Assembly (NCBI RefSeq): GCF_900104605.1
Contig: NZ_LT629960.1
Span: forward strand, 558,001-622,000
Origin: Tidjanibacter massiliensis
Lineage (GTDB): Bacteria; Bacteroidota; Bacteroidia; Bacteroidales; Rikenellaceae
Direction of reading: 5' to 3'
DNA: 64,000 nt
Positions 1-64,000 of the stretch are shown here, piece after piece (position 1 is the first letter of the stretch; every line of letters starts with the position of its first letter). The position numbers and the translations under genes were made by a program. The notes under the pieces are model-generated. The model did no database searches. It was not told the origin of the DNA and saw nothing but the letters and a program-made list of their open reading frames with translations.

Positions 1-152
1 CGTGAAAGGATGAATCGGGAGACGTTCTCGGTACAATCGGCTTCTTCAAGCATCTTGCGGAAACGGATTTCCTGTTTATCGTTCAGCAGAAAGTTGTAAC
101 GGTGTGTTTTGGGGTCGGCAGCTTTAGGCCGTCCGCTTTTCTTGTGTACCAT
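1..152 (-). CDS. mobA: MobA-like mobilization accessory protein, 5' part only
   Basis: The minus strand from the ATG at 152 reads MVHKKSGRPKAADPK and continues open to the left edge (50 codons visible). A basic, SGRPK-containing N-terminus followed by a short amphipathic segment resembles the small relaxosome protein MobA of CTnDOT-family conjugative elements, which binds oriT and helps the MobB relaxase. The relaxase and the rest of the gene lie outside the window. The family call is from memory of such proteins and is inference; the open frame and start are seen directly. Confidence 0.55.
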   Translation of the reverse strand, partial: MVHKKSGRPKAADPKTHRYNFLLNDKQEIRFRKMLEEADCTENVSRFILS

Positions 153-193
153 AATGATAGTTGAAAGGGTTTGCGACTTGGGAGCGAACCATA

Positions 194-306
194 GCCCGAC
201 AGCCGAAGGCCGCCGGGCCTTTTCGTATGCGGGAAACATTTTCCGCATACGAAAAGATACCTTGCTCTCGGCTCTTGCCGAGAAAACCGCTCCGCGTGCG
301 GAGCGG
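194..306. other. Cluster of stem-loops upstream of mobA, candidate oriT
   Basis: Four hairpins stand side by side just upstream of the mobA-like start: 194-198 with 214-218; 219-232 with 243-256 (14 bp, perfect); 266-272 with 277-283 (7 bp, perfect); 287-295 with 298-306 (9 bp, perfect, 2-nt loop). No reading frame is convincing here. Structured DNA directly beside mob genes is the usual setting of a transfer origin, so oriT is the leading idea. No nic site can be identified by eye. Confidence 0.35.
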
Positions 307-762
307 CCTTCGATGCCGGGAAACTACCGGTTCGTCCGACGGTGCAATGTTACGAAAGAATCCATAACGGCACAATGACCCGAAACGGCCTGCGGATGCC
401 TGTGAGTGTCGTATTCCCGAAACGGAATCCGAGAAGATTTTCAAGTAGTCTCTTTGTCTGCAAATGAATGACCGCAGGCTTTGCAATCGTGCATTCACTG
501 AATGAGTGAACTCACTGTAATCACCGGCAGAATGAAATCTATAATGATAGAAGGGTTGGTGATATGATACTTATTATTTGTCGAAAAAAGAGTATTTACA
601 AATCGCAAAAGGCTCTGGGGACCGGAAAAGAATTTATACTATTTAGATAAAATATTCCAACAAAATTATATCTATATAGAGAATAAAACTATTAAAGGCG
701 AGGAGCACGATTTGAAACATAATTTATAAAAATCTGTGTTATTGACTTATATATAAAAGATC
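307..762. other. Noncoding stretch, no gene seen
   Basis: No supported gene lies here. Base composition changes from GC-rich to strongly AT-rich at about 520, which marks the left edge of the AT-rich cargo block. A small hairpin pairs 494-499 with 505-510. Frames in this stretch are short and resemble no protein I know. Confidence 0.5.
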
Positions 763-876
763 TTAGTCAACTCTATTTTCAAATAATTTATCTCGCCAAT
801 ATTCAACACCGTCTTTTGGTACGGCAATCCATAATAGTTTCTTTGGGCGCATGCAAGCTACATAGACGATCGGAGC
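763..876 (-). pseudogene. Remnant of the C-terminus of a UvrD-like helicase
   Basis: The minus strand encodes 37 residues ending at the TAA at 763-765, including VYVACMRPKKLLWIAVP. This resembles the end of UvrD-type helicases, where motif VI (V-A-x-[TS]-R-[AP]) is followed by a hydrophobic strand. The codon just upstream in frame is TGA, so the rest of the gene is gone or out of frame. It sits beside the KAP NTPase and may be part of a decayed defence cassette. The match rests on one motif, so the call is tentative. Confidence 0.4.
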
Positions 877-988
877 TTTTCATTATTTTGAATATTTTGT
901 TGTGCTGGGTCTCAAGAAGACAAGGCATTTAATGTCAACCCAACTGCCCTTACCGCAAGAAAAAGCAATCGGGTTTGCTATGTAAATA

Positions 989-3900
989 TTATTTTTCAGT
1001 CATCGATTCTACCCCTATGCCTTTTAGAAACTCTATGAGTTTTGTATCTTCTGTTTCTCTCTGAATCCATTGTTGACAAATTTGTTTCAGATCAAAAGAA
1101 TCATCGCCTCCTTGATTTATCAAAGTAATATAAAATTTATCATTCTCCAAAACCAAGGTTCTACAAGCTGGTTCAGTTATTACTGGCTTTATAATTTTAT
1201 CTACTACTTCTCCTGCTCGACTTGATAGATTACCATGTAACCTAAACCAAGGCTCGAAAAATTGGAATTTTGCTGCATTAATAGTTTTTGTTCCATTGCA
1301 AAATTCATTTCTTATATTTGTTATTGTCGATTTAATTTTTCGTTTGTCCAATCTTGCAATTATATTCTTAAAGCAATCAGGCAAAGAGCTAAGATTCTGA
1401 GCCCCAGAAGCAATATCTATTAGAATCTTTTTACCAAATTCTGTCAGGTTATCTGGCAGAGATGTGATTTTTTCCAATAAATGTTTTGTTGCTACAAACC
1501 AATAATATGATGTATAGGCTGTTCTTTGTGCATACAACGTATCAATGCTTATTTCAGACAAAGCCTCAATTGCTATGTTATTGATATGCTCAGTAAGTGC
1601 ATTGCTTATCTGAGTGGTCACATCATAGAAAGATGCATCGGGAATGATATCTTCTATATTGTTTATAGTAATGTTCTGATCCAAATCATTATTCCAATCA
1701 GCCAGATGTTCAATAAATGCTTCATCTGTTACACCTATTCTGTTCTTAATATTTTCAAATTGAGGTAATATGTCTGAAATCAACAATTTATCTCCCAGTT
1801 TATTGTTTACCGCATATTGTAGTGTTTCATTTAATAATGGTATGTCCCATTCCACACTGTTTATCAGTAAATCGCCATGATCTATATAATAGTCCATAAT
1901 TTCAGCGACATATTTTACATCGCAACCCTTTATTAAAGAAACATCACGACCATGCGCCAATTGCATGGCGACCAAATCGTAATACCCTGATTCTTGAATG
2001 TTGCTGCCATCGGCCTCCACCTCCGAATGTAATTGATTTACAAAACTCGAATCTAATGTTGCAGACAAGGGTCGCTCCTCGTCAGATGCCAATAAGCGAT
2101 AAGATGCAAATATAGCCCCTACGTTATCTTTGTTTATATTCTTCGTTATAATGCAATTCGTGATTGTTTGTAAAAGCGTTGTAAATGTATATGCAGAATT
2201 ATCCTTTAACGCTTTTACAATATCGGCATGTCTGAAATTGTTAGGCAATAATTCGGACAGATAGGTATCAAGAGCTTCTGGATTTGTTTTAATTTGATAA
2301 TATTCATAAGCATTTGCAGGCGCATTATTTCGAGGGAAAACATCTGTTTTATTCGCAACTTGAATATAGTCGATAAATATTTTAGGTTCAACTTCTTTTG
2401 CATCAATCAATGATACAAAATCACACGACAACTCATTTTGCGCAATAAACCACTCTATTTCATCTAACGCTTGGAAATAATCCGCTCCATTAAACTCCTG
2501 AAATCTAAATATTTTCTTATATAGTTGAGCAATCACATGGTTTTGACTTTCCGTGTCTAAATGCAATAGCAATTCTTGGTATTCGACAGAAAATACTTGT
2601 TTTTCAATAGGCTCTTTTAATTTTGATAGTGCTAATCTTTGCCATATATGCAGGATAACATCGCTCTTTCGAGTTAATTTATGCAAACAATGTATAATCT
2701 TATTGATAAGCGCATTGTCCATCCCCTTTGTAACTTCATCTAACACAATGTCGAATTGCTTATTGGACTCTGCATATTGATTTATATCATGGTATTCTTC
2801 TTCATTGATGCAGCCTTCGATATATTTTTTCAATGGAATTTGTCGAGCGTGTTCAACATCTACGCCATACACCAAAGCTGCGATTTCTCGTTGAGTTTGC
2901 AGATCATTAGATATTATTGCTTTGATACCGTTCAGGTAATCGCCAGATAATATTTGCTCTACCGGATTTTCAAGAATTTTTGTTTTCTTCAAACAAAATA
3001 AAGCAATATTTATCATAGAAATGGCGTCTCCCCACTCCTGTTTGAGTGCAACCATCTCATTTATAAATGAAATTATTTCACGGATATTGGCATTAGGATT
3101 AGTTAACCTGAATATCCGATTTATAGTTTCAGCAGCATCACTGTTTTCTCCAAATGCGTCAACGAAAAATGTATCCACAATGTTTCGATAATCTGTAATT
3201 ACAGGAGGAGCAACGCGATAGATAATAGGAAAGGTTTTATTGATAAAGTATCTGGTCAGTTGTTTCGTTTGTTCATTGGATTCATCCCCGAATGCACAAG
3301 CCAAATGTGTTTCATCGAAAGGAATAACAGCCCAAATATTCTCAAAACCGCTATCGGCAAAGAACGTATGAATAGAAGACCATAATTCTTTTACTTTTTC
3401 AGCCGGCAGACGATCCATATTATCGAAAACCAGAACTAATTTTTGTTGACCTTCTTTTTTGATAAAATCAGAAATATCCTGCATCCATGCTTTGAATTCA
3501 CAAACAGTCGGTTCATCCTCACTCAAAGTCTCATAGCATACATCATTCTCGATTTTATCTTGATAAATAGCTAATAAATAACTCCATCCATATTTTTGTG
3601 GGTCTTTACGATGCTTTCGCCACCAAATACATGACGCAACAATAACTGGCAGTGCAGCTATCATAATAGATAATAAAGAGAACCACCATGTTGAAGGTGT
3701 AGGTTTTATTGCGTATGCAATAAATGTAAATATCGGTGTCAGAACTGCAACTAAAAATGCTGCGACCATACCATTGCTGATGAGAGGATATTTTTCGGTT
3801 ACAGTTTCAGTCTTACGGGCTAATAAATATTTCAACTTTTCAGCCCATGATACGGTTTTCTCACCTCCTCCCTTGACTTTTATAGTCGTATCTCCGGATA

Positions 3901-4246
3901 AGATACCATCATTAATAAGTTTGCTTGTCAGCAATTCCAATATAGATCGACGTTGCAAGTCTTCTTGATGTCCCCATGCGTCATATTCAAAAAAATAATA
4001 ATTGTCTGATAATTCTTTTTCCAATATCTTGACAACATTAGACTTGCCGGAACCCCAAATACCTTCAATTCCTATAATTCGAGGTAAAGCGTTATCGTCA
4101 TTCAAGGAATCATTTTGACGAAAGTGGCGAGCAATAGTTTTTGCTAACCGTTCTTGCGAACCTCCATCTAATTTATCAATGCCGCACGGTTTATTTTGAA
4201 TAAACCGCGGATATTGAATCTGTTGGGGTTGTAATTTAGTTTTCAT
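989..4246 (-). CDS. KAP family P-loop NTPase with two inserted membrane helices
   Basis: The 1085-residue protein has Walker A G-I-W-G-S-G-K-S at about 62-69 and Walker B VLVFDNMDRL at about 271-280. Between them are two hydrophobic helices (about 157-180 and 187-208). Membrane helices inserted between the Walker motifs are the hallmark of KAP NTPases (Kidins220/ARMS, PifA group); the F-plasmid member PifA causes phage exclusion. The remaining 750 residues are helical with no domain I recognise. The gene is clearly more AT-rich than the surrounding chromosome, suggesting transfer. It starts 16 bases after the DUF4143 ATPase gene, so the two probably share a transcript. A defence role is inference. 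Confidence 0.8.
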   Translation of the reverse strand: MKTKLQPQQIQYPRFIQNKPCGIDKLDGGSQERLAKTIARHFRQNDSLNDDNALPRIIGIEGIWGSGKSNVVKILEKELSDNYYFFEYDAWGHQEDLQRRSILELLTSKLINDGILSGDTTIKVKGGGEKTVSWAEKLKYLLARKTETVTEKYPLISNGMVAAFLVAVLTPIFTFIAYAIKPTPSTWWFSLLSIMIAALPVIVASCIWWRKHRKDPQKYGWSYLLAIYQDKIENDVCYETLSEDEPTVCEFKAWMQDISDFIKKEGQQKLVLVFDNMDRLPAEKVKELWSSIHTFFADSGFENIWAVIPFDETHLACAFGDESNEQTKQLTRYFINKTFPIIYRVAPPVITDYRNIVDTFFVDAFGENSDAAETINRIFRLTNPNANIREIISFINEMVALKQEWGDAISMINIALFCLKKTKILENPVEQILSGDYLNGIKAIISNDLQTQREIAALVYGVDVEHARQIPLKKYIEGCINEEEYHDINQYAESNKQFDIVLDEVTKGMDNALINKIIHCLHKLTRKSDVILHIWQRLALSKLKEPIEKQVFSVEYQELLLHLDTESQNHVIAQLYKKIFRFQEFNGADYFQALDEIEWFIAQNELSCDFVSLIDAKEVEPKIFIDYIQVANKTDVFPRNNAPANAYEYYQIKTNPEALDTYLSELLPNNFRHADIVKALKDNSAYTFTTLLQTITNCIITKNINKDNVGAIFASYRLLASDEERPLSATLDSSFVNQLHSEVEADGSNIQESGYYDLVAMQLAHGRDVSLIKGCDVKYVAEIMDYYIDHGDLLINSVEWDIPLLNETLQYAVNNKLGDKLLISDILPQFENIKNRIGVTDEAFIEHLADWNNDLDQNITINNIEDIIPDASFYDVTTQISNALTEHINNIAIEALSEISIDTLYAQRTAYTSYYWFVATKHLLEKITSLPDNLTEFGKKILIDIASGAQNLSSLPDCFKNIIARLDKRKIKSTITNIRNEFCNGTKTINAAKFQFFEPWFRLHGNLSSRAGEVVDKIIKPVITEPACRTLVLENDKFYITLINQGGDDSFDLKQICQQWIQRETEDTKLIEFLKGIGVESMTEK

Positions 4247-4262
4247 ATATGTAATTTATTGA

Positions 4263-5393
4263 TTACACGAACTCCAAATAGTTATCCCGATTCACGACAT
4301 GAAACTCAGCATGGGGATATGCTTCTTGAAACACTTTCGGGGCATTGGGCATCTTATTGCCCCATTTGAACTCCAAGGCGGTCAGATTATCCGTATTCTC
4401 TTCGATAAGATCAATCTCTTGCTTATCGTAAGTACGCCAAAAATAGAACTCCTTATGCAGCCCTTCATTAAAATTCGCTTTGCGTCTTTCCCCAATGATA
4501 TAGTTTTCCCACAATGCCCCGACATCCTGCCGAATAGCCAGAGGCGAAAATGCTCCGATAATCGCATTGCGGATACCGTTGTCGTAGAAATACCATTTCC
4601 CGGCCTTTGTAACCTCCTTGCGGAGATTCCGCGAGTAGGCTCCCAAACGATAGACGACAAAGACTTTCTCCAACAAGTCGAGGTATTTTTCAACTGTTGT
4701 TTTGCTCATACCGAGCTGTTTGCCCAACTCCTCGTAAGAGACCTCGCTTCCCAGCTGAAAGGCGATAAGCCGCAACAAATCGCGCATCTTGCTCGAGTTT
4801 TTCAGCCCGTCAATCGCCAGAATATCTTTCAAAAGATACGCACCGACAATATCGCGCAGATAGTCGGTCTTACGCTCATAGTTATCCATCATCACCACCT
4901 CCGGATAGGAGCCGTAAATCAAGCGAGCTTCGAGATTCTGACGGGTTTCGAGAGCCGTTTCCGTTTGCGCGATTTCGCGCTGCGAAAATGGCGTAAGTAC
5001 AAATTGCGTACTGCGGCCGACCAACGGCTCGCCCGTCTTGTTCAACAGGTCGAATGACGATGAACCGCTTGCCAATACGCTTACACCCGGTAATTCATCT
5101 ACGATCAGTTTCAAAATACTGCCGATTTGAGGAATGTTCTGCGCCTCGTCAATAGCGAGCAAGTCGATACCTTCCAGTACATGCCGATAGTTGGCCACAG
5201 TACGATTTTCCAACAAGGCCAGTGTGTCGTAATCTTCGCCATTCAGCATCATTGTCCGTCCCGGATAACCGTCCACGATTTGACGCATCATCACCGTTTT
5301 TCCTACACGACGAGCGCCGAAAATCAATACGGCCTTACCCGGTGCGATACGGTTGCTTATTTTATCTTGCAGTATTCTTTTTATAGTTTCCAT
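4263..5393 (-). CDS. AAA ATPase with DUF4143 C-terminal domain
   Basis: The protein (376 residues) has an AAA_14 domain with Walker A G-A-R-R-V-G-K-T at about 26-33 and Walker B LLAIDEAQ, then a DUF4143 domain with a winged-helix segment (SYEELGKQLGMSKTTVEKYL) and a nuclease-like end (EIDLIEE...ALEFKWG). The frame is open to 5444, but a perfect promoter lies at 5414-5444, so the ATG at 5393 (METIKRIL) is the start. Proteins of this type are common in Bacteroidales and often appear as cargo; their function is not established. It is first in a two-gene operon with the KAP NTPase. Confidence 0.85.
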   Translation of the reverse strand: METIKRILQDKISNRIAPGKAVLIFGARRVGKTVMMRQIVDGYPGRTMMLNGEDYDTLALLENRTVANYRHVLEGIDLLAIDEAQNIPQIGSILKLIVDELPGVSVLASGSSSFDLLNKTGEPLVGRSTQFVLTPFSQREIAQTETALETRQNLEARLIYGSYPEVVMMDNYERKTDYLRDIVGAYLLKDILAIDGLKNSSKMRDLLRLIAFQLGSEVSYEELGKQLGMSKTTVEKYLDLLEKVFVVYRLGAYSRNLRKEVTKAGKWYFYDNGIRNAIIGAFSPLAIRQDVGALWENYIIGERRKANFNEGLHKEFYFWRTYDKQEIDLIEENTDNLTALEFKWGNKMPNAPKVFQEAYPHAEFHVVNRDNYLEFV

Positions 5394-5413
5394 ACAATGT
5401 CTTTCTTTTTTTA

Positions 5414-5444
5414 CAAAGATAGTCTTTATTTCCGGCAATGGCAA
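5414..5444 (-). promoter_or_regulatory. Promoter of the DUF4143-KAP operon
   Basis: On the minus strand TTG at 5442-5444 is followed, 20 bases later, by TATCTTTG at 5414-5421. This fits the Bacteroidetes -33/-7 consensus. Transcription would begin about 14 bases before the ATG at 5393 and excludes the longer start at 5444. Confidence 0.7.
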
Positions 5445-6453
5445 TTTTTACATTAAAAACGTATTGCAAAATGGCGAATTTACCAAAGTTCGGCTATCTA
5501 TAAAACGCCTTAAAGTACCTCGAAGTGCTGGAACGTGACACCAAAATACAAGGCATCCTTTCTGTATTGGAGCATGTGTATATCCTGTAATTTAAAACTT
5601 TGTGATTATCACAATACCGATGTTCCGGACTATCTGGAATACAAAATATTTCTATTAGCCCCGAATGAATGATGAATAAATATATAATTAAATGTATTGC
5701 TGCGTTACAATTCCCATCTGTCCCCGAGCCCCAACCGCATGGAAAGGGCGGTCGGTGCCGGGGCCGACCGGATAAAGAATACCTGCACATTCTCTCCTTG
5801 CTGCCGGTAGCGACCAGCAACCGTTTTATCGGGAGAGCGGGCAAGGCCGCATCCATCCCTCCATGCGCTCGTATAGCCTTGCCCGCTCTCCTGATAAAAC
5901 GCACCTTTGCGAACGGCAGGAAGGGGAGCCCTACCGCTAACCCAAAGCCGAACGACAAGTCAGCGGGTAACGGGCCGAAGCAACAGACCGGGAATTTCGG
6001 AATCGGGGATTCGACTCGGGAGAATCCGACCGTTCCCGCAGTATCGCTGCGGGAACGCTTTCGGGCGGCCGGATTTATTTCGGGCGGCCGAAAGTACCCC
6101 TTGCTGTTGCTGTAAAGCAACAAAAAATAATGATACAAAACTCTGGCTATGGCAGCTATATCATTTATCCGGGACGGGCAGTTGCTTCTGGAATGATTAA
6201 GCCATGCGTTGGCCGTGTCTTTTAATTTTTTGCACTTCAACGATTAGCTAAATAAGCAGATATCAAGCTTAATACCTGTCAAGAAAACTACAAAGCTATT
6301 TCGGAGTGAGCCGATTTATTTAGGGAAGCGCCTCGGCACATATAGAAGCGTGCCTTATTAAGGATTTACATTTCCTCCAGAAGTCTATCCGGCCGGCTTG
6401 CGCCAACACGAGCCACCGATACGCCATCTTCCATACACTGCGTTATTCCGTCC
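5445..6453. other. 1-kb noncoding stretch of the mobile element
   Basis: Open frames exist on both strands (the longest is 248 codons on the minus strand, 5494-6240) but their composition is unlike a real protein and they cross large hairpins. The stretch holds the 26-bp inverted repeat at 5822-5901, a perfect 11-bp hairpin pairing 6031-6041 with 6047-6057, and a direct repeat CGGGCGGCCG at 6062-6071 and 6081-6090. I read it as structural or RNA-coding DNA of the element. Confidence 0.5.
5822..5901. repeat. 26-bp inverted repeat forming a long hairpin
   Basis: Bases 5822-5847 pair with 5876-5901 over 26 positions with a single G-T wobble. The 28-base loop contains a further short pairing (cgcat with atgcg). 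There is no T-run after either arm, so it is not a simple terminator. It may fold as RNA or as single-stranded DNA during transfer. Confidence 0.85.
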
Positions 6454-6461
6454 TATCTTTG
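6454..6461 (+). promoter_or_regulatory. Promoter -7 box upstream of the Xis-like genes
   Basis: TATCTTTG fits the Bacteroidetes -7 consensus; no clear TTG lies 19-21 bases upstream. A hairpin (about 6475-6496) follows inside the leader of about 110 bases before the first helix-turn-helix gene at 6582. Confidence 0.45.
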
Positions 6462-6581
6462 TATCTTTCAAAGTGCCCGAGGGTGCCTTCGGGGGCCAAG
6501 GACAGGAATGAAGATACGAAATAGCGGCCTATAACGTATCTTGTCCGAAAAATCGAGTATTTTAATAAATTATCTTGTCGT

Positions 6582-6869
6582 ATGCATTACTTATTGATTG
6601 AAGAGAAGGCGTGGACAGAGTTGGTAGCCCACACCGAACGGATGGCAGATAAAATAATGCGGTTGGAGAAGCAACTGTGTTTGCCGTCCTCGGCCGAATG
6701 GATAGACAGCAGCGACGTATGTCAGTGACTCGGCATATCCAAACGGACCTTGCAATATTACCGGGAAAGAGGAAAGATTCCTTATACGAACATCGGGAAG
6801 AAATGTTATTATAAAACAGAAGACATCAGAGCGCTCCTCGAAAAAGGATCGACTGGCAAAAACAAGTAA
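6582..6869 (+). pseudogene. Xis-like helix-turn-helix gene broken by TGA
   Basis: The frame from ATG 6582 gives 48 residues, then TGA at 6726-6728, then 46 more in the same frame to TAA at 6867-6869. The second half (LGISKRTLQYYRERGKIPYT) is a MerR-like winged helix of the kind in small DNA-binding proteins of Bacteroidetes elements (compare Xis2c/Xis2d of CTnDOT). The stop falls inside the recognition unit, where the next gene reads EVMRYLHISRRALQNYR, so a Leu-type codon is expected. As read, only a helical N-terminal fragment would be made. Sequencing error is possible. Confidence 0.7.
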
Positions 6870-6875
6870 CAGGAC

Positions 6876-7205
6876 ATGAACGATGAAACCATCAAAATAC
6901 AAGTTGGCGATACGATCGACCGGAATACTCCGGACTATATGTCGTGTATTGCTATGCTCGAACAGGCGGAACATACAGCCGACCGCATTCGAACGACCGT
7001 GAAGCCGTCTCTTTTTACGGAACGATATTTCACATCGGCAGAGGTAATGAGATATTTGCATATCTCCCGTCGTGCCTTGCAGAATTACCGCGATAACGGG
7101 GAAATACCTTATACCTCTATTGGAGGAATATTGCTATACCCCGAAACCAAATTGAACGAAATATTAGAGAAAAATTACAGAAACTTTAAGCCGTCCATGA
7201 CATAA
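6876..7205 (+). CDS. Xis-like helix-turn-helix DNA-binding protein
   Basis: A 109-residue protein whose C-terminal half (from about residue 48, ERYFTSAEVMRYLHISRRAL, then NGEIPYTSIGG) is an excisionase/MerR-like winged helix. It lies 6 bases after the broken gene and is its paralogue. In CTnDOT-type elements such gene pairs (xis2c, xis2d) promote excision and regulate transfer genes; that role here is inferred. No integrase is visible, so either the element continues left or it is a remnant. Confidence 0.7.
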   Translation: MNDETIKIQVGDTIDRNTPDYMSCIAMLEQAEHTADRIRTTVKPSLFTERYFTSAEVMRYLHISRRALQNYRDNGEIPYTSIGGILLYPETKLNEILEKNYRNFKPSMT

Positions 7206-7220
7206 ATTGAAAGGAAAGTT

Positions 7221-7250
7221 TTGAGTATTAGGAGATATTCACTATCTTTG
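7221..7250 (+). promoter_or_regulatory. Strong promoter of the candidate ncRNA
   Basis: TTG at 7221-7223, then 19 bases, then TATCTTTG at 7243-7250: an exact match to the Bacteroidetes consensus. The start would fall near 7258. The only open frame that follows before the terminator is very short. Confidence 0.7.
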
Positions 7251-7257
7251 TATGCGC

Positions 7258-7423
7258 ATAGAGAAGCAAAGGCGGATCGCTCGATCACTGTGAATCAGTG
7301 ACCCGAAAACCGAAAGAATCGCCACAACATATTGATACATAGCGATAACGAATCGAAAGTTCGAGTCTCGTTTTCCGCTCAGAATCAAAGAGGACAATCG
7401 AATGGTTGTCCTCTTCTCTTTTT
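7258..7423 (+). ncRNA. Candidate structured small RNA of about 165 nt
   Basis: The unit runs from the promoter at 7221-7250 to the terminator at 7389-7423 and has no convincing reading frame. Helices fit a junction: closing stem 7272-7276 with 7374-7378; hairpin 7285-7290 with 7296-7301; hairpin 7318-7322 with 7342-7346; hairpin 7347-7351 with 7368-7372 containing an inner stem 7354-7357 with 7360-7363. I do not recognise a known family. The 3' part looks faintly like a tRNA T-arm but has no D-arm or proper T-stem, so it is not a tRNA. Confidence 0.45.
7389..7423 (+). terminator. Rho-independent terminator of the candidate ncRNA
   Basis: Bases 7389-7397 pair with 7406-7414 (9 bp, perfect), followed by a T-rich tail TCTCTTTTT. 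Confidence 0.8.
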
Positions 7424-7664
7424 AATAAGATACAGCTTGCACGAGCGACCCTAAGCCCTCCCCCTTCAGAGGGCGGTATGCATGAATACTTGTCTTGTGG
7501 CTGCCTCGAATCCCTAAATGCGGAGAGGCTCAGCGGAACCGGCCGGACTGTAATCAGCCTTTTGGTATTAGGAAGGTTATTGTTAAATTTGTTTCAATGG
7601 AAGTGCCCCTGTTTATTGGTCGTGTCCTTTACACGGGCATTTGAAAAACTTAAACTCTATGCCT

Positions 7665-8144
7665 ATGAAAACCTTCACTCGAATTTTGTTGCTGTGCCTA
7701 TTTCCCGTATTGGCTACTACCAGTTGCGAAAAAGAGGTGATTACCCGGTATGAACGGTCCGGACGTCACGAATATAAATTCATCAATGACTCCTCGAAAG
7801 ATGTATTCGTTATTTATACATCCAACTCTAACGGTATGGTACGAGAAGATGGTTTTATGATAGCGAAGGGAACTTCTCACTCTGTTTATATGTTTGTGGG
7901 TGGTTATGATAGTCCTTTTTGTCTTTGGTCAGGTTATTTCTCTGATATGGATGCGATGTTTATCTACAACGATGAGGTATATATAGAATACTTTTCTTCT
8001 TACCCGAGTCCCTATTTCGATGCTTTTTACGATTCGGTCTATACTGAAAACCATATTACTTACCATGTCTATACCATTACGGACGATTTCTTCAAAGATG
8101 GGCGGCCGGTAGAAGAACTCGGAGACGGAATTATAATCGGATAA
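7665..8144 (+). CDS. Small lipoprotein, paralogue of the next gene
   Basis: A 159-residue protein with a lipoprotein signal (MKTFTRILLLCLF...ATTSC) and a beta-rich body of unknown family. The frame is open from a TTG at 7641 and ATG 7659 is also possible; ATG 7665 gives the cleanest signal peptide. The body (KFINDSSKDVFVIYTSNSNG, then REDGFMIAKG) aligns by eye with the protein encoded at 8161, so the pair arose by tandem duplication. Probably exported to the outer membrane. Function unknown. Confidence 0.75.
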   Translation: MKTFTRILLLCLFPVLATTSCEKEVITRYERSGRHEYKFINDSSKDVFVIYTSNSNGMVREDGFMIAKGTSHSVYMFVGGYDSPFCLWSGYFSDMDAMFIYNDEVYIEYFSSYPSPYFDAFYDSVYTENHITYHVYTITDDFFKDGRPVEELGDGIIIG

Positions 8145-8160
8145 CGTAAAACTTCGACCT

Positions 8161-8595
8161 ATGAAAAAAATATATGCGATAGGTATGTTATGCGTATTGG
8201 CAGCAAGCTGCCTTTCATGTCGCAAACAGGTAGAGCGAATCGAATATTTACCGAACTATCATCAGATGTATCTGTTTCAGAACAAGAGTTCCAGCGACTA
8301 TGTTCTGTTCCGGATTTACTCTTCTGGGCCGGGCGGTAGGGCTGAAGACGGTTTTTTCGTAGGGAAAGGCTATAAGGATGACTCCTATCACAATGTTTAC
8401 TCGTTCGACGGCGCGAATCCGTTCTACCTGCTGCCGGATGCGACCGAGAATTATACGACCATATCCAACGGCAAGGTATATGTCGTCCAGCGTCCCGGCG
8501 ATGCGGGAAGCGTGTACGACGATGCGTTTTGGGAAGAAGCGCATTATCGGTTCGTCGTAACGGATAAACTGTTCGAGAACGGCATGCCCCTATAA
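8161..8595 (+). CDS. Small lipoprotein, second tandem copy
   Basis: A 144-residue protein with signal MKKIYAIGMLCVLAASCLSC. It begins 16 bases after its paralogue and shares the order of motifs (LFQNKSSSDYVLFRIYSSG, then AEDGFFVGKG). Two Cys near the cleavage point (ASC and LSC) are both possible lipidation sites. It is followed at once by a strong terminator, so the two genes form a short operon. Family and role unknown. Confidence 0.75.
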   Translation: MKKIYAIGMLCVLAASCLSCRKQVERIEYLPNYHQMYLFQNKSSSDYVLFRIYSSGPGGRAEDGFFVGKGYKDDSYHNVYSFDGANPFYLLPDATENYTTISNGKVYVVQRPGDAGSVYDDAFWEEAHYRFVVTDKLFENGMPL

Positions 8596-8610
8596 AACCG
8601 AGAGGAAAGC

Positions 8611-8653
8611 AAACAATCAAGGGAAAGGTTCTGCATCTTTCCCTTGATTGTTT
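8611..8653. terminator. Terminator after the lipoprotein pair
   Basis: A perfect 17-bp stem (8611-8627 with 8637-8653) with a 9-base loop; the arms end in TTT and AAA. Confidence 0.8.
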
Positions 8654-8832
8654 AACAGAGGCATGGTAGTGGCTGCCGTATGCGGTGGTGATGCGGGGAG
8701 AAATCGATACGGGACGGAGGAAGTTGGTGATGAGATGGTTGGCCTGTCGGCGGCGGGGGCTTTCCCTTTCGGTGTAAAAATATTTTTCAAAAACGGCGAA
8801 TAATGTTTGGTTTTTGCATGACCTGTAGGTAG

Positions 8833-8864
8833 ACCGAAACAGTCTTACGATATTAAGTTTCGGT
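8833..8864 (+). promoter_or_regulatory. Hairpin with T-rich tail in front of the fimbrillin gene
   Basis: ACCGAAAC (8833-8840) pairs with GTTTCGGT (8857-8864) and is followed by TTTGTATTATTTT, 33 bases before the ATG at 8897. It has the form of a weak terminator and could attenuate the fimbrial operon. I see no clear promoter between 8654 and 8832, although AATGTTTG near 8810 is close to a -7 box. Confidence 0.35.
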
Positions 8865-8896
8865 TTTGTATTATTTTATAAATAAGATAGCTGATT

Positions 8897-9967
8897 ATGA
8901 AAACGAACAGTTTTATTGGAAGGACAGGTCTCTGGGCGGTAGGCTTGTGCCTGCTGGGATGGGCCGCTTTGGCGGTGTCCTGTACCGGTATGGGTCGGGA
9001 GGAACTCACACAAGGGGAGAATGCTTCTCTTACCGTAACCCTGAGCGGGTAGGTTCCCGTAAGCAAAGCGGTCGGCTCGCCCGACGATGCGGAGGCCGTC
9101 AAGGAAGCAGAAAACAAGCTGCATAACGTGACGGTATTCGTCTTCAATTCCAACGGTACGTTGGACAAGAAACATACGTTTGCTCCGAATCAGATTTCGG
9201 AAACCATCACCGGTCTGGTTGCGGGGACCAAAAAGGTGGTCGTGGTGGCGAATGTACCGTCAGCGATTACATTTCCGGACAGCATCAATTACGGTTGGTT
9301 TGAAGATGCCGGTAATGTGATTGACCTCGACACACAGGCTACGACCGCCGACGGATTGTTCATGAGCGGGGAAGATACGGTTGTGCTGTCGGCCAATACC
9401 GTCTCCGAAGCGACCATTCCGATTAGCAGGGTTGTAGCCAAAGTGAAATTGGGAACGCTTACGATAGCGCCCGAAGCAGGCCATGATGCAGCTAAATTCG
9501 CGTTGACCAAGGTCATGGTCATGAAAGCCCGCAGTTCCGTCAAGATGGGGCTGCCTTCGGTGGATTATACGCCGAATGCCTTTTATGGAGGTATGCAGGG
9601 CGATAAGAGTACAGTGAAAACTTATCTAGCGGAAACCATCTCTACCGGCGATTATGCCAATCGTTATTTTTACGTATTGCCGAGCGATAACGGCGACGGC
9701 AATACCACGCTGATAACTTTGGCGGGAACCTATGACGGCCAGCCGGTCTATTTTCCGTTCCGTATTAACGATACGGTGGGTAGCGACGGTGCCACCAGCG
9801 ACGGAACCTTTATCCGCCGCAACAGCGTGTATGTGGTGAATGTGACACTCAAGCGGCTGGGCAGCGGCAGCGACAATCCCGAAGTACCGGCCGACCCTGC
9901 TTCGCTGACCGTTACCGTCGAACCTCAGGAGTGGGCGACGGATTTGATTCAGAATGTAGAATGGTAG
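8897..9967 (+). pseudogene. Fimbrillin (FimA/Mfa1-like) gene with in-frame amber codon
   Basis: From ATG 8897 the frame encodes a lipoprotein signal (LAVSC) and 51 residues, then TAG at 9050-9052, then continues in the same frame for 305 codons to 9967. The body (HNVTVFVFNSNGTLDKK, then VYVVNVTLKRLGSG near the end) is typical of Bacteroidales major or accessory fimbrillins: secreted, lipidated, matured by protease and polymerised by strand exchange. Read literally, the signal peptide is separated from the mature domain. A GTG at 9128 could restart translation but without a signal. The downstream fimbrial genes are intact. Confidence 0.75.
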
Positions 9968-10042
9968 CAGGGCGGAAAAGCCGCACCCGTAATCCGGCAG
10001 GAACTGCTGAGGCAGCTCCTGCCGGAGGGTCTGCGGCATGCT

Positions 10043-10996
10043 TTGCAGAAGTATCCGGTCGTGAACAGGTCGATACATATCATACAGTTGTTTGGAGGCG
10101 GTGTACTGCTCCTCCTGTTGACGGGGTGTATCCGTGAGAATCGGGATAACTGTCCTCCGGAGACGGCGGTGCGTTCGGTCGTCCTGAAGGTCATGGATAC
10201 CGTGACCGGTCGCGATATTACGGAGAACGGAGAGGCCGGCGGTGCCGAACTCTATCTGTTTGCGCCGACCGGGGAGTATACGGGACATGTTTCCGTTACG
10301 AGCGATGAAATCATGCACCGCATTCCCGTTATGCTTCCCGAGCGGAATCTGGCCGGCTGTCGTATTTCGGCATGGACGAATGTGGGGGCGGGGCAGCAGT
10401 TCCATATTCCGGACGACGGCAGCCGGCTCGAAAATCGGGCAGTTTCGCTGTTTATGGAGGACGATACGTATCACGGCGTGCCGGACAACCTGTTTTTCGG
10501 ACAGTTGCAGCTTGCGTCGGCAGGAACCGGTATGCCGGAAGAGGTGACCGTCGTGCGCAAGAATGCCCAGATGCACATTACGGTCAGGGGACTGGACGAC
10601 GGAGTGCCGGAAGAGCGTTATTATTTTACCGTTCAGGCGCCCAACGACGGGTATGATTTCAACGGGAAGCCGATGGCCGGTACGGCAACTGTCCGAAGGG
10701 CCGGAACATTCGGTCCGAACGGCGATTTTGCGACCGTAGGGACATTCAATATGATTCATACCGATACTCCGGACGATGCCGAAACGGGCGTCGGAGTAAG
10801 TCTTTATGAAAGGATGACCGTCCGGTCGGCAGATCGGTTGGTCGCGGCGGTTACGACCGATGATGACGGGATGCCCATTTCGCTGCCTGCCGGACAGACG
10901 GTCAATCTGTTGATAGATGTCGGACAGGAGGCGGGAATTTCCGTCCGTATGAAAATCACACCTTGGAACGAAGTCTATCAATGGGAAATTTGGTAA
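10043..10996 (+). CDS. FimB/Mfa2-family fimbrial anchor lipoprotein
   Basis: A protein of up to 317 residues with signal LLLLLTGC followed by IRENRDNCPP, the usual N-terminus of FimB/Mfa2 proteins that cap and anchor the fimbrial shaft in the outer membrane and limit its length. Two Ig-like halves are suggested by GAELYLFAPTGEYTG and ISVRMKITPWNEVYQWEIW. No ATG is available; starts are TTG 10043 or GTG 10061 (MNRSIHIIQ), the latter giving a normal signal. It lies 75 bases after the fimbrillin frame and 12 bases before the next gene. Confidence 0.8.
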   Translation: MQKYPVVNRSIHIIQLFGGGVLLLLLTGCIRENRDNCPPETAVRSVVLKVMDTVTGRDITENGEAGGAELYLFAPTGEYTGHVSVTSDEIMHRIPVMLPERNLAGCRISAWTNVGAGQQFHIPDDGSRLENRAVSLFMEDDTYHGVPDNLFFGQLQLASAGTGMPEEVTVVRKNAQMHITVRGLDDGVPEERYYFTVQAPNDGYDFNGKPMAGTATVRRAGTFGPNGDFATVGTFNMIHTDTPDDAETGVGVSLYERMTVRSADRLVAAVTTDDDGMPISLPAGQTVNLLIDVGQEAGISVRMKITPWNEVYQWEIW

Positions 10997-11008
10997 TTGG
11001 GAAACGAT

Positions 11009-13270
11009 ATGAATACGAATAGAGATATGTCCGGAAGTTGCGGTAGAGGCAGATTCCGTCCGGGCGGTTGGCGGACATTGCTGCTGTCGCTCTGCCTGCT
11101 CGCCGTGGCGTGTGCCGAGCCGTCGGCGGATGGTTTCGGCGGAACAGCCGGTGACGAAGCGGTGGTACGTCTGACAATCAGTCTGCCGCAGGCAGAGCTG
11201 CCGGTCGGCAGGGAAAGGGCGGCTACCCGGTCGGAGGAGGCGGAGAACCTTATCTCGACGGTGCGGGTTCTCGTTTTTGAGGAAGTGGACGGCCGGTATC
11301 TGTACCGGTATATGTCCGAAGGAGAACGTTTGCAGGTTACCGGTAGTACGACTTCGTTCGAAGCCAAGTTGACGGGGACGGACAAGACGGTCAAATTGTT
11401 GATTGCCGGCAATTACGGCGATGCTTTTGCGAATTATGCTCCGGCTGCGGGCAGCGATGAGGCGACGGTGCGTTCCGGGTTGGGATGTTCTTTTGCGGGG
11501 CTGACGGGGAACCTGCCGATGTACGGGGAGGTAACGCTTCCCAACGGCTTGGTGCCCGGTGTGGAAAACCGTTTCGATATCCGTATGCTGCGGGCTGTTG
11601 CCCGTGTGGATGTGGAGAAGGAACTGGATGCTGATTCCCGTTCTTTCCGGATAGCGAGCGTAGCCGTCTACCGGCCCAATGACCGGATTCAAATTGCCCC
11701 TAATCGGCTCGCATCTGCCGATACGCCGCAGGTGACGGAACCTTCCGTGCCACCCGGTGCGGGCAAGTCGCCGGTTCCGGTCGGGGTGGCGGCAGCTGAG
11801 GCCGACCCGTCGGCTGTCGGCGGGATTTACGTGCCGGAGGCTGCCGGCGAAACCGATGCGGCAGCCCAGTTGTCGGATGCCACCTGCATCGTGGTGGGAG
11901 GCTATTACGATGGGGCGTCGGAGCTGTCATATTACAGAATCGACTTCAATCCCGGTGTGGAAGGTCATCCTTTCGGACAGGTATTGAGAAATCATAAATA
12001 TGTTTTTCGGATTAAGAAGGTGACCGGAACGGGCTGGAGTGATGCCGCTTCGGCAGCGGAGAATCGTGCTACGAGTATCGTGGCCCAGGTAGAGGCGTGG
12101 GAGGATTTCACGACCGAAATGTATTTTGACGGAGACAATTATCTCGGTGTGTCATCCCGGACCCTGACGCTCGGTTACGTAGCCGGCAAGAGCGGACGGG
12201 TGGATGTACAGGCTACCGTACCCTATACCATCCAATGGCTTGATGCGTCGGGCGTTCCGACGGGTACGGCAGTGACCGGAGTCGGAACTACACTGACCGG
12301 TAACAGTAACTTTACGGTGTCGATAGGCCGCGATGCCGGCGCGGACGATGCGGTTTCGTATCTTTTGTTCACGGCTTCGCAAGACAACCGAACGGACCGG
12401 AACGTCGTGTCGCGGCTGCGCGTCAGCGGAGGACGGTGGACGTTCGATATTACCGTGACGCAGGAGAATCCGAGCCTGTATAAAGACCGAATCATCCGGG
12501 TGCTGTCGGTGCATGAAATAGGTTCGCTCGGTACGGGAACGCCCTCTTCCGCCAGCGGTATGGCATTGCGCCGCATACTGGACAATACCAAGAATTTTTC
12601 GCCCACCGGTACGGTCGTGGTGGGAGGCTTCGCCTTTACGGAGGTCTCCAATGTGGAGATGCAGGCGGTCAGCACGGGGGTGTTGGAGATATTCAACAGT
12701 GTCAAACGAATCATCAATGCACAGGATGTCATCTATCTGACCTATAATACGGCCATATCGGACGAGTTGGCGCAGGCGGTACTCGCATGGTTGCGGGCCG
12801 ATACCGGCCGTGTGCTTATCGTCGGCACGGATACCGAAGCGACCAATGCGAAACTGCGGCAGTATCTGACTTCGGACGGGACATGGAAATATTACTATCA
12901 GAATAATATCGGCGGTAATTTCAAGCGGGCGGCGCAGACCGATGCCAACAGACGCTTCTTTACGACGCCGTTCGGTCAGGTGGCCGAGAACGCGGTGGTT
13001 TCACGGGCGGACAACTATGCCGCCTACTGTTCCGATTATCCTTCGGCCGTGACGCCCCTGCTGGTCAGCACGGCTGCCGGACAGGAGAAGACGCTCTCTG
13101 TCGGTGTCAATCAGACATCCCGAATCGTTTACCTCGGCGATGCCAATCTGAACCAGAACGGCAGTCTCAGCACCCAGGCGAATGCAACCGGTACGGTGAC
13201 GACGGATTTCGACCGGCTGACGGCCAATCTTTGGGCGTGGATAGTGGAACAGGTGTGTCAGAACGGATGA
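11009..13270 (+). CDS. Large fimbrial-tip-like lipoprotein with extra C-terminal domain
   Basis: A 753-residue protein. ATG 11009 is preferred over TTG 10997; the lipobox is LAVAC (Cys35). Residues about 50-370 resemble an Mfa/Fim subunit (LISTVRVLVFEEVDGRYLY...LRNHKYVFRIKKV). Then follows a BACON-like beta domain (about 375-490: SSRTLTLGYVAGKSG...WTFDITVTQENPS). The last 260 residues look like an alpha/beta fold (VLSVHEIG, TVVVGGFAF, VIYLTYNTAISDELAQAV, GRVLIVGTDTEA), perhaps ligand- or adhesin-related. Position suggests a minor or tip subunit. The C-terminal fold is inferred from the strand-helix pattern alone. Confidence 0.65.
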   Translation: MNTNRDMSGSCGRGRFRPGGWRTLLLSLCLLAVACAEPSADGFGGTAGDEAVVRLTISLPQAELPVGRERAATRSEEAENLISTVRVLVFEEVDGRYLYRYMSEGERLQVTGSTTSFEAKLTGTDKTVKLLIAGNYGDAFANYAPAAGSDEATVRSGLGCSFAGLTGNLPMYGEVTLPNGLVPGVENRFDIRMLRAVARVDVEKELDADSRSFRIASVAVYRPNDRIQIAPNRLASADTPQVTEPSVPPGAGKSPVPVGVAAAEADPSAVGGIYVPEAAGETDAAAQLSDATCIVVGGYYDGASELSYYRIDFNPGVEGHPFGQVLRNHKYVFRIKKVTGTGWSDAASAAENRATSIVAQVEAWEDFTTEMYFDGDNYLGVSSRTLTLGYVAGKSGRVDVQATVPYTIQWLDASGVPTGTAVTGVGTTLTGNSNFTVSIGRDAGADDAVSYLLFTASQDNRTDRNVVSRLRVSGGRWTFDITVTQENPSLYKDRIIRVLSVHEIGSLGTGTPSSASGMALRRILDNTKNFSPTGTVVVGGFAFTEVSNVEMQAVSTGVLEIFNSVKRIINAQDVIYLTYNTAISDELAQAVLAWLRADTGRVLIVGTDTEATNAKLRQYLTSDGTWKYYYQNNIGGNFKRAAQTDANRRFFTTPFGQVAENAVVSRADNYAAYCSDYPSAVTPLLVSTAAGQEKTLSVGVNQTSRIVYLGDANLNQNGSLSTQANATGTVTTDFDRLTANLWAWIVEQVCQNG

Positions 13271-13342
13271 TGCGACCTGCGGCTGTGCGTCGGTTCTCCG
13301 GGACGGCTGACCGGGGGAACGTTATAAAATTCAGACAATAAA

Positions 13343-13942
13343 ATGAAAAGAGTAGTCATATACGGGATTCTATGCCTCCTCGGCTTTGCGGCCGTGCCGC
13401 ATGGCGAGCTCGGTGCCCAGACGGTACGGGGAGCGGAACGGGAGATGCCTCGTCTCACGGTGAAGACCAATGCGCTTTACTGGGCGACGGCATCCTTCAA
13501 TGCGGGACTCGAAGTCGGGTTGGACCGGCGTATTACGTTGGAGGTGACGGGCGGGTATAATCCCTGGACTTATGCGGACAATCGGAAGTTCAAGTTCTGG
13601 ATGGTTCAGCCCGAGGTTCGGTTCTGGCCCTATCGTCGGTTTTCCGGGCACTTTATCGGTGCCAACTTCATCTATTCCGACTTTAATGCCGGAGGTATCG
13701 AGTGGCTGGGAATGGGGACGCGGCGTTACGAAGGTTCGCTGTTCGGAGTGGGACTTTCGTACGGGTATATGTGGAGTATCGGAAAGCGTTGGCATGTGGA
13801 GGCCACGATAGGAGTGGGGTATGTCAGTCTGGAGTACGACGAATACGTTTGGAAGCAGTGCGGTCGTTTCCTCGGCCACGGCCGGAACAGTTATCTGGGA
13901 CCTACCAAAATCGGCGTATCTTTCAGTTATACCATTATGTAG
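13343..13942 (+). CDS. DUF3575 family outer-membrane-type protein
   Basis: A 199-residue protein with a signal peptide (MKRVVIYGILCLLGFAA) and an even run of amphipathic beta strands (LTVKTNALYWATASFN, GYNPWTY, WMVQPEVRFWPYRRF, final GVSFSYTIM), as in DUF3575 proteins that commonly accompany Bacteroidales fimbrial loci. It is probably a small beta-barrel. It follows the tip-like gene by 72 bases and ends the locus before a hairpin at 13986. Confidence 0.8.
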   Translation: MKRVVIYGILCLLGFAAVPHGELGAQTVRGAEREMPRLTVKTNALYWATASFNAGLEVGLDRRITLEVTGGYNPWTYADNRKFKFWMVQPEVRFWPYRRFSGHFIGANFIYSDFNAGGIEWLGMGTRRYEGSLFGVGLSYGYMWSIGKRWHVEATIGVGYVSLEYDEYVWKQCGRFLGHGRNSYLGPTKIGVSFSYTIM

Positions 13943-13985
13943 ATGTCCGTCGTTTTCGGCGGAGAGGCCGTGCGGATAAACGGCT

Positions 13986-14012
13986 GCGGGAGGTGAATTG
14001 TTCACCTCCCGC
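13986..14012. terminator. Hairpin between convergent genes
   Basis: A perfect 12-bp stem (13986-13997 with 14001-14012) with a 3-base loop lies between the DUF3575 gene and the convergent amidohydrolase gene. The T-tract is poor on both sides. Confidence 0.6.
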
Positions 14013-14052
14013 AATTTACGGCCGGCGTATGCCGGCGTGCCCGTGCTGCATA

Positions 14053-15333
14053 TCATGCGCTCTCCTGTGTCCCGAGCGTGTTTTTCACGATGCTGCCATC
14101 TTTGACGATTACCTTGAACGCGGGCTCGGGATGTTCTATCAGGCTGATGTCTTCGAGCGGATTGCCGTCTATCACCAGCATATCGGCGAAGGCGCCCTCC
14201 TCGATGACGCCGAGCGTACCCGGATAGGGATTCCGCGCTCCCGACATTCCCAGCAGTTGGGCGTTGTCGTGCGTCACCATTTTTAGAATCTCGAAATTGC
14301 TGAACCACTTTTGGAGTTTGACGATGCCATGATTCTGGTTTTTCGTATTTTTAGGATTGAAAAGCAGGTCGGTACCCCAGGCGAGCTTGACACGGTATTG
14401 TTTCGCCAGGTTGTAGGTACGGTCTGTACCTTCGGTGATTTGGACATGTTTGGCCTGTTGAACGGGGGAGGGGTACGTGTTGTCTTCGAGAGCGAATGCC
14501 TGCATGCTCAGCCATGCACCGCTCTCCGCCAGCAGCGCCATGGTCGCTTCGTCTATGAGGTGTCCGTGTTCGATACTTTTCACTCCTGCTTTCAGCGCAC
14601 GGGCTATTCCGCGCGGATTGTATACATGTACCATGACATAGGTGCCCCAATCTTCGGCGGCCCGAACGGCCGCCTGCAGCTCTTCGTCAAAAAATTCGGT
14701 CACGTCCAGCGGGTCGTACAGCGATGCGGCACCTCCGCCGGCCATGAGTTTTATCTGCGAGGCCCCTTTTTTCAGGTTCTCCCGGACAGCGGCCGTTACC
14801 GCGACGGGGCCGTCGACTACTCTGGATGCGCCGAGTTCTTCGACGTGTGCCAGACCGCAGCAACAGTCGCCGTGCGCCTGTTCGTAGACCGGACTGAAAT
14901 CGCCGTGTCCCGAGGTTTGGGAAATCATGGCACCGCTCGGATAGATGCGCGGGCCTTCCAGAACGCCGTTGTCTATGGCGCGTTTCAATCCGAAGACGGG
15001 GCCGCCCGCATCGCGTATGGTCGTGAATCCTCTTAGCAGGGTGGCGGTCGCTTCCCGTCCGGCTACGAGGTAGGTGTAGGAAGGTTCTCCGGCCAGCAGG
15101 TCGGCCATCGTGTTGCAGCATAGATAGGCATGCCAGTGCGCGTCGATAAGGCCCGGCATAAGGAATTTTCCGGTACCGTCTATAACAGTGGCTCCGGCGG
15201 TCGTTTCCGGCGGCAGGGGCTGTGCCGAAATCTTGTCGATGAGATTGTTTTCAATCAGGATGTTGCCTTTGACGGTTTCGGGGTCTTTCCCGTTGAATAT
15301 TTCCGCATTTTCTATTACTATTTTCGTGTCCAT
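14053..15333 (-). CDS. Metal-dependent amidohydrolase
   Basis: A 426-residue amidohydrolase-superfamily enzyme. It has the metal motif H-W-H at 66-68 (GLIDAHWHA), the bridging-lysine segment QIKLMAGGG, metal His in VMVHVYNP and SIEHGHLID, and the catalytic Asp in AWGTDLLF. The closest groups are imidazolonepropionase-like and prolidase/organophosphatase-like hydrolases. There is no signal peptide, so it is cytosolic. The substrate cannot be told. It stands alone, with a long intergenic stretch upstream. Confidence 0.8.
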   Translation of the reverse strand: MDTKIVIENAEIFNGKDPETVKGNILIENNLIDKISAQPLPPETTAGATVIDGTGKFLMPGLIDAHWHAYLCCNTMADLLAGEPSYTYLVAGREATATLLRGFTTIRDAGGPVFGLKRAIDNGVLEGPRIYPSGAMISQTSGHGDFSPVYEQAHGDCCCGLAHVEELGASRVVDGPVAVTAAVRENLKKGASQIKLMAGGGAASLYDPLDVTEFFDEELQAAVRAAEDWGTYVMVHVYNPRGIARALKAGVKSIEHGHLIDEATMALLAESGAWLSMQAFALEDNTYPSPVQQAKHVQITEGTDRTYNLAKQYRVKLAWGTDLLFNPKNTKNQNHGIVKLQKWFSNFEILKMVTHDNAQLLGMSGARNPYPGTLGVIEEGAFADMLVIDGNPLEDISLIEHPEPAFKVIVKDGSIVKNTLGTQESA

Positions 15334-15772
15334 ATGATTGTGTTTTTAATGTTTCTCGGTTGTCCGGTATTTGGAGCCGTGGCCATGCGGGTACAGAGCT
15401 GATGCTCGGGTCGGCCGATATGCCCGTATGATATTGATTGCATATTCCGTGCCTTTCGTTCGGGACAGAATATGGTTCGGAGGCTTTGCGATACGCAGAG
15501 TTCGGACCGGCTGCATAGGGCCCGGATACCTTGCGGATGCCCCGTTATACACAGGGTGAGAATTTTCTATAACATGAACGTGCCCGGACGGCGGCCTGAG
15601 CGGCTATGCGGGGGACTATCCCTTTTTGTTGGTAGGTCGCTTCCTGCGATGGTGTGCGGGTAGTGTGCTTGAAACGATGCTTGCCGTACTTCGGCAGAAA
15701 GAGGGGCGGCCGACGGTGCATAAGAAGGGCTGTTGCCGTATCTTGCCGGCATCAATTTGTACAGACAGTAAC
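15334..15772. other. Intergenic stretch, nothing recognised
   Basis: No frame here resembles a protein and I see no RNA gene or strong repeat between the amidohydrolase start and the tRNA terminator. Confidence 0.5.
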
Positions 15773-15776
15773 AGAA

Positions 15777-15805
15777 AAGGGAGTCGCAACAAATGCAACT
15801 CCCTT
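15777..15805 (-). terminator. Terminator of tRNA-Phe
   Basis: On the minus strand 15795-15805 pairs with 15777-15787 (11 bp with one mismatch) and is followed by TTTTCTGTT. Confidence 0.75.
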
Positions 15806-15812
15806 ATTCAAG

Positions 15813-15885
15813 TGGTGCCACCAGGAATCGAACCGGGGACACAAGGATTTTCAGTCCTTTGCTCTACCATCTGAGCTATGGCACC
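15813..15885 (-). tRNA. tRNA-Phe (anticodon GAA)
   Basis: The minus strand gives a full cloverleaf of 73 nt: acceptor stem GGTGCCA with TGGCACC, D-arm AGCTCAGATGGTAGAGC, anticodon loop CTGAAAA with GAA, and T-loop GGTTCGATTCC. CCA is not encoded. A terminator follows directly. Confidence 0.97.
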
Positions 15886-16050
15886 GTGCGGTTATTAACC
15901 TTAAGCGGGTGCAAAGATAAGTAGAAAAATCAATTCTCCAAATTGCCGCGGCAGAAATTTTACGATATCGGATGTTCCGGATATGGTACGGCTTCTGCGC
16001 CTGCCGTAGGGGACAGGAACGGAGGTTCGCTCCCCGAACGTTGGCAGCAT

Positions 16051-16082
16051 ACGGCGGATACCGTTTTATCGGTATCCGCCGT
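16051..16082 (-). terminator. Terminator of the fur-like/P1B ATPase operon
   Basis: A perfect 13-bp stem (16051-16063 with 16070-16082) with a 6-base loop sits 4 bases beyond the ATPase stop codon. The T-tract is short. Confidence 0.6.
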
Positions 16083-16086
16083 GGGA

Positions 16087-17934
<1,848 letters not shown>

Positions 17935-17999
17935 ATGATTGCCGATTGTGTTTCTGTCGGCAAAGATAGGAGGGCCGGAGTGCAACCGGGTTGCAAATG

Positions 18000-18434
18000 T
18001 CACTCGTGCCGTTTCGCCCTGCATGATGCGCAGAGCCCTTTGAGCAGGTAGTCGATTTGTCGTACTTCGAACCCTGCGGGATAGCGTACGGCGGGGATAT
18101 GCGTGTGGTCCAGACAGAAGGTCTTGTGGCAGGCTTCGCAGTAAAAGTGACAGTGCAGTTCCTCGATGCCGCAGATATGGTCGTTGCGGCAGATGCAGTA
18201 TTTGGTGGAGCCGCTGCCGTCTTCGAGGAGATGCACCAGATGGTGTTCGGCGAACAGGGCCAGTGTTCTGAAAAGGGTGGATTTGTCCACGCTGTCCAGC
18301 ACCTCTTCCAAATCGGCCATGCTGAACGTGTCGTGGAAACGGTTCATCGTTTTGTATATGAGTATCCTGACAGATGTGGGGCGGATACCGTGGCGGTTCA
18401 GTATCTCGTCGGGAGCTGTCTGTCTGTTGTCCAT
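18000..18434 (-). CDS. Fur-family metal-responsive regulator
   Basis: A 144-residue Fur/Zur-type repressor. It has an N-terminal winged helix (RPTSVRILIYKTM...KSTLFRTLALF) and structural zinc sites C99-x2-C102 and C135-x2-C138, plus His-rich CLDHTHIP. ATG 18434 (MDNRQT) is preferred over 18476 because a -7-like AAATTTG lies between the two. It is co-oriented with the zinc-type ATPase, so zinc or cadmium control of export is the likely role; Fur proteins usually govern uptake, so the pairing is slightly unusual. Confidence 0.8.
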   Translation of the reverse strand: MDNRQTAPDEILNRHGIRPTSVRILIYKTMNRFHDTFSMADLEEVLDSVDKSTLFRTLALFAEHHLVHLLEDGSGSTKYCICRNDHICGIEELHCHFYCEACHKTFCLDHTHIPAVRYPAGFEVRQIDYLLKGLCASCRAKRHE

Positions 18435-18770
18435 GGTATGGTTTGTTTCCGGCAAATTTGGCGAAAAATCCGTCATATTCTTCGTCCCGGCCGGTTTTTC
18501 GGGTTCGGTTGCAGTTTTCGCCGGGCCGGCGAGCGCAGGATATTGTAAAATACGGTTTCCTGCAACCGTTTGTCCTGTCCTGTTTTCGTCCTATTCCATT
18601 ATCCGTCGGCCCTGACGGCGTATGGCGGGGAGTCCGCGGGCTATCCCGTTGCTCCCTTAACGGATTACATTTCAGGCGCATGAATCGTGTGTCGGCCTTT
18701 TCAGTCCGGATAACAGCTTCAATGTTAAAGAAAAAGATGCGCTTTCCGGTTCATCGTTACCGAAAAATCG

Positions 18771-18778
18771 TATATTTG
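18771..18778 (+). promoter_or_regulatory. Promoter -7 box of the nadE-rnf run
   Basis: TATATTTG lies 26 bases before the nadE ATG; the -33 element is weak. Confidence 0.55.
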
Positions 18779-18804
18779 TTGCTGGTTTTTTTAATGTCGG
18801 AAAA

Positions 18805-20379
18805 ATGAGAATCGCAATTGCTCAGCTAAATTATACCATCGGAGCTTTCGAAAACAACAAACTCAAAATCATGGATGCCGTCCAGAGAGCCAAGGCCGAC
18901 GGCGCCGACCTGGTGGTGTTCGCTGAACAGTCGATAAGCGGGGCGCCTGCCTACGATTTGCTGAACAAGGTGAATTTTCTTGACCTTTGCGAGGAGGCGC
19001 TTGTCGAGATAGCGGCCTGCTGCGACGGCATTTCGGCTCTGGTGGGGCTTCCCGTACAGGAGGGACGGTGGACGGTCAGTGCTGCGGCTTTCATCCAGAA
19101 CCGCAAGATAGTCGGATATATTACGAGAAAGCATATCCTTCAGCGCGACGACGCCACGTTTCTTTATCCGGGCCGGGGGCGCGAATTCATACAGGTTGCC
19201 GGGCGGAAAATCGCTGTTGTGGTCGGAGAGGACATCATGCACCCGGACGAATGTTCCGGATGTGCGGATGCAGTGATAAATATCGGTTCGAGCAAATACG
19301 CGCGTCAGCGCATCGAAAAACGTTACGATTTTTTCGCCGGAATGGCTTACCGGCTGGGAACGGATGTGGTGTTCGTCAATCAGGTGGGAGCCAATACCGA
19401 TGTGATATACGACGGCTCGTCGGCCGTTTTCAGTGCCGAAGGAAAACCGCTGGCCCTGCTTGCGGGTTTCGAGGAGGATTATCGGGTGGTGGAGCTCGGT
19501 GGCGTCCACGAACCCATGGAAGTGCCTTATCAGGATAAGACGCGGAACGTATATCGGGCCATCAAGCTCGGACTGGCCGATTTTTTCCGCAAAAACGGTT
19601 ATTCCAGGGCTTGCCTCGGACTCTCCGGCGGTATCGATTCCGCCGTTGTCGCGGCGCTTGCGGTCGAAGTGCTCGGGGCGGAAAACGTCCGGGTGCTGCT
19701 TATGCCGTCGCAGTTTTCGAGCGACCATTCGGTGGAAGATGCCATGCAGATGGTACGCACGCTCGGTATGCAGTACGACATCGTTCCCATTACGGACATT
19801 TACCGCAGTGTGGTCGATAGCATGAATCCGGTGTTCGGCGAGGATACCGAGTTCGGGGTAACGGAGGAGAATATCCAGGCCCGTATCCGGGGCGTGCTGC
19901 TTATGGCCCTCTCCAACAAATTCGGACATATTTTGCTCAATACCTCGAACAAGAGCGAGTTGGCTCTGGGGTGGGGAACGCTTTACGGCGACCATACCGG
20001 GATGCTCAGCGTGATAGGCGACGTGTATAAGAGCGAGGTGTTCGATATCGCCCGCTATATCAACCGTAACGGGGAGGTGATTCCGGAGAACATTCTGCTC
20101 AAGGCGCCTTCCGCTGAACTGCGTCCCGAACAGAAGGATACAGACTACCTTCCGCCTTACGACATCACCGATTCGGTCATATACCGCATGATAGAGGAGG
20201 GCCAGTCGCGCGAAGAGATAATCAATGCGGGGTTCGATGCCGAAGTGGTGCATAAGATATATGCCATGATACTGCGCAACGAACAGAAAAGAAAACAGTT
20301 CTGCCCGACGCTGAGGGTTTCCACCTGTCCTTTCGGGGTACTCAGGGTGATGCCCATAACCAGTAAGTACGGGTTTTGA
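18805..20379 (+). CDS. nadE: NAD+ synthetase with apparently inactive glutaminase domain
   Basis: A 524-residue two-domain NadE making NAD+ from deamido-NAD+, ATP and an amino donor. The C-terminal synthetase domain has the PP-loop SGGIDS at 274-279 and the conserved NTSNKSELALGWGTLYGD. The N-terminal nitrilase-type domain, which normally releases ammonia from glutamine, keeps Glu41 (VVFAEQ) and Lys109 (TRKHIL) but has Gly141 where the nucleophilic Cys is expected (VVVGEDIM against the usual CEDxW). The codon is GGA, two base changes from Cys, so a read error is unlikely. The enzyme may therefore use free ammonia. It heads the rnf run, 18 bases before rseC. Confidence 0.92.
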   Translation: MRIAIAQLNYTIGAFENNKLKIMDAVQRAKADGADLVVFAEQSISGAPAYDLLNKVNFLDLCEEALVEIAACCDGISALVGLPVQEGRWTVSAAAFIQNRKIVGYITRKHILQRDDATFLYPGRGREFIQVAGRKIAVVVGEDIMHPDECSGCADAVINIGSSKYARQRIEKRYDFFAGMAYRLGTDVVFVNQVGANTDVIYDGSSAVFSAEGKPLALLAGFEEDYRVVELGGVHEPMEVPYQDKTRNVYRAIKLGLADFFRKNGYSRACLGLSGGIDSAVVAALAVEVLGAENVRVLLMPSQFSSDHSVEDAMQMVRTLGMQYDIVPITDIYRSVVDSMNPVFGEDTEFGVTEENIQARIRGVLLMALSNKFGHILLNTSNKSELALGWGTLYGDHTGMLSVIGDVYKSEVFDIARYINRNGEVIPENILLKAPSAELRPEQKDTDYLPPYDITDSVIYRMIEEGQSREEIINAGFDAEVVHKIYAMILRNEQKRKQFCPTLRVSTCPFGVLRVMPITSKYGF

Positions 20380-20397
20380 CCGCACAGTCGGACGAGT

Positions 20398-20814
20398 ATG
20401 GAAAAGCCGATAGAACATAAGGGCAGGGTGGTACTGGTCGAGGGTGACCGTATCGATGTCGAGATGACCGTCGAGGGTGCCTGCGCTACGTGCAAGGCTG
20501 CGAAAGCCTGCGGTATGGGAGAGAGTCGGGACAAGGTGGTGTCGTTGCTTACCGCCTCGGCCGGCCTGTACGAGGTCGGTGATGAAGTGATGGTTTCCAT
20601 CGAACGGAAGATGGGGATAAAGGCTGCGACATATGCCTACATATTCCCCTTCTTCATCATGGTGGCGGTGTTGCTGGTGATGTTCGGGGCGGGTTTTTCC
20701 GAAACGGCGGCGGGGCTTTCGTCGCTCGGAGCGATAGCGGTCTATTATGCGGTGCTCGCCTGTTTCCGCCATCGTATTGAAAGGGATATCATTTTTAAAT
20801 TAAGAAAGATATAA
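20398..20814 (+). CDS. rseC: SoxR-reducing/RseC family membrane protein
   Basis: A 138-residue RseC/MucC-family protein with an N-terminal soluble domain containing Cys pairs (EGACATCKAAKACGMG) and two membrane helices near 80-122. Homologues precede rnf operons in Bacteroidetes and are thought to support the electron-transport complex. Its stop codon abuts the rnfB start. Confidence 0.85.
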   Translation: MEKPIEHKGRVVLVEGDRIDVEMTVEGACATCKAAKACGMGESRDKVVSLLTASAGLYEVGDEVMVSIERKMGIKAATYAYIFPFFIMVAVLLVMFGAGFSETAAGLSSLGAIAVYYAVLACFRHRIERDIIFKLRKI

Positions 20815-21726
20815 ATGGGCATATTGGGATATACAATCCTCACGCTATGCGTGCTGGGTGTACTCTGCGCATTGATATTGTATTTCGTGGCGCAGAAGTT
20901 CAAGGTGTATGAGGACCCGCGTATCGACGATGTCGAAAAGATGTTGCCGGGGGCCAACTGCGGCGGCTGCGGTTATGCCGGTTGCCGTACTTTCGCCTCC
21001 ACCGCGGTCGGTGTGGACGATATGTCCGGATTGTTCTGCCCGGTGGGCGGTGCGGAGACCATGAAGCGTATCGCCGATTTCCTCGGGAAGGCGGCGCCGG
21101 AACGGGAACCGATGGTGGCCGTACTGCGCTGCAACGGTTCGCAAGCCAACCGGCCTCGGAACAGTGTCTATGACGGTGCGTCGTCGTGTGCCGTGGAGGC
21201 GGCGCTCTATGCCGGTGAAACGGGATGTGCGTTCGGCTGCCTCGGCAAGGGCGACTGCGTGGCCGTCTGCAATTTCGATGCGCTGCATATGGACCCGGAA
21301 ACGGGACTGCCGGTCGTGGACCAGGAGAAATGTACGGCCTGCGGAGCATGCGTGAAGAAGTGCCCGAAGATGCTTTTTGAACTGCGTAAGAAGGGGCCGC
21401 ATGACAGACGGGTTTATGTAGCCTGTATGAACCGGGATAAGGGCGGAGTTGCCCGCAAAAGCTGTACGGCTGCCTGTATAGGGTGCGGGAAGTGTGTCAA
21501 GGCATGTCCTTTCGATGCCATAACGCTGGTGAACAACCTGGCATATATCGATTTCAACAAGTGCCGTCTGTGCCGGAAGTGCGTGCCGGAGTGTCCGACG
21601 GGAGCCATACACGACGTGAATTTCCCGGCTCCCGCACGGAAAGCGGAGGCTGTCGCCGACCTGTCGTCCGTGCGGCCGGCCTCGGCGGCGAAAGAGCCGG
21701 AACAGCCTGGAAAATCAGAGAATTAG
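20815..21726 (+). CDS. rnfB: Rnf complex iron-sulfur subunit RnfB
   Basis: A 303-residue subunit of the membrane ferredoxin:NAD+ oxidoreductase. It has an N-terminal membrane anchor (1-25), the [4Fe-4S] motif C49-x2-C52-x4-C57-x17-C75, and then four ferredoxin-like Cys clusters between 138 and 265 (CTACGACVKKCP, CIGCGKCVKACP, CRLCRKCVPECP). It accepts electrons from ferredoxin. The Ala/Pro/Glu-rich tail after 270 looks unstructured. Confidence 0.95.
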   Translation: MGILGYTILTLCVLGVLCALILYFVAQKFKVYEDPRIDDVEKMLPGANCGGCGYAGCRTFASTAVGVDDMSGLFCPVGGAETMKRIADFLGKAAPEREPMVAVLRCNGSQANRPRNSVYDGASSCAVEAALYAGETGCAFGCLGKGDCVAVCNFDALHMDPETGLPVVDQEKCTACGACVKKCPKMLFELRKKGPHDRRVYVACMNRDKGGVARKSCTAACIGCGKCVKACPFDAITLVNNLAYIDFNKCRLCRKCVPECPTGAIHDVNFPAPARKAEAVADLSSVRPASAAKEPEQPGKSEN

Positions 21727-21739
21727 AAATCCTACGAGT

Positions 21740-23077
21740 ATGTTGAAAACATTTCCCATAGGCGGTATTCATCCGTCGGACAGTAAGATAAGTCGGGACT
21801 GCCCCATCGAGACCATGCCCCTTCCGGAGACGGTGACGATACCTTTGTCGCAGCACATCGGAGCCCCCGCCGAAGCGGTGGTGACGAAGGGCGAACGGGT
21901 ACGTACGGGGCAGTTAATAGGCAGGAGTACCGGATTCGTTTCGAGCAACATACATTCCTCTGTCACGGGAACGGTCACGGCCGTCGACAGCTATCTCGAC
22001 CCGGCGGGCTTGCGTCGGCCGGGAGTGACGATAAAGACGGAGCCGGACGAATGGATGGAGGGCATCGATACGAGCGACAGGATAATACGCGAATGCACTC
22101 TTTCGCCGCAGGAGATAGTCGCCAAAGTGGGGGCTGCGGGAGTCGTAGGCATGGGTGGGGCTACCTTTCCTACTCAGGTGAAGCTTTCCGTTCCGGATGG
22201 CAGGAAGGCGGAGTTCCTCATTATCAATGGAGTGGAGTGCGAACCTTACCTGACGGATGACTATCGGGTGATGCTCGAACGCGGCGAGGAGCTGCTGACG
22301 GGTATCCGGATTCTGGCCCGTGCTCTCGGGGCGGAACGAGTAATGGTCGGCATAGAGAACAACAAGCCGGAAGCCATCGGGTCGCTTCGGCAGCTTGCGG
22401 CCGTTTCGGCCCCCGAGGTGGAGGTCGTGCCCCTGAAGGTACAATATCCGCAAGGGAGCGAGAAGCATCTGATAGCGGCCCTGACCGGAAGGGAGGTGCG
22501 GAGCGGCGGCCTGCCCATCGATGTGGGAGCCATTGTCCAGAATGTGGGTACCGCGCTGGCGGTGTATGACGCAGTACAGAAAAACAAACCGTTGATAGAG
22601 CGCGTCGTGACGGTGACGGGGCCTTCGCTCGTCCGCCAGGCCAATCTGAAGGTTCGGATTGGAACGGCTGTTTCGGAATTGCTGGATTACTGTGGTGGTC
22701 TGCCTGCCGATACGGGCAAAGTGATTGCTGGCGGCCCCATGATGGGCAGGGCCATGGCGCACCTCGGTGCTCCGGTGGTGAAAGGAATGTCGGCCGTTCT
22801 GGTGTTGCCCGAAAGCGCATCGCGGCGCATGCCGGAGCAGTCATGTATCCGCTGTGGCAAGTGCGTGAGCGTGTGTCCGATGGGACTGGAGCCCTATCTG
22901 CTCTCCAAACTTTCACAGAAAGCGGTCTGGGACGAAGCCGAGGCACACCGTGTGACCGACTGCATCGAGTGTGGTTCGTGTTCCTGGAAATGTCCTTCGG
23001 CACTGCCCCTGCTGGACTATATCCGGCTCGGCAAAACGGAGGTGATGAAGATAATACGTTCCCGGAAGGGACGGTAA
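21740..23077 (+). CDS. rnfC: Rnf complex NADH-binding subunit RnfC
   Basis: A 445-residue RnfC with the FMN/NADH-binding domain of the NuoF type (GAAGVVGMGGATFPTQVKL, then VECEPYLTDDYR) and two C-terminal [4Fe-4S] clusters (CIRCGKCVSVCP near 368, CIECGSCSWKCP near 407). It is the cytoplasmic site of NAD+ reduction. It begins 13 bases after rnfB; a 100-base gap separates it from rnfD. Confidence 0.95.
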   Translation: MLKTFPIGGIHPSDSKISRDCPIETMPLPETVTIPLSQHIGAPAEAVVTKGERVRTGQLIGRSTGFVSSNIHSSVTGTVTAVDSYLDPAGLRRPGVTIKTEPDEWMEGIDTSDRIIRECTLSPQEIVAKVGAAGVVGMGGATFPTQVKLSVPDGRKAEFLIINGVECEPYLTDDYRVMLERGEELLTGIRILARALGAERVMVGIENNKPEAIGSLRQLAAVSAPEVEVVPLKVQYPQGSEKHLIAALTGREVRSGGLPIDVGAIVQNVGTALAVYDAVQKNKPLIERVVTVTGPSLVRQANLKVRIGTAVSELLDYCGGLPADTGKVIAGGPMMGRAMAHLGAPVVKGMSAVLVLPESASRRMPEQSCIRCGKCVSVCPMGLEPYLLSKLSQKAVWDEAEAHRVTDCIECGSCSWKCPSALPLLDYIRLGKTEVMKIIRSRKGR

Positions 23078-23177
23078 CGGCGGAAGCGGCGGCTTTTTCC
23101 GTTCCGGTGACGGTTTCGTTCCGACCGGGAAGAAGACGCTGCGAGGTTCGGTTGAAAAGAAGAGAAACGAAATCGAT

Positions 23178-24158
23178 ATGGATAAGAATTTGATTGTTTC
23201 ACCCTCTCCGCATGTCCACGGACAGCAGACTACGTCGCGGCTGATGCTCGATGTGGTGATTGCGCTGCTTCCGGCGCTTGCGGTATCCACATGGGTGTTC
23301 GGGTTCAGCGTGTTGTTGGTGACATGCACATCGGTGGCCTGCTGCGTGGTGTTCGAGTACCTTATACAGCGTTTTCTGCTGCGCGGACCGCTTACGGTCA
23401 ATAACTGGTCGGCTGTCGTGACGGGGATGCTGCTGGCTTTCAATTTGCCCTCGTCCATTCCGCTGTGGATGGTCGCCGTGGGGGCGCTCGTGTCGATAGG
23501 TGTCGGCAAGATGACCTTCGGAGGCCTCGGTAAAAATCCCTTCAATCCGGCGCTTGTGGGGCGTGTCTTCATGCTGCTCTCTTTCCCGGTGGCGATGACC
23601 ACTTTCCCTGAAGTGGCCGATGCCGCTACGGGGGCCACGCCGCTCTCCGCAATGAAGGGGGCGTTGGCCAGCGGGATGACCGTACCGGAGGCGATGCGGA
23701 TGTTCAGCTACCAGGACCTGCTGGTCGGTTTCAAGAGCGGTTCGTTCGGTGAGGTGTCCGCCGTGGCGCTGCTGCTCGGTTTTGTCTGGCTGCTCGTGCG
23801 CAGGGTGATAACGTGGCGTATTCCGGTCTATGTGCTCGGTACCATGGCGCTCTTCACCGGTATTCTCTGGGCCGTGAATCCCGACCAGTACATGAGCCCC
23901 GTATTCCATCTGCTGACGGGCGGTGCGCTGCTCGGAGCCATCTTCATGGCGACCGATTATGTGACTTCCCCCATGACCAATCGCGGAATGTTGCTCTACG
24001 GTATCGGTATCGGGGCTATTACGGTCTTGATACGTATCTGGGGACAGTATCCCGAAGGGATGTCGTTCGCCATCCTCATCATGAACGCTTTCGTCCCCCT
24101 GATAGACAAATATGTGAAACCACGCCGCTTCGGTGCGGTCAGAAAAGCGAGGGCCTGA
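23178..24158 (+). CDS. rnfD: Rnf complex membrane flavoprotein RnfD
   Basis: A 326-residue integral membrane subunit with about ten helices. The covalent FMN site fits D148-A-A-T-G-A-T154, so Thr154 is the expected ApbE target. NNWSAVVTGMLLAFNLP is the usual flavin-domain segment. It passes electrons between RnfC and RnfG and helps couple them to Na+ or H+ transport. rnfG follows after 5 bases. Confidence 0.95.
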   Translation: MDKNLIVSPSPHVHGQQTTSRLMLDVVIALLPALAVSTWVFGFSVLLVTCTSVACCVVFEYLIQRFLLRGPLTVNNWSAVVTGMLLAFNLPSSIPLWMVAVGALVSIGVGKMTFGGLGKNPFNPALVGRVFMLLSFPVAMTTFPEVADAATGATPLSAMKGALASGMTVPEAMRMFSYQDLLVGFKSGSFGEVSAVALLLGFVWLLVRRVITWRIPVYVLGTMALFTGILWAVNPDQYMSPVFHLLTGGALLGAIFMATDYVTSPMTNRGMLLYGIGIGAITVLIRIWGQYPEGMSFAILIMNAFVPLIDKYVKPRRFGAVRKARA

Positions 24159-24163
24159 CAGTT

Positions 24164-25039
24164 ATGAAAAGTTCTCTGGTAAATATGGTCGTGGTGTTGC
24201 TGGGCATCACTGCGGTCACCTCCTCGGCGGTCGGACTGGTGTACCGTGTGACGGAGGCGCCCATCGCTCAGGCGAAACTGCACAAAAAGGCGGATGCACT
24301 GGCACAGGTACTCCCGCCGTTCGATAATACTCCCGCCGACGAGATGCAGGCCGTAGCGGCAGGCAATGATTCGGTGTATGTCTATACGGCCCGGATGGGA
24401 CAGACTGTGGCCGGCTATGCGGTGGAAAGTTTCGCTTCCGGTTTCGGCGGCCCAATCCGGATAATGGTAGGTTTCGGACCCGACGGCAGGATACGGAACA
24501 TACAGGTGTTGGAACAGACGGAGACTCCGGGTCTCGGGGCGAAACTCGCCGAGGAGGGCAATCCTGTCCAGGCAAGTCTTCTCGGCAAAAGTCCGGCGGA
24601 GGTGAAGATGTCCGTGCGTAAGGACGGAGGCGATATCGATGCGATAACCGCTTCCACGATATCCTCCAGGGCCTATATACAGGCAGTCAGCCTCGCTTAT
24701 ACCGCGTTCCTCGAGGTGAGCGGGGCGGATGCTTCGGGCTGGGACGCTTCGAGCGGGGCAACATCGTCGCGGCAGGTGCGGGAAGAGGAAGCCGCAACGT
24801 CGGATTCGGCGAGCGGTGCTACCGGCCGGAACGAAGAGGCGGATACCGCCTCGGGAGCGACTCCGTCGGCAGACACGGAGGCCGGAACGGATACGGAGTC
24901 TGCTTCTGCGGGTGCTGTCGGCGATACGGTCTCCGGAGCCACGCTGCAGACGGAGAACACCGATGTCTCGTCGGGCGCCACATCTTCCTCTGCGAATCAT
25001 GTTTCGGGTGATAACGAACAGAAAGGGAAACGGCAATGA
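24164..25039 (+). CDS. rnfG: RnfG with a tail of five extra flavinylation motifs
   Basis: A 291-residue RnfG: one N-terminal helix, a periplasmic FMN-binding domain, and the usual Bacteroidetes site D159-A-I-T-A-S-T165 for covalent FMN. Family members normally end soon after this domain. Here about 100 residues of Ser/Thr/Ala/Asp/Glu-rich, probably disordered tail follow, with five exact copies of DxxSGAT ending at Thr200, Thr220, Thr233, Thr260 and Thr273. This is the recognition pattern of the flavin transferase ApbE. If used, RnfG would carry up to six covalent FMN. The frame is open upstream to 23813 but that part overlaps rnfD; ATG 24164 is the start. The stop overlaps the rnfE start (ATGA). 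Confidence 0.93.
   Translation: MKSSLVNMVVVLLGITAVTSSAVGLVYRVTEAPIAQAKLHKKADALAQVLPPFDNTPADEMQAVAAGNDSVYVYTARMGQTVAGYAVESFASGFGGPIRIMVGFGPDGRIRNIQVLEQTETPGLGAKLAEEGNPVQASLLGKSPAEVKMSVRKDGGDIDAITASTISSRAYIQAVSLAYTAFLEVSGADASGWDASSGATSSRQVREEEAATSDSASGATGRNEEADTASGATPSADTEAGTDTESASAGAVGDTVSGATLQTENTDVSSGATSSSANHVSGDNEQKGKRQ
24743..24982 (+). repeat. Five degenerate repeats encoding DxxSGAT in rnfG
   Basis: Motif starts are Asp194, Asp214, Asp227, Asp254 and Asp267, with Thr-to-Thr spacings of 20, 13, 27 and 13 residues. Codons for S-G-A-T differ between copies (AGC GGG GCA ACA in the first), so the motif is conserved at protein level rather than as recent identical DNA copies. Confidence 0.9.
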
Positions 25040-25623
25040 AAAGATTCAATATACTGCTGAAGGGAATTATCAGGGAGAATCCTACCTTCGTGTTGATACT
25101 GGGTATGTGTCCCACGCTGGGAACCACCACTTCGGCTATCAACGGGGCGGGCATGGGCATAGCCACCATGTTCGTACTCATCATGTCGAACATCGTCATT
25201 TCGCTCATCAAGAACCTGATACCCGACAAGGTGCGTATTCCGGCATTCATCGTTGTGATAGCCTCGTTCGTGACGGTTATCCAGCTTCTGATGGAAGCCT
25301 ATGTACCGTCGCTTTACGAGACGCTGGGAGTATTCATTCCCCTTATCGTCGTGAACTGCATTATTCTCGGCCGCGCCGAAGCGTTCGCGTCCAAACACAA
25401 CGTGTTGGATTCGGCACTCGACGGTTTGGGCATAGGGCTCGGTTTCACCCTGTCGCTGACGGTCATCGGTGCGGTGAGGGAGATACTCGGCAGCGGTTCG
25501 GTTTTCGGATACAAATTCATCGAGGGTGACGGTATGATTGCCTTCGTGCTCGCTCCGGGAGCTTTCCTCGTGCTGGGATACCTGATGGTATTGTTCAATA
25601 AGGCGACAGCCCGACTGCGATAG
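25036..25623 (+). CDS. rnfE: Rnf complex membrane subunit RnfE
   Basis: A 195-residue protein with six predicted helices, of the RnfA/RnfE-NqrD/E family (NPTFVLILGMCPTLGTTTSA with the conserved membrane Cys; LIVVNCIILGRAEAFASKHN with the second). It translationally overlaps rnfG by 4 bases. It forms, with RnfA, the membrane pair that holds the [2Fe-2S] centre and cation path. Confidence 0.95.
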   Translation: MKRFNILLKGIIRENPTFVLILGMCPTLGTTTSAINGAGMGIATMFVLIMSNIVISLIKNLIPDKVRIPAFIVVIASFVTVIQLLMEAYVPSLYETLGVFIPLIVVNCIILGRAEAFASKHNVLDSALDGLGIGLGFTLSLTVIGAVREILGSGSVFGYKFIEGDGMIAFVLAPGAFLVLGYLMVLFNKATARLR

Positions 25624-25664
25624 ACGGTCGTCCGGCGATGTTTAAGGATTAAAAACAAGAACAG

Positions 25665-26237
25665 ATGGAATATTTTGCAATCATAATCGGGGCGATTTTC
25701 GTCAATAATGTCGTGCTGGCCCAGTTTCTCGGCATATGTCCGTTTCTGGGTGTGTCGAACAAGGTGAATACCTCGCTCGGCATGGGGGCGGCGGTGGTGT
25801 TCGTCATGGCCATCAGCTCCATCGTGGTATATCTGCTGCAATACTATGTACTCGTGCCGCTTCGCATAGAGTACATGCAGACTATTGTTTTCATCCTCGT
25901 GATTGCGGCTCTTGTGCAGATGGTCGAGATAATTCTCAAGAAGATAAGTCCGGCACTTTATCAGGCACTCGGCATCTTCCTGCCGCTCATCACGACCAAC
26001 TGTGCCGTGCTCGGCGTAGCGATACTGCTCGTGCAGAAGAATTACAATCTGCTCCAGTCTTTTACCTATGCCGTGTCCACTGCGGTGGGGTTCGCCCTTG
26101 CACTGGTCGTCTTTTCGGGCATCCGAGAACGGCTTGAGCTCAACGACGTACCCAAGGCGATGCGGGGCGTGCCCGTGGCGCTCGTCACGGCCGGTATTTT
26201 GGCCATGGCATTCATGGGGTTTGCTGGACTGGTATAG
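25665..26237 (+). CDS. rnfA: Rnf complex membrane subunit RnfA
   Basis: A 190-residue inverted-topology partner of RnfE (NNVVLAQFLGICPFLGVSNK and LITTNCAVLGVAIL, each with the conserved Cys). It is the last gene of the operon and is followed by a strong terminator. Confidence 0.95.
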   Translation: MEYFAIIIGAIFVNNVVLAQFLGICPFLGVSNKVNTSLGMGAAVVFVMAISSIVVYLLQYYVLVPLRIEYMQTIVFILVIAALVQMVEIILKKISPALYQALGIFLPLITTNCAVLGVAILLVQKNYNLLQSFTYAVSTAVGFALALVVFSGIRERLELNDVPKAMRGVPVALVTAGILAMAFMGFAGLV

Positions 26238-26262
26238 CTTGTAGGGGGAATTTTCTCCTGAG

Positions 26263-26305
26263 GGAGCGGCGGAAGGTAGAGAAATCACCTTCCGCCGCTC
26301 CTTTT
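26263..26305. terminator. Terminator of the rnf operon
   Basis: A perfect 15-bp stem (26263-26277 with 26287-26301) followed by TTTT. It also faces the convergent GrpB gene. Confidence 0.9.
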
Positions 26306-26328
26306 CCGATAACTCCGCCGGGCGGGAG

Positions 26329-26911
26329 TCAGAGGAGATGTTTTTCCGGCCAAAGGGCGCGTGCACGGGCCGTGCACTTCCGGATGAAACCGCCTTTCGC
26401 AGCGGTATAGGCGTCCCTGTCGTGTTCGTATGGCCGCATGAGGCGCATTTTGAGCGCTGCATAGCGGGCGGCTGCTTTCACATTGATGCACAGGTAGTCG
26501 CGGAAATAGAGTTCATCCCAGTCGCCGGGGTATCGGACGTGCAGGTGGTAGGTCTGCCTTTCGAAGCCGCGGAGGGTATAGCCTTTCATGTACATCATTC
26601 CCGGCGGCGGATTTTGCGGCTGCGACGTGTAGAGATAACCGCAGGTTTCCATACGTACGGGCAGGGCCGGCAGGCAGGTAGGTATCGGGTTCTATCTCCA
26701 GCAGGATGTCTATCGTCGGCTTGGCCGTCAGGCCGGGAACGGCTGTACTCCCTATATGGCTGATGCGGACGATGTCGCTCCCGACGGCTTCCCGCAGCCG
26801 GAAACTTTCGCTGCGATAGGCCTCCGGCCACGATGTATCGTAAGGTACGAGTATTATCGGAAAGAGTTGCCAGAGCTCTTCGTCGCGCATTTTAGTCGGA
26901 CATTTGTCCAT
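26329..26911 (-). pseudogene. GrpB/UPF0157 nucleotidyltransferase-like gene, frameshifted
   Basis: The first part (from ATG 26911) has the GrpB signature IVPYDTSWPEAYRSE-like start and HIGSTAVPGLTAKPTIDILL. The frame then changes near 26655-26685, and the second part (from METCGYLYTSQ at 26652 to 26329) completes the domain, for a combined size of about 190 residues, normal for the family. The shift lies in a CTGCC-rich stretch. Either a pseudogene or a base-count error. It starts 7 bases after the barrel protein gene. Confidence 0.75.
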
Positions 26912-26918
26912 GTCTTCG

Positions 26919-28286
26919 TCAAAAGAGGTAGTTCATGTTCAGGTAGAGGCCGTTCGTACCGTCGCGCCGGTCGAAGGGAATGCCGTATTCGACCGACAGG
27001 ACGAGGTTGCGGTTCATCACGATTTTGATACCGAGTCCGGCACTCATGTGGGGCGTCTCCCTTTCGCCACTGTATATCGCCTTGCGGATGTCGTCCGGGA
27101 CGGAAGCGTCGTTCCCGACGGCCTGCAGCTCCTCCGCCCGGAACGGACGGGTGACGATACCCAGGTCGAAAAAGGGATTCGTGGTGATGTACCACTCCTG
27201 GCCGAAAAGTCGGAAATCGAAGAGCCGGAGCCGCAATTCCGCGTTGGCCCAGGCCATGCCGTCGCCTACGACGCGGTTGTAGAGGATTCCCCGCAGGGAG
27301 ATGGCTCCGCCGAGGATGTCGGAGTTGATTTGCTTCAGGAAGAGCGTGGCGTAGTTTTGCTGTACGTAGAAGGGGGCCCGACCGGCTACCGTTCCCTGCC
27401 AGCATAGACGGTAGGCGAAAACCAGCTTGCCCCGAATGAGCGGCAGGTAGTGGCGGAACGAAACGGCGGCCTTCAGGTAGTGGTAGCCGCGCCGGTCGAT
27501 GATGTCGGGCGAGCCGTAGAGCAGCAGGTCGGCATAGAGACCGCACGAAGGGTCGGGTTCGTTGTCGCGGGTATCGTACACCACTCCGGCCCGCAGTTCG
27601 ATGTGGCTGCCTCCGCCGCTTTCGTCGTCGTATATGATTCCGTAGCGGCGGTAAAGGTCGTAGAGCGTCGTTTCTCCCGCATATTTTTCCACCCGGGTGC
27701 GTCCGGTCGCGTAGTGGAAAAAGGCCGCGCCTGCCGCCCAGCCGAGATGGCCGGCGATAGGGCCCTGCAGGTCCCCCATGATGCGGAGCAGATTGCGGTC
27801 CACCGCGTAGAATCCGGCGTTTTTGTCGCGCAGGAACGGGGCGGGGTAGCCGTTGAAACCGTAAAAAGCCATCATCGTGTTGGGCAGGTAGCTGGCACTC
27901 GCCGTGAAACGAAGGCCGCGGATAAGGTATTCCGAGTCATAGAAAAGGTAGTAGATGCCGGAACCCTTCGTGTAGTAACACGCTTCGGCAGTCAGCTTAT
28001 GCCTGTATTTCGGATAGGTCGAACCGTCGCCGAACCAATAGGCATCGAGAATGGCACCGAGTTGGAAACCGAGGTCGGAACTGTAGCTGAGTGCCGGTAT
28101 CGGGGTGAAGCTGAATCCCGTTTTCCGATAGGTATCTTCCGGGCGTGTGAGGGCGCTGCGGGATGGGGTGGCCATACCGTCGGAACAGCCGGTTTCGGCA
28201 CCGGGACAGCATGTTCCGGCAGCCAGCAGGATTGCCGTTGTGAACAGCAGTTTCACGACCGTCTTGTCAGCTCTTTTTCCCGTCAT
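26919..28286 (-). CDS. Omp85-like outer-membrane barrel protein without POTRA domain
   Basis: A 455-residue protein with a signal peptide (LLFTTAILLAAGTCC) and a C-terminal BamA/TamA-type surface-antigen domain: ELRAGVVYDTRDNEPDPSCG is the typical strand-turn motif, and the chain ends in Phe (LNMNYLF). No POTRA repeats are visible, so it is more like the patatin-associated or short Bacteroidetes barrels than BamA. Cargo unknown. Confidence 0.75.
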   Translation of the reverse strand: MTGKRADKTVVKLLFTTAILLAAGTCCPGAETGCSDGMATPSRSALTRPEDTYRKTGFSFTPIPALSYSSDLGFQLGAILDAYWFGDGSTYPKYRHKLTAEACYYTKGSGIYYLFYDSEYLIRGLRFTASASYLPNTMMAFYGFNGYPAPFLRDKNAGFYAVDRNLLRIMGDLQGPIAGHLGWAAGAAFFHYATGRTRVEKYAGETTLYDLYRRYGIIYDDESGGGSHIELRAGVVYDTRDNEPDPSCGLYADLLLYGSPDIIDRRGYHYLKAAVSFRHYLPLIRGKLVFAYRLCWQGTVAGRAPFYVQQNYATLFLKQINSDILGGAISLRGILYNRVVGDGMAWANAELRLRLFDFRLFGQEWYITTNPFFDLGIVTRPFRAEELQAVGNDASVPDDIRKAIYSGERETPHMSAGLGIKIVMNRNLVLSVEYGIPFDRRDGTNGLYLNMNYLF

Positions 28287-28490
28287 CCGTCAGTGGGTTT
28301 GCGACCGTAAAAGTATTTAAAAAATCGGTGATACGGGGCATGAATCCGCACCAATCCCTTTTTTATTCGGGCCGGTCGCCGAGTGGCAGGAGATACGGTG
28401 TGCGGCGTTATGCCGGTCGTGTGAAGTTTTCCGGGTTGCAGGGCGGCGGTATTTTTGTGACCGCACGATACACGTACCGCGCGATTTTTC

Positions 28491-28498
28491 TACTTTTG
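28491..28498 (+). promoter_or_regulatory. Promoter -7 box of the MFS gene
   Basis: TACTTTTG fits TAnnTTTG. It supports a start at ATG 28570 rather than at 28507. Confidence 0.45.
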
Positions 28499-28569
28499 CG
28501 AGGCCGTTGCATATGCGGCCCGTCCGGAGAGGCCGGACGGCAGGAATTGGACTGTCAACAGCAATCGTT

Positions 28570-29760
28570 ATGTCGGGTAGTACGGGAGACGGCATGTCAG
28601 CCGGACAGTGGCTTCCGCTGGTGGGGCTGACGCTCTCCGCATTCATCTTCAATACGTCAGAGTTCATGCCTATTGGGCTGCTGACGGATATTGCGGTCGA
28701 TTTGCACGTCACCGAGGCGCGGGCCGGCATGCTGATTTCCGTCTATGCGTGGGTGGTGGCCCTGCTTTCGCTGCCGCTGATGCTGCTTGTCGCCCGGATG
28801 GAGTATCGCCGCCTGCTGCTCGTCACCTTGGCGCTTTTCATCGTAAGCCACCTTCTGTCGGCCGTAGCCGGCAATTATGCCGTATTGATGGCATCGCGTA
28901 TCGGCGTAGCCTGCTCCCATGCGGTATTCTGGTCGATAGCCTCTCCGCTGGCGGTGCGTATCGTGCCGGAGAAACGACGGTCGCTGGCGCTGAGCATGAT
29001 AGTGACCGGCACCTCCGTGGCGATGGTGGTAGGCATGCCGCTGGGGCGCATTATCGGTCTTTATGTCGGTTGGCGTACCTCTTTTCTCTGTGTCGCCGTG
29101 CTCGCTGCCGTTGTCTTTTGCTATTTGCTTGCCGTTTTTCCGAAGGTTCCCGGAGGCAAGTCTTTCTCCGTACGCCGGCTTCCCGTATTGCTGAAACATC
29201 CCGTTTTGGTGGGTATCTATCTGATGGCATTGCTGGTACCCACTGCCCATTACACCGTGTACAGTTATATCGAACCGTTTCTCCAGCAGGTGGCAGGACT
29301 TCCTGCCGAATGGATTACCTTGACACTGACCGCATTCGGTGCGGCAGGGATTTTCGGCAGCATGCTCTTTGCCCGTTATTACGACCGACGGCCCGCCCGG
29401 TTCGTCGCGGCTGTGGTGGTCGGTATCGCTCTGCTGTTGCTCCTGCTGCGGTCCGCTGCATTCGACCGTTACGTCGTCATGGCGCTCTGCATCGTCTGGG
29501 GGATTGCCGTGACGGCCTTCAACGTGGCCTTTCAGGCTGAGACTATCCGTTATGCTCCGGAGGATGCCGCTCCGGTCGCCATGTCCATCTTTTCCGGTAT
29601 CTACAACGTGGGTATCGGATGCGGTGCCCTGTTCGGCGGCGCTGTCTGTACCTATCTGTCGGTTGCGGACATCGGGTATGCTGGCGGTGTGCTGGCCGTT
29701 GCTGCGGTCGTCTTCTGTCTGTGCCGGCTGTTGCCTCTTTTGAAAGGACGCATCTCTTGA
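28570..29760 (+). CDS. MFS exporter, sugar-efflux (SotB-like) group
   Basis: A 396-residue twelve-helix major facilitator. FNTSEFMPIGLLTDIA at the first helix and the motif A-like RMEYRRLLL are typical of the DHA1 SotB/YdhP group that exports sugars or drugs. The frame is open from 28507, but ATG 28570 fits the upstream promoter; ATG 28594 (MSAGQW) is also possible. Substrate unknown. Confidence 0.85.
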   Translation: MSGSTGDGMSAGQWLPLVGLTLSAFIFNTSEFMPIGLLTDIAVDLHVTEARAGMLISVYAWVVALLSLPLMLLVARMEYRRLLLVTLALFIVSHLLSAVAGNYAVLMASRIGVACSHAVFWSIASPLAVRIVPEKRRSLALSMIVTGTSVAMVVGMPLGRIIGLYVGWRTSFLCVAVLAAVVFCYLLAVFPKVPGGKSFSVRRLPVLLKHPVLVGIYLMALLVPTAHYTVYSYIEPFLQQVAGLPAEWITLTLTAFGAAGIFGSMLFARYYDRRPARFVAAVVVGIALLLLLLRSAAFDRYVVMALCIVWGIAVTAFNVAFQAETIRYAPEDAAPVAMSIFSGIYNVGIGCGALFGGAVCTYLSVADIGYAGGVLAVAAVVFCLCRLLPLLKGRIS

Positions 29761-29904
29761 CCGATACCTCCGAAGGAGAGGCCGGCACCGTTTATGCCGT
29801 GGAAGAAAAGGCGGTTTGCAGGGATTCCGGAAGAGATGCCCTTGTGGAAGAAAAGGGGGAATTCATGTCCCGGAATCACGCAAAATTCGTTATTTTTGGA
29901 CTGA

Positions 29905-31983
29905 ATGCGTTTTCGGGGATATATCGTGGGATTGGTATGGTTTGCCGTATCGTTTGTGCTGCCGGTTCCGACGTCGGGCCGGCCGGTGGCTATTATTCCG
30001 GAATCAGCTGCGGTCAAGGACAGTACGGCGTTGTCCGACCGGGCGAGAATACGGGCGGGGTGGCGGCGTCTGGATGCGCTGACGCCCGATTCGGTACTCG
30101 TAGCTACCGGGATATGCGATACGGCTCTGACCGTTTGCGACTTTTCGTTGGCTGCCCGCCATCCCGATTCGCTTGCCATAGGCGTATGGGTGGTGCCCGG
30201 TCGGGATTCGCTTTCTCAGGAGGAACGCACCCAACGGTTTTACGATACGTTGCGTGTACGTTCCGAGCGGAACGGTTTCTGGAAATTCGTACACGGACTG
30301 ATAATCGTGCCGCCGGGCAACGGCTCGCAGCTGAAACCGGAGGTTGTCGACGAGACGGCCGTGTACGGCATCTATGACGGTAAACGTATCGATTCGATAG
30401 AGTTCGTGCGCAAACCCGTTTTCGACCCGGCGAGAAGCTATCTGGAAAAAGGGGCGAATGCCGTCCATGTAACGACTGGAACCCATGCCATCAAACGCGA
30501 CCTCCTGTTTAAGGAGGGTGACGCTTTCGATGCGGGGGCGGTGGTGCGCTACAAGCAGTTGCTTCGTTCGAGACAGTATATTGCCGATGCCTCTATCGAG
30601 GTAGTGCCCGTTCCGGACGACCCGGACGCCGTCATCGTGCGCGTCATCACCCGCGACAGTTGGAGTATCAGCGCCGACGGTTCGATACGCGGACTGACCG
30701 GCCAGGTAAAGGGCGAGCTTTACGATGCCAATTTCCTTGGAACGGGAGATAAACTGAGCTATCAGCTGAGCCTCGATTGGCGCAAGAAGAAGTATGAGGG
30801 GAGTATGTTCCAATACTACATTCCCAACCTTTTCGGTACCTTTTACGAAGCGACGTTGAAGGGGGGGCGCTCCTTCACGGAACGTTATTACGGGGCCACG
30901 CTGAACAAGAAGTTCATACAGCCCGCCGATTACGAGATAGGTGCCGTGTTCGAGAACGTGCGTAATGCCCTGTATGTGCGGTACGAGGCGCCGCGGGACA
31001 CGGTGGCGGCCTCCTATATGCTCCATTACAACAATGTGGATTTGTGGGGCGGTAAATCGTGGTATCTGCCCGAGGTGGAGAGCAGCGTGTACGGTATGGC
31101 ACGGTTCAATAATATCCGTTATCTGGACCCGCCGAGGATTTACGAACAGGAGGACCCGCCGCAAAATCCCGTCGAACTGCCCGTGGGGGAGGGGATGAAT
31201 CCCTATTTTTACGACCGGACGCTCGTGCTGGGAACATTGGGCTTTTACAGCGAACGTTTCCTGACGACGAGTCTTATTTACGGATACGGATACGACGAGT
31301 ATGTGGCGACAGGATACCGTGCCGAAGCTACTTTCGGATATACCCATTCGGACTATCAGTCGGGATGGTACGGGGGCATAGCCCTCCGGTCGGGCGGTTT
31401 TACGCCGGTGGGATATTTTATGGGCGACCTGTCGGTAGGTACGTTTTACGATTTCCGCAGCAGGCGACCGTTTCAGTCCGCTCTGAATGTACGGTTCAAT
31501 TATTTCACCAATATGCTGGGACGCCGCAAGTTCAAGGTCAGACAATTCATATCCCTGAATTACCTGAACGGCTGGAACCGTTCCGACGGTTTCTACGAGG
31601 CGGTGTGGTTTACTCCGGCCAGCGGGCCGCGTGCGATGCATAACAGTCCGCTGGGCCGTGACAGGTTGGTGCTCAGTGCCGAAACCGTAATCTTTACGCC
31701 GTGGCAGCCGCTCGGTTTCCGCATCGCCCTTTACGGATTCGGCGATGTCGGTTTTCTCGGTTACAACAAGCATGTTTTCCGTAACGACTGTTTCGCTACC
31801 GTTGGGCTCGGTATCCGCCTGAAGAATGAAATGCTCGTTTTCGGAACGATACAGTTGAGCCTCTTCGTCAATTTCGGCAAACACGGCCTGATGAGCAACG
31901 AATGGATACAGCTCACCAGCGAACAGCGTATGCAGACCATGCGTTATATTCCGACCAAACCACAGGTCGCCCCCTTCCAGTAA
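29905..31983 (+). CDS. Large outer-membrane beta-barrel protein with POTRA-like region
   Basis: A 692-residue secreted protein. After the signal, residues 160-250 (YGIYDGKRIDSIEFVRKPVF, then LLFKEGDAFDAGAVVRYKQ and RQYIADASIEVVP) resemble a POTRA domain. The rest is beta-barrel with aromatic-rich strands. A -7 box TATTTTTG at 29891-29898 would start RNA at about 29905, so this mRNA may be nearly leaderless, or the real start is a later codon such as GTG 29926. Role unknown; an Omp85-related secretion or assembly function is inferred. Confidence 0.7.
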   Translation: MRFRGYIVGLVWFAVSFVLPVPTSGRPVAIIPESAAVKDSTALSDRARIRAGWRRLDALTPDSVLVATGICDTALTVCDFSLAARHPDSLAIGVWVVPGRDSLSQEERTQRFYDTLRVRSERNGFWKFVHGLIIVPPGNGSQLKPEVVDETAVYGIYDGKRIDSIEFVRKPVFDPARSYLEKGANAVHVTTGTHAIKRDLLFKEGDAFDAGAVVRYKQLLRSRQYIADASIEVVPVPDDPDAVIVRVITRDSWSISADGSIRGLTGQVKGELYDANFLGTGDKLSYQLSLDWRKKKYEGSMFQYYIPNLFGTFYEATLKGGRSFTERYYGATLNKKFIQPADYEIGAVFENVRNALYVRYEAPRDTVAASYMLHYNNVDLWGGKSWYLPEVESSVYGMARFNNIRYLDPPRIYEQEDPPQNPVELPVGEGMNPYFYDRTLVLGTLGFYSERFLTTSLIYGYGYDEYVATGYRAEATFGYTHSDYQSGWYGGIALRSGGFTPVGYFMGDLSVGTFYDFRSRRPFQSALNVRFNYFTNMLGRRKFKVRQFISLNYLNGWNRSDGFYEAVWFTPASGPRAMHNSPLGRDRLVLSAETVIFTPWQPLGFRIALYGFGDVGFLGYNKHVFRNDCFATVGLGIRLKNEMLVFGTIQLSLFVNFGKHGLMSNEWIQLTSEQRMQTMRYIPTKPQVAPFQ

Positions 31984-32162
31984 CTGTTGTCGGATACGTT
32001 TTCGGGGATGAGGAGTGTGGCAGTATAGGATACCTTCGGCCTGTCAGTGCCAGGCTGTTTGCGGCGAAGACAGATTGCCGGTGCCGGGCGGTGTACTTTG
32101 CCGAAGGCTGTGACGCAGGCACAGGCCGGACTGTCGTTGATGTCCGGAAAGGAAGAGTATGA

Positions 32163-32204
32163 AAAACAGGGAGGGACAACGTATCTTTTGTCCCTCCCTG
32201 TTTT
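32163..32204. terminator. Bidirectional terminator
   Basis: A perfect 17-bp stem (32163-32179 with 32188-32204), A-rich at one foot and T-rich at the other, between the convergent barrel gene and trxA. Confidence 0.9.
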
Positions 32205-32219
32205 AAATTCGGTACGTTT

Positions 32220-32537
32220 TTACAGCAGTGCATCGATTTTTGCCTTGATGGCATCTTTCGAAGCTGCCCCTACGAGTTTGTCGTTCATCTGGCCGCCGGG
32301 CTTGACGAATACGACGAGCGGGATATTTCTTACCGAGAATTTCATGGCGAGGTCGTTGTTCTGGTCGACATCGCATTTGCCGATGACTACCTTGCCTTCA
32401 TACTCTTCGGCGAGCTCTTCGATGATGGGGGTCAGCGAGCGGCACGGACCGCACCATTCTGCCCAGAAGTCGATAACGAAAGGTTTGCCGGAAGCGACGA
32501 GTTCGTCGTAAGCGGCGGAATCAATGATTTTTGCCAT
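32220..32537 (-). CDS. trxA: Thioredoxin
   Basis: A 105-residue cytosolic thioredoxin with active site W28-C-G-P-C32 (DFWAEWCGPCRSL) and the cis-Pro loop RNIPLVVF. It lies 59 bases downstream of dnaE on the same strand and ends at a terminator. Confidence 0.95.
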   Translation of the reverse strand: MAKIIDSAAYDELVASGKPFVIDFWAEWCGPCRSLTPIIEELAEEYEGKVVIGKCDVDQNNDLAMKFSVRNIPLVVFVKPGGQMNDKLVGAASKDAIKAKIDALL

Positions 32538-32596
32538 AGTTGTAATCGTTTAGTATTGTTTTGCGTTAATGCGTTTTTCGTTATATGTTGACGCAG

Positions 32597-35500
32597 TTAT
32601 GCTATCGAGTAGTTTATCTGGTTGCTTTCGAGGTAGCTTACGAGCTCTTGCGTGAGCGCCACCTTGTACTTACGCGAAAAGAATGCCAGCGATACCCCCT
32701 CCCGTGAATCGATGACCTTGACGCGCAGGTTTATTTTGCCTTTGGTCGCAGCGATGCGTTCCGAGAGTTCTGCGGTCATGTCGGGGCTGATGTCATTGAT
32801 GTGTAGGCTGATGGTCAGTTCGTTCACCGAGTCGAGTACATCGCCGAGCATCTGCATCGAGGTGATTTTCGCTTCGTATTCGTCCTTGTTGTAGGGCCGG
32901 GGGCGGACACTGCCCTTTATCAGGAGGAAGTAATCCTTGAAGAGGAACTTACGGAAATTCTCGTAATCCTTGTCGAACAGCGCGAATTCGTGCTGGCCGG
33001 AGTAGTCCTCCAGCTTGAAACGCCCGAAGGGTTTGCCGTTGCGCGTGTAGAGGTTTTGTACGTCCGTGACCATGCCGGCAATGGTGAAATCCTTGTCACG
33101 CAGGTCGTTGAGATTGGCGAACTGTGTCAACTGCGTGTTGCAGTAACGTTTTATCACCACCTCGTAGTCGTCCAGCGGATGAGAAGACAGATACATGCCT
33201 ATCATCTCCTTCTCGTGGTTCAAGGTTTCCAGCTTGTTCCAGTCGGGACATTGGGGCAGCAGCGGCTGCTGGATATCCACGATATCGGTTCCGCCGAAGA
33301 GGCTCTGCTGGGCCGTATTGCGTTCGGTCTGCATACGCGAACCGTACTTTATCAACTGTTCGAGGAATACCGCTCCTCCGGAGTCGCGCTGGTCGGCCGA
33401 GAAGAACTTGCTGCGGTGGAAGCCGCTTATCGAATCGAATGCTCCGGCGAGCGCCATGTTCTCGATATTTTTCCGGTTTACCGCCTGCATGTTCACGCGT
33501 TCCATGAAGTCGTAGATGCTGCGGAACTTGCCGCCGCGTTCGCGCTCTTCCACGATGGACTGCATGGCCGCCTCGCCGACACCTTTGACGGCGGCCAGTC
33601 CGAATCGCACGTTGCCTTCCTTGTCCGAAGTGAACGATTCGATACTCTCATTGATATCCGGGCCGAGTACCTTGATGCCCATGCGCTTGCATTCATCCAT
33701 GAAGAACGATATCTTGTCCATCGACGAAAGGTTGCGGCTGAGCAGCGCGGCCATGAACTCGGAAGGGTAGTGCGCCTTCAGGTAGGCGGTCTGATAGGCT
33801 ACATAAGCGTAACAGGTCGAGTGCGACTTGTTGAACGCGTACGATGCGAACGCTTCCCATCCTGTCCATATCTTTTCGCATATCTCCGGGTCATGCCCCC
33901 GTTCGGCCGCTCCCTTGAGGAATTTGGGTTTCATTTTGTCCAGCGTGGCACGCTGTTTTTTGCCCATGGCCTTGCGCAGTGTATCGGCCTCGCCCCCGGT
34001 GAATCCGGCCAGCTTCTGCGACAGCAGCATGACCTGCTCCTGATAGACCGTGATACCGTAGGTGTCCTCCAGATATTCGGCCATTTCCGGAAATTCGTAC
34101 TCCACCTTCTCCTGGCCGTGCTTGCGGGCGATGAAGCTGGGAATGTTGTCCATGGGGCCCGGACGGTAAAGGGCGTTCATGGCTATCAGGTCTTCGAGCC
34201 TGTTCGGTTTGAGAGCCCGGAGGTATTTTTTCATACCGGCGGACTCGAACTGGAAGATGCCGGTCGTCTCTCCCTTGCAGAAAAGCTGGTATGTCTTCCG
34301 GTCGTCCAGCGGGATGTTGTCTATGTCGAGATTGATGCCCTGTACGCGTCGGACGTTCTCGACCGCATCCTTGATGATGGAGAGCGTCTTGAGACCGAGG
34401 AAGTCCATCTTGATGAGTCCCACGCTCTCCACGAGTTTGCCCTCGTACTGCACCACGTTCAGGTCGGCGTCTTTGGCCGTTGCCACCGGGGCGAACTCTT
34501 CGAGGTCGTCCTTGCCGATGATGACGCCGCAGGCATGTACGCCCGTCTGCCGCACCGAACCTTCGAGTTTTTCGGCGTATTTGAGCGTGTTCTGTATCAG
34601 CGGGTTCGGCGATTCGCGTTCGCGGGCCAGCTCCGGCGAGTCCTTGTAAGCTCGCTCGAAGGGCGTTTCGCCTTTTTCGACCATCAGTTTGTCGGGAACG
34701 AGTTTGGCAAGGCGGTCGCTGTCGGCCAACGGCAGCTTTTCTACCCGCGCTACGTCCCGGATGGCGAGCTTCGGCGCCATCGTGCCGAATGTGACGATTT
34801 GTGCCACCCGCTTCTTGCCGTACTTTTCGATGACGTACCGCAGCACGTCCGCACGTCCGTCCTCGTCAAAGTCCACGTCCACATCGGGAAGGGAGATGCG
34901 GTCCGGGTTCAGAAAGCGTTCGAACAGCAGGTCGTATTTAAGGGGGTCTATGTTTGTTATCTTCAGACAGTAGGCGACGACGGAGCCGGCAGCCGAACCG
35001 CGGCCCGGTCCGACCGATACGCCCATTTCGCGTGCGGCGCGGATGAAGTCCGACACAATGAGGAAGTAGCCCGGAAAGCCCATCCATTCGATGGTGCCCA
35101 ATTCGTACCGGATACGTTCGAGCGTCTTCTCGTCCGGTTCGCCGTACCGTTCCTTCGCCCCTTTCATGGTAAGTGCCACGAGGTAAAGGTACTGTTTGGA
35201 TACCGTCAGCCATTCGCCGAGCCGTTCGTTGCCGGCGGCAAACGCATCGAGGTCGTCAGCGGTTTCTGCCTGTGCCTTTTCCGTCCGCAACCCCTCCATT
35301 TCGTGCAGGAGGGAGGGCTTTTTCGCTTCGTCGGCATCGGCCATCTTCTTTTCGAGGCCGCTTATCTGGCCGTCGAAACGGCGCAGGAATATCCGGCGCA
35401 GCTCCGCCTGGTCGATGACGAAATCGTCCGGCAGCGGAAAGTCGGGCATCAGGGGCTTGTGTTCCAGCGTATAATGTTCGACCTTGTCCGCTATCTCCAT

Positions 35501-36313
35501 GGTATTTTCCAATGCTTCCAGGTCGTCGGGGAAAAGCGCCGCCATTTCGTCCGGGCTCTTGAAGAACTCCTGTCCCGTGTAGCGCATGCGGTTCGGGTCG
35601 TCGAGGTCGCGCCCCGTATTGAGGCATATCAGATGGTCGTGCGCCGGAGCATCCTCTTCGAGGGTGAAGTGTACGTCGTTCGTGACGATGAGTTTGACGC
35701 CATGCCGGGCGGCCAGGTCGTGCAGCACCTTGTTCACCTCTACCTGATGACGGCACGTATCGGTATCCGGTGCGCCGGAGAGTGACCGGTGGAGCTGAAG
35801 TTCCAGATAATAGTCCTCGCCGAATATCTCCTTGAACTCCTCCACGATGCGCGATGCCTCCTCCAAATCGTCGTGCATGATGGCCTGTGGCAGTTCGCCG
35901 CCGAGACAGGCCGAACTGCATATCAGCCCCTCGTGATACTGCCGCAGCAGCTCCTTGTCGATACGCGGTTTATAGTAGAATCCTTCCGTCCAGGAGTAGG
36001 AGACAAGTTTGACGAGGTTGTGGTATCCCTTGAGATTCTTGGCGAGCAGGATGAGGTGGTCGCCCGCTTTTTCGTCCTTGTCCTTTTCGCGGTGGTTCTT
36101 TACCACATAGACTTCGCATCCGAGGATGGGTTTGAGTCCCGCCGCGTTGGCCGCATCGTAGAACTCCTTTACGCCGAACATATTGCCGTGGTCGGTAATG
36201 GCAACGGCCGTCATGCCGAACTCCTTGGCCCTTTTCATCAGAGAGGGGATGGAGGCGGCCCCATCGAGGATGGAGTACTGCGTATGTACATGAAGATGAG
36301 TGAATTGAGGCAT
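32597..36313 (-). CDS. dnaE: DNA polymerase III alpha subunit
   Basis: A 1238-residue DnaE1-type replicative polymerase. It has an N-terminal PHP domain (HLHVHTQYS at 5-13), a palm with PDVDVDFDEDGR near 475, finger and beta-binding regions, an OB-fold (FTIAGMVTDVQNLYTRNGKP) and a C-terminal tail. The start is ATG 36313 (MPQFTHLHVH); the open frame to 36352 crosses the promoter at 36340-36347. Confidence 0.97.
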   Translation of the reverse strand: MPQFTHLHVHTQYSILDGAASIPSLMKRAKEFGMTAVAITDHGNMFGVKEFYDAANAAGLKPILGCEVYVVKNHREKDKDEKAGDHLILLAKNLKGYHNLVKLVSYSWTEGFYYKPRIDKELLRQYHEGLICSSACLGGELPQAIMHDDLEEASRIVEEFKEIFGEDYYLELQLHRSLSGAPDTDTCRHQVEVNKVLHDLAARHGVKLIVTNDVHFTLEEDAPAHDHLICLNTGRDLDDPNRMRYTGQEFFKSPDEMAALFPDDLEALENTMEIADKVEHYTLEHKPLMPDFPLPDDFVIDQAELRRIFLRRFDGQISGLEKKMADADEAKKPSLLHEMEGLRTEKAQAETADDLDAFAAGNERLGEWLTVSKQYLYLVALTMKGAKERYGEPDEKTLERIRYELGTIEWMGFPGYFLIVSDFIRAAREMGVSVGPGRGSAAGSVVAYCLKITNIDPLKYDLLFERFLNPDRISLPDVDVDFDEDGRADVLRYVIEKYGKKRVAQIVTFGTMAPKLAIRDVARVEKLPLADSDRLAKLVPDKLMVEKGETPFERAYKDSPELARERESPNPLIQNTLKYAEKLEGSVRQTGVHACGVIIGKDDLEEFAPVATAKDADLNVVQYEGKLVESVGLIKMDFLGLKTLSIIKDAVENVRRVQGINLDIDNIPLDDRKTYQLFCKGETTGIFQFESAGMKKYLRALKPNRLEDLIAMNALYRPGPMDNIPSFIARKHGQEKVEYEFPEMAEYLEDTYGITVYQEQVMLLSQKLAGFTGGEADTLRKAMGKKQRATLDKMKPKFLKGAAERGHDPEICEKIWTGWEAFASYAFNKSHSTCYAYVAYQTAYLKAHYPSEFMAALLSRNLSSMDKISFFMDECKRMGIKVLGPDINESIESFTSDKEGNVRFGLAAVKGVGEAAMQSIVEERERGGKFRSIYDFMERVNMQAVNRKNIENMALAGAFDSISGFHRSKFFSADQRDSGGAVFLEQLIKYGSRMQTERNTAQQSLFGGTDIVDIQQPLLPQCPDWNKLETLNHEKEMIGMYLSSHPLDDYEVVIKRYCNTQLTQFANLNDLRDKDFTIAGMVTDVQNLYTRNGKPFGRFKLEDYSGQHEFALFDKDYENFRKFLFKDYFLLIKGSVRPRPYNKDEYEAKITSMQMLGDVLDSVNELTISLHINDISPDMTAELSERIAATKGKINLRVKVIDSREGVSLAFFSRKYKVALTQELVSYLESNQINYSIA

Positions 36314-36339
36314 ATCGATGCGTGTTTGTAACGACCCAA

Positions 36340-36347
36340 CAAAGATA
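36340..36347 (-). promoter_or_regulatory. Promoter -7 box of dnaE-trxA
   Basis: TATCTTTG on the minus strand, 26 bases before the dnaE ATG. It decides the start codon. Confidence 0.55.
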
Positions 36348-36483
36348 GCCATTTATCGCGGAATAGCCTTACGTTTCTCCGGCTATTTGAACCTTGCCGG
36401 CCGGTCGGACCTATCGGAATTATTTATACCGCCATACGGTGCAGTGATATTGCGGCCGGAAGGGCGGCGGGGAACTGCCTTCC

Positions 36484-36534
36484 GGATGCAAACAGGACAG
36501 GGACGGAAATTCCGTCCCTGTCCTGTTTGCATCC
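36484..36534. repeat. 51-base perfect palindrome
   Basis: Bases 36484-36508 are the exact inverse complement of 36510-36534, with one A between. It lies 18 bases beyond the stop of the TonB-plug gene. A terminator role is likely, but neither side has a T-tract and the arms are far longer than needed. Confidence 0.9.
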
Positions 36535-36552
36535 ACCGAACGAATGTCCGGA

Positions 36553-37215
36553 TTATTTCGTGTTGATGACGAGTACGCCGTTCATGCCCGATGCGCCGTA
36601 GATGACACCGTTTCGGTCAATCGTAACGGACTCGATGTCGTTCGGATTGACGAGCATGTTGGCGGCATTGAAGCTCTGCATCCGGATGCCGTTCACAACC
36701 ACGAGTGGGACCATACCGTCGAGATAGGCTTGGTAATTGCCGGGGCCGCCTTCGATGATGAGGCCGGCTATACGGCCTGTCAGGTAGTCGGCCAGGCTGG
36801 AGTATTGTAGCGAACTGGCCATGTTATTGACGCTGACATCGGGCGAGGAGACCGAGAGCGGAACGGCTTTGTAGGCGTTTGCCGGCATCTTTTCGCCGTT
36901 GCGCATGGCGGTCGCTATCTTGTCGTTTCTGTTCAGGTTGAGCTGAAGGGCGGTCATTCCGTTGGCGGGGAATTCGTATTTCCTGTGTTTGATGATGACT
37001 GCCACCGTGTCGTTGTCGGCGACGTGCTGCAGTGTCAGTTTCCCGTCTTTGAGGGTATGGACGACGGGGTTTTCGCCTTTGACGTAGGCGATGATGTCGC
37101 GTCGCGGAGCTTCCCCCTTGTTGTTGATTACAGTAATATTTACCGGATGTCCGCCGGTTTGTGCCATTCCCGCGAGGGGAAGCAGCAGCATGAGCACGCA
37201 AAGTAATCTTTTCAT
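36553..37215 (-). CDS. Secreted standalone TonB-receptor plug-like protein
   Basis: A 220-residue protein with a signal peptide (MKRLLCVLMLLLPLAGMAQ), a short N-terminal domain, and a TonB-dependent-receptor plug-like end: SSLADYLTGRIAGLIIEGG, PLVVVNGIRM, NPNDIESVTIDRNGVIYGASGMNGVLVINTK. SusC-type receptors have these motifs before a 600-residue barrel, but here the protein ends after the plug. The frame is open to 37668, but ATG 37215 begins the signal peptide and 37402-37647 encodes a gene on the other strand. Confidence 0.75.
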   Translation of the reverse strand: MKRLLCVLMLLLPLAGMAQTGGHPVNITVINNKGEAPRRDIIAYVKGENPVVHTLKDGKLTLQHVADNDTVAVIIKHRKYEFPANGMTALQLNLNRNDKIATAMRNGEKMPANAYKAVPLSVSSPDVSVNNMASSLQYSSLADYLTGRIAGLIIEGGPGNYQAYLDGMVPLVVVNGIRMQSFNAANMLVNPNDIESVTIDRNGVIYGASGMNGVLVINTK

Positions 37216-37401
37216 AATTGTAGTTGTTAAATTGTTTGTCGGTAAACCTTGCAAGATACGTTCCAAAACAGCCGCTTTTTTCTCTTTTGTGATGGGAAAC
37301 CGGTGTCGGAAGGTATGGAATTTGTTACTCTTACGGTTACAGGTTATACGGAAAATCCGTATATTGGAGAATGGTAAATACAGAATAAAAACCGTGAAGA
37401 T

Positions 37402-37647
37402 ATGAAAGACAGGGAATTTGCAACCGTAGCGAGGTTTTCCTCGATGGAACAGGCTCAGGTAGTCAAGGCGATGCTCGATTCGATGGGGGTCAATAATCAG
37501 ATAGTGAACGATATCGCGGCCGATATTCTTCCGATGTTGGAGAGGGATATCCGTATTATCGTCAATACGGCCGACCTGCCGAAGGCAAAACAGCTGATGA
37601 AGGCCAAATTCGATAAGGAGAGTTTCAAGGATGCCTGGAAGGAGTAG
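37402..37647 (+). CDS. DUF2007 family small protein
   Basis: An 81-residue protein of the DUF2007/putative signal-transducing type: FATVARFSSMEQAQVVKAML, DSMGVNNQIVND, RIIVNTADLPKAKQLM. It is probably a small cytosolic alpha/beta fold. It stands alone with its own terminator. Confidence 0.8.
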   Translation: MKDREFATVARFSSMEQAQVVKAMLDSMGVNNQIVNDIAADILPMLERDIRIIVNTADLPKAKQLMKAKFDKESFKDAWKE

Positions 37648-37688
37648 GCCGTGCGAGGTGCATGGCACGGCTTTCTGCAGTGAAACAG

Positions 37689-37720
37689 GGGCGGGAAATC
37701 TTTTTCCGCCCTTTCATTTT
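37689..37720 (+). terminator. Terminator of the DUF2007 gene
   Basis: A 10-bp stem with one G-T pair (37689-37698 with 37702-37711) followed by TTTCATTTT. Confidence 0.75.
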
Positions 37721-37765
37721 GTGTGGCGGACGGGATGCTTTGTCCGGTCGATGAACCGCAGAGGG

Positions 37766-38506
37766 TCAGCGGCAGGCTGAAAGGAACAGCTTCCATGTCT
37801 CCCTGGCCTGTATCTCCAGCATGCGCCGGCCGTTCATCGTGCTCGCTCCGGCTTCCCGGCCTTTGCGCAGGAATGCGGTTTCGGGCGGATTGTAGACCAT
37901 GTCGTAGAGCATGTGTGCGGGTGTGAGCCATTCGTAGGGGATGGCGGGGAACCGCTCCGTATCGGGCCAGGTGCCGAGCGGGGTGGCATTTATCAGGAGC
38001 CTGTACTTCTGCAGTAGTTCGGAAGTCAATGCTTCGTAAGAGAGGATGCCTGCACCTTTCTTGCTGCGCGAAACGGTGGCGTGTACCATGCCGAGTTCAT
38101 CGAGTCCGTATGCCGCTGCCGCCGCCGCCCCGCCGCTGCCCAGAATGAGTGCGTGAGGGCATTCTCCGCCTGTCAGTGCCATGAGCGATTCGGCGAACCC
38201 TATCCAGTCCACATTGTATCCCTTCCATGTGTCGCCCTGCCGGACGGCGCAGTTCACGGCGCCTATCCGTTCGGCTGTCGGGTCAATTTGGTCGAGGTAG
38301 TCCATGACGGCCCGTTTGTAGGGAGCGGTGACGTTGAAGCCCAGCAGCGGGTGTTCCGCCAGCAAGGCCGGCAGCTCTTCTATCGAACCGAGCGGGTAGT
38401 TGGCATAAACTGCATCGCGGATACCTTCCCTGCGGAACATCTCTGCGAACCATTCCGCCGAGAAAGAGTGGGCGAGGGGATAACCGATGAGTCCGAACGA
38501 ACGCAT
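37766..38506 (-). CDS. aroE: Shikimate dehydrogenase
   Basis: A 246-residue NADP-dependent reductase of the shikimate pathway. GYPLAHSFSAEWF binds substrate, NVTAPYK carries the catalytic Lys, YNVDWIGF the paired Asp, and LILGSGGAAAAAAYG is the nucleotide loop. It starts 10 bases after the VTT-domain gene, so they form an operon. Confidence 0.93.
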   Translation of the reverse strand: MRSFGLIGYPLAHSFSAEWFAEMFRREGIRDAVYANYPLGSIEELPALLAEHPLLGFNVTAPYKRAVMDYLDQIDPTAERIGAVNCAVRQGDTWKGYNVDWIGFAESLMALTGGECPHALILGSGGAAAAAAYGLDELGMVHATVSRSKKGAGILSYEALTSELLQKYRLLINATPLGTWPDTERFPAIPYEWLTPAHMLYDMVYNPPETAFLRKGREAGASTMNGRRMLEIQARETWKLFLSACR

Positions 38507-38516
38507 GGAAAGGGGG

Positions 38517-39140
38517 TCAGAAAGCGTATTTGATGAGCAGGAATCCGCCTACCAACAGGACGGTGAAAGCTATGACGATGAGGTTGAAATACTTGTCGAT
38601 GAAGCTCTTTATCGGAGTTCCGAATTTCCAGATGAGCCACCCGACGAGGAAGAAGCGCAGGCCGCGTCCGATGACCGAGGCCAGCATGAACATGCCGAAA
38701 TTGATGTGGAATACTCCTGCGGCGAGGGTGAAGATTTTGTACGGTATCGGGGTGAAACCGGCCGTGAAGACGGCCCAGAAGTTCCACTGTTCGTAGATGT
38801 CGGCTACCGAATCGAAAGCCTCCTGGCTGAATACCCCCGGGATGAACCAATGGTCTATCGCATTCCAGGCCCAGAAGCCGAGCGCATAGGCGATGACGGC
38901 GCCCACGAGCGTACCGGCGAGGCAGATGGCCGAATAGCGGAACGATTTGCGCGTACATCCGAGGCACAGCGCTATCAGCAATACATCCGGCGGTATCGGA
39001 AAGAAGCTCGCTTCGGCCAAAGCGAGAATGAACAGCGCGGCCGGCCCCCACGGGCTGTCGGCCCAGCCGAGTATCCAGTCATAGGCCCGACGGATTATAT
39101 TAGGCTTTTTTACAGGTACTTCGGTCGTTCCGTTATCCAT
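38517..39140 (-). CDS. VTT/DedA-like membrane protein (YqaA type)
   Basis: A 207-residue membrane protein with about five helices and the VTT signature (ALAEASFFPIPPDVLLIALCLG and FTAGFTPIPYKIFTLAAGVF). Members are thought to act as lipid scramblases or flippases. First gene of the operon with aroE. Confidence 0.85.
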   Translation of the reverse strand: MDNGTTEVPVKKPNIIRRAYDWILGWADSPWGPAALFILALAEASFFPIPPDVLLIALCLGCTRKSFRYSAICLAGTLVGAVIAYALGFWAWNAIDHWFIPGVFSQEAFDSVADIYEQWNFWAVFTAGFTPIPYKIFTLAAGVFHINFGMFMLASVIGRGLRFFLVGWLIWKFGTPIKSFIDKYFNLIVIAFTVLLVGGFLLIKYAF

Positions 39141-39168
39141 GCGTCCCTTCGTGTTTTCATCTTCCCCG

Positions 39169-39176
39169 CAAAGGTA
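39169..39176 (-). promoter_or_regulatory. Promoter -7 box of the VTT-aroE operon
   Basis: TACCTTTG on the minus strand, 28 bases before the ATG at 39140. Confidence 0.5.
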
Positions 39177-39466
39177 CGAAAAACATTGTAAACGGCTGGC
39201 TGCCGGCCGCTGTTTTTCATGGAGTGCGTACTGCCGACGGCGATATCGTTTCGGTCTGTACAGGATGCTCGGGCATTTTGTACGGCGGGCGGAGTTTTCG
39301 GATATTCACGAGCGGGAGGGACAGCGTGGCCGTGCCAGGAAATGGGTATGCGGATATATAGGGCGGAACGAAAGAGGCGGCTGTTCCCGTCGCGTCCTGC
39401 TCCGGTTCCGTAGGAGAGCACCGGACTCTCTTTCGACGGACTGATGCGTCCCGTGCGGGTAGGGTG
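39177..39466. other. Intergenic stretch, nothing recognised
   Basis: This stretch lies between the VTT-gene promoter and the end of the Ctp protease gene. No frame is convincing and no clear terminator for the protease gene is visible. Confidence 0.5.
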
Positions 39467-41077
39467 TCATTTCCTGTCGGCATTGCCGAGCAACCGGTCG
39501 TATTCGGCGGGATGCTGGAGAATTTCGACTGCCTTGGCGAATTCCCTGTCGTCCGCGCTGTTCGTTATCCGGAAATATTCGTTGCTGTCCCACAGTTTCC
39601 GGGCGATGAGCGCTTTCAGGTGCATCCTGATGTCGGGCAGCGTTGCGGCCTCCTCTTCGGGAGTGGGGAGGATATTCCGTGTGCGTCCGAGGTCGGCGAG
39701 AGCCTCCAGCATGGAGGGGGTTACCTCGAACTGCTCGGCGAAGCGTTCGAAAGTGGGGTATTGTGTGGTCAATCTGCCGCGTTCTTTTTCGAGCAGCGTG
39801 TTGATGTATTCGTTGATGACGCCTCCGCGTATGAGCTGGTTCCAATAGGAGTAGTTTTTCGTTGTGTCCAGCGGAATATGGATGTCGGGGTAGATGCCTC
39901 CGGCTCCGAGTACTTTCCGACCGTTGCGCAGGGTGCTGTACACCGGGGCGTCCATGTTGAGGGAGTCGGCATAGCTGCTGTCGAGCGTCCTGCGGATATG
40001 GTCGAGATAGTATCCCTCAATGTCGCCGTTCTCAAACGGACGCTGTATCACCCGCCCCGATGGGGTATGGTATCTCGCTACCGTAATGCGGACGGCCGAA
40101 CCGTCTATGAGGGGAATCTGCTGCTGGACGAGCCCTTTGCCGAAGCTCGGCTGACCGATGATGACGCCGCGGTCCCAGTCCTGTACGGCTCCGGCTACAA
40201 TCTCGCTGCCCGATGCCGACGACGAATCTATCAGTACCACGAGCTTGCCTTCGGTAAACGTTCCGGCCCGGCGCGATTTGTAACTGATGTTCCGGACATT
40301 CCGCCCTTCAGTGGAGACGATTACAGAGCCTGCCGGCAGAAAGAACTCGCTCATCTCTATCGCCTGGTCCAGGAGGCCTCCGCCGTTGCCGCGCAGGTCG
40401 AGGATAAGTGCGGAGAGAGGGCCGAGCCCGTCGAAACTCTGTCGGAACTCCTGCATGGTCGTACCGGCGAAGCGGTTGACTCTGATGTATCCGATGCCGG
40501 GAGCGGCCATGTAGGCGGCATCTATCGTATGGATGGGGATATCATCGCGCGTGACATTGAAAATCAGGTCGTCCGGTTCTCCCCGTCTCTCGATGCCGAG
40601 CTGTACCCGGCTCCGTTTGGGGCCGCGGAGCAGTTTCGGAACGTCGGCACGGCTTACGCCGACCGACGATTTGCCGTCCACCGATACGATGCGGTCGTTG
40701 GGCAGTATCCCGACGCTCTCGGCCGGGCCGCCCGCGACGGTGTTCACGACGATGATGGTATCGTTGATGACGTCGAATTCCACGCCGATGCCGCTGAAAC
40801 TCCCGTCAAAGGATTCCGTGATGCTTTTCATCTCCTCTGCAGAGGAGTAGGAGGAGTGCGGGTCGAGTGCCGAGAGGATACCGGTGATGGCCTCTTCCAC
40901 GAGAGTTTCGTTATTCAGCGTATCGACATACCTCGCATTGAGGTAGTCGAAAAACTGTTCGAACTTCAGTTTCTGGTACTCCGCGCTTTGGGAAGCGTTG
41001 CCTCCCTTCGGGGATTGTGCCGCTGCCCAAAACGGCAGTGCGAGCAGCAGCAGTATCGTCGCTTTTTTCATAGTCAT
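39467..41077 (-). CDS. C-terminal processing protease (S41)
   Basis: A 536-residue periplasmic Ctp protease: signal peptide, PDZ domain (SGIGVEFDVINDTIIVVNTV, then GILPNDRIVSVDGKS), and a catalytic Ser/Lys pair in IDSSSASGSEIVAGA and GQPSFGKG. It clips proteins at their C-termini. ATG 41071 (MKKAT) is an equally good start. Confidence 0.92.
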   Translation of the reverse strand: MTMKKATILLLLALPFWAAAQSPKGGNASQSAEYQKLKFEQFFDYLNARYVDTLNNETLVEEAITGILSALDPHSSYSSAEEMKSITESFDGSFSGIGVEFDVINDTIIVVNTVAGGPAESVGILPNDRIVSVDGKSSVGVSRADVPKLLRGPKRSRVQLGIERRGEPDDLIFNVTRDDIPIHTIDAAYMAAPGIGYIRVNRFAGTTMQEFRQSFDGLGPLSALILDLRGNGGGLLDQAIEMSEFFLPAGSVIVSTEGRNVRNISYKSRRAGTFTEGKLVVLIDSSSASGSEIVAGAVQDWDRGVIIGQPSFGKGLVQQQIPLIDGSAVRITVARYHTPSGRVIQRPFENGDIEGYYLDHIRRTLDSSYADSLNMDAPVYSTLRNGRKVLGAGGIYPDIHIPLDTTKNYSYWNQLIRGGVINEYINTLLEKERGRLTTQYPTFERFAEQFEVTPSMLEALADLGRTRNILPTPEEEAATLPDIRMHLKALIARKLWDSNEYFRITNSADDREFAKAVEILQHPAEYDRLLGNADRK

Positions 41078-41252
41078 GAATTATCGTATCGGTACCACGG
41101 CCCTGTCCCGGTCTTTCGAGCACATGCCGTATCGTTGCGGCGAACAAGACAGACACCGGGCGGAACTTGGCGGTCTGTCCGCCGGTACATGGATGCTGCT
41201 GCACGGTGCCGTCACGGATTGACGGAGGGCGTATCCGTTTCGCCTGACGGGG

Positions 41253-42644
41253 TCAGTGCTGCATATATTCCGACAGTTTGTCGAAAGGAACCGTCTGTTG
41301 TTCTCCGCTGTGCATCTCCTTTACGGTCGCATGCCGCGAGGCGAGTTCGTCTTCGCCGACGATGACGACAAAAGGTATGCCGCGTCGGTTGGCATATTCC
41401 ATCTGTTTCTTCATCTTGGCCGGTTCGGGATAGATTTCGGAGGGGATGCCCGCATCGCGCACCTGCTGGAGCAGCCGCAGGGAGGCGAGCTGTTCCGGTC
41501 CGCCGAAATTGATGAACAGAATGCGTGTGGCGATGCCTGCCTCTTCCGGGAAGAGGTTCAAGGCCAGCATAACGTCGTAGATGCGGTCTGCTCCGAACGA
41601 GATGCCCACGCCCGACATGCCGGGCATGCCGAAGATGCCCGTCAGGTCGTCGTACCGTCCGCCGCCGCAGATACTCCCTATCGCGTGGTCTTTGGCCTTC
41701 ACCTCGAAAATGGCGCCCGTATAGTAGTTGAGACCGCGGGCGAGCGAGAGGTCGAGCTCGATGTCGAGCGTCGAGCCGGCTGCCGCGATGTAAGAGAAGA
41801 GTTCCTCCATTTCGGCGATGCCCAGCATACCCGTTTCGGATGAGGCGATGACCTCTTTCATGCGGGCCAGCTTCTCGGTGTTCGTGCCCGAAAGCTCCAG
41901 AATGGGGCGCAGTCCGGCGATGGCCTCCTGTCCGATGCCTTTGGAGGCGAGTTCCGCCTCGACATTCCCGATGCCTATCTTGTCGAGCTTGTCGATGGCC
42001 ACGGTGATATCGGTCATCTTGTCGGCATGTCCGATGGTTTCGGCGATGCCGTAGAGTATCTTGCGGTTGTTCAGCTTCAGCGTCACATTGATACCCAGGT
42101 CGCCGAACACCCGTTCCACTATCTTGACGAGTTCGAATTCACACAGCAGGCTCCGTGTCCCGATGACGTCCACGTCGCATTGGTAGAACTCCCGGTAGCG
42201 CCCCTTCTGCGGCCGGTCGGCACGCCATACCGGCTGTACCTGATAGCGCCGGAACGGGAATGTTATTTCGGCCTGGTGCTGAACCACATAGCGGGCGAAG
42301 GGAACCGTCAGGTCGTAACGGAGCCCCTTTTCGCATATCCGCGCGGCCATGGCATTGAGCGGTGCGCCGCCCGTCTCCGTTCCCGCCGCGATGACCTTCG
42401 CATCGTCCGGCGTGAATCCGCGGGTGAAATCGCCCGAATTCAGGATTTTGAACAGCAGCTTGTCGCCCTCTTCGCCGTACTTGCCCGTCAGGGTGGAGAG
42501 GTTCTCCATGGCCGGGGTTTCGAGCGGGGCGTATCCGTAGGTGCGGAATACCCGCCGGATGGTGTCGAACATGTAGGTGCGGCGCATCATCTCCAGCGGA
42601 GAGAAGTCGCGCGTCCCTTTCGGAATGGAAGGTTTCTGTGCCAT
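41253..42644 (-). CDS. hisS: Histidyl-tRNA synthetase
   Basis: A 463-residue class II synthetase. Motif 1 is in [15 protein letters not shown], motif 2 is [20 protein letters not shown], the His-binding stretch is [15 protein letters not shown], and motif 3 is [11 protein letters not shown], followed by the anticodon-binding domain. It starts 4 bases after ettA, so it is probably co-transcribed. Confidence 0.97.
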
Positions 42645-42648
42645 GACG

Positions 42649-44322
42649 TTACTCCATGAGTTTGCGGTATTTCACCCGTTTGGGTGTTGTATCTTCGCCG
42701 AGCAGCCTCTTGTGCTCCTCGTATTCGCTGTAACCGCCTTCGAAGAAGACCACCTGCGAATCGCCTTCAAAAGAGAGGATGTGGGTGGCGACGCGGTCGA
42801 GGAACCAGCGGTCGTGCGAGATGACCACCGCACAGCCGGCGAAATTCTCCAAACCTTCTTCCAGCGCACGCAGCGTATTCACGTCGATGTCGTTCGTGGG
42901 CTCGTCGAGCAGCAGTACGTTGCCGCCCTCCTTGAGGGCCATGGCCAGGTGGAGCCTGTTGCGTTCGCCGCCGGAGAGTACGCCCACCTTTTTTTCCTGG
43001 TCGGCCCCCGTGAAGTTGAAGCGGGCCACATAGGCGCGGGCATTCACGCTCCGGTTGCCGAGCTGGATGATGTCGCTGTTGTGCGAAATGGTTTCATATA
43101 CCGTCTTTTCGGGGTCTATCGAGGCGTGCTGTTGGTCCACATAGGCGAGTTTGACGGTCTCACCCACCCGGAACTCGCCTGAGGTGGGCTGTTCCAGCCC
43201 CATTATCATCCGGAAAAGGGTGGTCTTGCCCGTACCGTTGGGGCCGATGACGCCCACGATGCCGGCGGGCGGTAGCGAGAAGTTGAGATTCTCGTAGAGC
43301 ACCCGGTCGCCGAATGCCTTGGTGACATTCTTCGCCTCGATGACCACGTTGCCCAGACGCGGGCCGTTGGGAATGTATATCTCCAGTTTTTCCTCTTTCT
43401 GTTTGGTATCCTCGTTGAGCATCTTGTCGTAGGCCGAAAGACGAGCTTTGCTTTTGGCATGCCGGGCTTTGGGGCTCATCTTCACCCATTCGAGTTCGCG
43501 CTCCAATGTTTTGCGCCGCTTGCTCTCCTGTTTCTCTTCCTGTTCGAGACGCTTGGTCTTCTGGTCGAGCCAGCTGGAATAGTTACCCTTCCACGGGATA
43601 CCCTCGCCGCGGTCGAGTTCGAGAATCCAGCCCGCCACGTTGTCGAGGAAGTAACGGTCGTGGGTTACCGCGATGACCGTGCCGGGGTATTGCTGCAGGT
43701 GCTGTTCGAGCCAGTCGATGCTCTCTGCGTCGAGGTGGTTGGTGGGTTCGTCGAGCAGCAACACGTCGGGCTGCTGGAGCAGCAGCCGGCACAGCGCCAC
43801 GCGGCGGCGTTCTCCTCCGGAGAGGTGGGCCACCGGTTCGTCGGCATCGGGGCAGCGGAGGGCGTCCATGGCCCGTTCGAGCACGCTGTCGAGTTCCCAG
43901 CCGTTTACGTGATCTATCGCTTCGGTCAGTTCGCCCTGCCGTTCGATGAGTTTGGCCATCTGGTCGTCGTCCATCGGTTCCATGAACCGGGCGTTCACTT
44001 CCTCGTATTCTTTCAGCAGTGCAACGGTAGCGGCGCAGCCCTCCTGCACCACTTCCTTCACCGTTTTCGTATCGTCCAGTTTCGGGTCCTGTTCGAGGTA
44101 GCCCACGCTGTAACCAGGCGAAAAGACCACTTCGCCCTGGTAGCTCTTGTCGATGCCTGCAATGATTTTCATCAACGTCGATTTTCCAGAGCCGTTGAGG
44201 CCGATGATGCCTATTTTCGCCCCGTAAAAAAACGAAAGGTAAATGTCGTTAAGGACTTTTTTCTGATTGTTAAAGGTCTTGCTGACGCCGACCATCGAGA
44301 ATATGATTTTTTCGTCTGCCAT
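42649..44322 (-). CDS. ettA: Energy-dependent translational throttle protein EttA (ABC-F)
   Basis: A 557-residue ABC-F ATPase without membrane domains. Walker A motifs are GLNGSGKST (near 40) and GPNGTGKTT, signature motifs LSGGERRR and LSGGERNR, with the arm and linker region between. EttA binds the ribosomal E-site and gates elongation by energy state. ATG 44322 (MADEKIIF) is the start; the frame open to 44559 crosses the promoter at 44401 and overlaps the rubrerythrin gene. Confidence 0.93.
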
Positions 44323-44400
44323 CGTATGGTTGTTTTTTGTCGTTGCATGTTTGTCCCGCACCGTCCTGAACGGCCTTGCGGGATACTCTGTCCGAGGGTA

Positions 44401-44408
44401 CAAAGATA
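44401..44408 (-). promoter_or_regulatory. Promoter -7 box of ettA-hisS
   Basis: TATCTTTG on the minus strand, giving a leader of about 70 bases. It confirms the ATG at 44322. Confidence 0.5.
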
Positions 44409-44489
44409 GCGCAAAGCCCCGAATAACCGTCATTATAGTTTGAACGAATAGCGGAATAAAAAGATATGATGCAACTTGTTGCCATGGAA

Positions 44490-44522
44490 TTGGGTGGTTC
44501 CCGAAAGAAGTCCGTATCTTTG
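44490..44522 (+). promoter_or_regulatory. Promoter of the rubrerythrin gene
   Basis: TTG at 44490-44492 and TATCTTTG at 44515-44522, spaced 22 bases, slightly wider than the consensus. The ATG is 27 bases downstream. Confidence 0.5.
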
Positions 44523-44549
44523 TTTCACGGATTTTAAAGAAATGGCTAA

Positions 44550-45125
44550 ATGAAATCAATCAAAGGTACCAAGACAGAACAGAACCTGCTGAAGGCTTTT
44601 GCAGGGGAATCGCAGGCCCGGACGCGCTATACTTTCTTTGCGAGCGTCGCCAAAAAGGAGGGCTTCGAACAGATATCCGCGATATTCACCGAGACCGCGG
44701 AACAGGAGAAGGAACATGCCAAGAAGTTTTTCCGTTTTCTCGAAGGGGGCATGGTGGAGATTACCGCCTCCTATCCTGCGGGCGTGATAGGCACGACGGC
44801 CGAAAATCTGCTTGCAGCGGCCGAAGGCGAGCTGGAAGAGTGGGGTGAACTCTATCCCGATTTCGCGAAGGTGGCCGACGAAGAGGGCTTTCCGCAGATT
44901 GCAGCTACTTTCCGCATGGTAGCTAAAGTGGAGGTCGAACATGAAAAACGTTACCGCCGTCTTTACAAACGGGTTATCGACGGAACGGTATTCGAGCGCG
45001 AGGAGGAGACGGAATGGCAGTGCCGTAACTGCGGTTATGTGCACAGGGGTAAGAATGCTCCTGCGACCTGTCCTGTTTGCCAGCATCCGCAGGCATTTTT
45101 TGAAGAGGAGAAGCAGAACTATTGA
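44550..45125 (+). CDS. rbr: Rubrerythrin
   Basis: A 191-residue non-haem iron peroxidase. It has a four-helix di-iron domain with E-x2-H motifs (ETAEQEKEHAKKFF and MVAKVEVEHEKRYRR) and a C-terminal rubredoxin domain (CRNCGYVHRG, then CPVCQHP). It removes hydrogen peroxide in anaerobes. Single gene with its own promoter and terminator. Confidence 0.96.
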   Translation: MKSIKGTKTEQNLLKAFAGESQARTRYTFFASVAKKEGFEQISAIFTETAEQEKEHAKKFFRFLEGGMVEITASYPAGVIGTTAENLLAAAEGELEEWGELYPDFAKVADEEGFPQIAATFRMVAKVEVEHEKRYRRLYKRVIDGTVFEREEETEWQCRNCGYVHRGKNAPATCPVCQHPQAFFEEEKQNY

Positions 45126-45149
45126 TTTTTTCTCTGTGCAACGGAATCT

Positions 45150-45178
45150 GAAAGGCCGCCCGGAAAAGGCGGCCTTTC
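45150..45178. terminator. Bidirectional terminator
   Basis: A perfect 11-bp stem (45150-45160 with 45168-45178) with A-run and T-run feet, between the convergent rubrerythrin and lrgB genes. Confidence 0.85.
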
Positions 45179-45222
45179 CTGTGTGTCGGCATGCTGCGTC
45201 GGAACGTTTGGCGGAGCCGGTC

Positions 45223-45918
45223 TCAAAGGTTCAGCAGCCACTCGATGACGGGTATGAGAATGGCGGTCATGATGCCCATGACGCCGATGGCCAGGCCGCT
45301 TATCGCTCCTTCTATCGCGCCCAGCTCCATAGCCCTGGCCGTACCGAGTCCGTGGGCGGCCGAACCGAGTGCCAGGCCCCGGGCGATGCGGCTCCGGATA
45401 CCCAGTCTGTCGAGAATGAACGGACCGACGATTCCGCCGAAGATACCTACCACGATGACGACCACGGCGGCGATGGCAGGGATGCCGCCCGACCGTTGGG
45501 CGATACTCATGGCGATGGGAGTAGTGACGGATTTGGGTTCGAGCGACGCTATCAGCGTCCGGTCGGCTCCCATCCAGCGGGCGATGAGCACCACGCTGAC
45601 GATGCCGATGACGCTTCCCACGAAAACCGAGGTCAGGATGGAGATTCCGTTTGCTTTCAGGTGTTCTCTCTGTTCGTATAACAAATAGCCCAATGCCACG
45701 ACTGTCGGGCCCAGGAGAAAATTGATGATGCGGCTTCCGGCCTCGAATGTAGCGAAAGGGATGCCGAGAAACCGGATGCCGAGGGCAAGCACCGGTATAG
45801 AGACCAGCAGCGGATGCAGCAGGCTGAGCCGTGTTTTCCGGTAGAGCCACAGTGCGGCGAGGTAGACGCCCGTGACGAGTGTCAGGATGAATATTTCCGA
45901 ATGGAGGAGTGGGTTCAT
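45223..45918 (-). CDS. lrgB: LrgB family membrane protein
   Basis: A 231-residue membrane protein with about seven helices and the LrgB hallmarks SLEPKSVTTPIAMSIAQRSGG and GLALGSAAHGLGTARAMELG. With LrgA it forms a transporter for small carboxylates (pyruvate in Bacillus, glycolate/glycerate in plants) linked to murein hydrolase control. Its ATG overlaps the lrgA stop (ATGA), so translation is coupled. The lrgB frame is also open upstream through the poly-C tract. Confidence 0.92.
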   Translation of the reverse strand: MNPLLHSEIFILTLVTGVYLAALWLYRKTRLSLLHPLLVSIPVLALGIRFLGIPFATFEAGSRIINFLLGPTVVALGYLLYEQREHLKANGISILTSVFVGSVIGIVSVVLIARWMGADRTLIASLEPKSVTTPIAMSIAQRSGGIPAIAAVVVIVVGIFGGIVGPFILDRLGIRSRIARGLALGSAAHGLGTARAMELGAIEGAISGLAIGVMGIMTAILIPVIEWLLNL

Positions 45919-46361
45919 GGTCTGGTGTCGTTGATTGCGGCCTCTTGTGCTGCCGTGTCCGTATCGGGTACTCCTGCGGCGGGGGGGGGGGGGGAGACGG
46001 TTCGGGGTTTGGCTGCCCGTCTCCGGCTCCTGCTCTCCAGCCACTCCTGTGTGCAGGCGACCGTCACGATGACGGCTACCGTACTTACGGCGCAGGCCGT
46101 CAATACCGCCTGCCAGGATTGCGAAAGGATGTCCATTGCATTGACGATGCCCACACCGGCCGGCAGAAAAAAGAGTCCCATGTTGTCGGTCAGGAACCGG
46201 GCGACCGGTCTGACTGTTTCCGGTTTGACGACTTTGCCGCAGAGTGCTGCGAACAGCAGTATCATGCCGATGACGCTGCCCGGTATGAGACCGCCCGTCA
46301 GCGTACCGATAAATTCGCCGGCGGCGTAAAACAGCAGAATGATGAAAATTCCCGGTAACAT
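45915..46361 (-). CDS. lrgA: LrgA/CidA family protein with a C14 tract
   Basis: A 148-residue holin-like partner of LrgB with four helices (LPGIFIILLFYAAGEFIG, FLTDNMGLFFLPAGVGIVNA). After about residue 105 there is a charged tail (RSRRRAAKPRTVSPPPP...) in which four Pro codons are made by 14 consecutive C. The start is ATG 46361, 27 bases after the -7 box at 46388. With one more C the frame would enter lrgB and give a 379-residue LrgA-LrgB fusion; with one fewer it would run about 280 codons in an unrelated frame. Confidence 0.9.
   Translation of the reverse strand: MLPGIFIILLFYAAGEFIGTLTGGLIPGSVIGMILLFAALCGKVVKPETVRPVARFLTDNMGLFFLPAGVGIVNAMDILSQSWQAVLTACAVSTVAVIVTVACTQEWLESRSRRRAAKPRTVSPPPPAAGVPDTDTAAQEAAINDTRP
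45981..45994 (-). repeat. Homopolymer of 14 C in the lrgA coding strand
   Basis: On the given strand these are 14 consecutive G. No other mononucleotide run I noticed in the window exceeds 8. Such tracts slip readily during replication and are classic contingency loci, and they are also prone to base-count errors. Confidence 0.95.
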
Positions 46362-46387
46362 GGAATGCACGTTGTCTGTCGAGGGCG

Positions 46388-46395
46388 CAAATGTA
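46388..46395 (-). promoter_or_regulatory. Promoter -7 box of lrgAB
   Basis: TACATTTG on the minus strand fits TAnnTTTG and lies 26 bases before ATG 46361. Confidence 0.45.
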
Positions 46396-46513
46396 ATGCT
46401 TTTCTGCCAAGAATATCTCCGCTTCGTCTTTTTACGCCCGATTTCCAGTGGGGGCGAGTACAGGTGTTGCGGTGCACCGCCTGCCGTTCGCTTCTCCACC
46501 GTCTCTCCGGTTT

Positions 46514-46544
46514 TTGGTATTGTTCCGTAAATGGACTATTTTTG
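46514..46544 (+). promoter_or_regulatory. Promoter of the small membrane protein gene
   Basis: TTG at 46514-46516, 20 bases, TATTTTTG at 46537-46544: an exact consensus. Transcription would start near 46551, favouring ATG 46563. Confidence 0.65.
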
Positions 46545-46562
46545 AAACAAATGTTTTGCGGA

Positions 46563-46802
46563 ATGATGCCTTTTTCAAAGATAAGGAGATACTATTTTAC
46601 GGCCTGCGCCCTTCTTTTTGTGTTGCTTTTCGTACTCATGCTGGCCCGTACCGGCTGGAGGCTCACGCCTCAGGCGTTACTTTCGACCGTTGTGGGATGG
46701 CTGTTGCTCTGTGCCGTCATTATCGGAGTGGTCTATCTCGTCGTCAGCCGGCGCAAGACGAAAGGGAACGGAACGGACGGCGGGACCGAACGCAACGTCT
46801 GA
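46563..46802 (+). CDS. Small two-helix membrane protein, unknown
   Basis: A 79-residue protein (MMPFSKIRRYYFTACALL...) with two hydrophobic helices (about 13-28 and 41-62) and a charged end SRRKTKGNGTDGGTERN. Family not recognised. The frame is open from 46365 and an ATG at 46551 exists, but the promoter position favours 46563. The GNAT gene follows after 110 bases. Confidence 0.6.
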   Translation: MMPFSKIRRYYFTACALLFVLLFVLMLARTGWRLTPQALLSTVVGWLLLCAVIIGVVYLVVSRRKTKGNGTDGGTERNV

Positions 46803-46912
46803 ACCTCTCGTGCCGGTCGGGCGGTGGCTTCGGTCGTTTCCGGACGTTGGGGACTACCGTCGATATTCTGCCGTCGGCAGGGAATCGGAATCGTTTTAAA
46901 ACAGGAAGTTCG

Positions 46913-47380
46913 ATGGATATACTTGCTTCGTTGGAGATAAGGCGGGTGTCCGGCAGTGAGTTGCCGCAGCGTCTTTTGCTGGCGGCAGACGAGTCGCGGG
47001 AAGCCGTCGCCGACTATGTGGACCGCGGCTGGTGTTACGGCGCCTTTCTCGCCGGACGCATGGTCGGCGAATATGTTCTGCTCCACACCCGGCCGTTTAC
47101 GGCGGAGGTGGTGAATATCGCCGTCGAACCGGCGGTACAGCGGCAGGGGATAGGCGGTGCGATGCTGCGCCATGCAGCGGAGACCGCTCGTGCGTCCGGT
47201 TTCCGCAAACTCGAAATCGGTACGGGCAATTCCGGATTCGGACAGATGGCTCTCTATATCCGGTGCGGTTTCCGAATGGAGTGGATAGACCGCGGTTTTT
47301 TCTCCCTCCACTATCCTGAGCCCATCCTGGAGGCGGGACTTCCCTGTACGGATATGGTGCGCATGGGTATGTTGCTATGA
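46913..47380 (+). CDS. GNAT family N-acetyltransferase
   Basis: A 155-residue acetyltransferase with the acetyl-CoA loop V-Q-R-Q-G-I-G-G-A (VNIAVEPAVQRQGIGGAML) and the C-terminal GFRMEWIDRGFF. An AGGAAG ribosome site precedes the ATG at 46913. Substrate unknown. The longer open frame (from 46448) overlaps the preceding membrane-protein gene and is not used. Confidence 0.85.
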   Translation: MDILASLEIRRVSGSELPQRLLLAADESREAVADYVDRGWCYGAFLAGRMVGEYVLLHTRPFTAEVVNIAVEPAVQRQGIGGAMLRHAAETARASGFRKLEIGTGNSGFGQMALYIRCGFRMEWIDRGFFSLHYPEPILEAGLPCTDMVRMGMLL

Positions 47381-47443
47381 GCAGGGCGGCGGCGTAGGAT
47401 ATTTTGACGGCTGCGGTTTTGTCTGCGTCTCTTTATTAAAAGA

Positions 47444-47472
47444 GAAAAGTCCGGCCATAAGCCGGACTTTTC
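47444..47472. terminator. Bidirectional terminator
   Basis: A perfect stem (GAAAAGTCCGGC with its complement, 5-base loop), between the convergent GNAT and glyA genes. Confidence 0.9.
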
Positions 47473-47495
47473 CTATCCATACAATGGATGACAGA

Positions 47496-48776
47496 TTACC
47501 ACGCGAAGAGCGGGTAATCGGCCATCAGTTTGTGTACTTCTTCCCTTACGGCAGCTATCGTGTCGGGGTTGTCGATGTCGGAAAGCACCCTGTCGATGAG
47601 GCTTACGATGTAATCCATCTTGTCCTCCTTGAGGCCGCGGGTGGTGATTGCCGGCGTGCCGATACGGATACCGGAGGTGAGGAACGGCGAGCGGCTGTCG
47701 AACGGCACCATGTTCTTGTTGGTCGTGATGTCGGCCTCCACGAGTGTGCGTTCCGCCTTTTTACCCGATATTTCCGGGAATTTGGTGCGGAGGTCTATCA
47801 GCATCAGGTGGTTGTCGGTACCGTTGGAAACCAGCTTGTAACCGCGTTTCATGAAGGCATCGGCCATGGCGGCCGCATTTTTCTTCACCTGTGCCTGATA
47901 CTCTTTGTATTCAGGCTGGAGCGCTTCGCCGAAAGCTACGGCTTTGGCTGCGATGACGTGTTCCAGCGGACCGCCCTGAATGCCGGGGAATACGGCGGAG
48001 TTGAGGACGGCCGACATTTTCTTGATTTCGCCTTTCGGCGTTTTGATGCCCCAGGGGTTGTCGAAATCCTTGCCCATAAGGATAATGCCACCGCGCGGAC
48101 CGCGGAGCGTCTTGTGCGTAGTGGAGGTGACGATATGGGCGTACTTCACCGGGTTCTTCAGCAGCCCTGCGGCGATGAGGCCGGCCGTATGGGCCATGTC
48201 GATAAGAAGGATGGCGCCCACCTTGTCGGCGATTGCACGCATGCGTTCGTAATCCCATTCGCGGCAGTAGGCCGAAGCACCGCCGACGATGAGTTTGGGT
48301 TTGTGCTCCATGGCGAGCGCTTCCATCGCATCGTAGTCAATGGTGCCGGTCTCCTGGCCTACCTGATAGCCGACGGCCTTGTAGAGGATGCCGGACATGT
48401 TGACGGGCGAACCGTGCGAGAGGTGGCCTCCGTGTGCCAGGTCAAGACCCATGAAGGTGTCGCCGGGTTTGAGTACGGCCATGAAAACTGCCATGTTGGC
48501 CTGTGCGCCCGAGTGGGGCTGTACGTTGGCGTATTCGGCGCCGTAGAGTTCGCATACGCGGTCGATGGCGAGTTGTTCCACCTTGTCCACCACCTGGCAG
48601 CCGCCGTAGTAGCGTGCGCCGGGATACCCTTCGGCGTATTTGTTGGTGAGTACGGAGCCCATGGCCTGCATCACCTCGTCGCTGACGAAGTTTTCCGATG
48701 CTATCAGTTCGATACCGTGGAGCTGACGCTGTTTTTCCTGTTCAATGAGGTCGAAGACCTGATTATCCCTTTTCAT
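47496..48776 (-). CDS. glyA: Serine hydroxymethyltransferase
   Basis: A 426-residue PLP enzyme converting serine to glycine and feeding one-carbon units to folate. It has [20 protein letters not shown], the PLP lysine in [14 protein letters not shown], and [17 protein letters not shown] 48776 ([10 protein letters not shown]) is preferred over 48851, which lies upstream of the -7 box. Confidence 0.97.
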
Positions 48777-48830
48777 GAAGTTTTTAATGTTTATATTGAA
48801 AATGAATCGTCTCTTGCATTCGAGTTCCCG

Positions 48831-48838
48831 CAAAGTTA
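48831..48838 (-). promoter_or_regulatory. Promoter -7 box of glyA
   Basis: TAACTTTG on the minus strand, with a leader of about 50 bases to ATG 48776. Confidence 0.5.
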
Positions 48839-48950
48839 AACTTTTTTCCATTGAATTTCTACCGGAAGCGGAAAATAACAGGGAATAATCCGGCGCATCG
48901 TGTTCCGTGCCTTGCGGCGGAGAGATGTGTCGAACAAAAAGAGAAATTAT

Positions 48951-48981
48951 TTGGAAATCATGAAATAAAAAGTTATATTTG
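48951..48981 (+). promoter_or_regulatory. Intact promoter in front of a decayed peptidase gene
   Basis: TTG at 48951-48953, 20 bases, TATATTTG at 48974-48981: an exact consensus. The RNA would read through the C10 peptidase remnant into the frameshifted lipoprotein gene. Confidence 0.6.
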
Positions 48982-49060
48982 AGACAGATGCAGATACGTT
49001 TGAGGGCTTGTCGGTGAGAAATGGGTAGAGTTGTCGGTTCATCTTTAAGACTTTCGGCTT

Positions 49061-49346
49061 ATGAAACGATTTTGTCTGCTGTTTGCAGTCGCTTTTTGTG
49101 TAGCCTCTTGTACTTCCGAATGACGTTTTCGCGTGTGAATGCGGCCAGTGGCAACGTACATTGATGCATTGCAATTGGGGCTGGCAGGGGAGTTATGATG
49201 GATACTTTGCCTCTTCCGTATTCAATGCTACCATGGGACCGCATTTTAATGTTCCTGATTTGGGAGAAACCCGAAGTGCGGATAAACACAATTACAATCA
49301 TCGTCTTAAGATTATCACTTATAGCGCGCTTGCATTTGTCGAGTAG
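49061..49346 (+). pseudogene. Remnant of a C10 (streptopain-type) cysteine peptidase lipoprotein
   Basis: ATG 49061 opens a lipoprotein signal (MKRFCLLFAVAFCVASC, then TSE) that stops at TGA 49121-49123. About 40 bases later, in another frame, HCNWGWQGSYDGYFASSVFN appears, the conserved C-terminal His-Asn-Trp-Gly-Trp block of C10 peptidases such as SpeB and the Bacteroides Bfp enzymes. The central domain with the catalytic Cys (some 300 codons) is missing, so this is an internal-deletion relic. Confidence 0.65.
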
Positions 49347-49374
49347 ATTCGTCAAACATTAAAAATTCATAATT

Positions 49375-50149
49375 ATGCAAACCGGACTTTTTATCGCCAT
49401 ACTCGCGTGCGCCGGGTTTTGTGCATGCGAAAAGCTCGTTACGGATAAGTATGAGCAGGGCAGCTCCGACTCGTTCGTCGTGCAATACTGGACCTTCGAC
49501 CGGCTGGAAGCCGTAACTGTCGGGCCGGAGCCCCGGTTGCAGCTCTACCTGAGGAGTTCGCCGGAGCACCGCCGGACGTATTACGGCGTTCTGTCGGACT
49601 GGGAGGAGTTGAAGCGGGCCTACGAGGCGAAGTGCGCCGAACACGGCGACCGGGGATATCCGTTCGTCTTTACCTATGGCCCCCGGTCCGAATATGGTGC
49701 CGAACTCCTTTCCCGATAAGGATTTCCGCTCTATCGAGGTGGTGAGCGATACGGATTTCGATGAGGCGCACCCCGCCGGTACCCGGCTGGATGACGTGAT
49801 GATGTTCTGCTCGGCTTCGCCGTGGCGTTTCATACGGAGCCGTTACGTCGAGCAGGGGGAGTGGAATGCCGGAGTCCCTGCGGAGGTTTATCGCTATTTC
49901 GGCACCGTCCTGCCCTACGATACGGAGTGGAAGAGCTGTTACCATCCGGTATACGGTAAAGTGTCGGAGCTGACGACTGATGACCTGACGCTGCTGGGCG
50001 GAGACGACGGCGGGCGGCGAATGGGCATGATTGGGGTACTGACCTTTCTCGTACGGCCCAACCGGGCGGCGACGCATACGCTGACCGTGACACTTACCTC
50101 CGTGGACGGGGAGCGTTATTCCGCCTATGCGGCGGTGGCTCTGGAGTAA
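49375..50149 (+). pseudogene. Lipoprotein gene with one-base frameshift
   Basis: The first frame (49375-49719) has a lipoprotein signal (AILACAGFCAC) and a body to TYGPR, then leaves frame. The other frame (to 50149) continues from the same place with PNMVPNSFPDKDFRSIEVVS and runs 150 residues to a stop. The join falls at a run of five C at 49680-49684; four C would restore one frame of about 257 codons. Family unknown. It may be an inhibitor or partner of the peptidase relic just upstream, which is only a positional guess. Confidence 0.65.
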
Positions 50150-50464
50150 CTGTTTCCTGGGAAGAGGTCCTCCGGGGCGGCTGCCCGTTGCCAGGGTATT
50201 GTGCCGGGAGTGTCGTTTGTCGGAGGAGTGTCCCGGGCCATCGTCTCGGAAGCGGACTGCATGCACATCGTTTATAGGGCGTTGGACGTCGGACATCGTG
50301 GAATAACCTTGAAATAACGTTTGGCCCGAAGGTCGTCCGGCAGTAAACCGGACGGCCTCCTGCGAATGTGAGCGGATGAAGTTTGTGCTGCCGGGGCAGG
50401 GGCACCTGCATGAAAAAAAATTGTAGGTAATTGTCAAGGGAGGCTTCGGATGCGTTCCGGCCGG

Positions 50465-50503
50465 AACGGGAAGCAGGAGACGCTGCGTCTCCTGCTTCCC
50501 GTT
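50465..50503. terminator. Terminator hairpin between convergent genes
   Basis: A perfect 18-bp stem (50465-50482 with 50486-50503) with a 3-base loop. A second hairpin pairs 50331-50340 with 50348-50357. The stretch 50150-50526 has nothing else. Confidence 0.75.
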
Positions 50504-50526
50504 TACCTTGTATCCGCGCGGCCTTG

Positions 50527-51267
50527 TCAGCGACGGACGACGGCGATGGATACGAGCTCGGAACTCTCTTCGAGTTTTCCGCGTTTGTTAAGGGTCTGCG
50601 ACTTTACTTCTCCTATACCCTCTGCATACCACGTGACGGATTGGGTGGTCGTTCCCATCCCTATGGGGGTTTTCATCACCTCCGTCTCGTTCACTGTCCA
50701 GCAGTCGAAAGTACCGGCCGGGACGGTTACCGTTTCCCGGCCGGTTATGCTGCGGTCTTTGATGGTTATTTTGATGATATCGAACTGTCGGTCATTTGAC
50801 TTTAACGACATGGAGATGTGGACCGTTTCGAGTTGCTGGCCCACTTGCGGGTGAAGCGGATAGCAGATTTCGTCCATCGCCACCGTGAAGTCGATGTCAT
50901 CGTTTCCCAGGATGCTTTCCTTTATCTCCGCTATCAGTTGGTCGATGTTCTCCATCGGAAAGATTACCCTGTCGCCGGATATGCGTATCCGTACGGTGAT
51001 GTCCGACATGGCCGAAGTGTCGGCCGTCAGGGGCTTGCCGTCTGCATCCAGCGCTCTGTCGTTTATGGTGATTACCGTGCCTTCCGCCGTTTCGGCGATG
51101 TCGGTAACGGTTTGGACGGAACGGCCGACGATATTTCCTTTTCGGTCCCTGTTCACGTATGTAAGTGCGGTTCCCTTTTCGGACGGTACGAAAGGGTTTC
51201 CTGCAATGCAGACCGGTACGGCGAACAGGAGCGTGAGGGATGCGATAATCGGTTTCAGTGCTTTCAT
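50527..51267 (-). CDS. Secreted TapB/DUF3108-like protein
   Basis: A 246-residue exported protein with a signal peptide (MKALKPIIASLTLLFAVPVCIAG) and a beta-sandwich-like body: GTALTYVNRDRKGNIVGRS, VPAGTFDCWTVNE, VTWYAEGIGEVKSQT. The pattern of a periplasmic sheet that ends in W-Y-x-x-G-x-G-x-V-K matches DUF3108/TapB-type proteins. ATG 51267 begins the signal and fits the upstream promoter. Function unknown. Confidence 0.7.
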   Translation of the reverse strand: MKALKPIIASLTLLFAVPVCIAGNPFVPSEKGTALTYVNRDRKGNIVGRSVQTVTDIAETAEGTVITINDRALDADGKPLTADTSAMSDITVRIRISGDRVIFPMENIDQLIAEIKESILGNDDIDFTVAMDEICYPLHPQVGQQLETVHISMSLKSNDRQFDIIKITIKDRSITGRETVTVPAGTFDCWTVNETEVMKTPIGMGTTTQSVTWYAEGIGEVKSQTLNKRGKLEESSELVSIAVVRR

Positions 51268-51317
51268 GGCTGTTTCGGATTTACGGTCGGAGGTCATATC
51301 TTCCCGTGTCGATAGGA

Positions 51318-51325
51318 CAAAGCTA
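51318..51325 (-). promoter_or_regulatory. Promoter -7 box of the TapB-like gene
   Basis: TAGCTTTG on the minus strand fits TAnnTTTG. Confidence 0.45.
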
Positions 51326-51402
51326 TGAAAAATAAACGGATTATCCTCTGTGCCGGTCGGCTGAAAAGCATGGCGGGGTTCCGCTGCCTCGGAAAAAAGT
51401 GT

Positions 51403-51410
51403 TATATTTG
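51403..51410 (+). promoter_or_regulatory. Promoter -7 box of fabG
   Basis: TATATTTG lies 27 bases before ATG 51438 and rules out the longer open frame from 51399. Confidence 0.55.
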
Positions 51411-51437
51411 CCTGGATTTTACCTAAACATCTTGACT

Positions 51438-52184
51438 ATGAAATTACTTGAAGGAAAAGTGGCCGTGATAACGGGTGCGGCCCGCGGCATTGGCAAGGCC
51501 GTTGCCCTTTGCTTTGCCGAGAACGGTGCGGATATCGCCTTTACCGACCTGTCCATAGATGAGAACGGCAGGAAGACGGAGGAGGAGATACTTGCGTTCG
51601 GGGTGCGCTGCAAGGCCTATGCCTCCAACGCCGCCGATTTCCAGCAGACGCACGAGGTCGTCGAGAAGATAATGGGCGATTTCGGCCGTATAGATATTCT
51701 CGTAAACAATGCGGGTATCACGTGGGACGGACTGATGCTGAAGATGGAGGAGAAGCAATGGGATATGGTCATCAATATCAATTTGAAGTCTGCATTCAAT
51801 TTCATCCATGCTGTTACCCCGGTTATGATGCGTCAGCGCAGCGGAAGCATTATTAACATGTCTTCGGTGGTAGGCGTGCACGGCAATGCGGGGCAGGCCA
51901 ACTATTCGGCTTCGAAAGCGGGCATGATAGGTCTTGCCAAATCCGTTGCACTCGAATTGGGTGCGCGCGGCGTACGTGCCAATGCCATCGCTCCTGGCTT
52001 CATCATCACCGATATGACTGCCAAGTTGCCCGAGGCTGTCAAAGAGGAGTGGAACAAGAAGATACCGCTTCGCCGCGGCGGTACTCCCGAGGAAATCGCC
52101 AAAGTGGCCCTGTTCCTCGGCAGCGATCTTTCCAGCTATGTCAGCGGCCAGGTCATCGAGGTGAACGGTGCCATGAATTCCTGA
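51438..52184 (+). CDS. fabG: 3-oxoacyl-ACP reductase
   Basis: A 248-residue short-chain dehydrogenase of fatty-acid elongation. It has the NADPH loop TGAARGIG, NNAG (ILVNNAGITWD), catalytic Ser in INMSSVVG and Tyr/Lys in YSASKAG, and the C-terminal SGQVIEVNGAM. FabG is the closest family; other SDR roles cannot be fully excluded as it stands alone. Confidence 0.9.
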   Translation: MKLLEGKVAVITGAARGIGKAVALCFAENGADIAFTDLSIDENGRKTEEEILAFGVRCKAYASNAADFQQTHEVVEKIMGDFGRIDILVNNAGITWDGLMLKMEEKQWDMVININLKSAFNFIHAVTPVMMRQRSGSIINMSSVVGVHGNAGQANYSASKAGMIGLAKSVALELGARGVRANAIAPGFIITDMTAKLPEAVKEEWNKKIPLRRGGTPEEIAKVALFLGSDLSSYVSGQVIEVNGAMNS

Positions 52185-52207
52185 TAACGGCCGTTTGTGA
52201 ACGGAGA

Positions 52208-52240
52208 GGGGATGTGCGAACAGGTTTTGCGCATCCCCTT
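52208..52240 (+). terminator. Terminator of fabG
   Basis: A 10-bp stem with one T-G pair (52208-52217 with 52229-52238); the T-tract is weak. Confidence 0.6.
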
Positions 52241-52340
52241 GTCGTATTTCGGCGTGTGCGGAAAACGCAGCGAAATGTATGTATTAGGAGAAACGGGAAG
52301 GAATCGCTATCATTGCGACAGAAACAATGTGTTGTAAGGT

Positions 52341-53909
52341 ATGCTGAAGTGGAGTATTCTGTCGTTATGTGCGGTACTGTTCCCGTTGTCCGGATTCGGG
52401 CGGGAAACGGCCGCCGGAACCGAATCGGAACCAAGTCCCCGCGATTCCGTCCGGCAGGCGTATATGGACGAACTGGACTTCATCATCGACTGCATCGAAA
52501 ACCGGTATGTTTCCGGCCGCCGAGGTATCGGCGACGAGGAGTGGCAACAGGGGGTGGAATCCGTGCATAGCGGTGCTGCGATATATCTTCGCGATTACCC
52601 GGCTGTGTGGTGGTTATGGCGTGACTATAGCATGCTTTTGGACGACGGTCATTTCGCTTTTCCCGACAACGGTTCGTTCAGCCGTTATGAACTGTTCGCT
52701 GAGAGCCAACCGATTTTTCCGTTATGGATACAGATATGGGTAGACGGCTCCATATATAATGTTTACGATTACAGCGGAGTGATTCCGGAATGTTCGGAAA
52801 TTATCGCAATTACGAAGTTCTATAACGGACAACGTGCACAGACGTTTTCTGGGAAAGGATTGGGGATTGGTTGCATGCGGCTGACTCCCGGCGAACCGGC
52901 ATACGCTTTTGCCAATGGCAACTCCTGTCATCAACCCAATCCGCGTGACTGGGCGAGTTTCACGAATTTCCTGTCCGATTTTTCGATGCCGCCGTGGGAA
53001 GTCGTCTACAAGGTACCGGGTGCCGAACAGCCGGATACAGTCATGCTGGACGGAATAAGACGCGACGAACTGTTCAAACTGTACAAAAAGACGGGTAACA
53101 AGCGCCGTGCTAAGGAGGAACTCGGTTTTGCACGCAAGCCGATAATCTATGCCGATATGGGTGACGGCGTGGGCGTACTTACGATTAACTCGTTCTGGGG
53201 GAAACGGTGGAGCCATATGCTGTTGTTCGGTAAGGACTGGCGTTACAAGCGGCTGCTGCGGCAGGCCATGCGCCGCATCGACCGAGACGGAATCGACCGG
53301 CTGGTCATCGACGTGAGCCTCAATACGGGCGGCATGGCGGAGAATGTCTTTTATACGCTCGATTATCTGACGGACAAGCCGGTAGACATAACATACACCT
53401 ACCTTATAACGGACGAATGCCGCGAAACGGCGAAGAACAACGTCGACCGGAGTCCGTACTTGTCCGAGGCCGACAGGGAGTATATGATGCACTATATCGA
53501 CAGCGTGCCGGACGGCACCCGTTTCCGTACCGATACGGTGCGCCGGATGCGGTATCTCCCGCAGCGCCCGAAACACGCCTACGACGGCGAGGTCTATGTG
53601 CTGACGAGCCATCAGACCTATTCGGCGGCACAGATGTTCGCCCGTTACTGTCAGGTACTCGGCATCGGGAAGGTGGCCGGGCAGCACTGCGGCGGTTACA
53701 ATGCCGTGACGGGAAATGCCGCACGGGTAGAACTGCCCGTTTCGCGTTGGATGCAGTTTCAGGTGCCTTTCCGCGAAGAGGTCATTTCCCCCGACGACGA
53801 ACCGTATACATACCCGACGGTGGACATTCCGATAGAGCATCCGTTTGAGGAGTGGCTGCATCGCGAAAACCGCAGTCTCGAACGGTTGCTGCGGATGATA
53901 GAGGAGTAG
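52341..53909 (+). CDS. Secreted S41 family peptidase-like protein
   Basis: A 522-residue exported protein (signal MLKWSILSLCAVLFPLSGF). The C-terminal half matches S41 proteases: DRLVIDVSLNTGGMAENV, then YVLTSHQTYSAAQMFARY with the likely nucleophilic Ser, and GQHCGGYNA. No PDZ domain or general-base Lys in the Ctp position is evident, so it is nearer the tricorn-core type common in Bacteroidetes. Substrate unknown. Confidence 0.75.
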   Translation: MLKWSILSLCAVLFPLSGFGRETAAGTESEPSPRDSVRQAYMDELDFIIDCIENRYVSGRRGIGDEEWQQGVESVHSGAAIYLRDYPAVWWLWRDYSMLLDDGHFAFPDNGSFSRYELFAESQPIFPLWIQIWVDGSIYNVYDYSGVIPECSEIIAITKFYNGQRAQTFSGKGLGIGCMRLTPGEPAYAFANGNSCHQPNPRDWASFTNFLSDFSMPPWEVVYKVPGAEQPDTVMLDGIRRDELFKLYKKTGNKRRAKEELGFARKPIIYADMGDGVGVLTINSFWGKRWSHMLLFGKDWRYKRLLRQAMRRIDRDGIDRLVIDVSLNTGGMAENVFYTLDYLTDKPVDITYTYLITDECRETAKNNVDRSPYLSEADREYMMHYIDSVPDGTRFRTDTVRRMRYLPQRPKHAYDGEVYVLTSHQTYSAAQMFARYCQVLGIGKVAGQHCGGYNAVTGNAARVELPVSRWMQFQVPFREEVISPDDEPYTYPTVDIPIEHPFEEWLHRENRSLERLLRMIEE

Positions 53910-53941
53910 GGGAGCGCTGTAAGGAACGGTACGGATGCAGG

Positions 53942-53969
53942 ACTCCGGATGGCTCATGTCATCCGGAGT
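53942..53969 (+). terminator. Terminator after the S41 gene
   Basis: A perfect 10-bp stem (53942-53951 with 53960-53969) followed by TCATTCGTCTT. Confidence 0.65.
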
Positions 53970-54518
53970 TCATTCGTCTTGTGTCCGCCGTCGATTGTGC
54001 GGATGCGGTGTGCCTTTCATGCAGAAAAGTTTGGGGGCTTAGTAGGACAGAATTTTATGGAGAATTACGATTATCTTTGTAAAGTTATTGGCGGATTTTG
54101 TGTGTCCTGCAACGGGGAGTATGTTTTTTTGCCCTTTTAAAAATATGAAGGTGGGCTCTTTTCGCGTTATATCGTACAGAGAGTGAGGACGGGTTGTCTG
54201 CCGTCTAACACAAAACTAAGTGAGAGTAAAGTAAATTTCCCGTATGTGCTGCCGCGGTCGGCAGGAGAATTTGTGTATACAGCGGTGCGCGGTCGGCGTA
54301 TTGCAGCGCCCGGGTTCGGCAAGGGCATTCGGTGTCACCGCAGACGATAGCTGGGCGAACAGGACTCCTTCCGGTAGTCCGGCGGGTTATCGTGCCGGCA
54401 GCCGGAACAGGCGGAGTTGCCGTGGTGCAACATCCGTATGGTCGGAGACCGGCCGTGACCGTCGTGCCGTTTTTGGGAACCTGGAAGCTGCGGGCTTTCG
54501 TATAAATGTTTTAGGGAT
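53970..54518 (+). other. Long leader before the recombinase gene
   Basis: A -7 box TATCTTTG at 54072-54079 would give a leader of about 430 bases before the recombinase. It contains no convincing frame beyond short ones (for example a 27-codon peptide near 54057). I looked for inverted repeats bracketing this promoter, which would mark an invertible switch, and found only 6 bp (54044-54049 with 54103-54108), which is not convincing. Confidence 0.4.
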
Positions 54519-55193
54519 ATGATTGTAGGATATTTGAGGGTCAGTACGGGAAAACAGAATTTGGCCAATCAGCAGGACGAAATCAGGCGTTTCGCCGAGA
54601 GCAGGAATTTTACGGTGAACAGTTGGGTGACGGAGGTAGTCAGCGGAAAGAAGAACGAACGCGAGCGGAAGCTCGGTACGTTGTTGAAGCGGATGAAACC
54701 GGGCGATACGCTGATAGTGACGGAGATTTCCCGCTTGAGTCGTACCCTGACCGATATCATGGCGATAATGGGAAAGTGCCTGAGCCGTGAGATAAATCTC
54801 TATACCACCAAGGAGGGGTACTCCTTCGACAACAGCATCAACAGCAAAGTGCTCTGTTTTGCCTTCGGACTGGTGGCGGAGATAGAGCGCAATCTGATTT
54901 CCATGCGTACCAAAGAGGCGTTGGCACTGCGCAAGGCGGAGGGGGTGACGCTCGGCAGGAGAAAAGGCAGTTATACCAAGACGAATATCTTGATGGCCAA
55001 CCGACAGGCGATAATCGAGATGCTCAACAACGACAAGTCGATAGGCGATATTTGCAAACGTTTCGACATATCGCGCGATACGTTCGCCAAATTCCGGAAA
55101 AGATATCCGTCCGTGCAGAAGGCGGTTCAGGAGAAGGAGGTGAGGCGGATTGCTGCGTATGGCGGTACGAGGTCTTCTTCCCGTCCGGTTTAA
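54519..55193 (+). CDS. Serine recombinase of the Mpi/Hin invertase group
   Basis: A 224-residue site-specific recombinase. It has catalytic Ser9 in YLRVSTGKQ, the conserved ERERKLGTLLKRMKPGDTLIVTEISRLSRT, VLCFAFGLVAEIERNLISMRTKEAL, and a C-terminal helix-turn-helix (IGDICKRFDISRDTFAKF). It is very like Mpi of Bacteroides fragilis, which flips many capsule promoters from one genomic location. No convincing invertible segment is adjacent, consistent with a trans-acting master invertase. Confidence 0.88.
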   Translation: MIVGYLRVSTGKQNLANQQDEIRRFAESRNFTVNSWVTEVVSGKKNERERKLGTLLKRMKPGDTLIVTEISRLSRTLTDIMAIMGKCLSREINLYTTKEGYSFDNSINSKVLCFAFGLVAEIERNLISMRTKEALALRKAEGVTLGRRKGSYTKTNILMANRQAIIEMLNNDKSIGDICKRFDISRDTFAKFRKRYPSVQKAVQEKEVRRIAAYGGTRSSSRPV

Positions 55194-55232
55194 CTATCGA
55201 GGGGAACAGCGTGCTGCCGTTCCCCTCGATAG
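55194..55232. terminator. Bidirectional terminator
   Basis: A 17-bp stem with one mismatch (left arm from 55194, right arm to 55232) between the convergent recombinase and fba genes. Confidence 0.8.
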
Positions 55233-55256
55233 CTTGTATGCGTAAGACATGTGCTG

Positions 55257-56249
55257 TCAGGCCTTGCCTGCACTGCCCAGCACCTTTTCGCATTTGTGCT
55301 TGTAGAGTTCCTTCAGCCATTCGCGAGCCGGGCCGAGGTATTTGCGCGGGTCGAATTCGGCGGGTTTGGTCCAGAGTATTTCACGCACGGCCGCCGTCAT
55401 GGCCAGCCGTCCGTCGCTGTCGATGTTGATTTTGCAGACGGCGCTTTCGGCAGCCTTGCGGAGCTGGTCTTCCGGAATGCCGATGGCGTCTTTCACTGCG
55501 CCGCCGTATTTGTTGATGATGTCCACGTATTTCTGCGGTACGGAGGACGAACCGTGGAGGACAATCGGGAAGCCGGGAATGCGTTTTTCAATCTCTTCGA
55601 GGATGTCGAACCGAAGGGGCGGCGGTACGAGTACACCCTCCGCATTGCGGGTGCACTGTTCCGGCCGGAACTTGTTCGCCCCGTGCGATGTGCCTATCGA
55701 GATGGCGAGGGAATCCACACCCGTCTTGGTGACGAAATCCACCACCTGGTCGGGTTCGGTGTAGGTATGGTGTTCGGCCGATACTTCGTCTTCGATACCG
55801 GCCAGAACGCCGAGTTCTCCTTCGACCGTTACGTCGAATTGGTGGGCGTATTCCACCACCTTGCGGGTGAGCGCCACGTTTTCGTCATAGGGAAGGTGGC
55901 TGCCGTCTATCATGACCGACGAGAAACCCATGTCGATGCAGGATTTGCAGAGTTCGAAGGTGTCGCCGTGGTCGAGATGGAGGCAGATGGGAATGTTCCT
56001 GCCCAGCTCCTTGGCATACTCCACGGCTCCCTGTGCCATGTAGCGCAGGATGGTCTGGTTCGCATACTTGCGTGCTCCGCTCGAAACCTGCAGGATGACG
56101 GGCGACGCGGTTTCGACGCAGGCCTGTATGATGGCCTGCATCTGTTCCATGTTGTTGAAGTTGAAGGCCGGGATGGCATATTTTCCCGCCATGGCTTTCT
56201 CGAACATCTCTCTGGTATTGACCAGTCCCAATTCCTTGTATGATACCAT
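55257..56249 (-). CDS. fba: Class II fructose-bisphosphate aldolase
   Basis: A 330-residue zinc-dependent glycolytic aldolase. It has CLHLDHGDTFE with metal His and Asp, VMIDGSHLPYDENV, and ISIGTSHGANKF. ATG 56249 begins MVSYKELGLVN. Divergent from the fumarase gene, with repeated motifs between them. Confidence 0.95.
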   Translation of the reverse strand: MVSYKELGLVNTREMFEKAMAGKYAIPAFNFNNMEQMQAIIQACVETASPVILQVSSGARKYANQTILRYMAQGAVEYAKELGRNIPICLHLDHGDTFELCKSCIDMGFSSVMIDGSHLPYDENVALTRKVVEYAHQFDVTVEGELGVLAGIEDEVSAEHHTYTEPDQVVDFVTKTGVDSLAISIGTSHGANKFRPEQCTRNAEGVLVPPPLRFDILEEIEKRIPGFPIVLHGSSSVPQKYVDIINKYGGAVKDAIGIPEDQLRKAAESAVCKINIDSDGRLAMTAAVREILWTKPAEFDPRKYLGPAREWLKELYKHKCEKVLGSAGKA

Positions 56250-56305
56250 ATCGAATCAGTTTTAAGGTTTATATTAAAAGAATGATGATGATAACGTCGC
56301 AATTT

Positions 56306-56369
56306 GCATACCGTCGGGCGGAAAGTGCGCATACCCGGTTGTTGTTATTTTAATAACGTTGCATACCCG
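56306..56369. repeat. Three GCATACC repeats between fba and fumarase
   Basis: GCATACC begins at 56306, 56329 and 56360; the last two extend to GCATACCCGG. They lie between divergent central-carbon genes and just upstream of the fumarase -7 box, as a regulator's binding sites might. Confidence 0.45.
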
Positions 56370-56387
56370 GATATTGCGGCTAATTTC

Positions 56388-56395
56388 CTATCTTT
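56388..56395 (+). promoter_or_regulatory. Promoter -7 box of the fumarase gene
   Basis: TATCTTTG, giving a leader of about 100 bases. Confidence 0.5.
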
Positions 56396-56503
56396 GCCAA
56401 CGGTATTCCAAAGGTAAGCAAAAACATTGGAGACGGGCAAGGATGGCGTGAGAATTATTTTTTCCTGAGCGGCCGTGCCGTGTCCGTCCGAATTAAAAAT
56501 AGC

Positions 56504-58120
56504 ATGACGATGTCGGAATTCAAGTATCAGGAACCTTTCCCGCTGGGAAAGGACGAAACCAAGTACAGGCTTCTTACCAAAGATTATGTGCATGTGGAAG
56601 AGTGCTGCGGCAGGCGTATCCTGCGTGTGGATGCGCGCGGGCTCGAATTGCTTTCGCGCGAGGCTTTCGCCGAAGTGTCTTTCTATCTGCGTGCGTCGCA
56701 CCTGCAGCAGGTCGCCAACATACTGAAAGACCCGGAGGCGACCGACAACGACAAATTTGTAGCCTATACGATGCTGCTCAATCAGGTCGTGGCCGCTCAA
56801 GGGGAGCTGCCTACTTGTCAGGATACCGGTACGGCGATAGCGATATGCAAGAAGGGCGAAGATGTCTATACAGGGACGGACGATGCCGAAGCCATCACGA
56901 AGGGAGTGTATGAGACCTACCGCGACCGTAATCTGCGTTATTCGATGGTGGTGCCTTTCACCATGACCGAAGAGAAGAACAGCGGCAACAACCTGCCGGC
57001 CCAGATAGACATCTATTCCGAACCGGGCAACCAATACAAGTTCCTTTTCATCACCAAAGGCGGCGGTTCGGCCAACAAGACTTTTCTCTATCAGCAGACC
57101 AAGGCGCTGCTGAACGAGGAGTCGCTGACGAAGTTCGTCAGGGAGAAGATAAAGGACCTCGGTACGTCGGCCTGTCCGCCTTACCACCTGGCAGTCGTGA
57201 TAGGCGGCACCTCCGCCGAGGCCAACCTCGCGGCGGTCAAGAAGGCTTCGGCCGGTTATTACGATGCGCTGCCTACAAGCGGCAACGAGGGGGGCCGTGC
57301 TTTCCGTGATTTGGAGTGGGAGGCGAAAATACTGAAGATATGCCAGGAGAGCGGCATCGGGGCGCAATTCGGGGGCAAATACCTTGTTCATGACGTGCGG
57401 GTTATCCGGATGCCCCGCCATGCGGCGTCGTGTCCGGTGGGTATCGGCGTGAGCTGCTCGGCCGACCGCAATATCAAGGCAAAGATAACCGAAGAGGGTA
57501 TTTTCCTCGAAGAGCTCGAACACAATCCGGCCCGCTTCCTGCCGGCCGATGCGCCGATAATGAAGCCGGCGGTGGAGATAGACCTCGATGAGGGAATGGA
57601 CAAGGTGCTGGAGACGCTCTCCAAATATCCGATTAAGACGCGTCTGAACCTGAAAGGTACGCTGATTGTAGCACGCGACATCGCGCATGCCCGTATCAAA
57701 CAGATGCTTGACGAGGGTAACCCCATGCCGGAATACATGAAAAAACATCCCGTTTATTATGCAGGACCGGCCAAGACGCCGAAAGGGATGGCGTCGGGCA
57801 GTTTCGGGCCGACGACCGCGGGACGGATGGACCCTTACGTGGATTTGTTCCAGAGTAAGGGCGGGTCGATGGTCATGGTGGCCAAGGGCAACCGTTCGCA
57901 GGAGGTTACCGACGCATGTCGGAAACATGGCGGTTTCTACCTCGGCTCTATTGGCGGACCTGCCGCCATTCTGGCCAAGGAGAGCATCAAGAGCGTGGAG
58001 GTGGTCGATTTTCCGGAACTCGGCATGGAAGCGGTACGCAAGATATATGTCGAGAACTTTCCGGCATTCATCATCGTGGATGATAAAGGCAACGACTTCT
58101 TCGCCGATTTCAAACATTGA
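56504..58120 (+). CDS. Fumarate hydratase, class I (iron-sulfur)
   Basis: A 538-residue fumarase of the oxygen-sensitive [4Fe-4S] class. Cluster Cys lie in [21 protein letters not shown] and [12 protein letters not shown]; the C-terminal beta domain has [16 protein letters not shown] and the fumarase-type [17 protein letters not shown] 56504 or 56510 is the start; the frame open from 56480 lacks an ATG. Interconverts fumarate and malate. Confidence 0.94.
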
Positions 58121-58138
58121 TTGCGAATGCGGCGTTCC

Positions 58139-58183
58139 CATTCCCGCCCGCCGGAAAGTTTTCCGGCGGGCGGGAATGTTTTC
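58139..58183 (+). terminator. Terminator of the fumarase gene
   Basis: A perfect 19-bp stem (58139-58157 with 58160-58178) followed by TTTTC. Confidence 0.9.
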
Positions 58184-58257
58184 GGCGATGCCGGGAATGC
58201 AGTACGGTTCCGTCGGCGGAAAATATCCTGATAAGAGCGGGGAATCGATACGTTTAT

Positions 58258-58288
58258 TTGTCTGTCACCGCCAAAATGAATATTTTTG
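58258..58288 (+). promoter_or_regulatory. Promoter of batD-batE
   Basis: TTG at 58258-58260, 20 bases, TATTTTTG at 58281-58288: exact consensus. The leader to ATG 58479 is about 180 bases, without an obvious gene. Confidence 0.65.
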
Positions 58289-58478
58289 TCTGCCGGAACA
58301 CTAAAAGCCGGATTCCGTGCGTTATAGCGGCATAAAGCAGTTCCGAGGGGCCCGCAGGGCACGGCAGGCAGGCGTGCGCTCTTTTTCCTGTCTGCGCCGG
58401 TGCCGCCCCGTGTATTACGGAGACTTCGGCCGAGGGCAGCGGGGCAGGCTGTTCCGGAAGTGTGATTCGATTCGATAT

Positions 58479-60305
58479 ATGAGGAAATACGTCGGAAAAT
58501 TCTTACTGTTGTTGGTGATGGCGGCCCTACCTGTGGCGGTATGGGGGCAGAAAGTCGCCTTTGAGGTCAATGCCCCGCGTGTGGTAGCCGTGGGAGAGAT
58601 ATTCCGTATCGAGTATGTGACCGACTCGAAACCGCAGGATTTTAAGGGCCCTCAGTTTGAAGGAGTGGATGTATTGGCCGGACCGACGCTCTCCACGAGT
58701 AAATCGGTATCCATCGTGAACGGTAACATGACGCAGGAGGTGCGTTATACCTATACGTATGTGCTGCAATGCAATTCGGAGGGCGAATTCAATGTGTCCG
58801 AGGCGGTTCTGACGGTGAAGGGCAAGACGTACAGCACCGCTCCTTTCGCAGTCAGGGCTTTGACGGAACAGGCTGCTGTCAGCGGGGAACAGGGCGCAGG
58901 TGGACATTCCGACCGTCCCACGCTGGCCCCCGACGACATTCTGATACGGGCGGTAGTCGACCGGAAAGAGGTATATAAGGGAGAGCCCGTCCGGGTGACC
59001 TATAAGCTGTACAGGCGGGTCCCGCTGAATCTCGAAAGCGCCAAATTTCCCACCTACAACGGTTTTTGGGCCCAGCAGCTCAATGTGGACGGTTATCCGC
59101 CTCAGCGGGAGGAGTTCAACGGCAAAATATACGATACGCATGTCATCCGCGAAGACCTGCTGTTTCCGCAGCAGGCCGGCAGTCTGACCGTTGACCCACT
59201 TGAACTGAGCGTGGTAGCGCAGATAGTGATGGAGCCGCGCCGTCAGTCTATCATCGACGACTTTTTCGGAGGCCCCAACATACAGGAGGTGCGTCGCAAG
59301 GTCGCTACGGCTCCGGTATCCATCACGGTGAAGGAACTGCCTGCCGGTGCTCCTTCGGGCTTTTCGGGAGCTGTCGGGGATTTCCAGTTGGAAACGGTCG
59401 CTCCGCCGCCCGAAGTGGCTGCCAATTCGGCATTCACTTTCGGTATCAAGATTTCGGGCAGCGGCAATCTACCCCAGATACAGGCGCCGAAACTCTCCCT
59501 GCCGGCCTCGTTCGAGCAGTACAACGTGAAGACTACCGAAAGTTTTAATAACACTTCGGGCGGCATTTACGGATACCGTCAGTTCGAGTATCCGGTAATT
59601 GCTCGCGTGGCCGGCGAGTACAACCTTCCGCCGATAGAGTTTACCTATTTCAATCCCCGTTTGAAAACATACGAAACACTGTCCGGCCCCTCCATGGCGC
59701 TGACCGTGGTTCCCGATTCGACCGGCATGGGCGGTTCGGTGCAGGGGGCTGTGCTCAGCGGGCTCTCGAAAGAGGATATCAAGATTCTCGGTCGGGATAT
59801 CCGTTTCATCAAGCTCGATTCCCCGCATCTTCGGCAGAAAGGCGGTCTGTTCTTCGGCAGTGTGTGGTATTTCCTCTGTATTGCGGCCATAGGCGGTCTC
59901 TTTGCGGGCCTGCTGGTATGGCTGCGCAAGGTGGCCGAAGAGCGCCACAACAGCGCCCTTATCAAGGGGAAAAGGGCCAACAAGGTGGCGTTGCAGCGTT
60001 TCCGTGCGGCTGAGGAGCACATGAAGGCCGACAACCAACGGGGCTTCTATGAAGAGATGCTGAAGGCGTTGTGGGGATACATAGGCGATAAGCTCAATAT
60101 CCCTTCGTCGAATCTTACAAAAGAGAATGTTCGTGAAGAATTGGTGAAGCGGGGCGTATCGCCTGAAGCGGCACAGAAATACATCGATATCATCGTGGAG
60201 TGCGAATACGCCCAATATGCTCCGGCGGCTACGGGTCGGATGACGGAGGTGTACGGGGCCGGAGTGGAGATGGTCTCCAGACTCGAAAGCATAATCGGAA
60301 AGTAG
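58479..60305 (+). CDS. batD: BatD-like oxygen-tolerance membrane protein
   Basis: A 608-residue exported protein. It has a signal (MRKYVGKFLLLLVMAALP), tandem Ig-like domains (VAFEVNAPRVVAVGEIFRIEY, AVVDRKEVYKGEPVRVTYKLY), a membrane helix near 470-490 (WYFLCIAAIGGLFAGLLVWL) and a cytoplasmic helical tail. This is the BatD architecture of the Bacteroides aerotolerance operon. BatA, BatB and BatC, normally just upstream, are absent here. Confidence 0.88.
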   Translation: MRKYVGKFLLLLVMAALPVAVWGQKVAFEVNAPRVVAVGEIFRIEYVTDSKPQDFKGPQFEGVDVLAGPTLSTSKSVSIVNGNMTQEVRYTYTYVLQCNSEGEFNVSEAVLTVKGKTYSTAPFAVRALTEQAAVSGEQGAGGHSDRPTLAPDDILIRAVVDRKEVYKGEPVRVTYKLYRRVPLNLESAKFPTYNGFWAQQLNVDGYPPQREEFNGKIYDTHVIREDLLFPQQAGSLTVDPLELSVVAQIVMEPRRQSIIDDFFGGPNIQEVRRKVATAPVSITVKELPAGAPSGFSGAVGDFQLETVAPPPEVAANSAFTFGIKISGSGNLPQIQAPKLSLPASFEQYNVKTTESFNNTSGGIYGYRQFEYPVIARVAGEYNLPPIEFTYFNPRLKTYETLSGPSMALTVVPDSTGMGGSVQGAVLSGLSKEDIKILGRDIRFIKLDSPHLRQKGGLFFGSVWYFLCIAAIGGLFAGLLVWLRKVAEERHNSALIKGKRANKVALQRFRAAEEHMKADNQRGFYEEMLKALWGYIGDKLNIPSSNLTKENVREELVKRGVSPEAAQKYIDIIVECEYAQYAPAATGRMTEVYGAGVEMVSRLESIIGK

Positions 60306-60313
60306 TGGCGGGC

Positions 60314-61099
60314 ATGATGAAAAGGATAATTCTTTTGATAGGTTTTCTCGTATGTGCGGTTCCTGCGCTCTATCCGCGTGAGGCGGAAGTGAAAGCGGAG
60401 GCGGAGAAGGTGTGGGAAAGAGCCAATACCCTCTATATCAATGGAGATTATGTCGGGGCGGCGGCATTTTACGAGGCTATTGTCGACAAAGGGTATATAA
60501 GCGGGAGATTGTTTTATAATCTCGGCAATGCATATTTCAAGGCGGGCGAGCTGGGCAGGGCCGTGCTCAATTACAACCGGGCCCAGAAGCTGATGCCGTA
60601 CGACAAGGACGTAACCTATAATCTTGCCGTAGCCAATGGGTATGTCAAGGATAAGATAGACACCGTACCGGAGTTTTTCCTTTCCAGATGGATAAAGGCC
60701 TGGCGCTCGTCGCTCGACAGCAATACGTGGGCCGCAAGGTCGCTGGTACTGCTTGCCGTCGCATTGGCCGGCGTGTTGGTGTTCCTTTTGGAGGAGCGCA
60801 GCGGGTGGCGCAAGGTCGGTTTCGTGGCGGCCGTGGTTTTTACCGTACTTTTCGTCTTTGCGGTGGTTTTTGCGGCGGTTGAGAAAAGAGAGCTTACGCA
60901 GGCTTCCGAAGCCATCGTGATGGTGCAGGCCGCTTCAGTGAAGAGTGCTCCGGAGAAGGAGGGCAGCGACATTTTCATTCTGCACGAGGGGACGAAGGTG
61001 GAGGTGCTGTCGTCGTACGACGGTTGGACAGAGATAATGATTGCCGACGGCAACAAAGGATGGGTGCCTACCGACTCTGTGGAACTGATAACCTATTGA
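60314..61099 (+). CDS. batE: BatE-like TPR and SH3 protein
   Basis: A 261-residue protein with a signal peptide, TPR repeats (ANTLYINGDYVGAAAFYEAI, LFYNLGNAYFKAGELGRAVL), two membrane helices (about 140-185) and a C-terminal bacterial SH3 domain (VKSAPEKEGSDIFILHEG...GNKGWVPTDSVELI). BatE follows BatD in Bat operons. ATG 60314 or 60317; 8 bases after batD. Confidence 0.88.
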   Translation: MMKRIILLIGFLVCAVPALYPREAEVKAEAEKVWERANTLYINGDYVGAAAFYEAIVDKGYISGRLFYNLGNAYFKAGELGRAVLNYNRAQKLMPYDKDVTYNLAVANGYVKDKIDTVPEFFLSRWIKAWRSSLDSNTWAARSLVLLAVALAGVLVFLLEERSGWRKVGFVAAVVFTVLFVFAVVFAAVEKRELTQASEAIVMVQAASVKSAPEKEGSDIFILHEGTKVEVLSSYDGWTEIMIADGNKGWVPTDSVELITY

Positions 61100-61154
61100 C
61101 TTCGGAATCGTTCCGGAGCACAAGCAGGCCTGAAAGGGGCCATACGATTACTAA

Positions 61155-61754
61155 ATGTCTGAATTGCTTGATGATGCGGTGAGGGAGCTCTCCCGCCTGC
61201 CGGGAATAGGACGGCGCACTGCCCTGCGGCTTACCCTGCACATGCTGCGCATGGACGAGGAGGAGGTGCGGCGCATGACGGCTGCCATAGACCGTTTTCG
61301 CAGTGATATTAAATATTGTGCTCGCTGTAATAATTTGTCTGACAGCGATGTGTGTACTATCTGTTCGGACCCGTCGCGCGACCGGTCGGTGGTGTGCGTC
61401 GTCGAACAGGTGGGCGATGTTCTCTCCATAGAAAATACCCGCCAATACAACGGGCTGTATCATGTGCTCGGCGGCGTCATATCGCCCATGCAGGGAATTG
61501 CTCCGTCCGACCTAAAGATAGACCTGCTGTTGGAGAATATAGAGAAGGGGGGGGTGAAGGAGGTCATTCTTGCAATGAGTACGACCGTGGAAGGCGAAAC
61601 GACACTTTTTTATATTACCCGCCGACTGGCACGGTTTCCCGACCTGAAAGTAACCAATATCGCACGTGGGATAGGGTTCGGTGACGAGATAGAGTATGCT
61701 GATGAATTGACCATAGCCCATGCTCTTCATAACCGTACTCCGGTCAGCCGCTGA
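61155..61754 (+). CDS. recR: Recombination mediator RecR
   Basis: A 199-residue RecR with a helix-hairpin-helix (LSRLPGIGRRTALRL), zinc finger (CARCNNLSDSDVCTIC), Toprim domain (VVCVVEQVGDVLSIENT) and C-terminal AMSTTVEGETT. It helps load RecA on gapped DNA. A run of 8 G at about 61557-61564 codes for KGGV. Confidence 0.96.
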   Translation: MSELLDDAVRELSRLPGIGRRTALRLTLHMLRMDEEEVRRMTAAIDRFRSDIKYCARCNNLSDSDVCTICSDPSRDRSVVCVVEQVGDVLSIENTRQYNGLYHVLGGVISPMQGIAPSDLKIDLLLENIEKGGVKEVILAMSTTVEGETTLFYITRRLARFPDLKVTNIARGIGFGDEIEYADELTIAHALHNRTPVSR

Positions 61755-61783
61755 GCGGGTTTCGTTTTTGCGGAGCGGACAAT

Positions 61784-61824
61784 AAAAGAGAGGCAGTGCC
61801 CATTTATGGCACTGCCTCTCTTTT
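61784..61824. terminator. Bidirectional terminator
   Basis: A perfect 17-bp stem (61784-61800 with 61808-61824) with A and T feet, between convergent recR and the META gene. Confidence 0.9.
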
Positions 61825-61846
61825 GCAGTGATTGCCGGCATCGCTT

Positions 61847-62296
61847 TTACTCTTCGTCCACCGGTTTGTCCGTGGGTTCGAAAACGGCCTTTATCTTGTT
61901 ATCGACGAAAAGGTAGAGGTTCTTTTCGTCAAGCTGATAGAGGTGTACGTTTTCGAACATGCGGAAGAACTCCGTTTCGATGTTCGGGTCGAGGCATGCC
62001 ATCATGGTGGATGCTACGGGGCCTATCTTTATTCCTCCGTTGGCGTTTACGACCTGATAGGGACCGAAGAAACGGTTGCATTCGCCGATACCGGCCACAC
62101 GTCCGTCGGCCAGGAATGACAGTTCGTATTTGTCGGGGGCGTCGACCGGTTTGCCGTCGAACTCCACCAGATGCCATACGGTTCCCTGTATGGGCCTGGT
62201 TGCCGCTTCGCGGCTTTTGCGGCATTTCTGGCAGCATCCTGTCAGCAGGATTCCCGCCAGCAGGGCGACTGCCGCGATAGTGATTGTTCTCTTCAT
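61847..62296 (-). CDS. META domain (HslJ-like) lipoprotein
   Basis: A 149-residue lipoprotein (MKRTITIAAVALLAGILLTGC). The META signature appears as GTVWHLVEFDGKPV, LSFLADGRVAGIGECNRFFGPY, and STMMACLDPNIETEFFRML-like end. HslJ-type proteins are stress or envelope related. ATG 62296 begins the signal; the longer frame to 62500 crosses the promoter at 62322-62329. Confidence 0.88.
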   Translation of the reverse strand: MKRTITIAAVALLAGILLTGCCQKCRKSREAATRPIQGTVWHLVEFDGKPVDAPDKYELSFLADGRVAGIGECNRFFGPYQVVNANGGIKIGPVASTMMACLDPNIETEFFRMFENVHLYQLDEKNLYLFVDNKIKAVFEPTDKPVDEE

Positions 62297-62321
62297 TTCC
62301 GTATTTTGTTTAAATGTCGTA

Positions 62322-62329
62322 CAAATATA
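62322..62329 (-). promoter_or_regulatory. Promoter -7 box of the META lipoprotein gene
   Basis: TATATTTG on the minus strand, 25 bases before ATG 62296. Confidence 0.5.
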
Positions 62330-62335
62330 GGGATT

Positions 62336-62419
62336 ATTCGCTGCAAACCGCATATGGCCGAGTGGGCGGGGGCGGTTTGCAGCAAATGTTCTCCCGATTC
62401 GCTGCAAACCGATTATGGC
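62336..62419. repeat. Repeated GCTGCAAACCG elements
   Basis: A 23-base element (62336-62358) recurs at 62397-62419 with two differences, and its core GCTGCAAACCG appears inverted at 62373-62383. The three cores surround the -33 region of the META promoter, so they may be operator sites. Confidence 0.5.
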
Positions 62420-62577
62420 TTGGGGCATCCGAACGCGGACAGGGCTTTCCGTACTGACGGAGCAGTTTGTCACGCAGCCGGTTGAGCGTTCAACCTTCAT
62501 TGAGTATATTTGTTACGACCGAATTTACAGGCCGGGCGGTCGTCCGATAACCGTTTTCGGTTTTCATCGAATATCCG

Positions 62578-62585
62578 TATATTTG
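62578..62585 (+). promoter_or_regulatory. Promoter -7 box of ridA
   Basis: TATATTTG, 42 bases before ATG 62628; no clear TTG upstream. Confidence 0.5.
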
Positions 62586-62627
62586 TATTGTTTAGTTCGT
62601 ATACTATTCATTAAAAGCCAATAAGTC

Positions 62628-63005
62628 ATGAAAAAAGTAATCGCATCGCCCGATGCTCCCAAAGCGGTAGGGCCCTATTCGCAGGCTATCGAGGCCGGTG
62701 GCACCCTTTACATTTCGGGACAGCTTCCGATAAATCCTGCCGACGGCAAGATACCGGAAACCATCGAGGAGCAGACCGCACAGTCGCTCGACAATACCGC
62801 CGCCATTCTGAAGGAGGCCGGATATACGTTCGAGGATGTCGTGAAAACGACCGTGCTTCTGGATGACATGAACAACTTCGCCGCGATGAACGGGGTATAT
62901 GCTCGGTATTATACAAAAGATATGCCGGCCCGCGTATGTTATCAGGTGGCCAAACTGCCTATGGGCGTAAAGGTCGAGATAGATACCATAGCGGTAAAAA
63001 AATAG
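62628..63005 (+). CDS. ridA: RidA family enamine/imine deaminase
   Basis: A 125-residue RidA: KAVGPYSQAIEAGGTLYISGQ at the N-terminus and the active-site Arg in MPARVCYQVAKLPMGVKVEID. It hydrolyses reactive 2-aminoacrylate. A terminator follows. Confidence 0.95.
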   Translation: MKKVIASPDAPKAVGPYSQAIEAGGTLYISGQLPINPADGKIPETIEEQTAQSLDNTAAILKEAGYTFEDVVKTTVLLDDMNNFAAMNGVYARYYTKDMPARVCYQVAKLPMGVKVEIDTIAVKK

Positions 63006-63025
63006 GAAGACCTCGTCTCCCGATA

Positions 63026-63057
63026 AAAGCGGCCGTATCTTCCGATACGGCCGCTTT
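63026..63057. terminator. Terminator between ridA and the flippase gene
   Basis: A perfect 14-bp stem (63026-63039 with 63044-63057) with a 4-base loop. Confidence 0.85.
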
Positions 63058-63094
63058 GTCGGTTAAGTGAATGCTGCCAGGGAAATCCCTGCTT

Positions 63095-64000
63095 TTATTT
63101 GTGGCGTGCGGCAGCGGTCTGTTGCAGGATAGTCCGTACCTCACGCCATCCCTCCGGCCGGCAGAGCAGGGTCAGCAGGGCGTATGCGGCGATGCCTGCC
63201 GTTATTTCGATGAGAAGGATGGCCCACAGGGCGATATGTCCGGCCAGGAGCATATGCGTACCGTAAACCGCAGCGACCATGACGGCGGACATGGCAAGGT
63301 AGGGGGCCGTGGAACGAATACCGTCCCAAATCGTCCAACGCAAGTAACGTCCCGCCCCGAGCATATTGACGATGGCGTCAGATAGGAAAATCACCGTTTG
63401 TCCCCAGGCTATCGCTTTGACCCCCATCGGAATGGTTATGGCGAGTATGACCGTGGCTATCAGCTTTTTGATGATTTCGAGACGGAATATCAGTTTGCCG
63501 TCACTCTTGATTTTCAAAATGTTGTAGGATACGACCGACAGCGGTGCGAACAGCCCCGACAGGCAGAGTATCCGGAAGTAGGGAATGACGGGCAGCCATC
63601 GCTGCGGAAGGAAGACCGCGATGAAGTCGCCGACGACGGCTATCAGTCCCAGCATGACCGGAAAGATGATGAAATTCATCACGACGGTCACCTGATGTGC
63701 GCTCGTTCTCATTTTGGCCGGATTGTCCTGCAATTGGGAGAGGGCGGGGAAAGTGACGTTCTGTACGGAGCTGATGACGGCGCTTACCGGCATGTCCTTG
63801 TACTGTTTGCCGCGGTTGTAGTAACCGAGTGCCTCTTTGGTGTACATCTTTCCGATAAAGAGTTCGGAGATGTTGGCATAGACAGTATTCGTTATGTCGC
63901 TCAGCAGTAGGCGCGAACTGTATCCGAGCATCGGCCGCAGGGCCGTAAACGAGACGCGGCGCGAGGGGCGCCATTCGCTGCGTATCCACAGGAGCATGGA
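63095..64000 (-). CDS. Polysaccharide flippase (Wzx/MATE-like), 5' end outside the window
   Basis: The C-terminal 300 or so residues of an oligosaccharide flippase with at least eight helices are visible. NISELFIGKMYTKEALGYYNRGKQYKDMP and LSVVSYNILKIKSDGKLIFRLEIIKKLI are typical of WzxC-type exporters that move undecaprenyl-linked repeats across the inner membrane. The start lies beyond 64000. Confidence 0.85.
   Translation of the reverse strand, partial: SMLLWIRSEWRPSRRVSFTALRPMLGYSSRLLLSDITNTVYANISELFIGKMYTKEALGYYNRGKQYKDMPVSAVISSVQNVTFPALSQLQDNPAKMRTSAHQVTVVMNFIIFPVMLGLIAVVGDFIAVFLPQRWLPVIPYFRILCLSGLFAPLSVVSYNILKIKSDGKLIFRLEIIKKLIATVILAITIPMGVKAIAWGQTVIFLSDAIVNMLGAGRYLRWTIWDGIRSTAPYLAMSAVMVAAVYGTHMLLAGHIALWAILLIEITAGIAAYALLTLLCRPEGWREVRTILQQTAAARHK

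Follow-up and report, generated by a model that had tools for sequence, protein, structure and literature searches.

The RnfG protein encoded in the analysed window (the whole 64,000-nucleotide stretch of Tidjanibacter massiliensis DNA) carries five ApbE-type motifs on a C-terminal tail that is predicted to be disordered, in addition to the canonical site of its single FMN-binding domain. Judging by the surveyed sequences, a single tail motif is common in RnfG of Bacteroidales, with several copies in Tidjanibacter and some other genomes. These motifs are very probably natural flavin tags, and the cell probably flavinylates the tail threonines.

The RnfG of the window and its tail motifs

The rnf operon of the window (20815–26237) is standard, with the gene order B-C-D-G-E-A and all genes on one strand: rnfB (20815..21726, +), rnfC (21740..23077, +), rnfD (23178..24158, +), rnfG (24164..25039, +), rnfE (25036..25623, +), and rnfA (25665..26237, +). 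RnfD has an ApbE-type motif of its own, DAATGAT, from window position 23619, and the ATG of rnfE overlaps the rnfG stop codon. The word ATGA at the rnfG stop is seen in 51 of the 256 RnfG genes surveyed below, the window included, and ribosome-site-like words directly precede this stop in 167 of the 256 (region 25010–25040 in the window); both are raw counts. Many RnfG tails end with KGG..NE or similar, and these ends may encode the ribosome-binding site of rnfE.

The rnfG product (291 aa) consists of an N-terminal membrane helix, one FMN_bind domain, and a C-terminal tail, as seen from the translation, PF04205, TIGR01947, and an AlphaFold2 model. It scores 144 bits with TIGR01947, above the curated cut-off of 102, and matches PF04205 (FMN_bind) in a single stretch, residues 93–179; its nearest named relatives are Tidjanibacter records of the family Rikenellaceae. 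The canonical ApbE site, D159AITAST165 (24638..24658, +), lies where the terminal helix begins, and D159, T162, and T165 are invariant among 69 aligned RnfGs. The AlphaFold2 model, built on an alignment of 69 RnfGs, contains a helix at residues 5–49 and the terminal helix at 163–186. From the N-terminus to residue 190, mean pLDDT values per block are 88–98, with two lower blocks (79 for residues 121–130 and 66 for 151–160); in the tail they drop to 68 for residues 191–200 and then to 44–58 per block of ten. Due to these low values behind the terminal helix, the tail (approximately residue 191 to the end; 24734..25036, +) is predicted to be disordered, which agrees with the disordered, Ser/Thr/Asp/Glu-rich tail proposed by the first-pass annotation; its composition is rich in Ala, Ser, Thr, Asp, Glu, and Gly.

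The five tail motifs, all on the plus strand, are DASSGAT (Thr200, 24743..24763), DSASGAT (Thr220, 24803..24823), DTASGAT (Thr233, 24842..24862), DTVSGAT (Thr260, 24923..24943), and DVSSGAT (Thr273, 24962..24982). All five have Asp six residues ahead of Thr and match the ApbE-substrate pattern D-x-x-[S/T]-G-A-[S/T]; the near-miss TESASAGAV is left out of the count. The translation thus bears out the earlier description of a normal site at D159...T165 followed by five exact DxxSGAT copies, each with Asp. When the 104-residue tail is shuffled 200,000 times, the mean is 0.018 motifs and the maximum is 2, versus 5 observed. The codons of the copies differ, as also claimed previously for the SGA-T part, and a tandem-repeat scan at min_score 30 reports none in this region, so the five motifs do not stem from a fresh DNA duplication. 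The first motif, common to all six aligned tailed genomes of the genus, has Trp directly before its Asp in all six (24740–24763 in the window), while overall Trp is found at this place in just 8 of 141 tail motifs; such a Trp might stack on the flavin.

The DNA form of the motif, GAYNNNNNNWSNGGNGCNAC, has 11 matches in any frame of the 2.39-Mb genome: five in the RnfG tail, one each in RnfD (DAATGAT) and NqrB (DGFSGAT), two without Ser/Thr at the site, and two in open frames of 105 and 197 aa that are putative genes. RnfD and NqrB are classical ApbE targets. FMN attachment on RnfD is described in PMC11889175, as far as the consulted part of that paper goes.

Distribution, conservation, and turnover of the motifs

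We collected RnfG sequences from 60 relatives, 23 genus genomes, 150 family-sample genomes, 394 phylum-sample genomes, and 80 named loci. From the phylum sample, 30 loci were taken in from 51 matching genomes; the family-sample loci are those among the matches listed, part of which were taken in. The 300 loci yielded 293 open reading frames, 289 with a recognisable canonical site (the pattern misses 4 of 293, which are dropped from the counts), and finally 256 distinct complete RnfGs, 245 with one canonical site and 11 with two. Also dropped were identical duplicates and L004, L026, and L135, whose frames run off the locus; L004 has five strict tail motifs ahead of its locus end. One protein, L127, was tallied as single-site in spite of its two domains, hence the corrected numbers are 244 and 12, and totals based on 245 include it. 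The tail was defined as starting 23 residues after the canonical Thr.

In the 245 single-site RnfGs, which come from Bacteroidota, the core [ST]GA[ST] occurs 148 times in 122 tails, versus 4.0 expected from 1000 shuffles, and the strict motif D..[ST]GA[ST] occurs 106 times in 89 tails, versus 0.28 expected. The last four letters of the 148 cores (S/T, G, A, S/T) are fixed by definition, and the sole strong further position is −6, with Asp in 106 of 143 core motifs and Asn or Glu in 22 more; Asp at this position, as in the ApbE motif, favours ApbE-type sites. Positions −7, −5, and −4 show a weaker preference for small residues, and little is seen downstream of the motif. The rearranged core [ST]AG[ST] never occurs in the tails, and other letter orders are rare or absent unless overlapping the motif. 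The first tail Thr/Ser is 33–35 residues past the canonical Thr in 91 of the 122 proteins.

The core is present in 122 of the 163 tails of at least eight residues and absent from the other 41, six of which have a looser form; the tail is shorter than eight residues in 82 of 245 RnfGs. Given these short tails and core-free longer tails, the motif is dispensable. By origin, the core is seen in 85 of 134 RnfGs from the window genome, the genus, and the family sample (among the matches listed), in 8 of 25 labelled as the same order, 28 of 60 named Bacteroidales, 1 of 11 named Marinilabiliales, 0 of 1 Flavobacteriales, 0 of 1 without ranks, and 0 of 24 labelled as the same class or the same phylum. 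Further named records with one motif are Parabacteroides distasonis (DGLTGAT), Phocaeicola massiliensis (DGASGAT), and Bacteroides finegoldii (DTVSGAS); L305 and L306, whose tails are not parsable, are left out of this set. The tail core is absent from RnfG of E. coli K-12 and Monoglobus. A tail motif as such is therefore no peculiarity of the window RnfG, one such motif being common in the order.

For the conservation analysis we used 53 disjoint pairs of relatives. Identical residues occupy 229 of 289 motif positions versus 843 of 1465 other tail positions, and the ratio of synonymous to non-synonymous codon changes is 112:52 in motifs versus 234:515 elsewhere in the tail. The residue-matched control (Asp, Ser, Thr, Gly, and Ala, with Ser equated to Thr, in both directions) shows the same trend, with 482 of 548 residues kept in motifs versus 886 of 1519 in the rest of the tail, and codon changes of 222:76 versus 306:500; positions and directions are not independent here, hence Fisher values are merely indicative. 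When the two Ser/Thr positions of the motif are pooled, 90% of 230 comparisons retain the residue, versus 49% of 489 for other tail Ser/Thr. The homologue search suggested by the first-pass annotation thus came out in favour of motif conservation beyond that of the remaining tail, and we conclude with high confidence that, at the level of sequence, the ApbE-type tail motifs are under selection in many related bacteria.

Copy number is variable. At least two cores are found in 16 of the 256 RnfGs; tails with three and four cores come from a different genus of the family (L170, L187), and one with three from a different family of the order (L136). Parsimony on a FastTree tree built from 252 core domains gives a minimum of 25 state changes for motif presence, 10 for having multiple copies, and five for having two domains, these figures being counts without a shuffled-label baseline. 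Within the genus, core counts are 5 in the window genome, 4 in G010, 3 in G014, and 1 each in G006 and G015, and the respective strict counts are 5, 3, 1, 1, and 1; in G001 the gene runs off the locus after five strict motifs. The expected conservation in close relatives holds for the first copy, kept in all six aligned genus tails, and fails for later copies, which vary and are in part decayed (DTVTRAT, DTHTGAI); between the window and its nearest relative, 20 of 25 motif residues are kept. The remaining genomes of the genus group have no tail motif; they carry either a second domain or a Cys-rich tail, or have a tail that is minimal or missing. The variation and decay of later copies, together with these motif-free genomes, argue against a fixed need for every copy.

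The Cys-rich tails, of the form CG.C...C...C...CKH, are seen in L017, L018, L019, and L023 (genomes G012, G017, G009, and G013) of the window's genus group, and Phocaeicola massiliensis (L303) has a longer Cys-rich tail after its DGASGAT motif; these are perhaps metal-binding or redox tails. Also, NqrC in the genus group is of two types, one with 76–78% identity to that of the window genome (G001, G006, G014, G015), and the other, comprising the other matches, with 45–51%. RnfG tail motifs in the group accompany the first type, except in G010, for which the NqrC search gave no match; NqrC of G002 is of the first type (74% over a fragment), and RnfG of G002 has no tail motifs.

NqrC, the paralogous periplasmic flavin subunit, served as a control (51 of 60 genomes matched; 30 loci taken, 28 parsed). 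Its tail has at least eight residues in 19 of 28 proteins and is rich in small and acidic residues, and the core is found in just one of 28 (DAASGAT in L316, genome G026). We therefore reject the motif as a general habit of Rnf/Nqr tails. An in-frame second FMN_bind domain is present in RnfG of L009, L013, L015, L020, L022, L025, L042, and others, from the genus and the family. Behind the last domain of two-domain RnfGs the core is seen in 0 of 12, versus 122 of 244 single-domain proteins, a statistic weakened by the relatedness of the sequences; this fits the second domain and the tail motif being alternative routes to an extra flavin in this position.

The genome of the window has one ApbE gene (PF02424, 250.7 bits), for which the first-pass annotation proposed to look, and two FMN_bind proteins, RnfG and NqrC. 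In the family sample, ApbE matches are found in 145 of 150 genomes and in 102 of the 103 genomes at least 90% complete; G486 and G497 have no match, although their RnfGs (L218, L210) carry tail motifs, and are drafts 87 and 80% complete.

Possible role of the tail and its alternatives

According to the part of a recent review that we consulted (PMC12052999), the seven-residue motif D-x-x-[S/T]-G-A-[S/T] suffices for ApbE, as the earlier proposal of a sufficient short motif had it; terminal tags work best, typically with full incorporation, and replacement of Asp had minor effects in one target. As a terminal motif of this length suffices, the RnfG tail sites should be good ApbE substrates. RnfG is described as mobile, with an exposed FMN shuttling between the RnfA/E centre and RnfD (PMC9588780, PMC11889175); by the published topology, the tail sites would lie outside the cytosol. 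The working range of Rnf is given as approximately −500 to −300 mV (PMC9588780), while free FMN is at −207 mV and a multi-FMN protein at −184 mV (PMC10339131). Hence, a tail flavin near −207 mV would more likely let electrons leave downhill than move them towards NAD.

We consider it probable, by a small measure, that the disordered tail bears up to five extra FMNs that take electrons from the RnfG FMN and hand them on to acceptors in the periplasm or envelope. In such a mechanism, ApbE would attach up to five FMN to the tail threonines, besides the FMN of the normal domain; the tethered, solvent-exposed tail flavins would collide with the exposed FMN on the mobile RnfG domain, pick up its electrons, and deliver them to these acceptors, forming a downhill exit from the Rnf path. 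The first tail site, at a near-fixed distance, would be the usual contact, and extra copies would extend reach or capacity. A coarse random-chain estimate, intended as a plausibility check only, places neighbouring flavins within 14 Å in 12, 8, and 5% of conformations at spacings of 13, 20, and 27 residues, respectively. Our confidence in the electron-exit role of the tail is moderate.

Other roles for a flavinylated tail have to be weighed against this one. The tail FMN might act inside Rnf, either as a bridge connecting the iron-sulfur centre of RnfA/E with the FMNs of RnfG and RnfD or as an electron store. The mobility of RnfG, with gaps to the RnfA/E centre of more than 20 Å and 29 Å in the two resolved states described in the available parts of PMC11889175 and PMC9588780, and the near-fixed spacing of the first site (33–35 residues, 91/122), which suits a defined partner, are consistent with this; however, an exposed FMN near −207 mV, above the NAD couple, would lose energy conserved by Rnf, and the multiplication of copies is left unexplained, so that we regard an internal relay as unlikely. 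The tail flavins might instead be an oxygen sink or an electron spill-over that protects the anaerobe, with no dedicated partner: a multi-FMN protein in its reduced state is readily oxidised by dioxygen (PMC10339131), but this reaction would generate periplasmic reduced oxygen species, and we find this role quite unlikely. Finally, the motifs could dock or recruit ApbE to secure flavinylation of RnfG and RnfD, the tail flavin being a by-product. One ApbE gene must indeed serve RnfG, RnfD, NqrB, and NqrC in this genome; yet half of the examined RnfGs and 27 of 28 NqrC proteins manage without the motif, and docking alone should not need the acceptor Ser/Thr, which is nevertheless kept (90% of 230 versus 49% of 489), although docking via the active site could still require it. 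Overall, ApbE docking seems very unlikely.

The remaining explanations assume no function of the motif as a flavin site. The tail could be a Bacteroidota-type linker, rich in Ser/Thr and O-glycosylated, with SGAT incidental; the sequon, as given in the consulted part of PMC8550257, is D(S/T)(A/I/L/V/M/T), and three of the five window motifs start with it (DSA, DTA, DTV). It fits, however, just 15 of the 106 strict tail motifs, the SGAT part lies outside the sequon and is far above chance, and NqrC tails of like composition lack the motif in 27 of 28 cases. We reject the sequon as the cause of the motif (15/106) and hold the linker reading to be highly improbable; glycosylation may occur besides. 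That the motifs are functionless products of chance in low-complexity sequence, or of recent DNA repeat expansion, might be suggested by the richness of the tail in Ala, Ser, Thr, Asp, Glu, and Gly and by the varying copy number. The expectations, 0.018 versus 5 motifs in the window tail and 0.28 versus 106 across tails, and the motif codons, which differ between copies and are more conserved than the rest, reduce its probability to next to nothing; shuffles, rearranged 4-mers, codon differences, and conservation together lead us to reject chance and a DNA-repeat origin.

Relation to known systems and significance

RnfGs with several FMN-binding domains (multi-flavinylated) and a proposed second electron path are reported in the consulted part of Meheust et al. 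(eLife 2021, PMC8238504). Like these proteins, the window RnfG is expected to bear covalent FMN at more than one site; unlike them, it combines a single domain with bare seven-residue tail motifs. With its one FMN_bind stretch it falls outside the definition used there (more than one FMN-binding domain), and may work like a multi-flavinylated protein all the same; relatives with two FMN_bind domains exist within the same genus. The first-pass annotation knew of no description of such an RnfG: this stands for motif-only tails, as far as could be searched, since we found no description of motif-only repeated sites on an RnfG tail in the open-licence literature, but not for multi-flavinylated RnfGs as such.

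Other known systems share some features with the tail, as far as the consulted parts of the papers describe them. FMN_red proteins have an unstructured C-terminal extension with one or two ApbE-like motifs, and candidates were flavinylated in vitro (Huang et al., mSystems 2024, PMC11334425); their tail site adjoins a conserved flavin-binding site, whereas the RnfG tail belongs to a membrane pump subunit and has up to five sites. The Flavin-tag (Tong et al., 2021, via PMC12052999) is likewise a terminal seven-residue D-x-x-[S/T]-G-A-[S/T] substrate of ApbE, but is engineered, while the putative tags of the RnfG tail are natural, repeated, and conserved. SaFMN3 and CbFMN4 (BBA Adv 2023, PMC10339131) have several covalent FMNs on flexible linkers, as predicted for RnfG; their flavins sit in folded domains and outside Rnf, those of RnfG would sit on a disordered tail.

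More broadly, and tentatively, as we rate it somewhat short of probable, the ApbE-decorated disordered tail with several FMNs could be a redox polymer, that is, a tethered flavin shuttle of the Rnf pump, by which Bacteroidales, including common gut genera, would send ferredoxin-derived electrons to the periplasm or beyond, with the RnfG C-terminus as an evolutionary socket that accommodates an SGAT tail, an additional FMN domain, or a Cys-rich tail. Should the sites be flavinylated, a second RnfG flavin would be common in Bacteroidales, and surveys counting FMN-binding domains would have missed domain-free covalent flavin sites; electrons would then be seen to travel along a disordered chain decorated with cofactors. 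Flavinylation would also raise the question of which partner on the periplasmic side is reduced by Rnf. For Bacteroides thetaiotaomicron, a growth medium selective for Rnf is described, as is a gut phenotype of Rnf, in the available part of PMC12718326, hence this question would be open to genetics, if its RnfG has a site like that of B. finegoldii.
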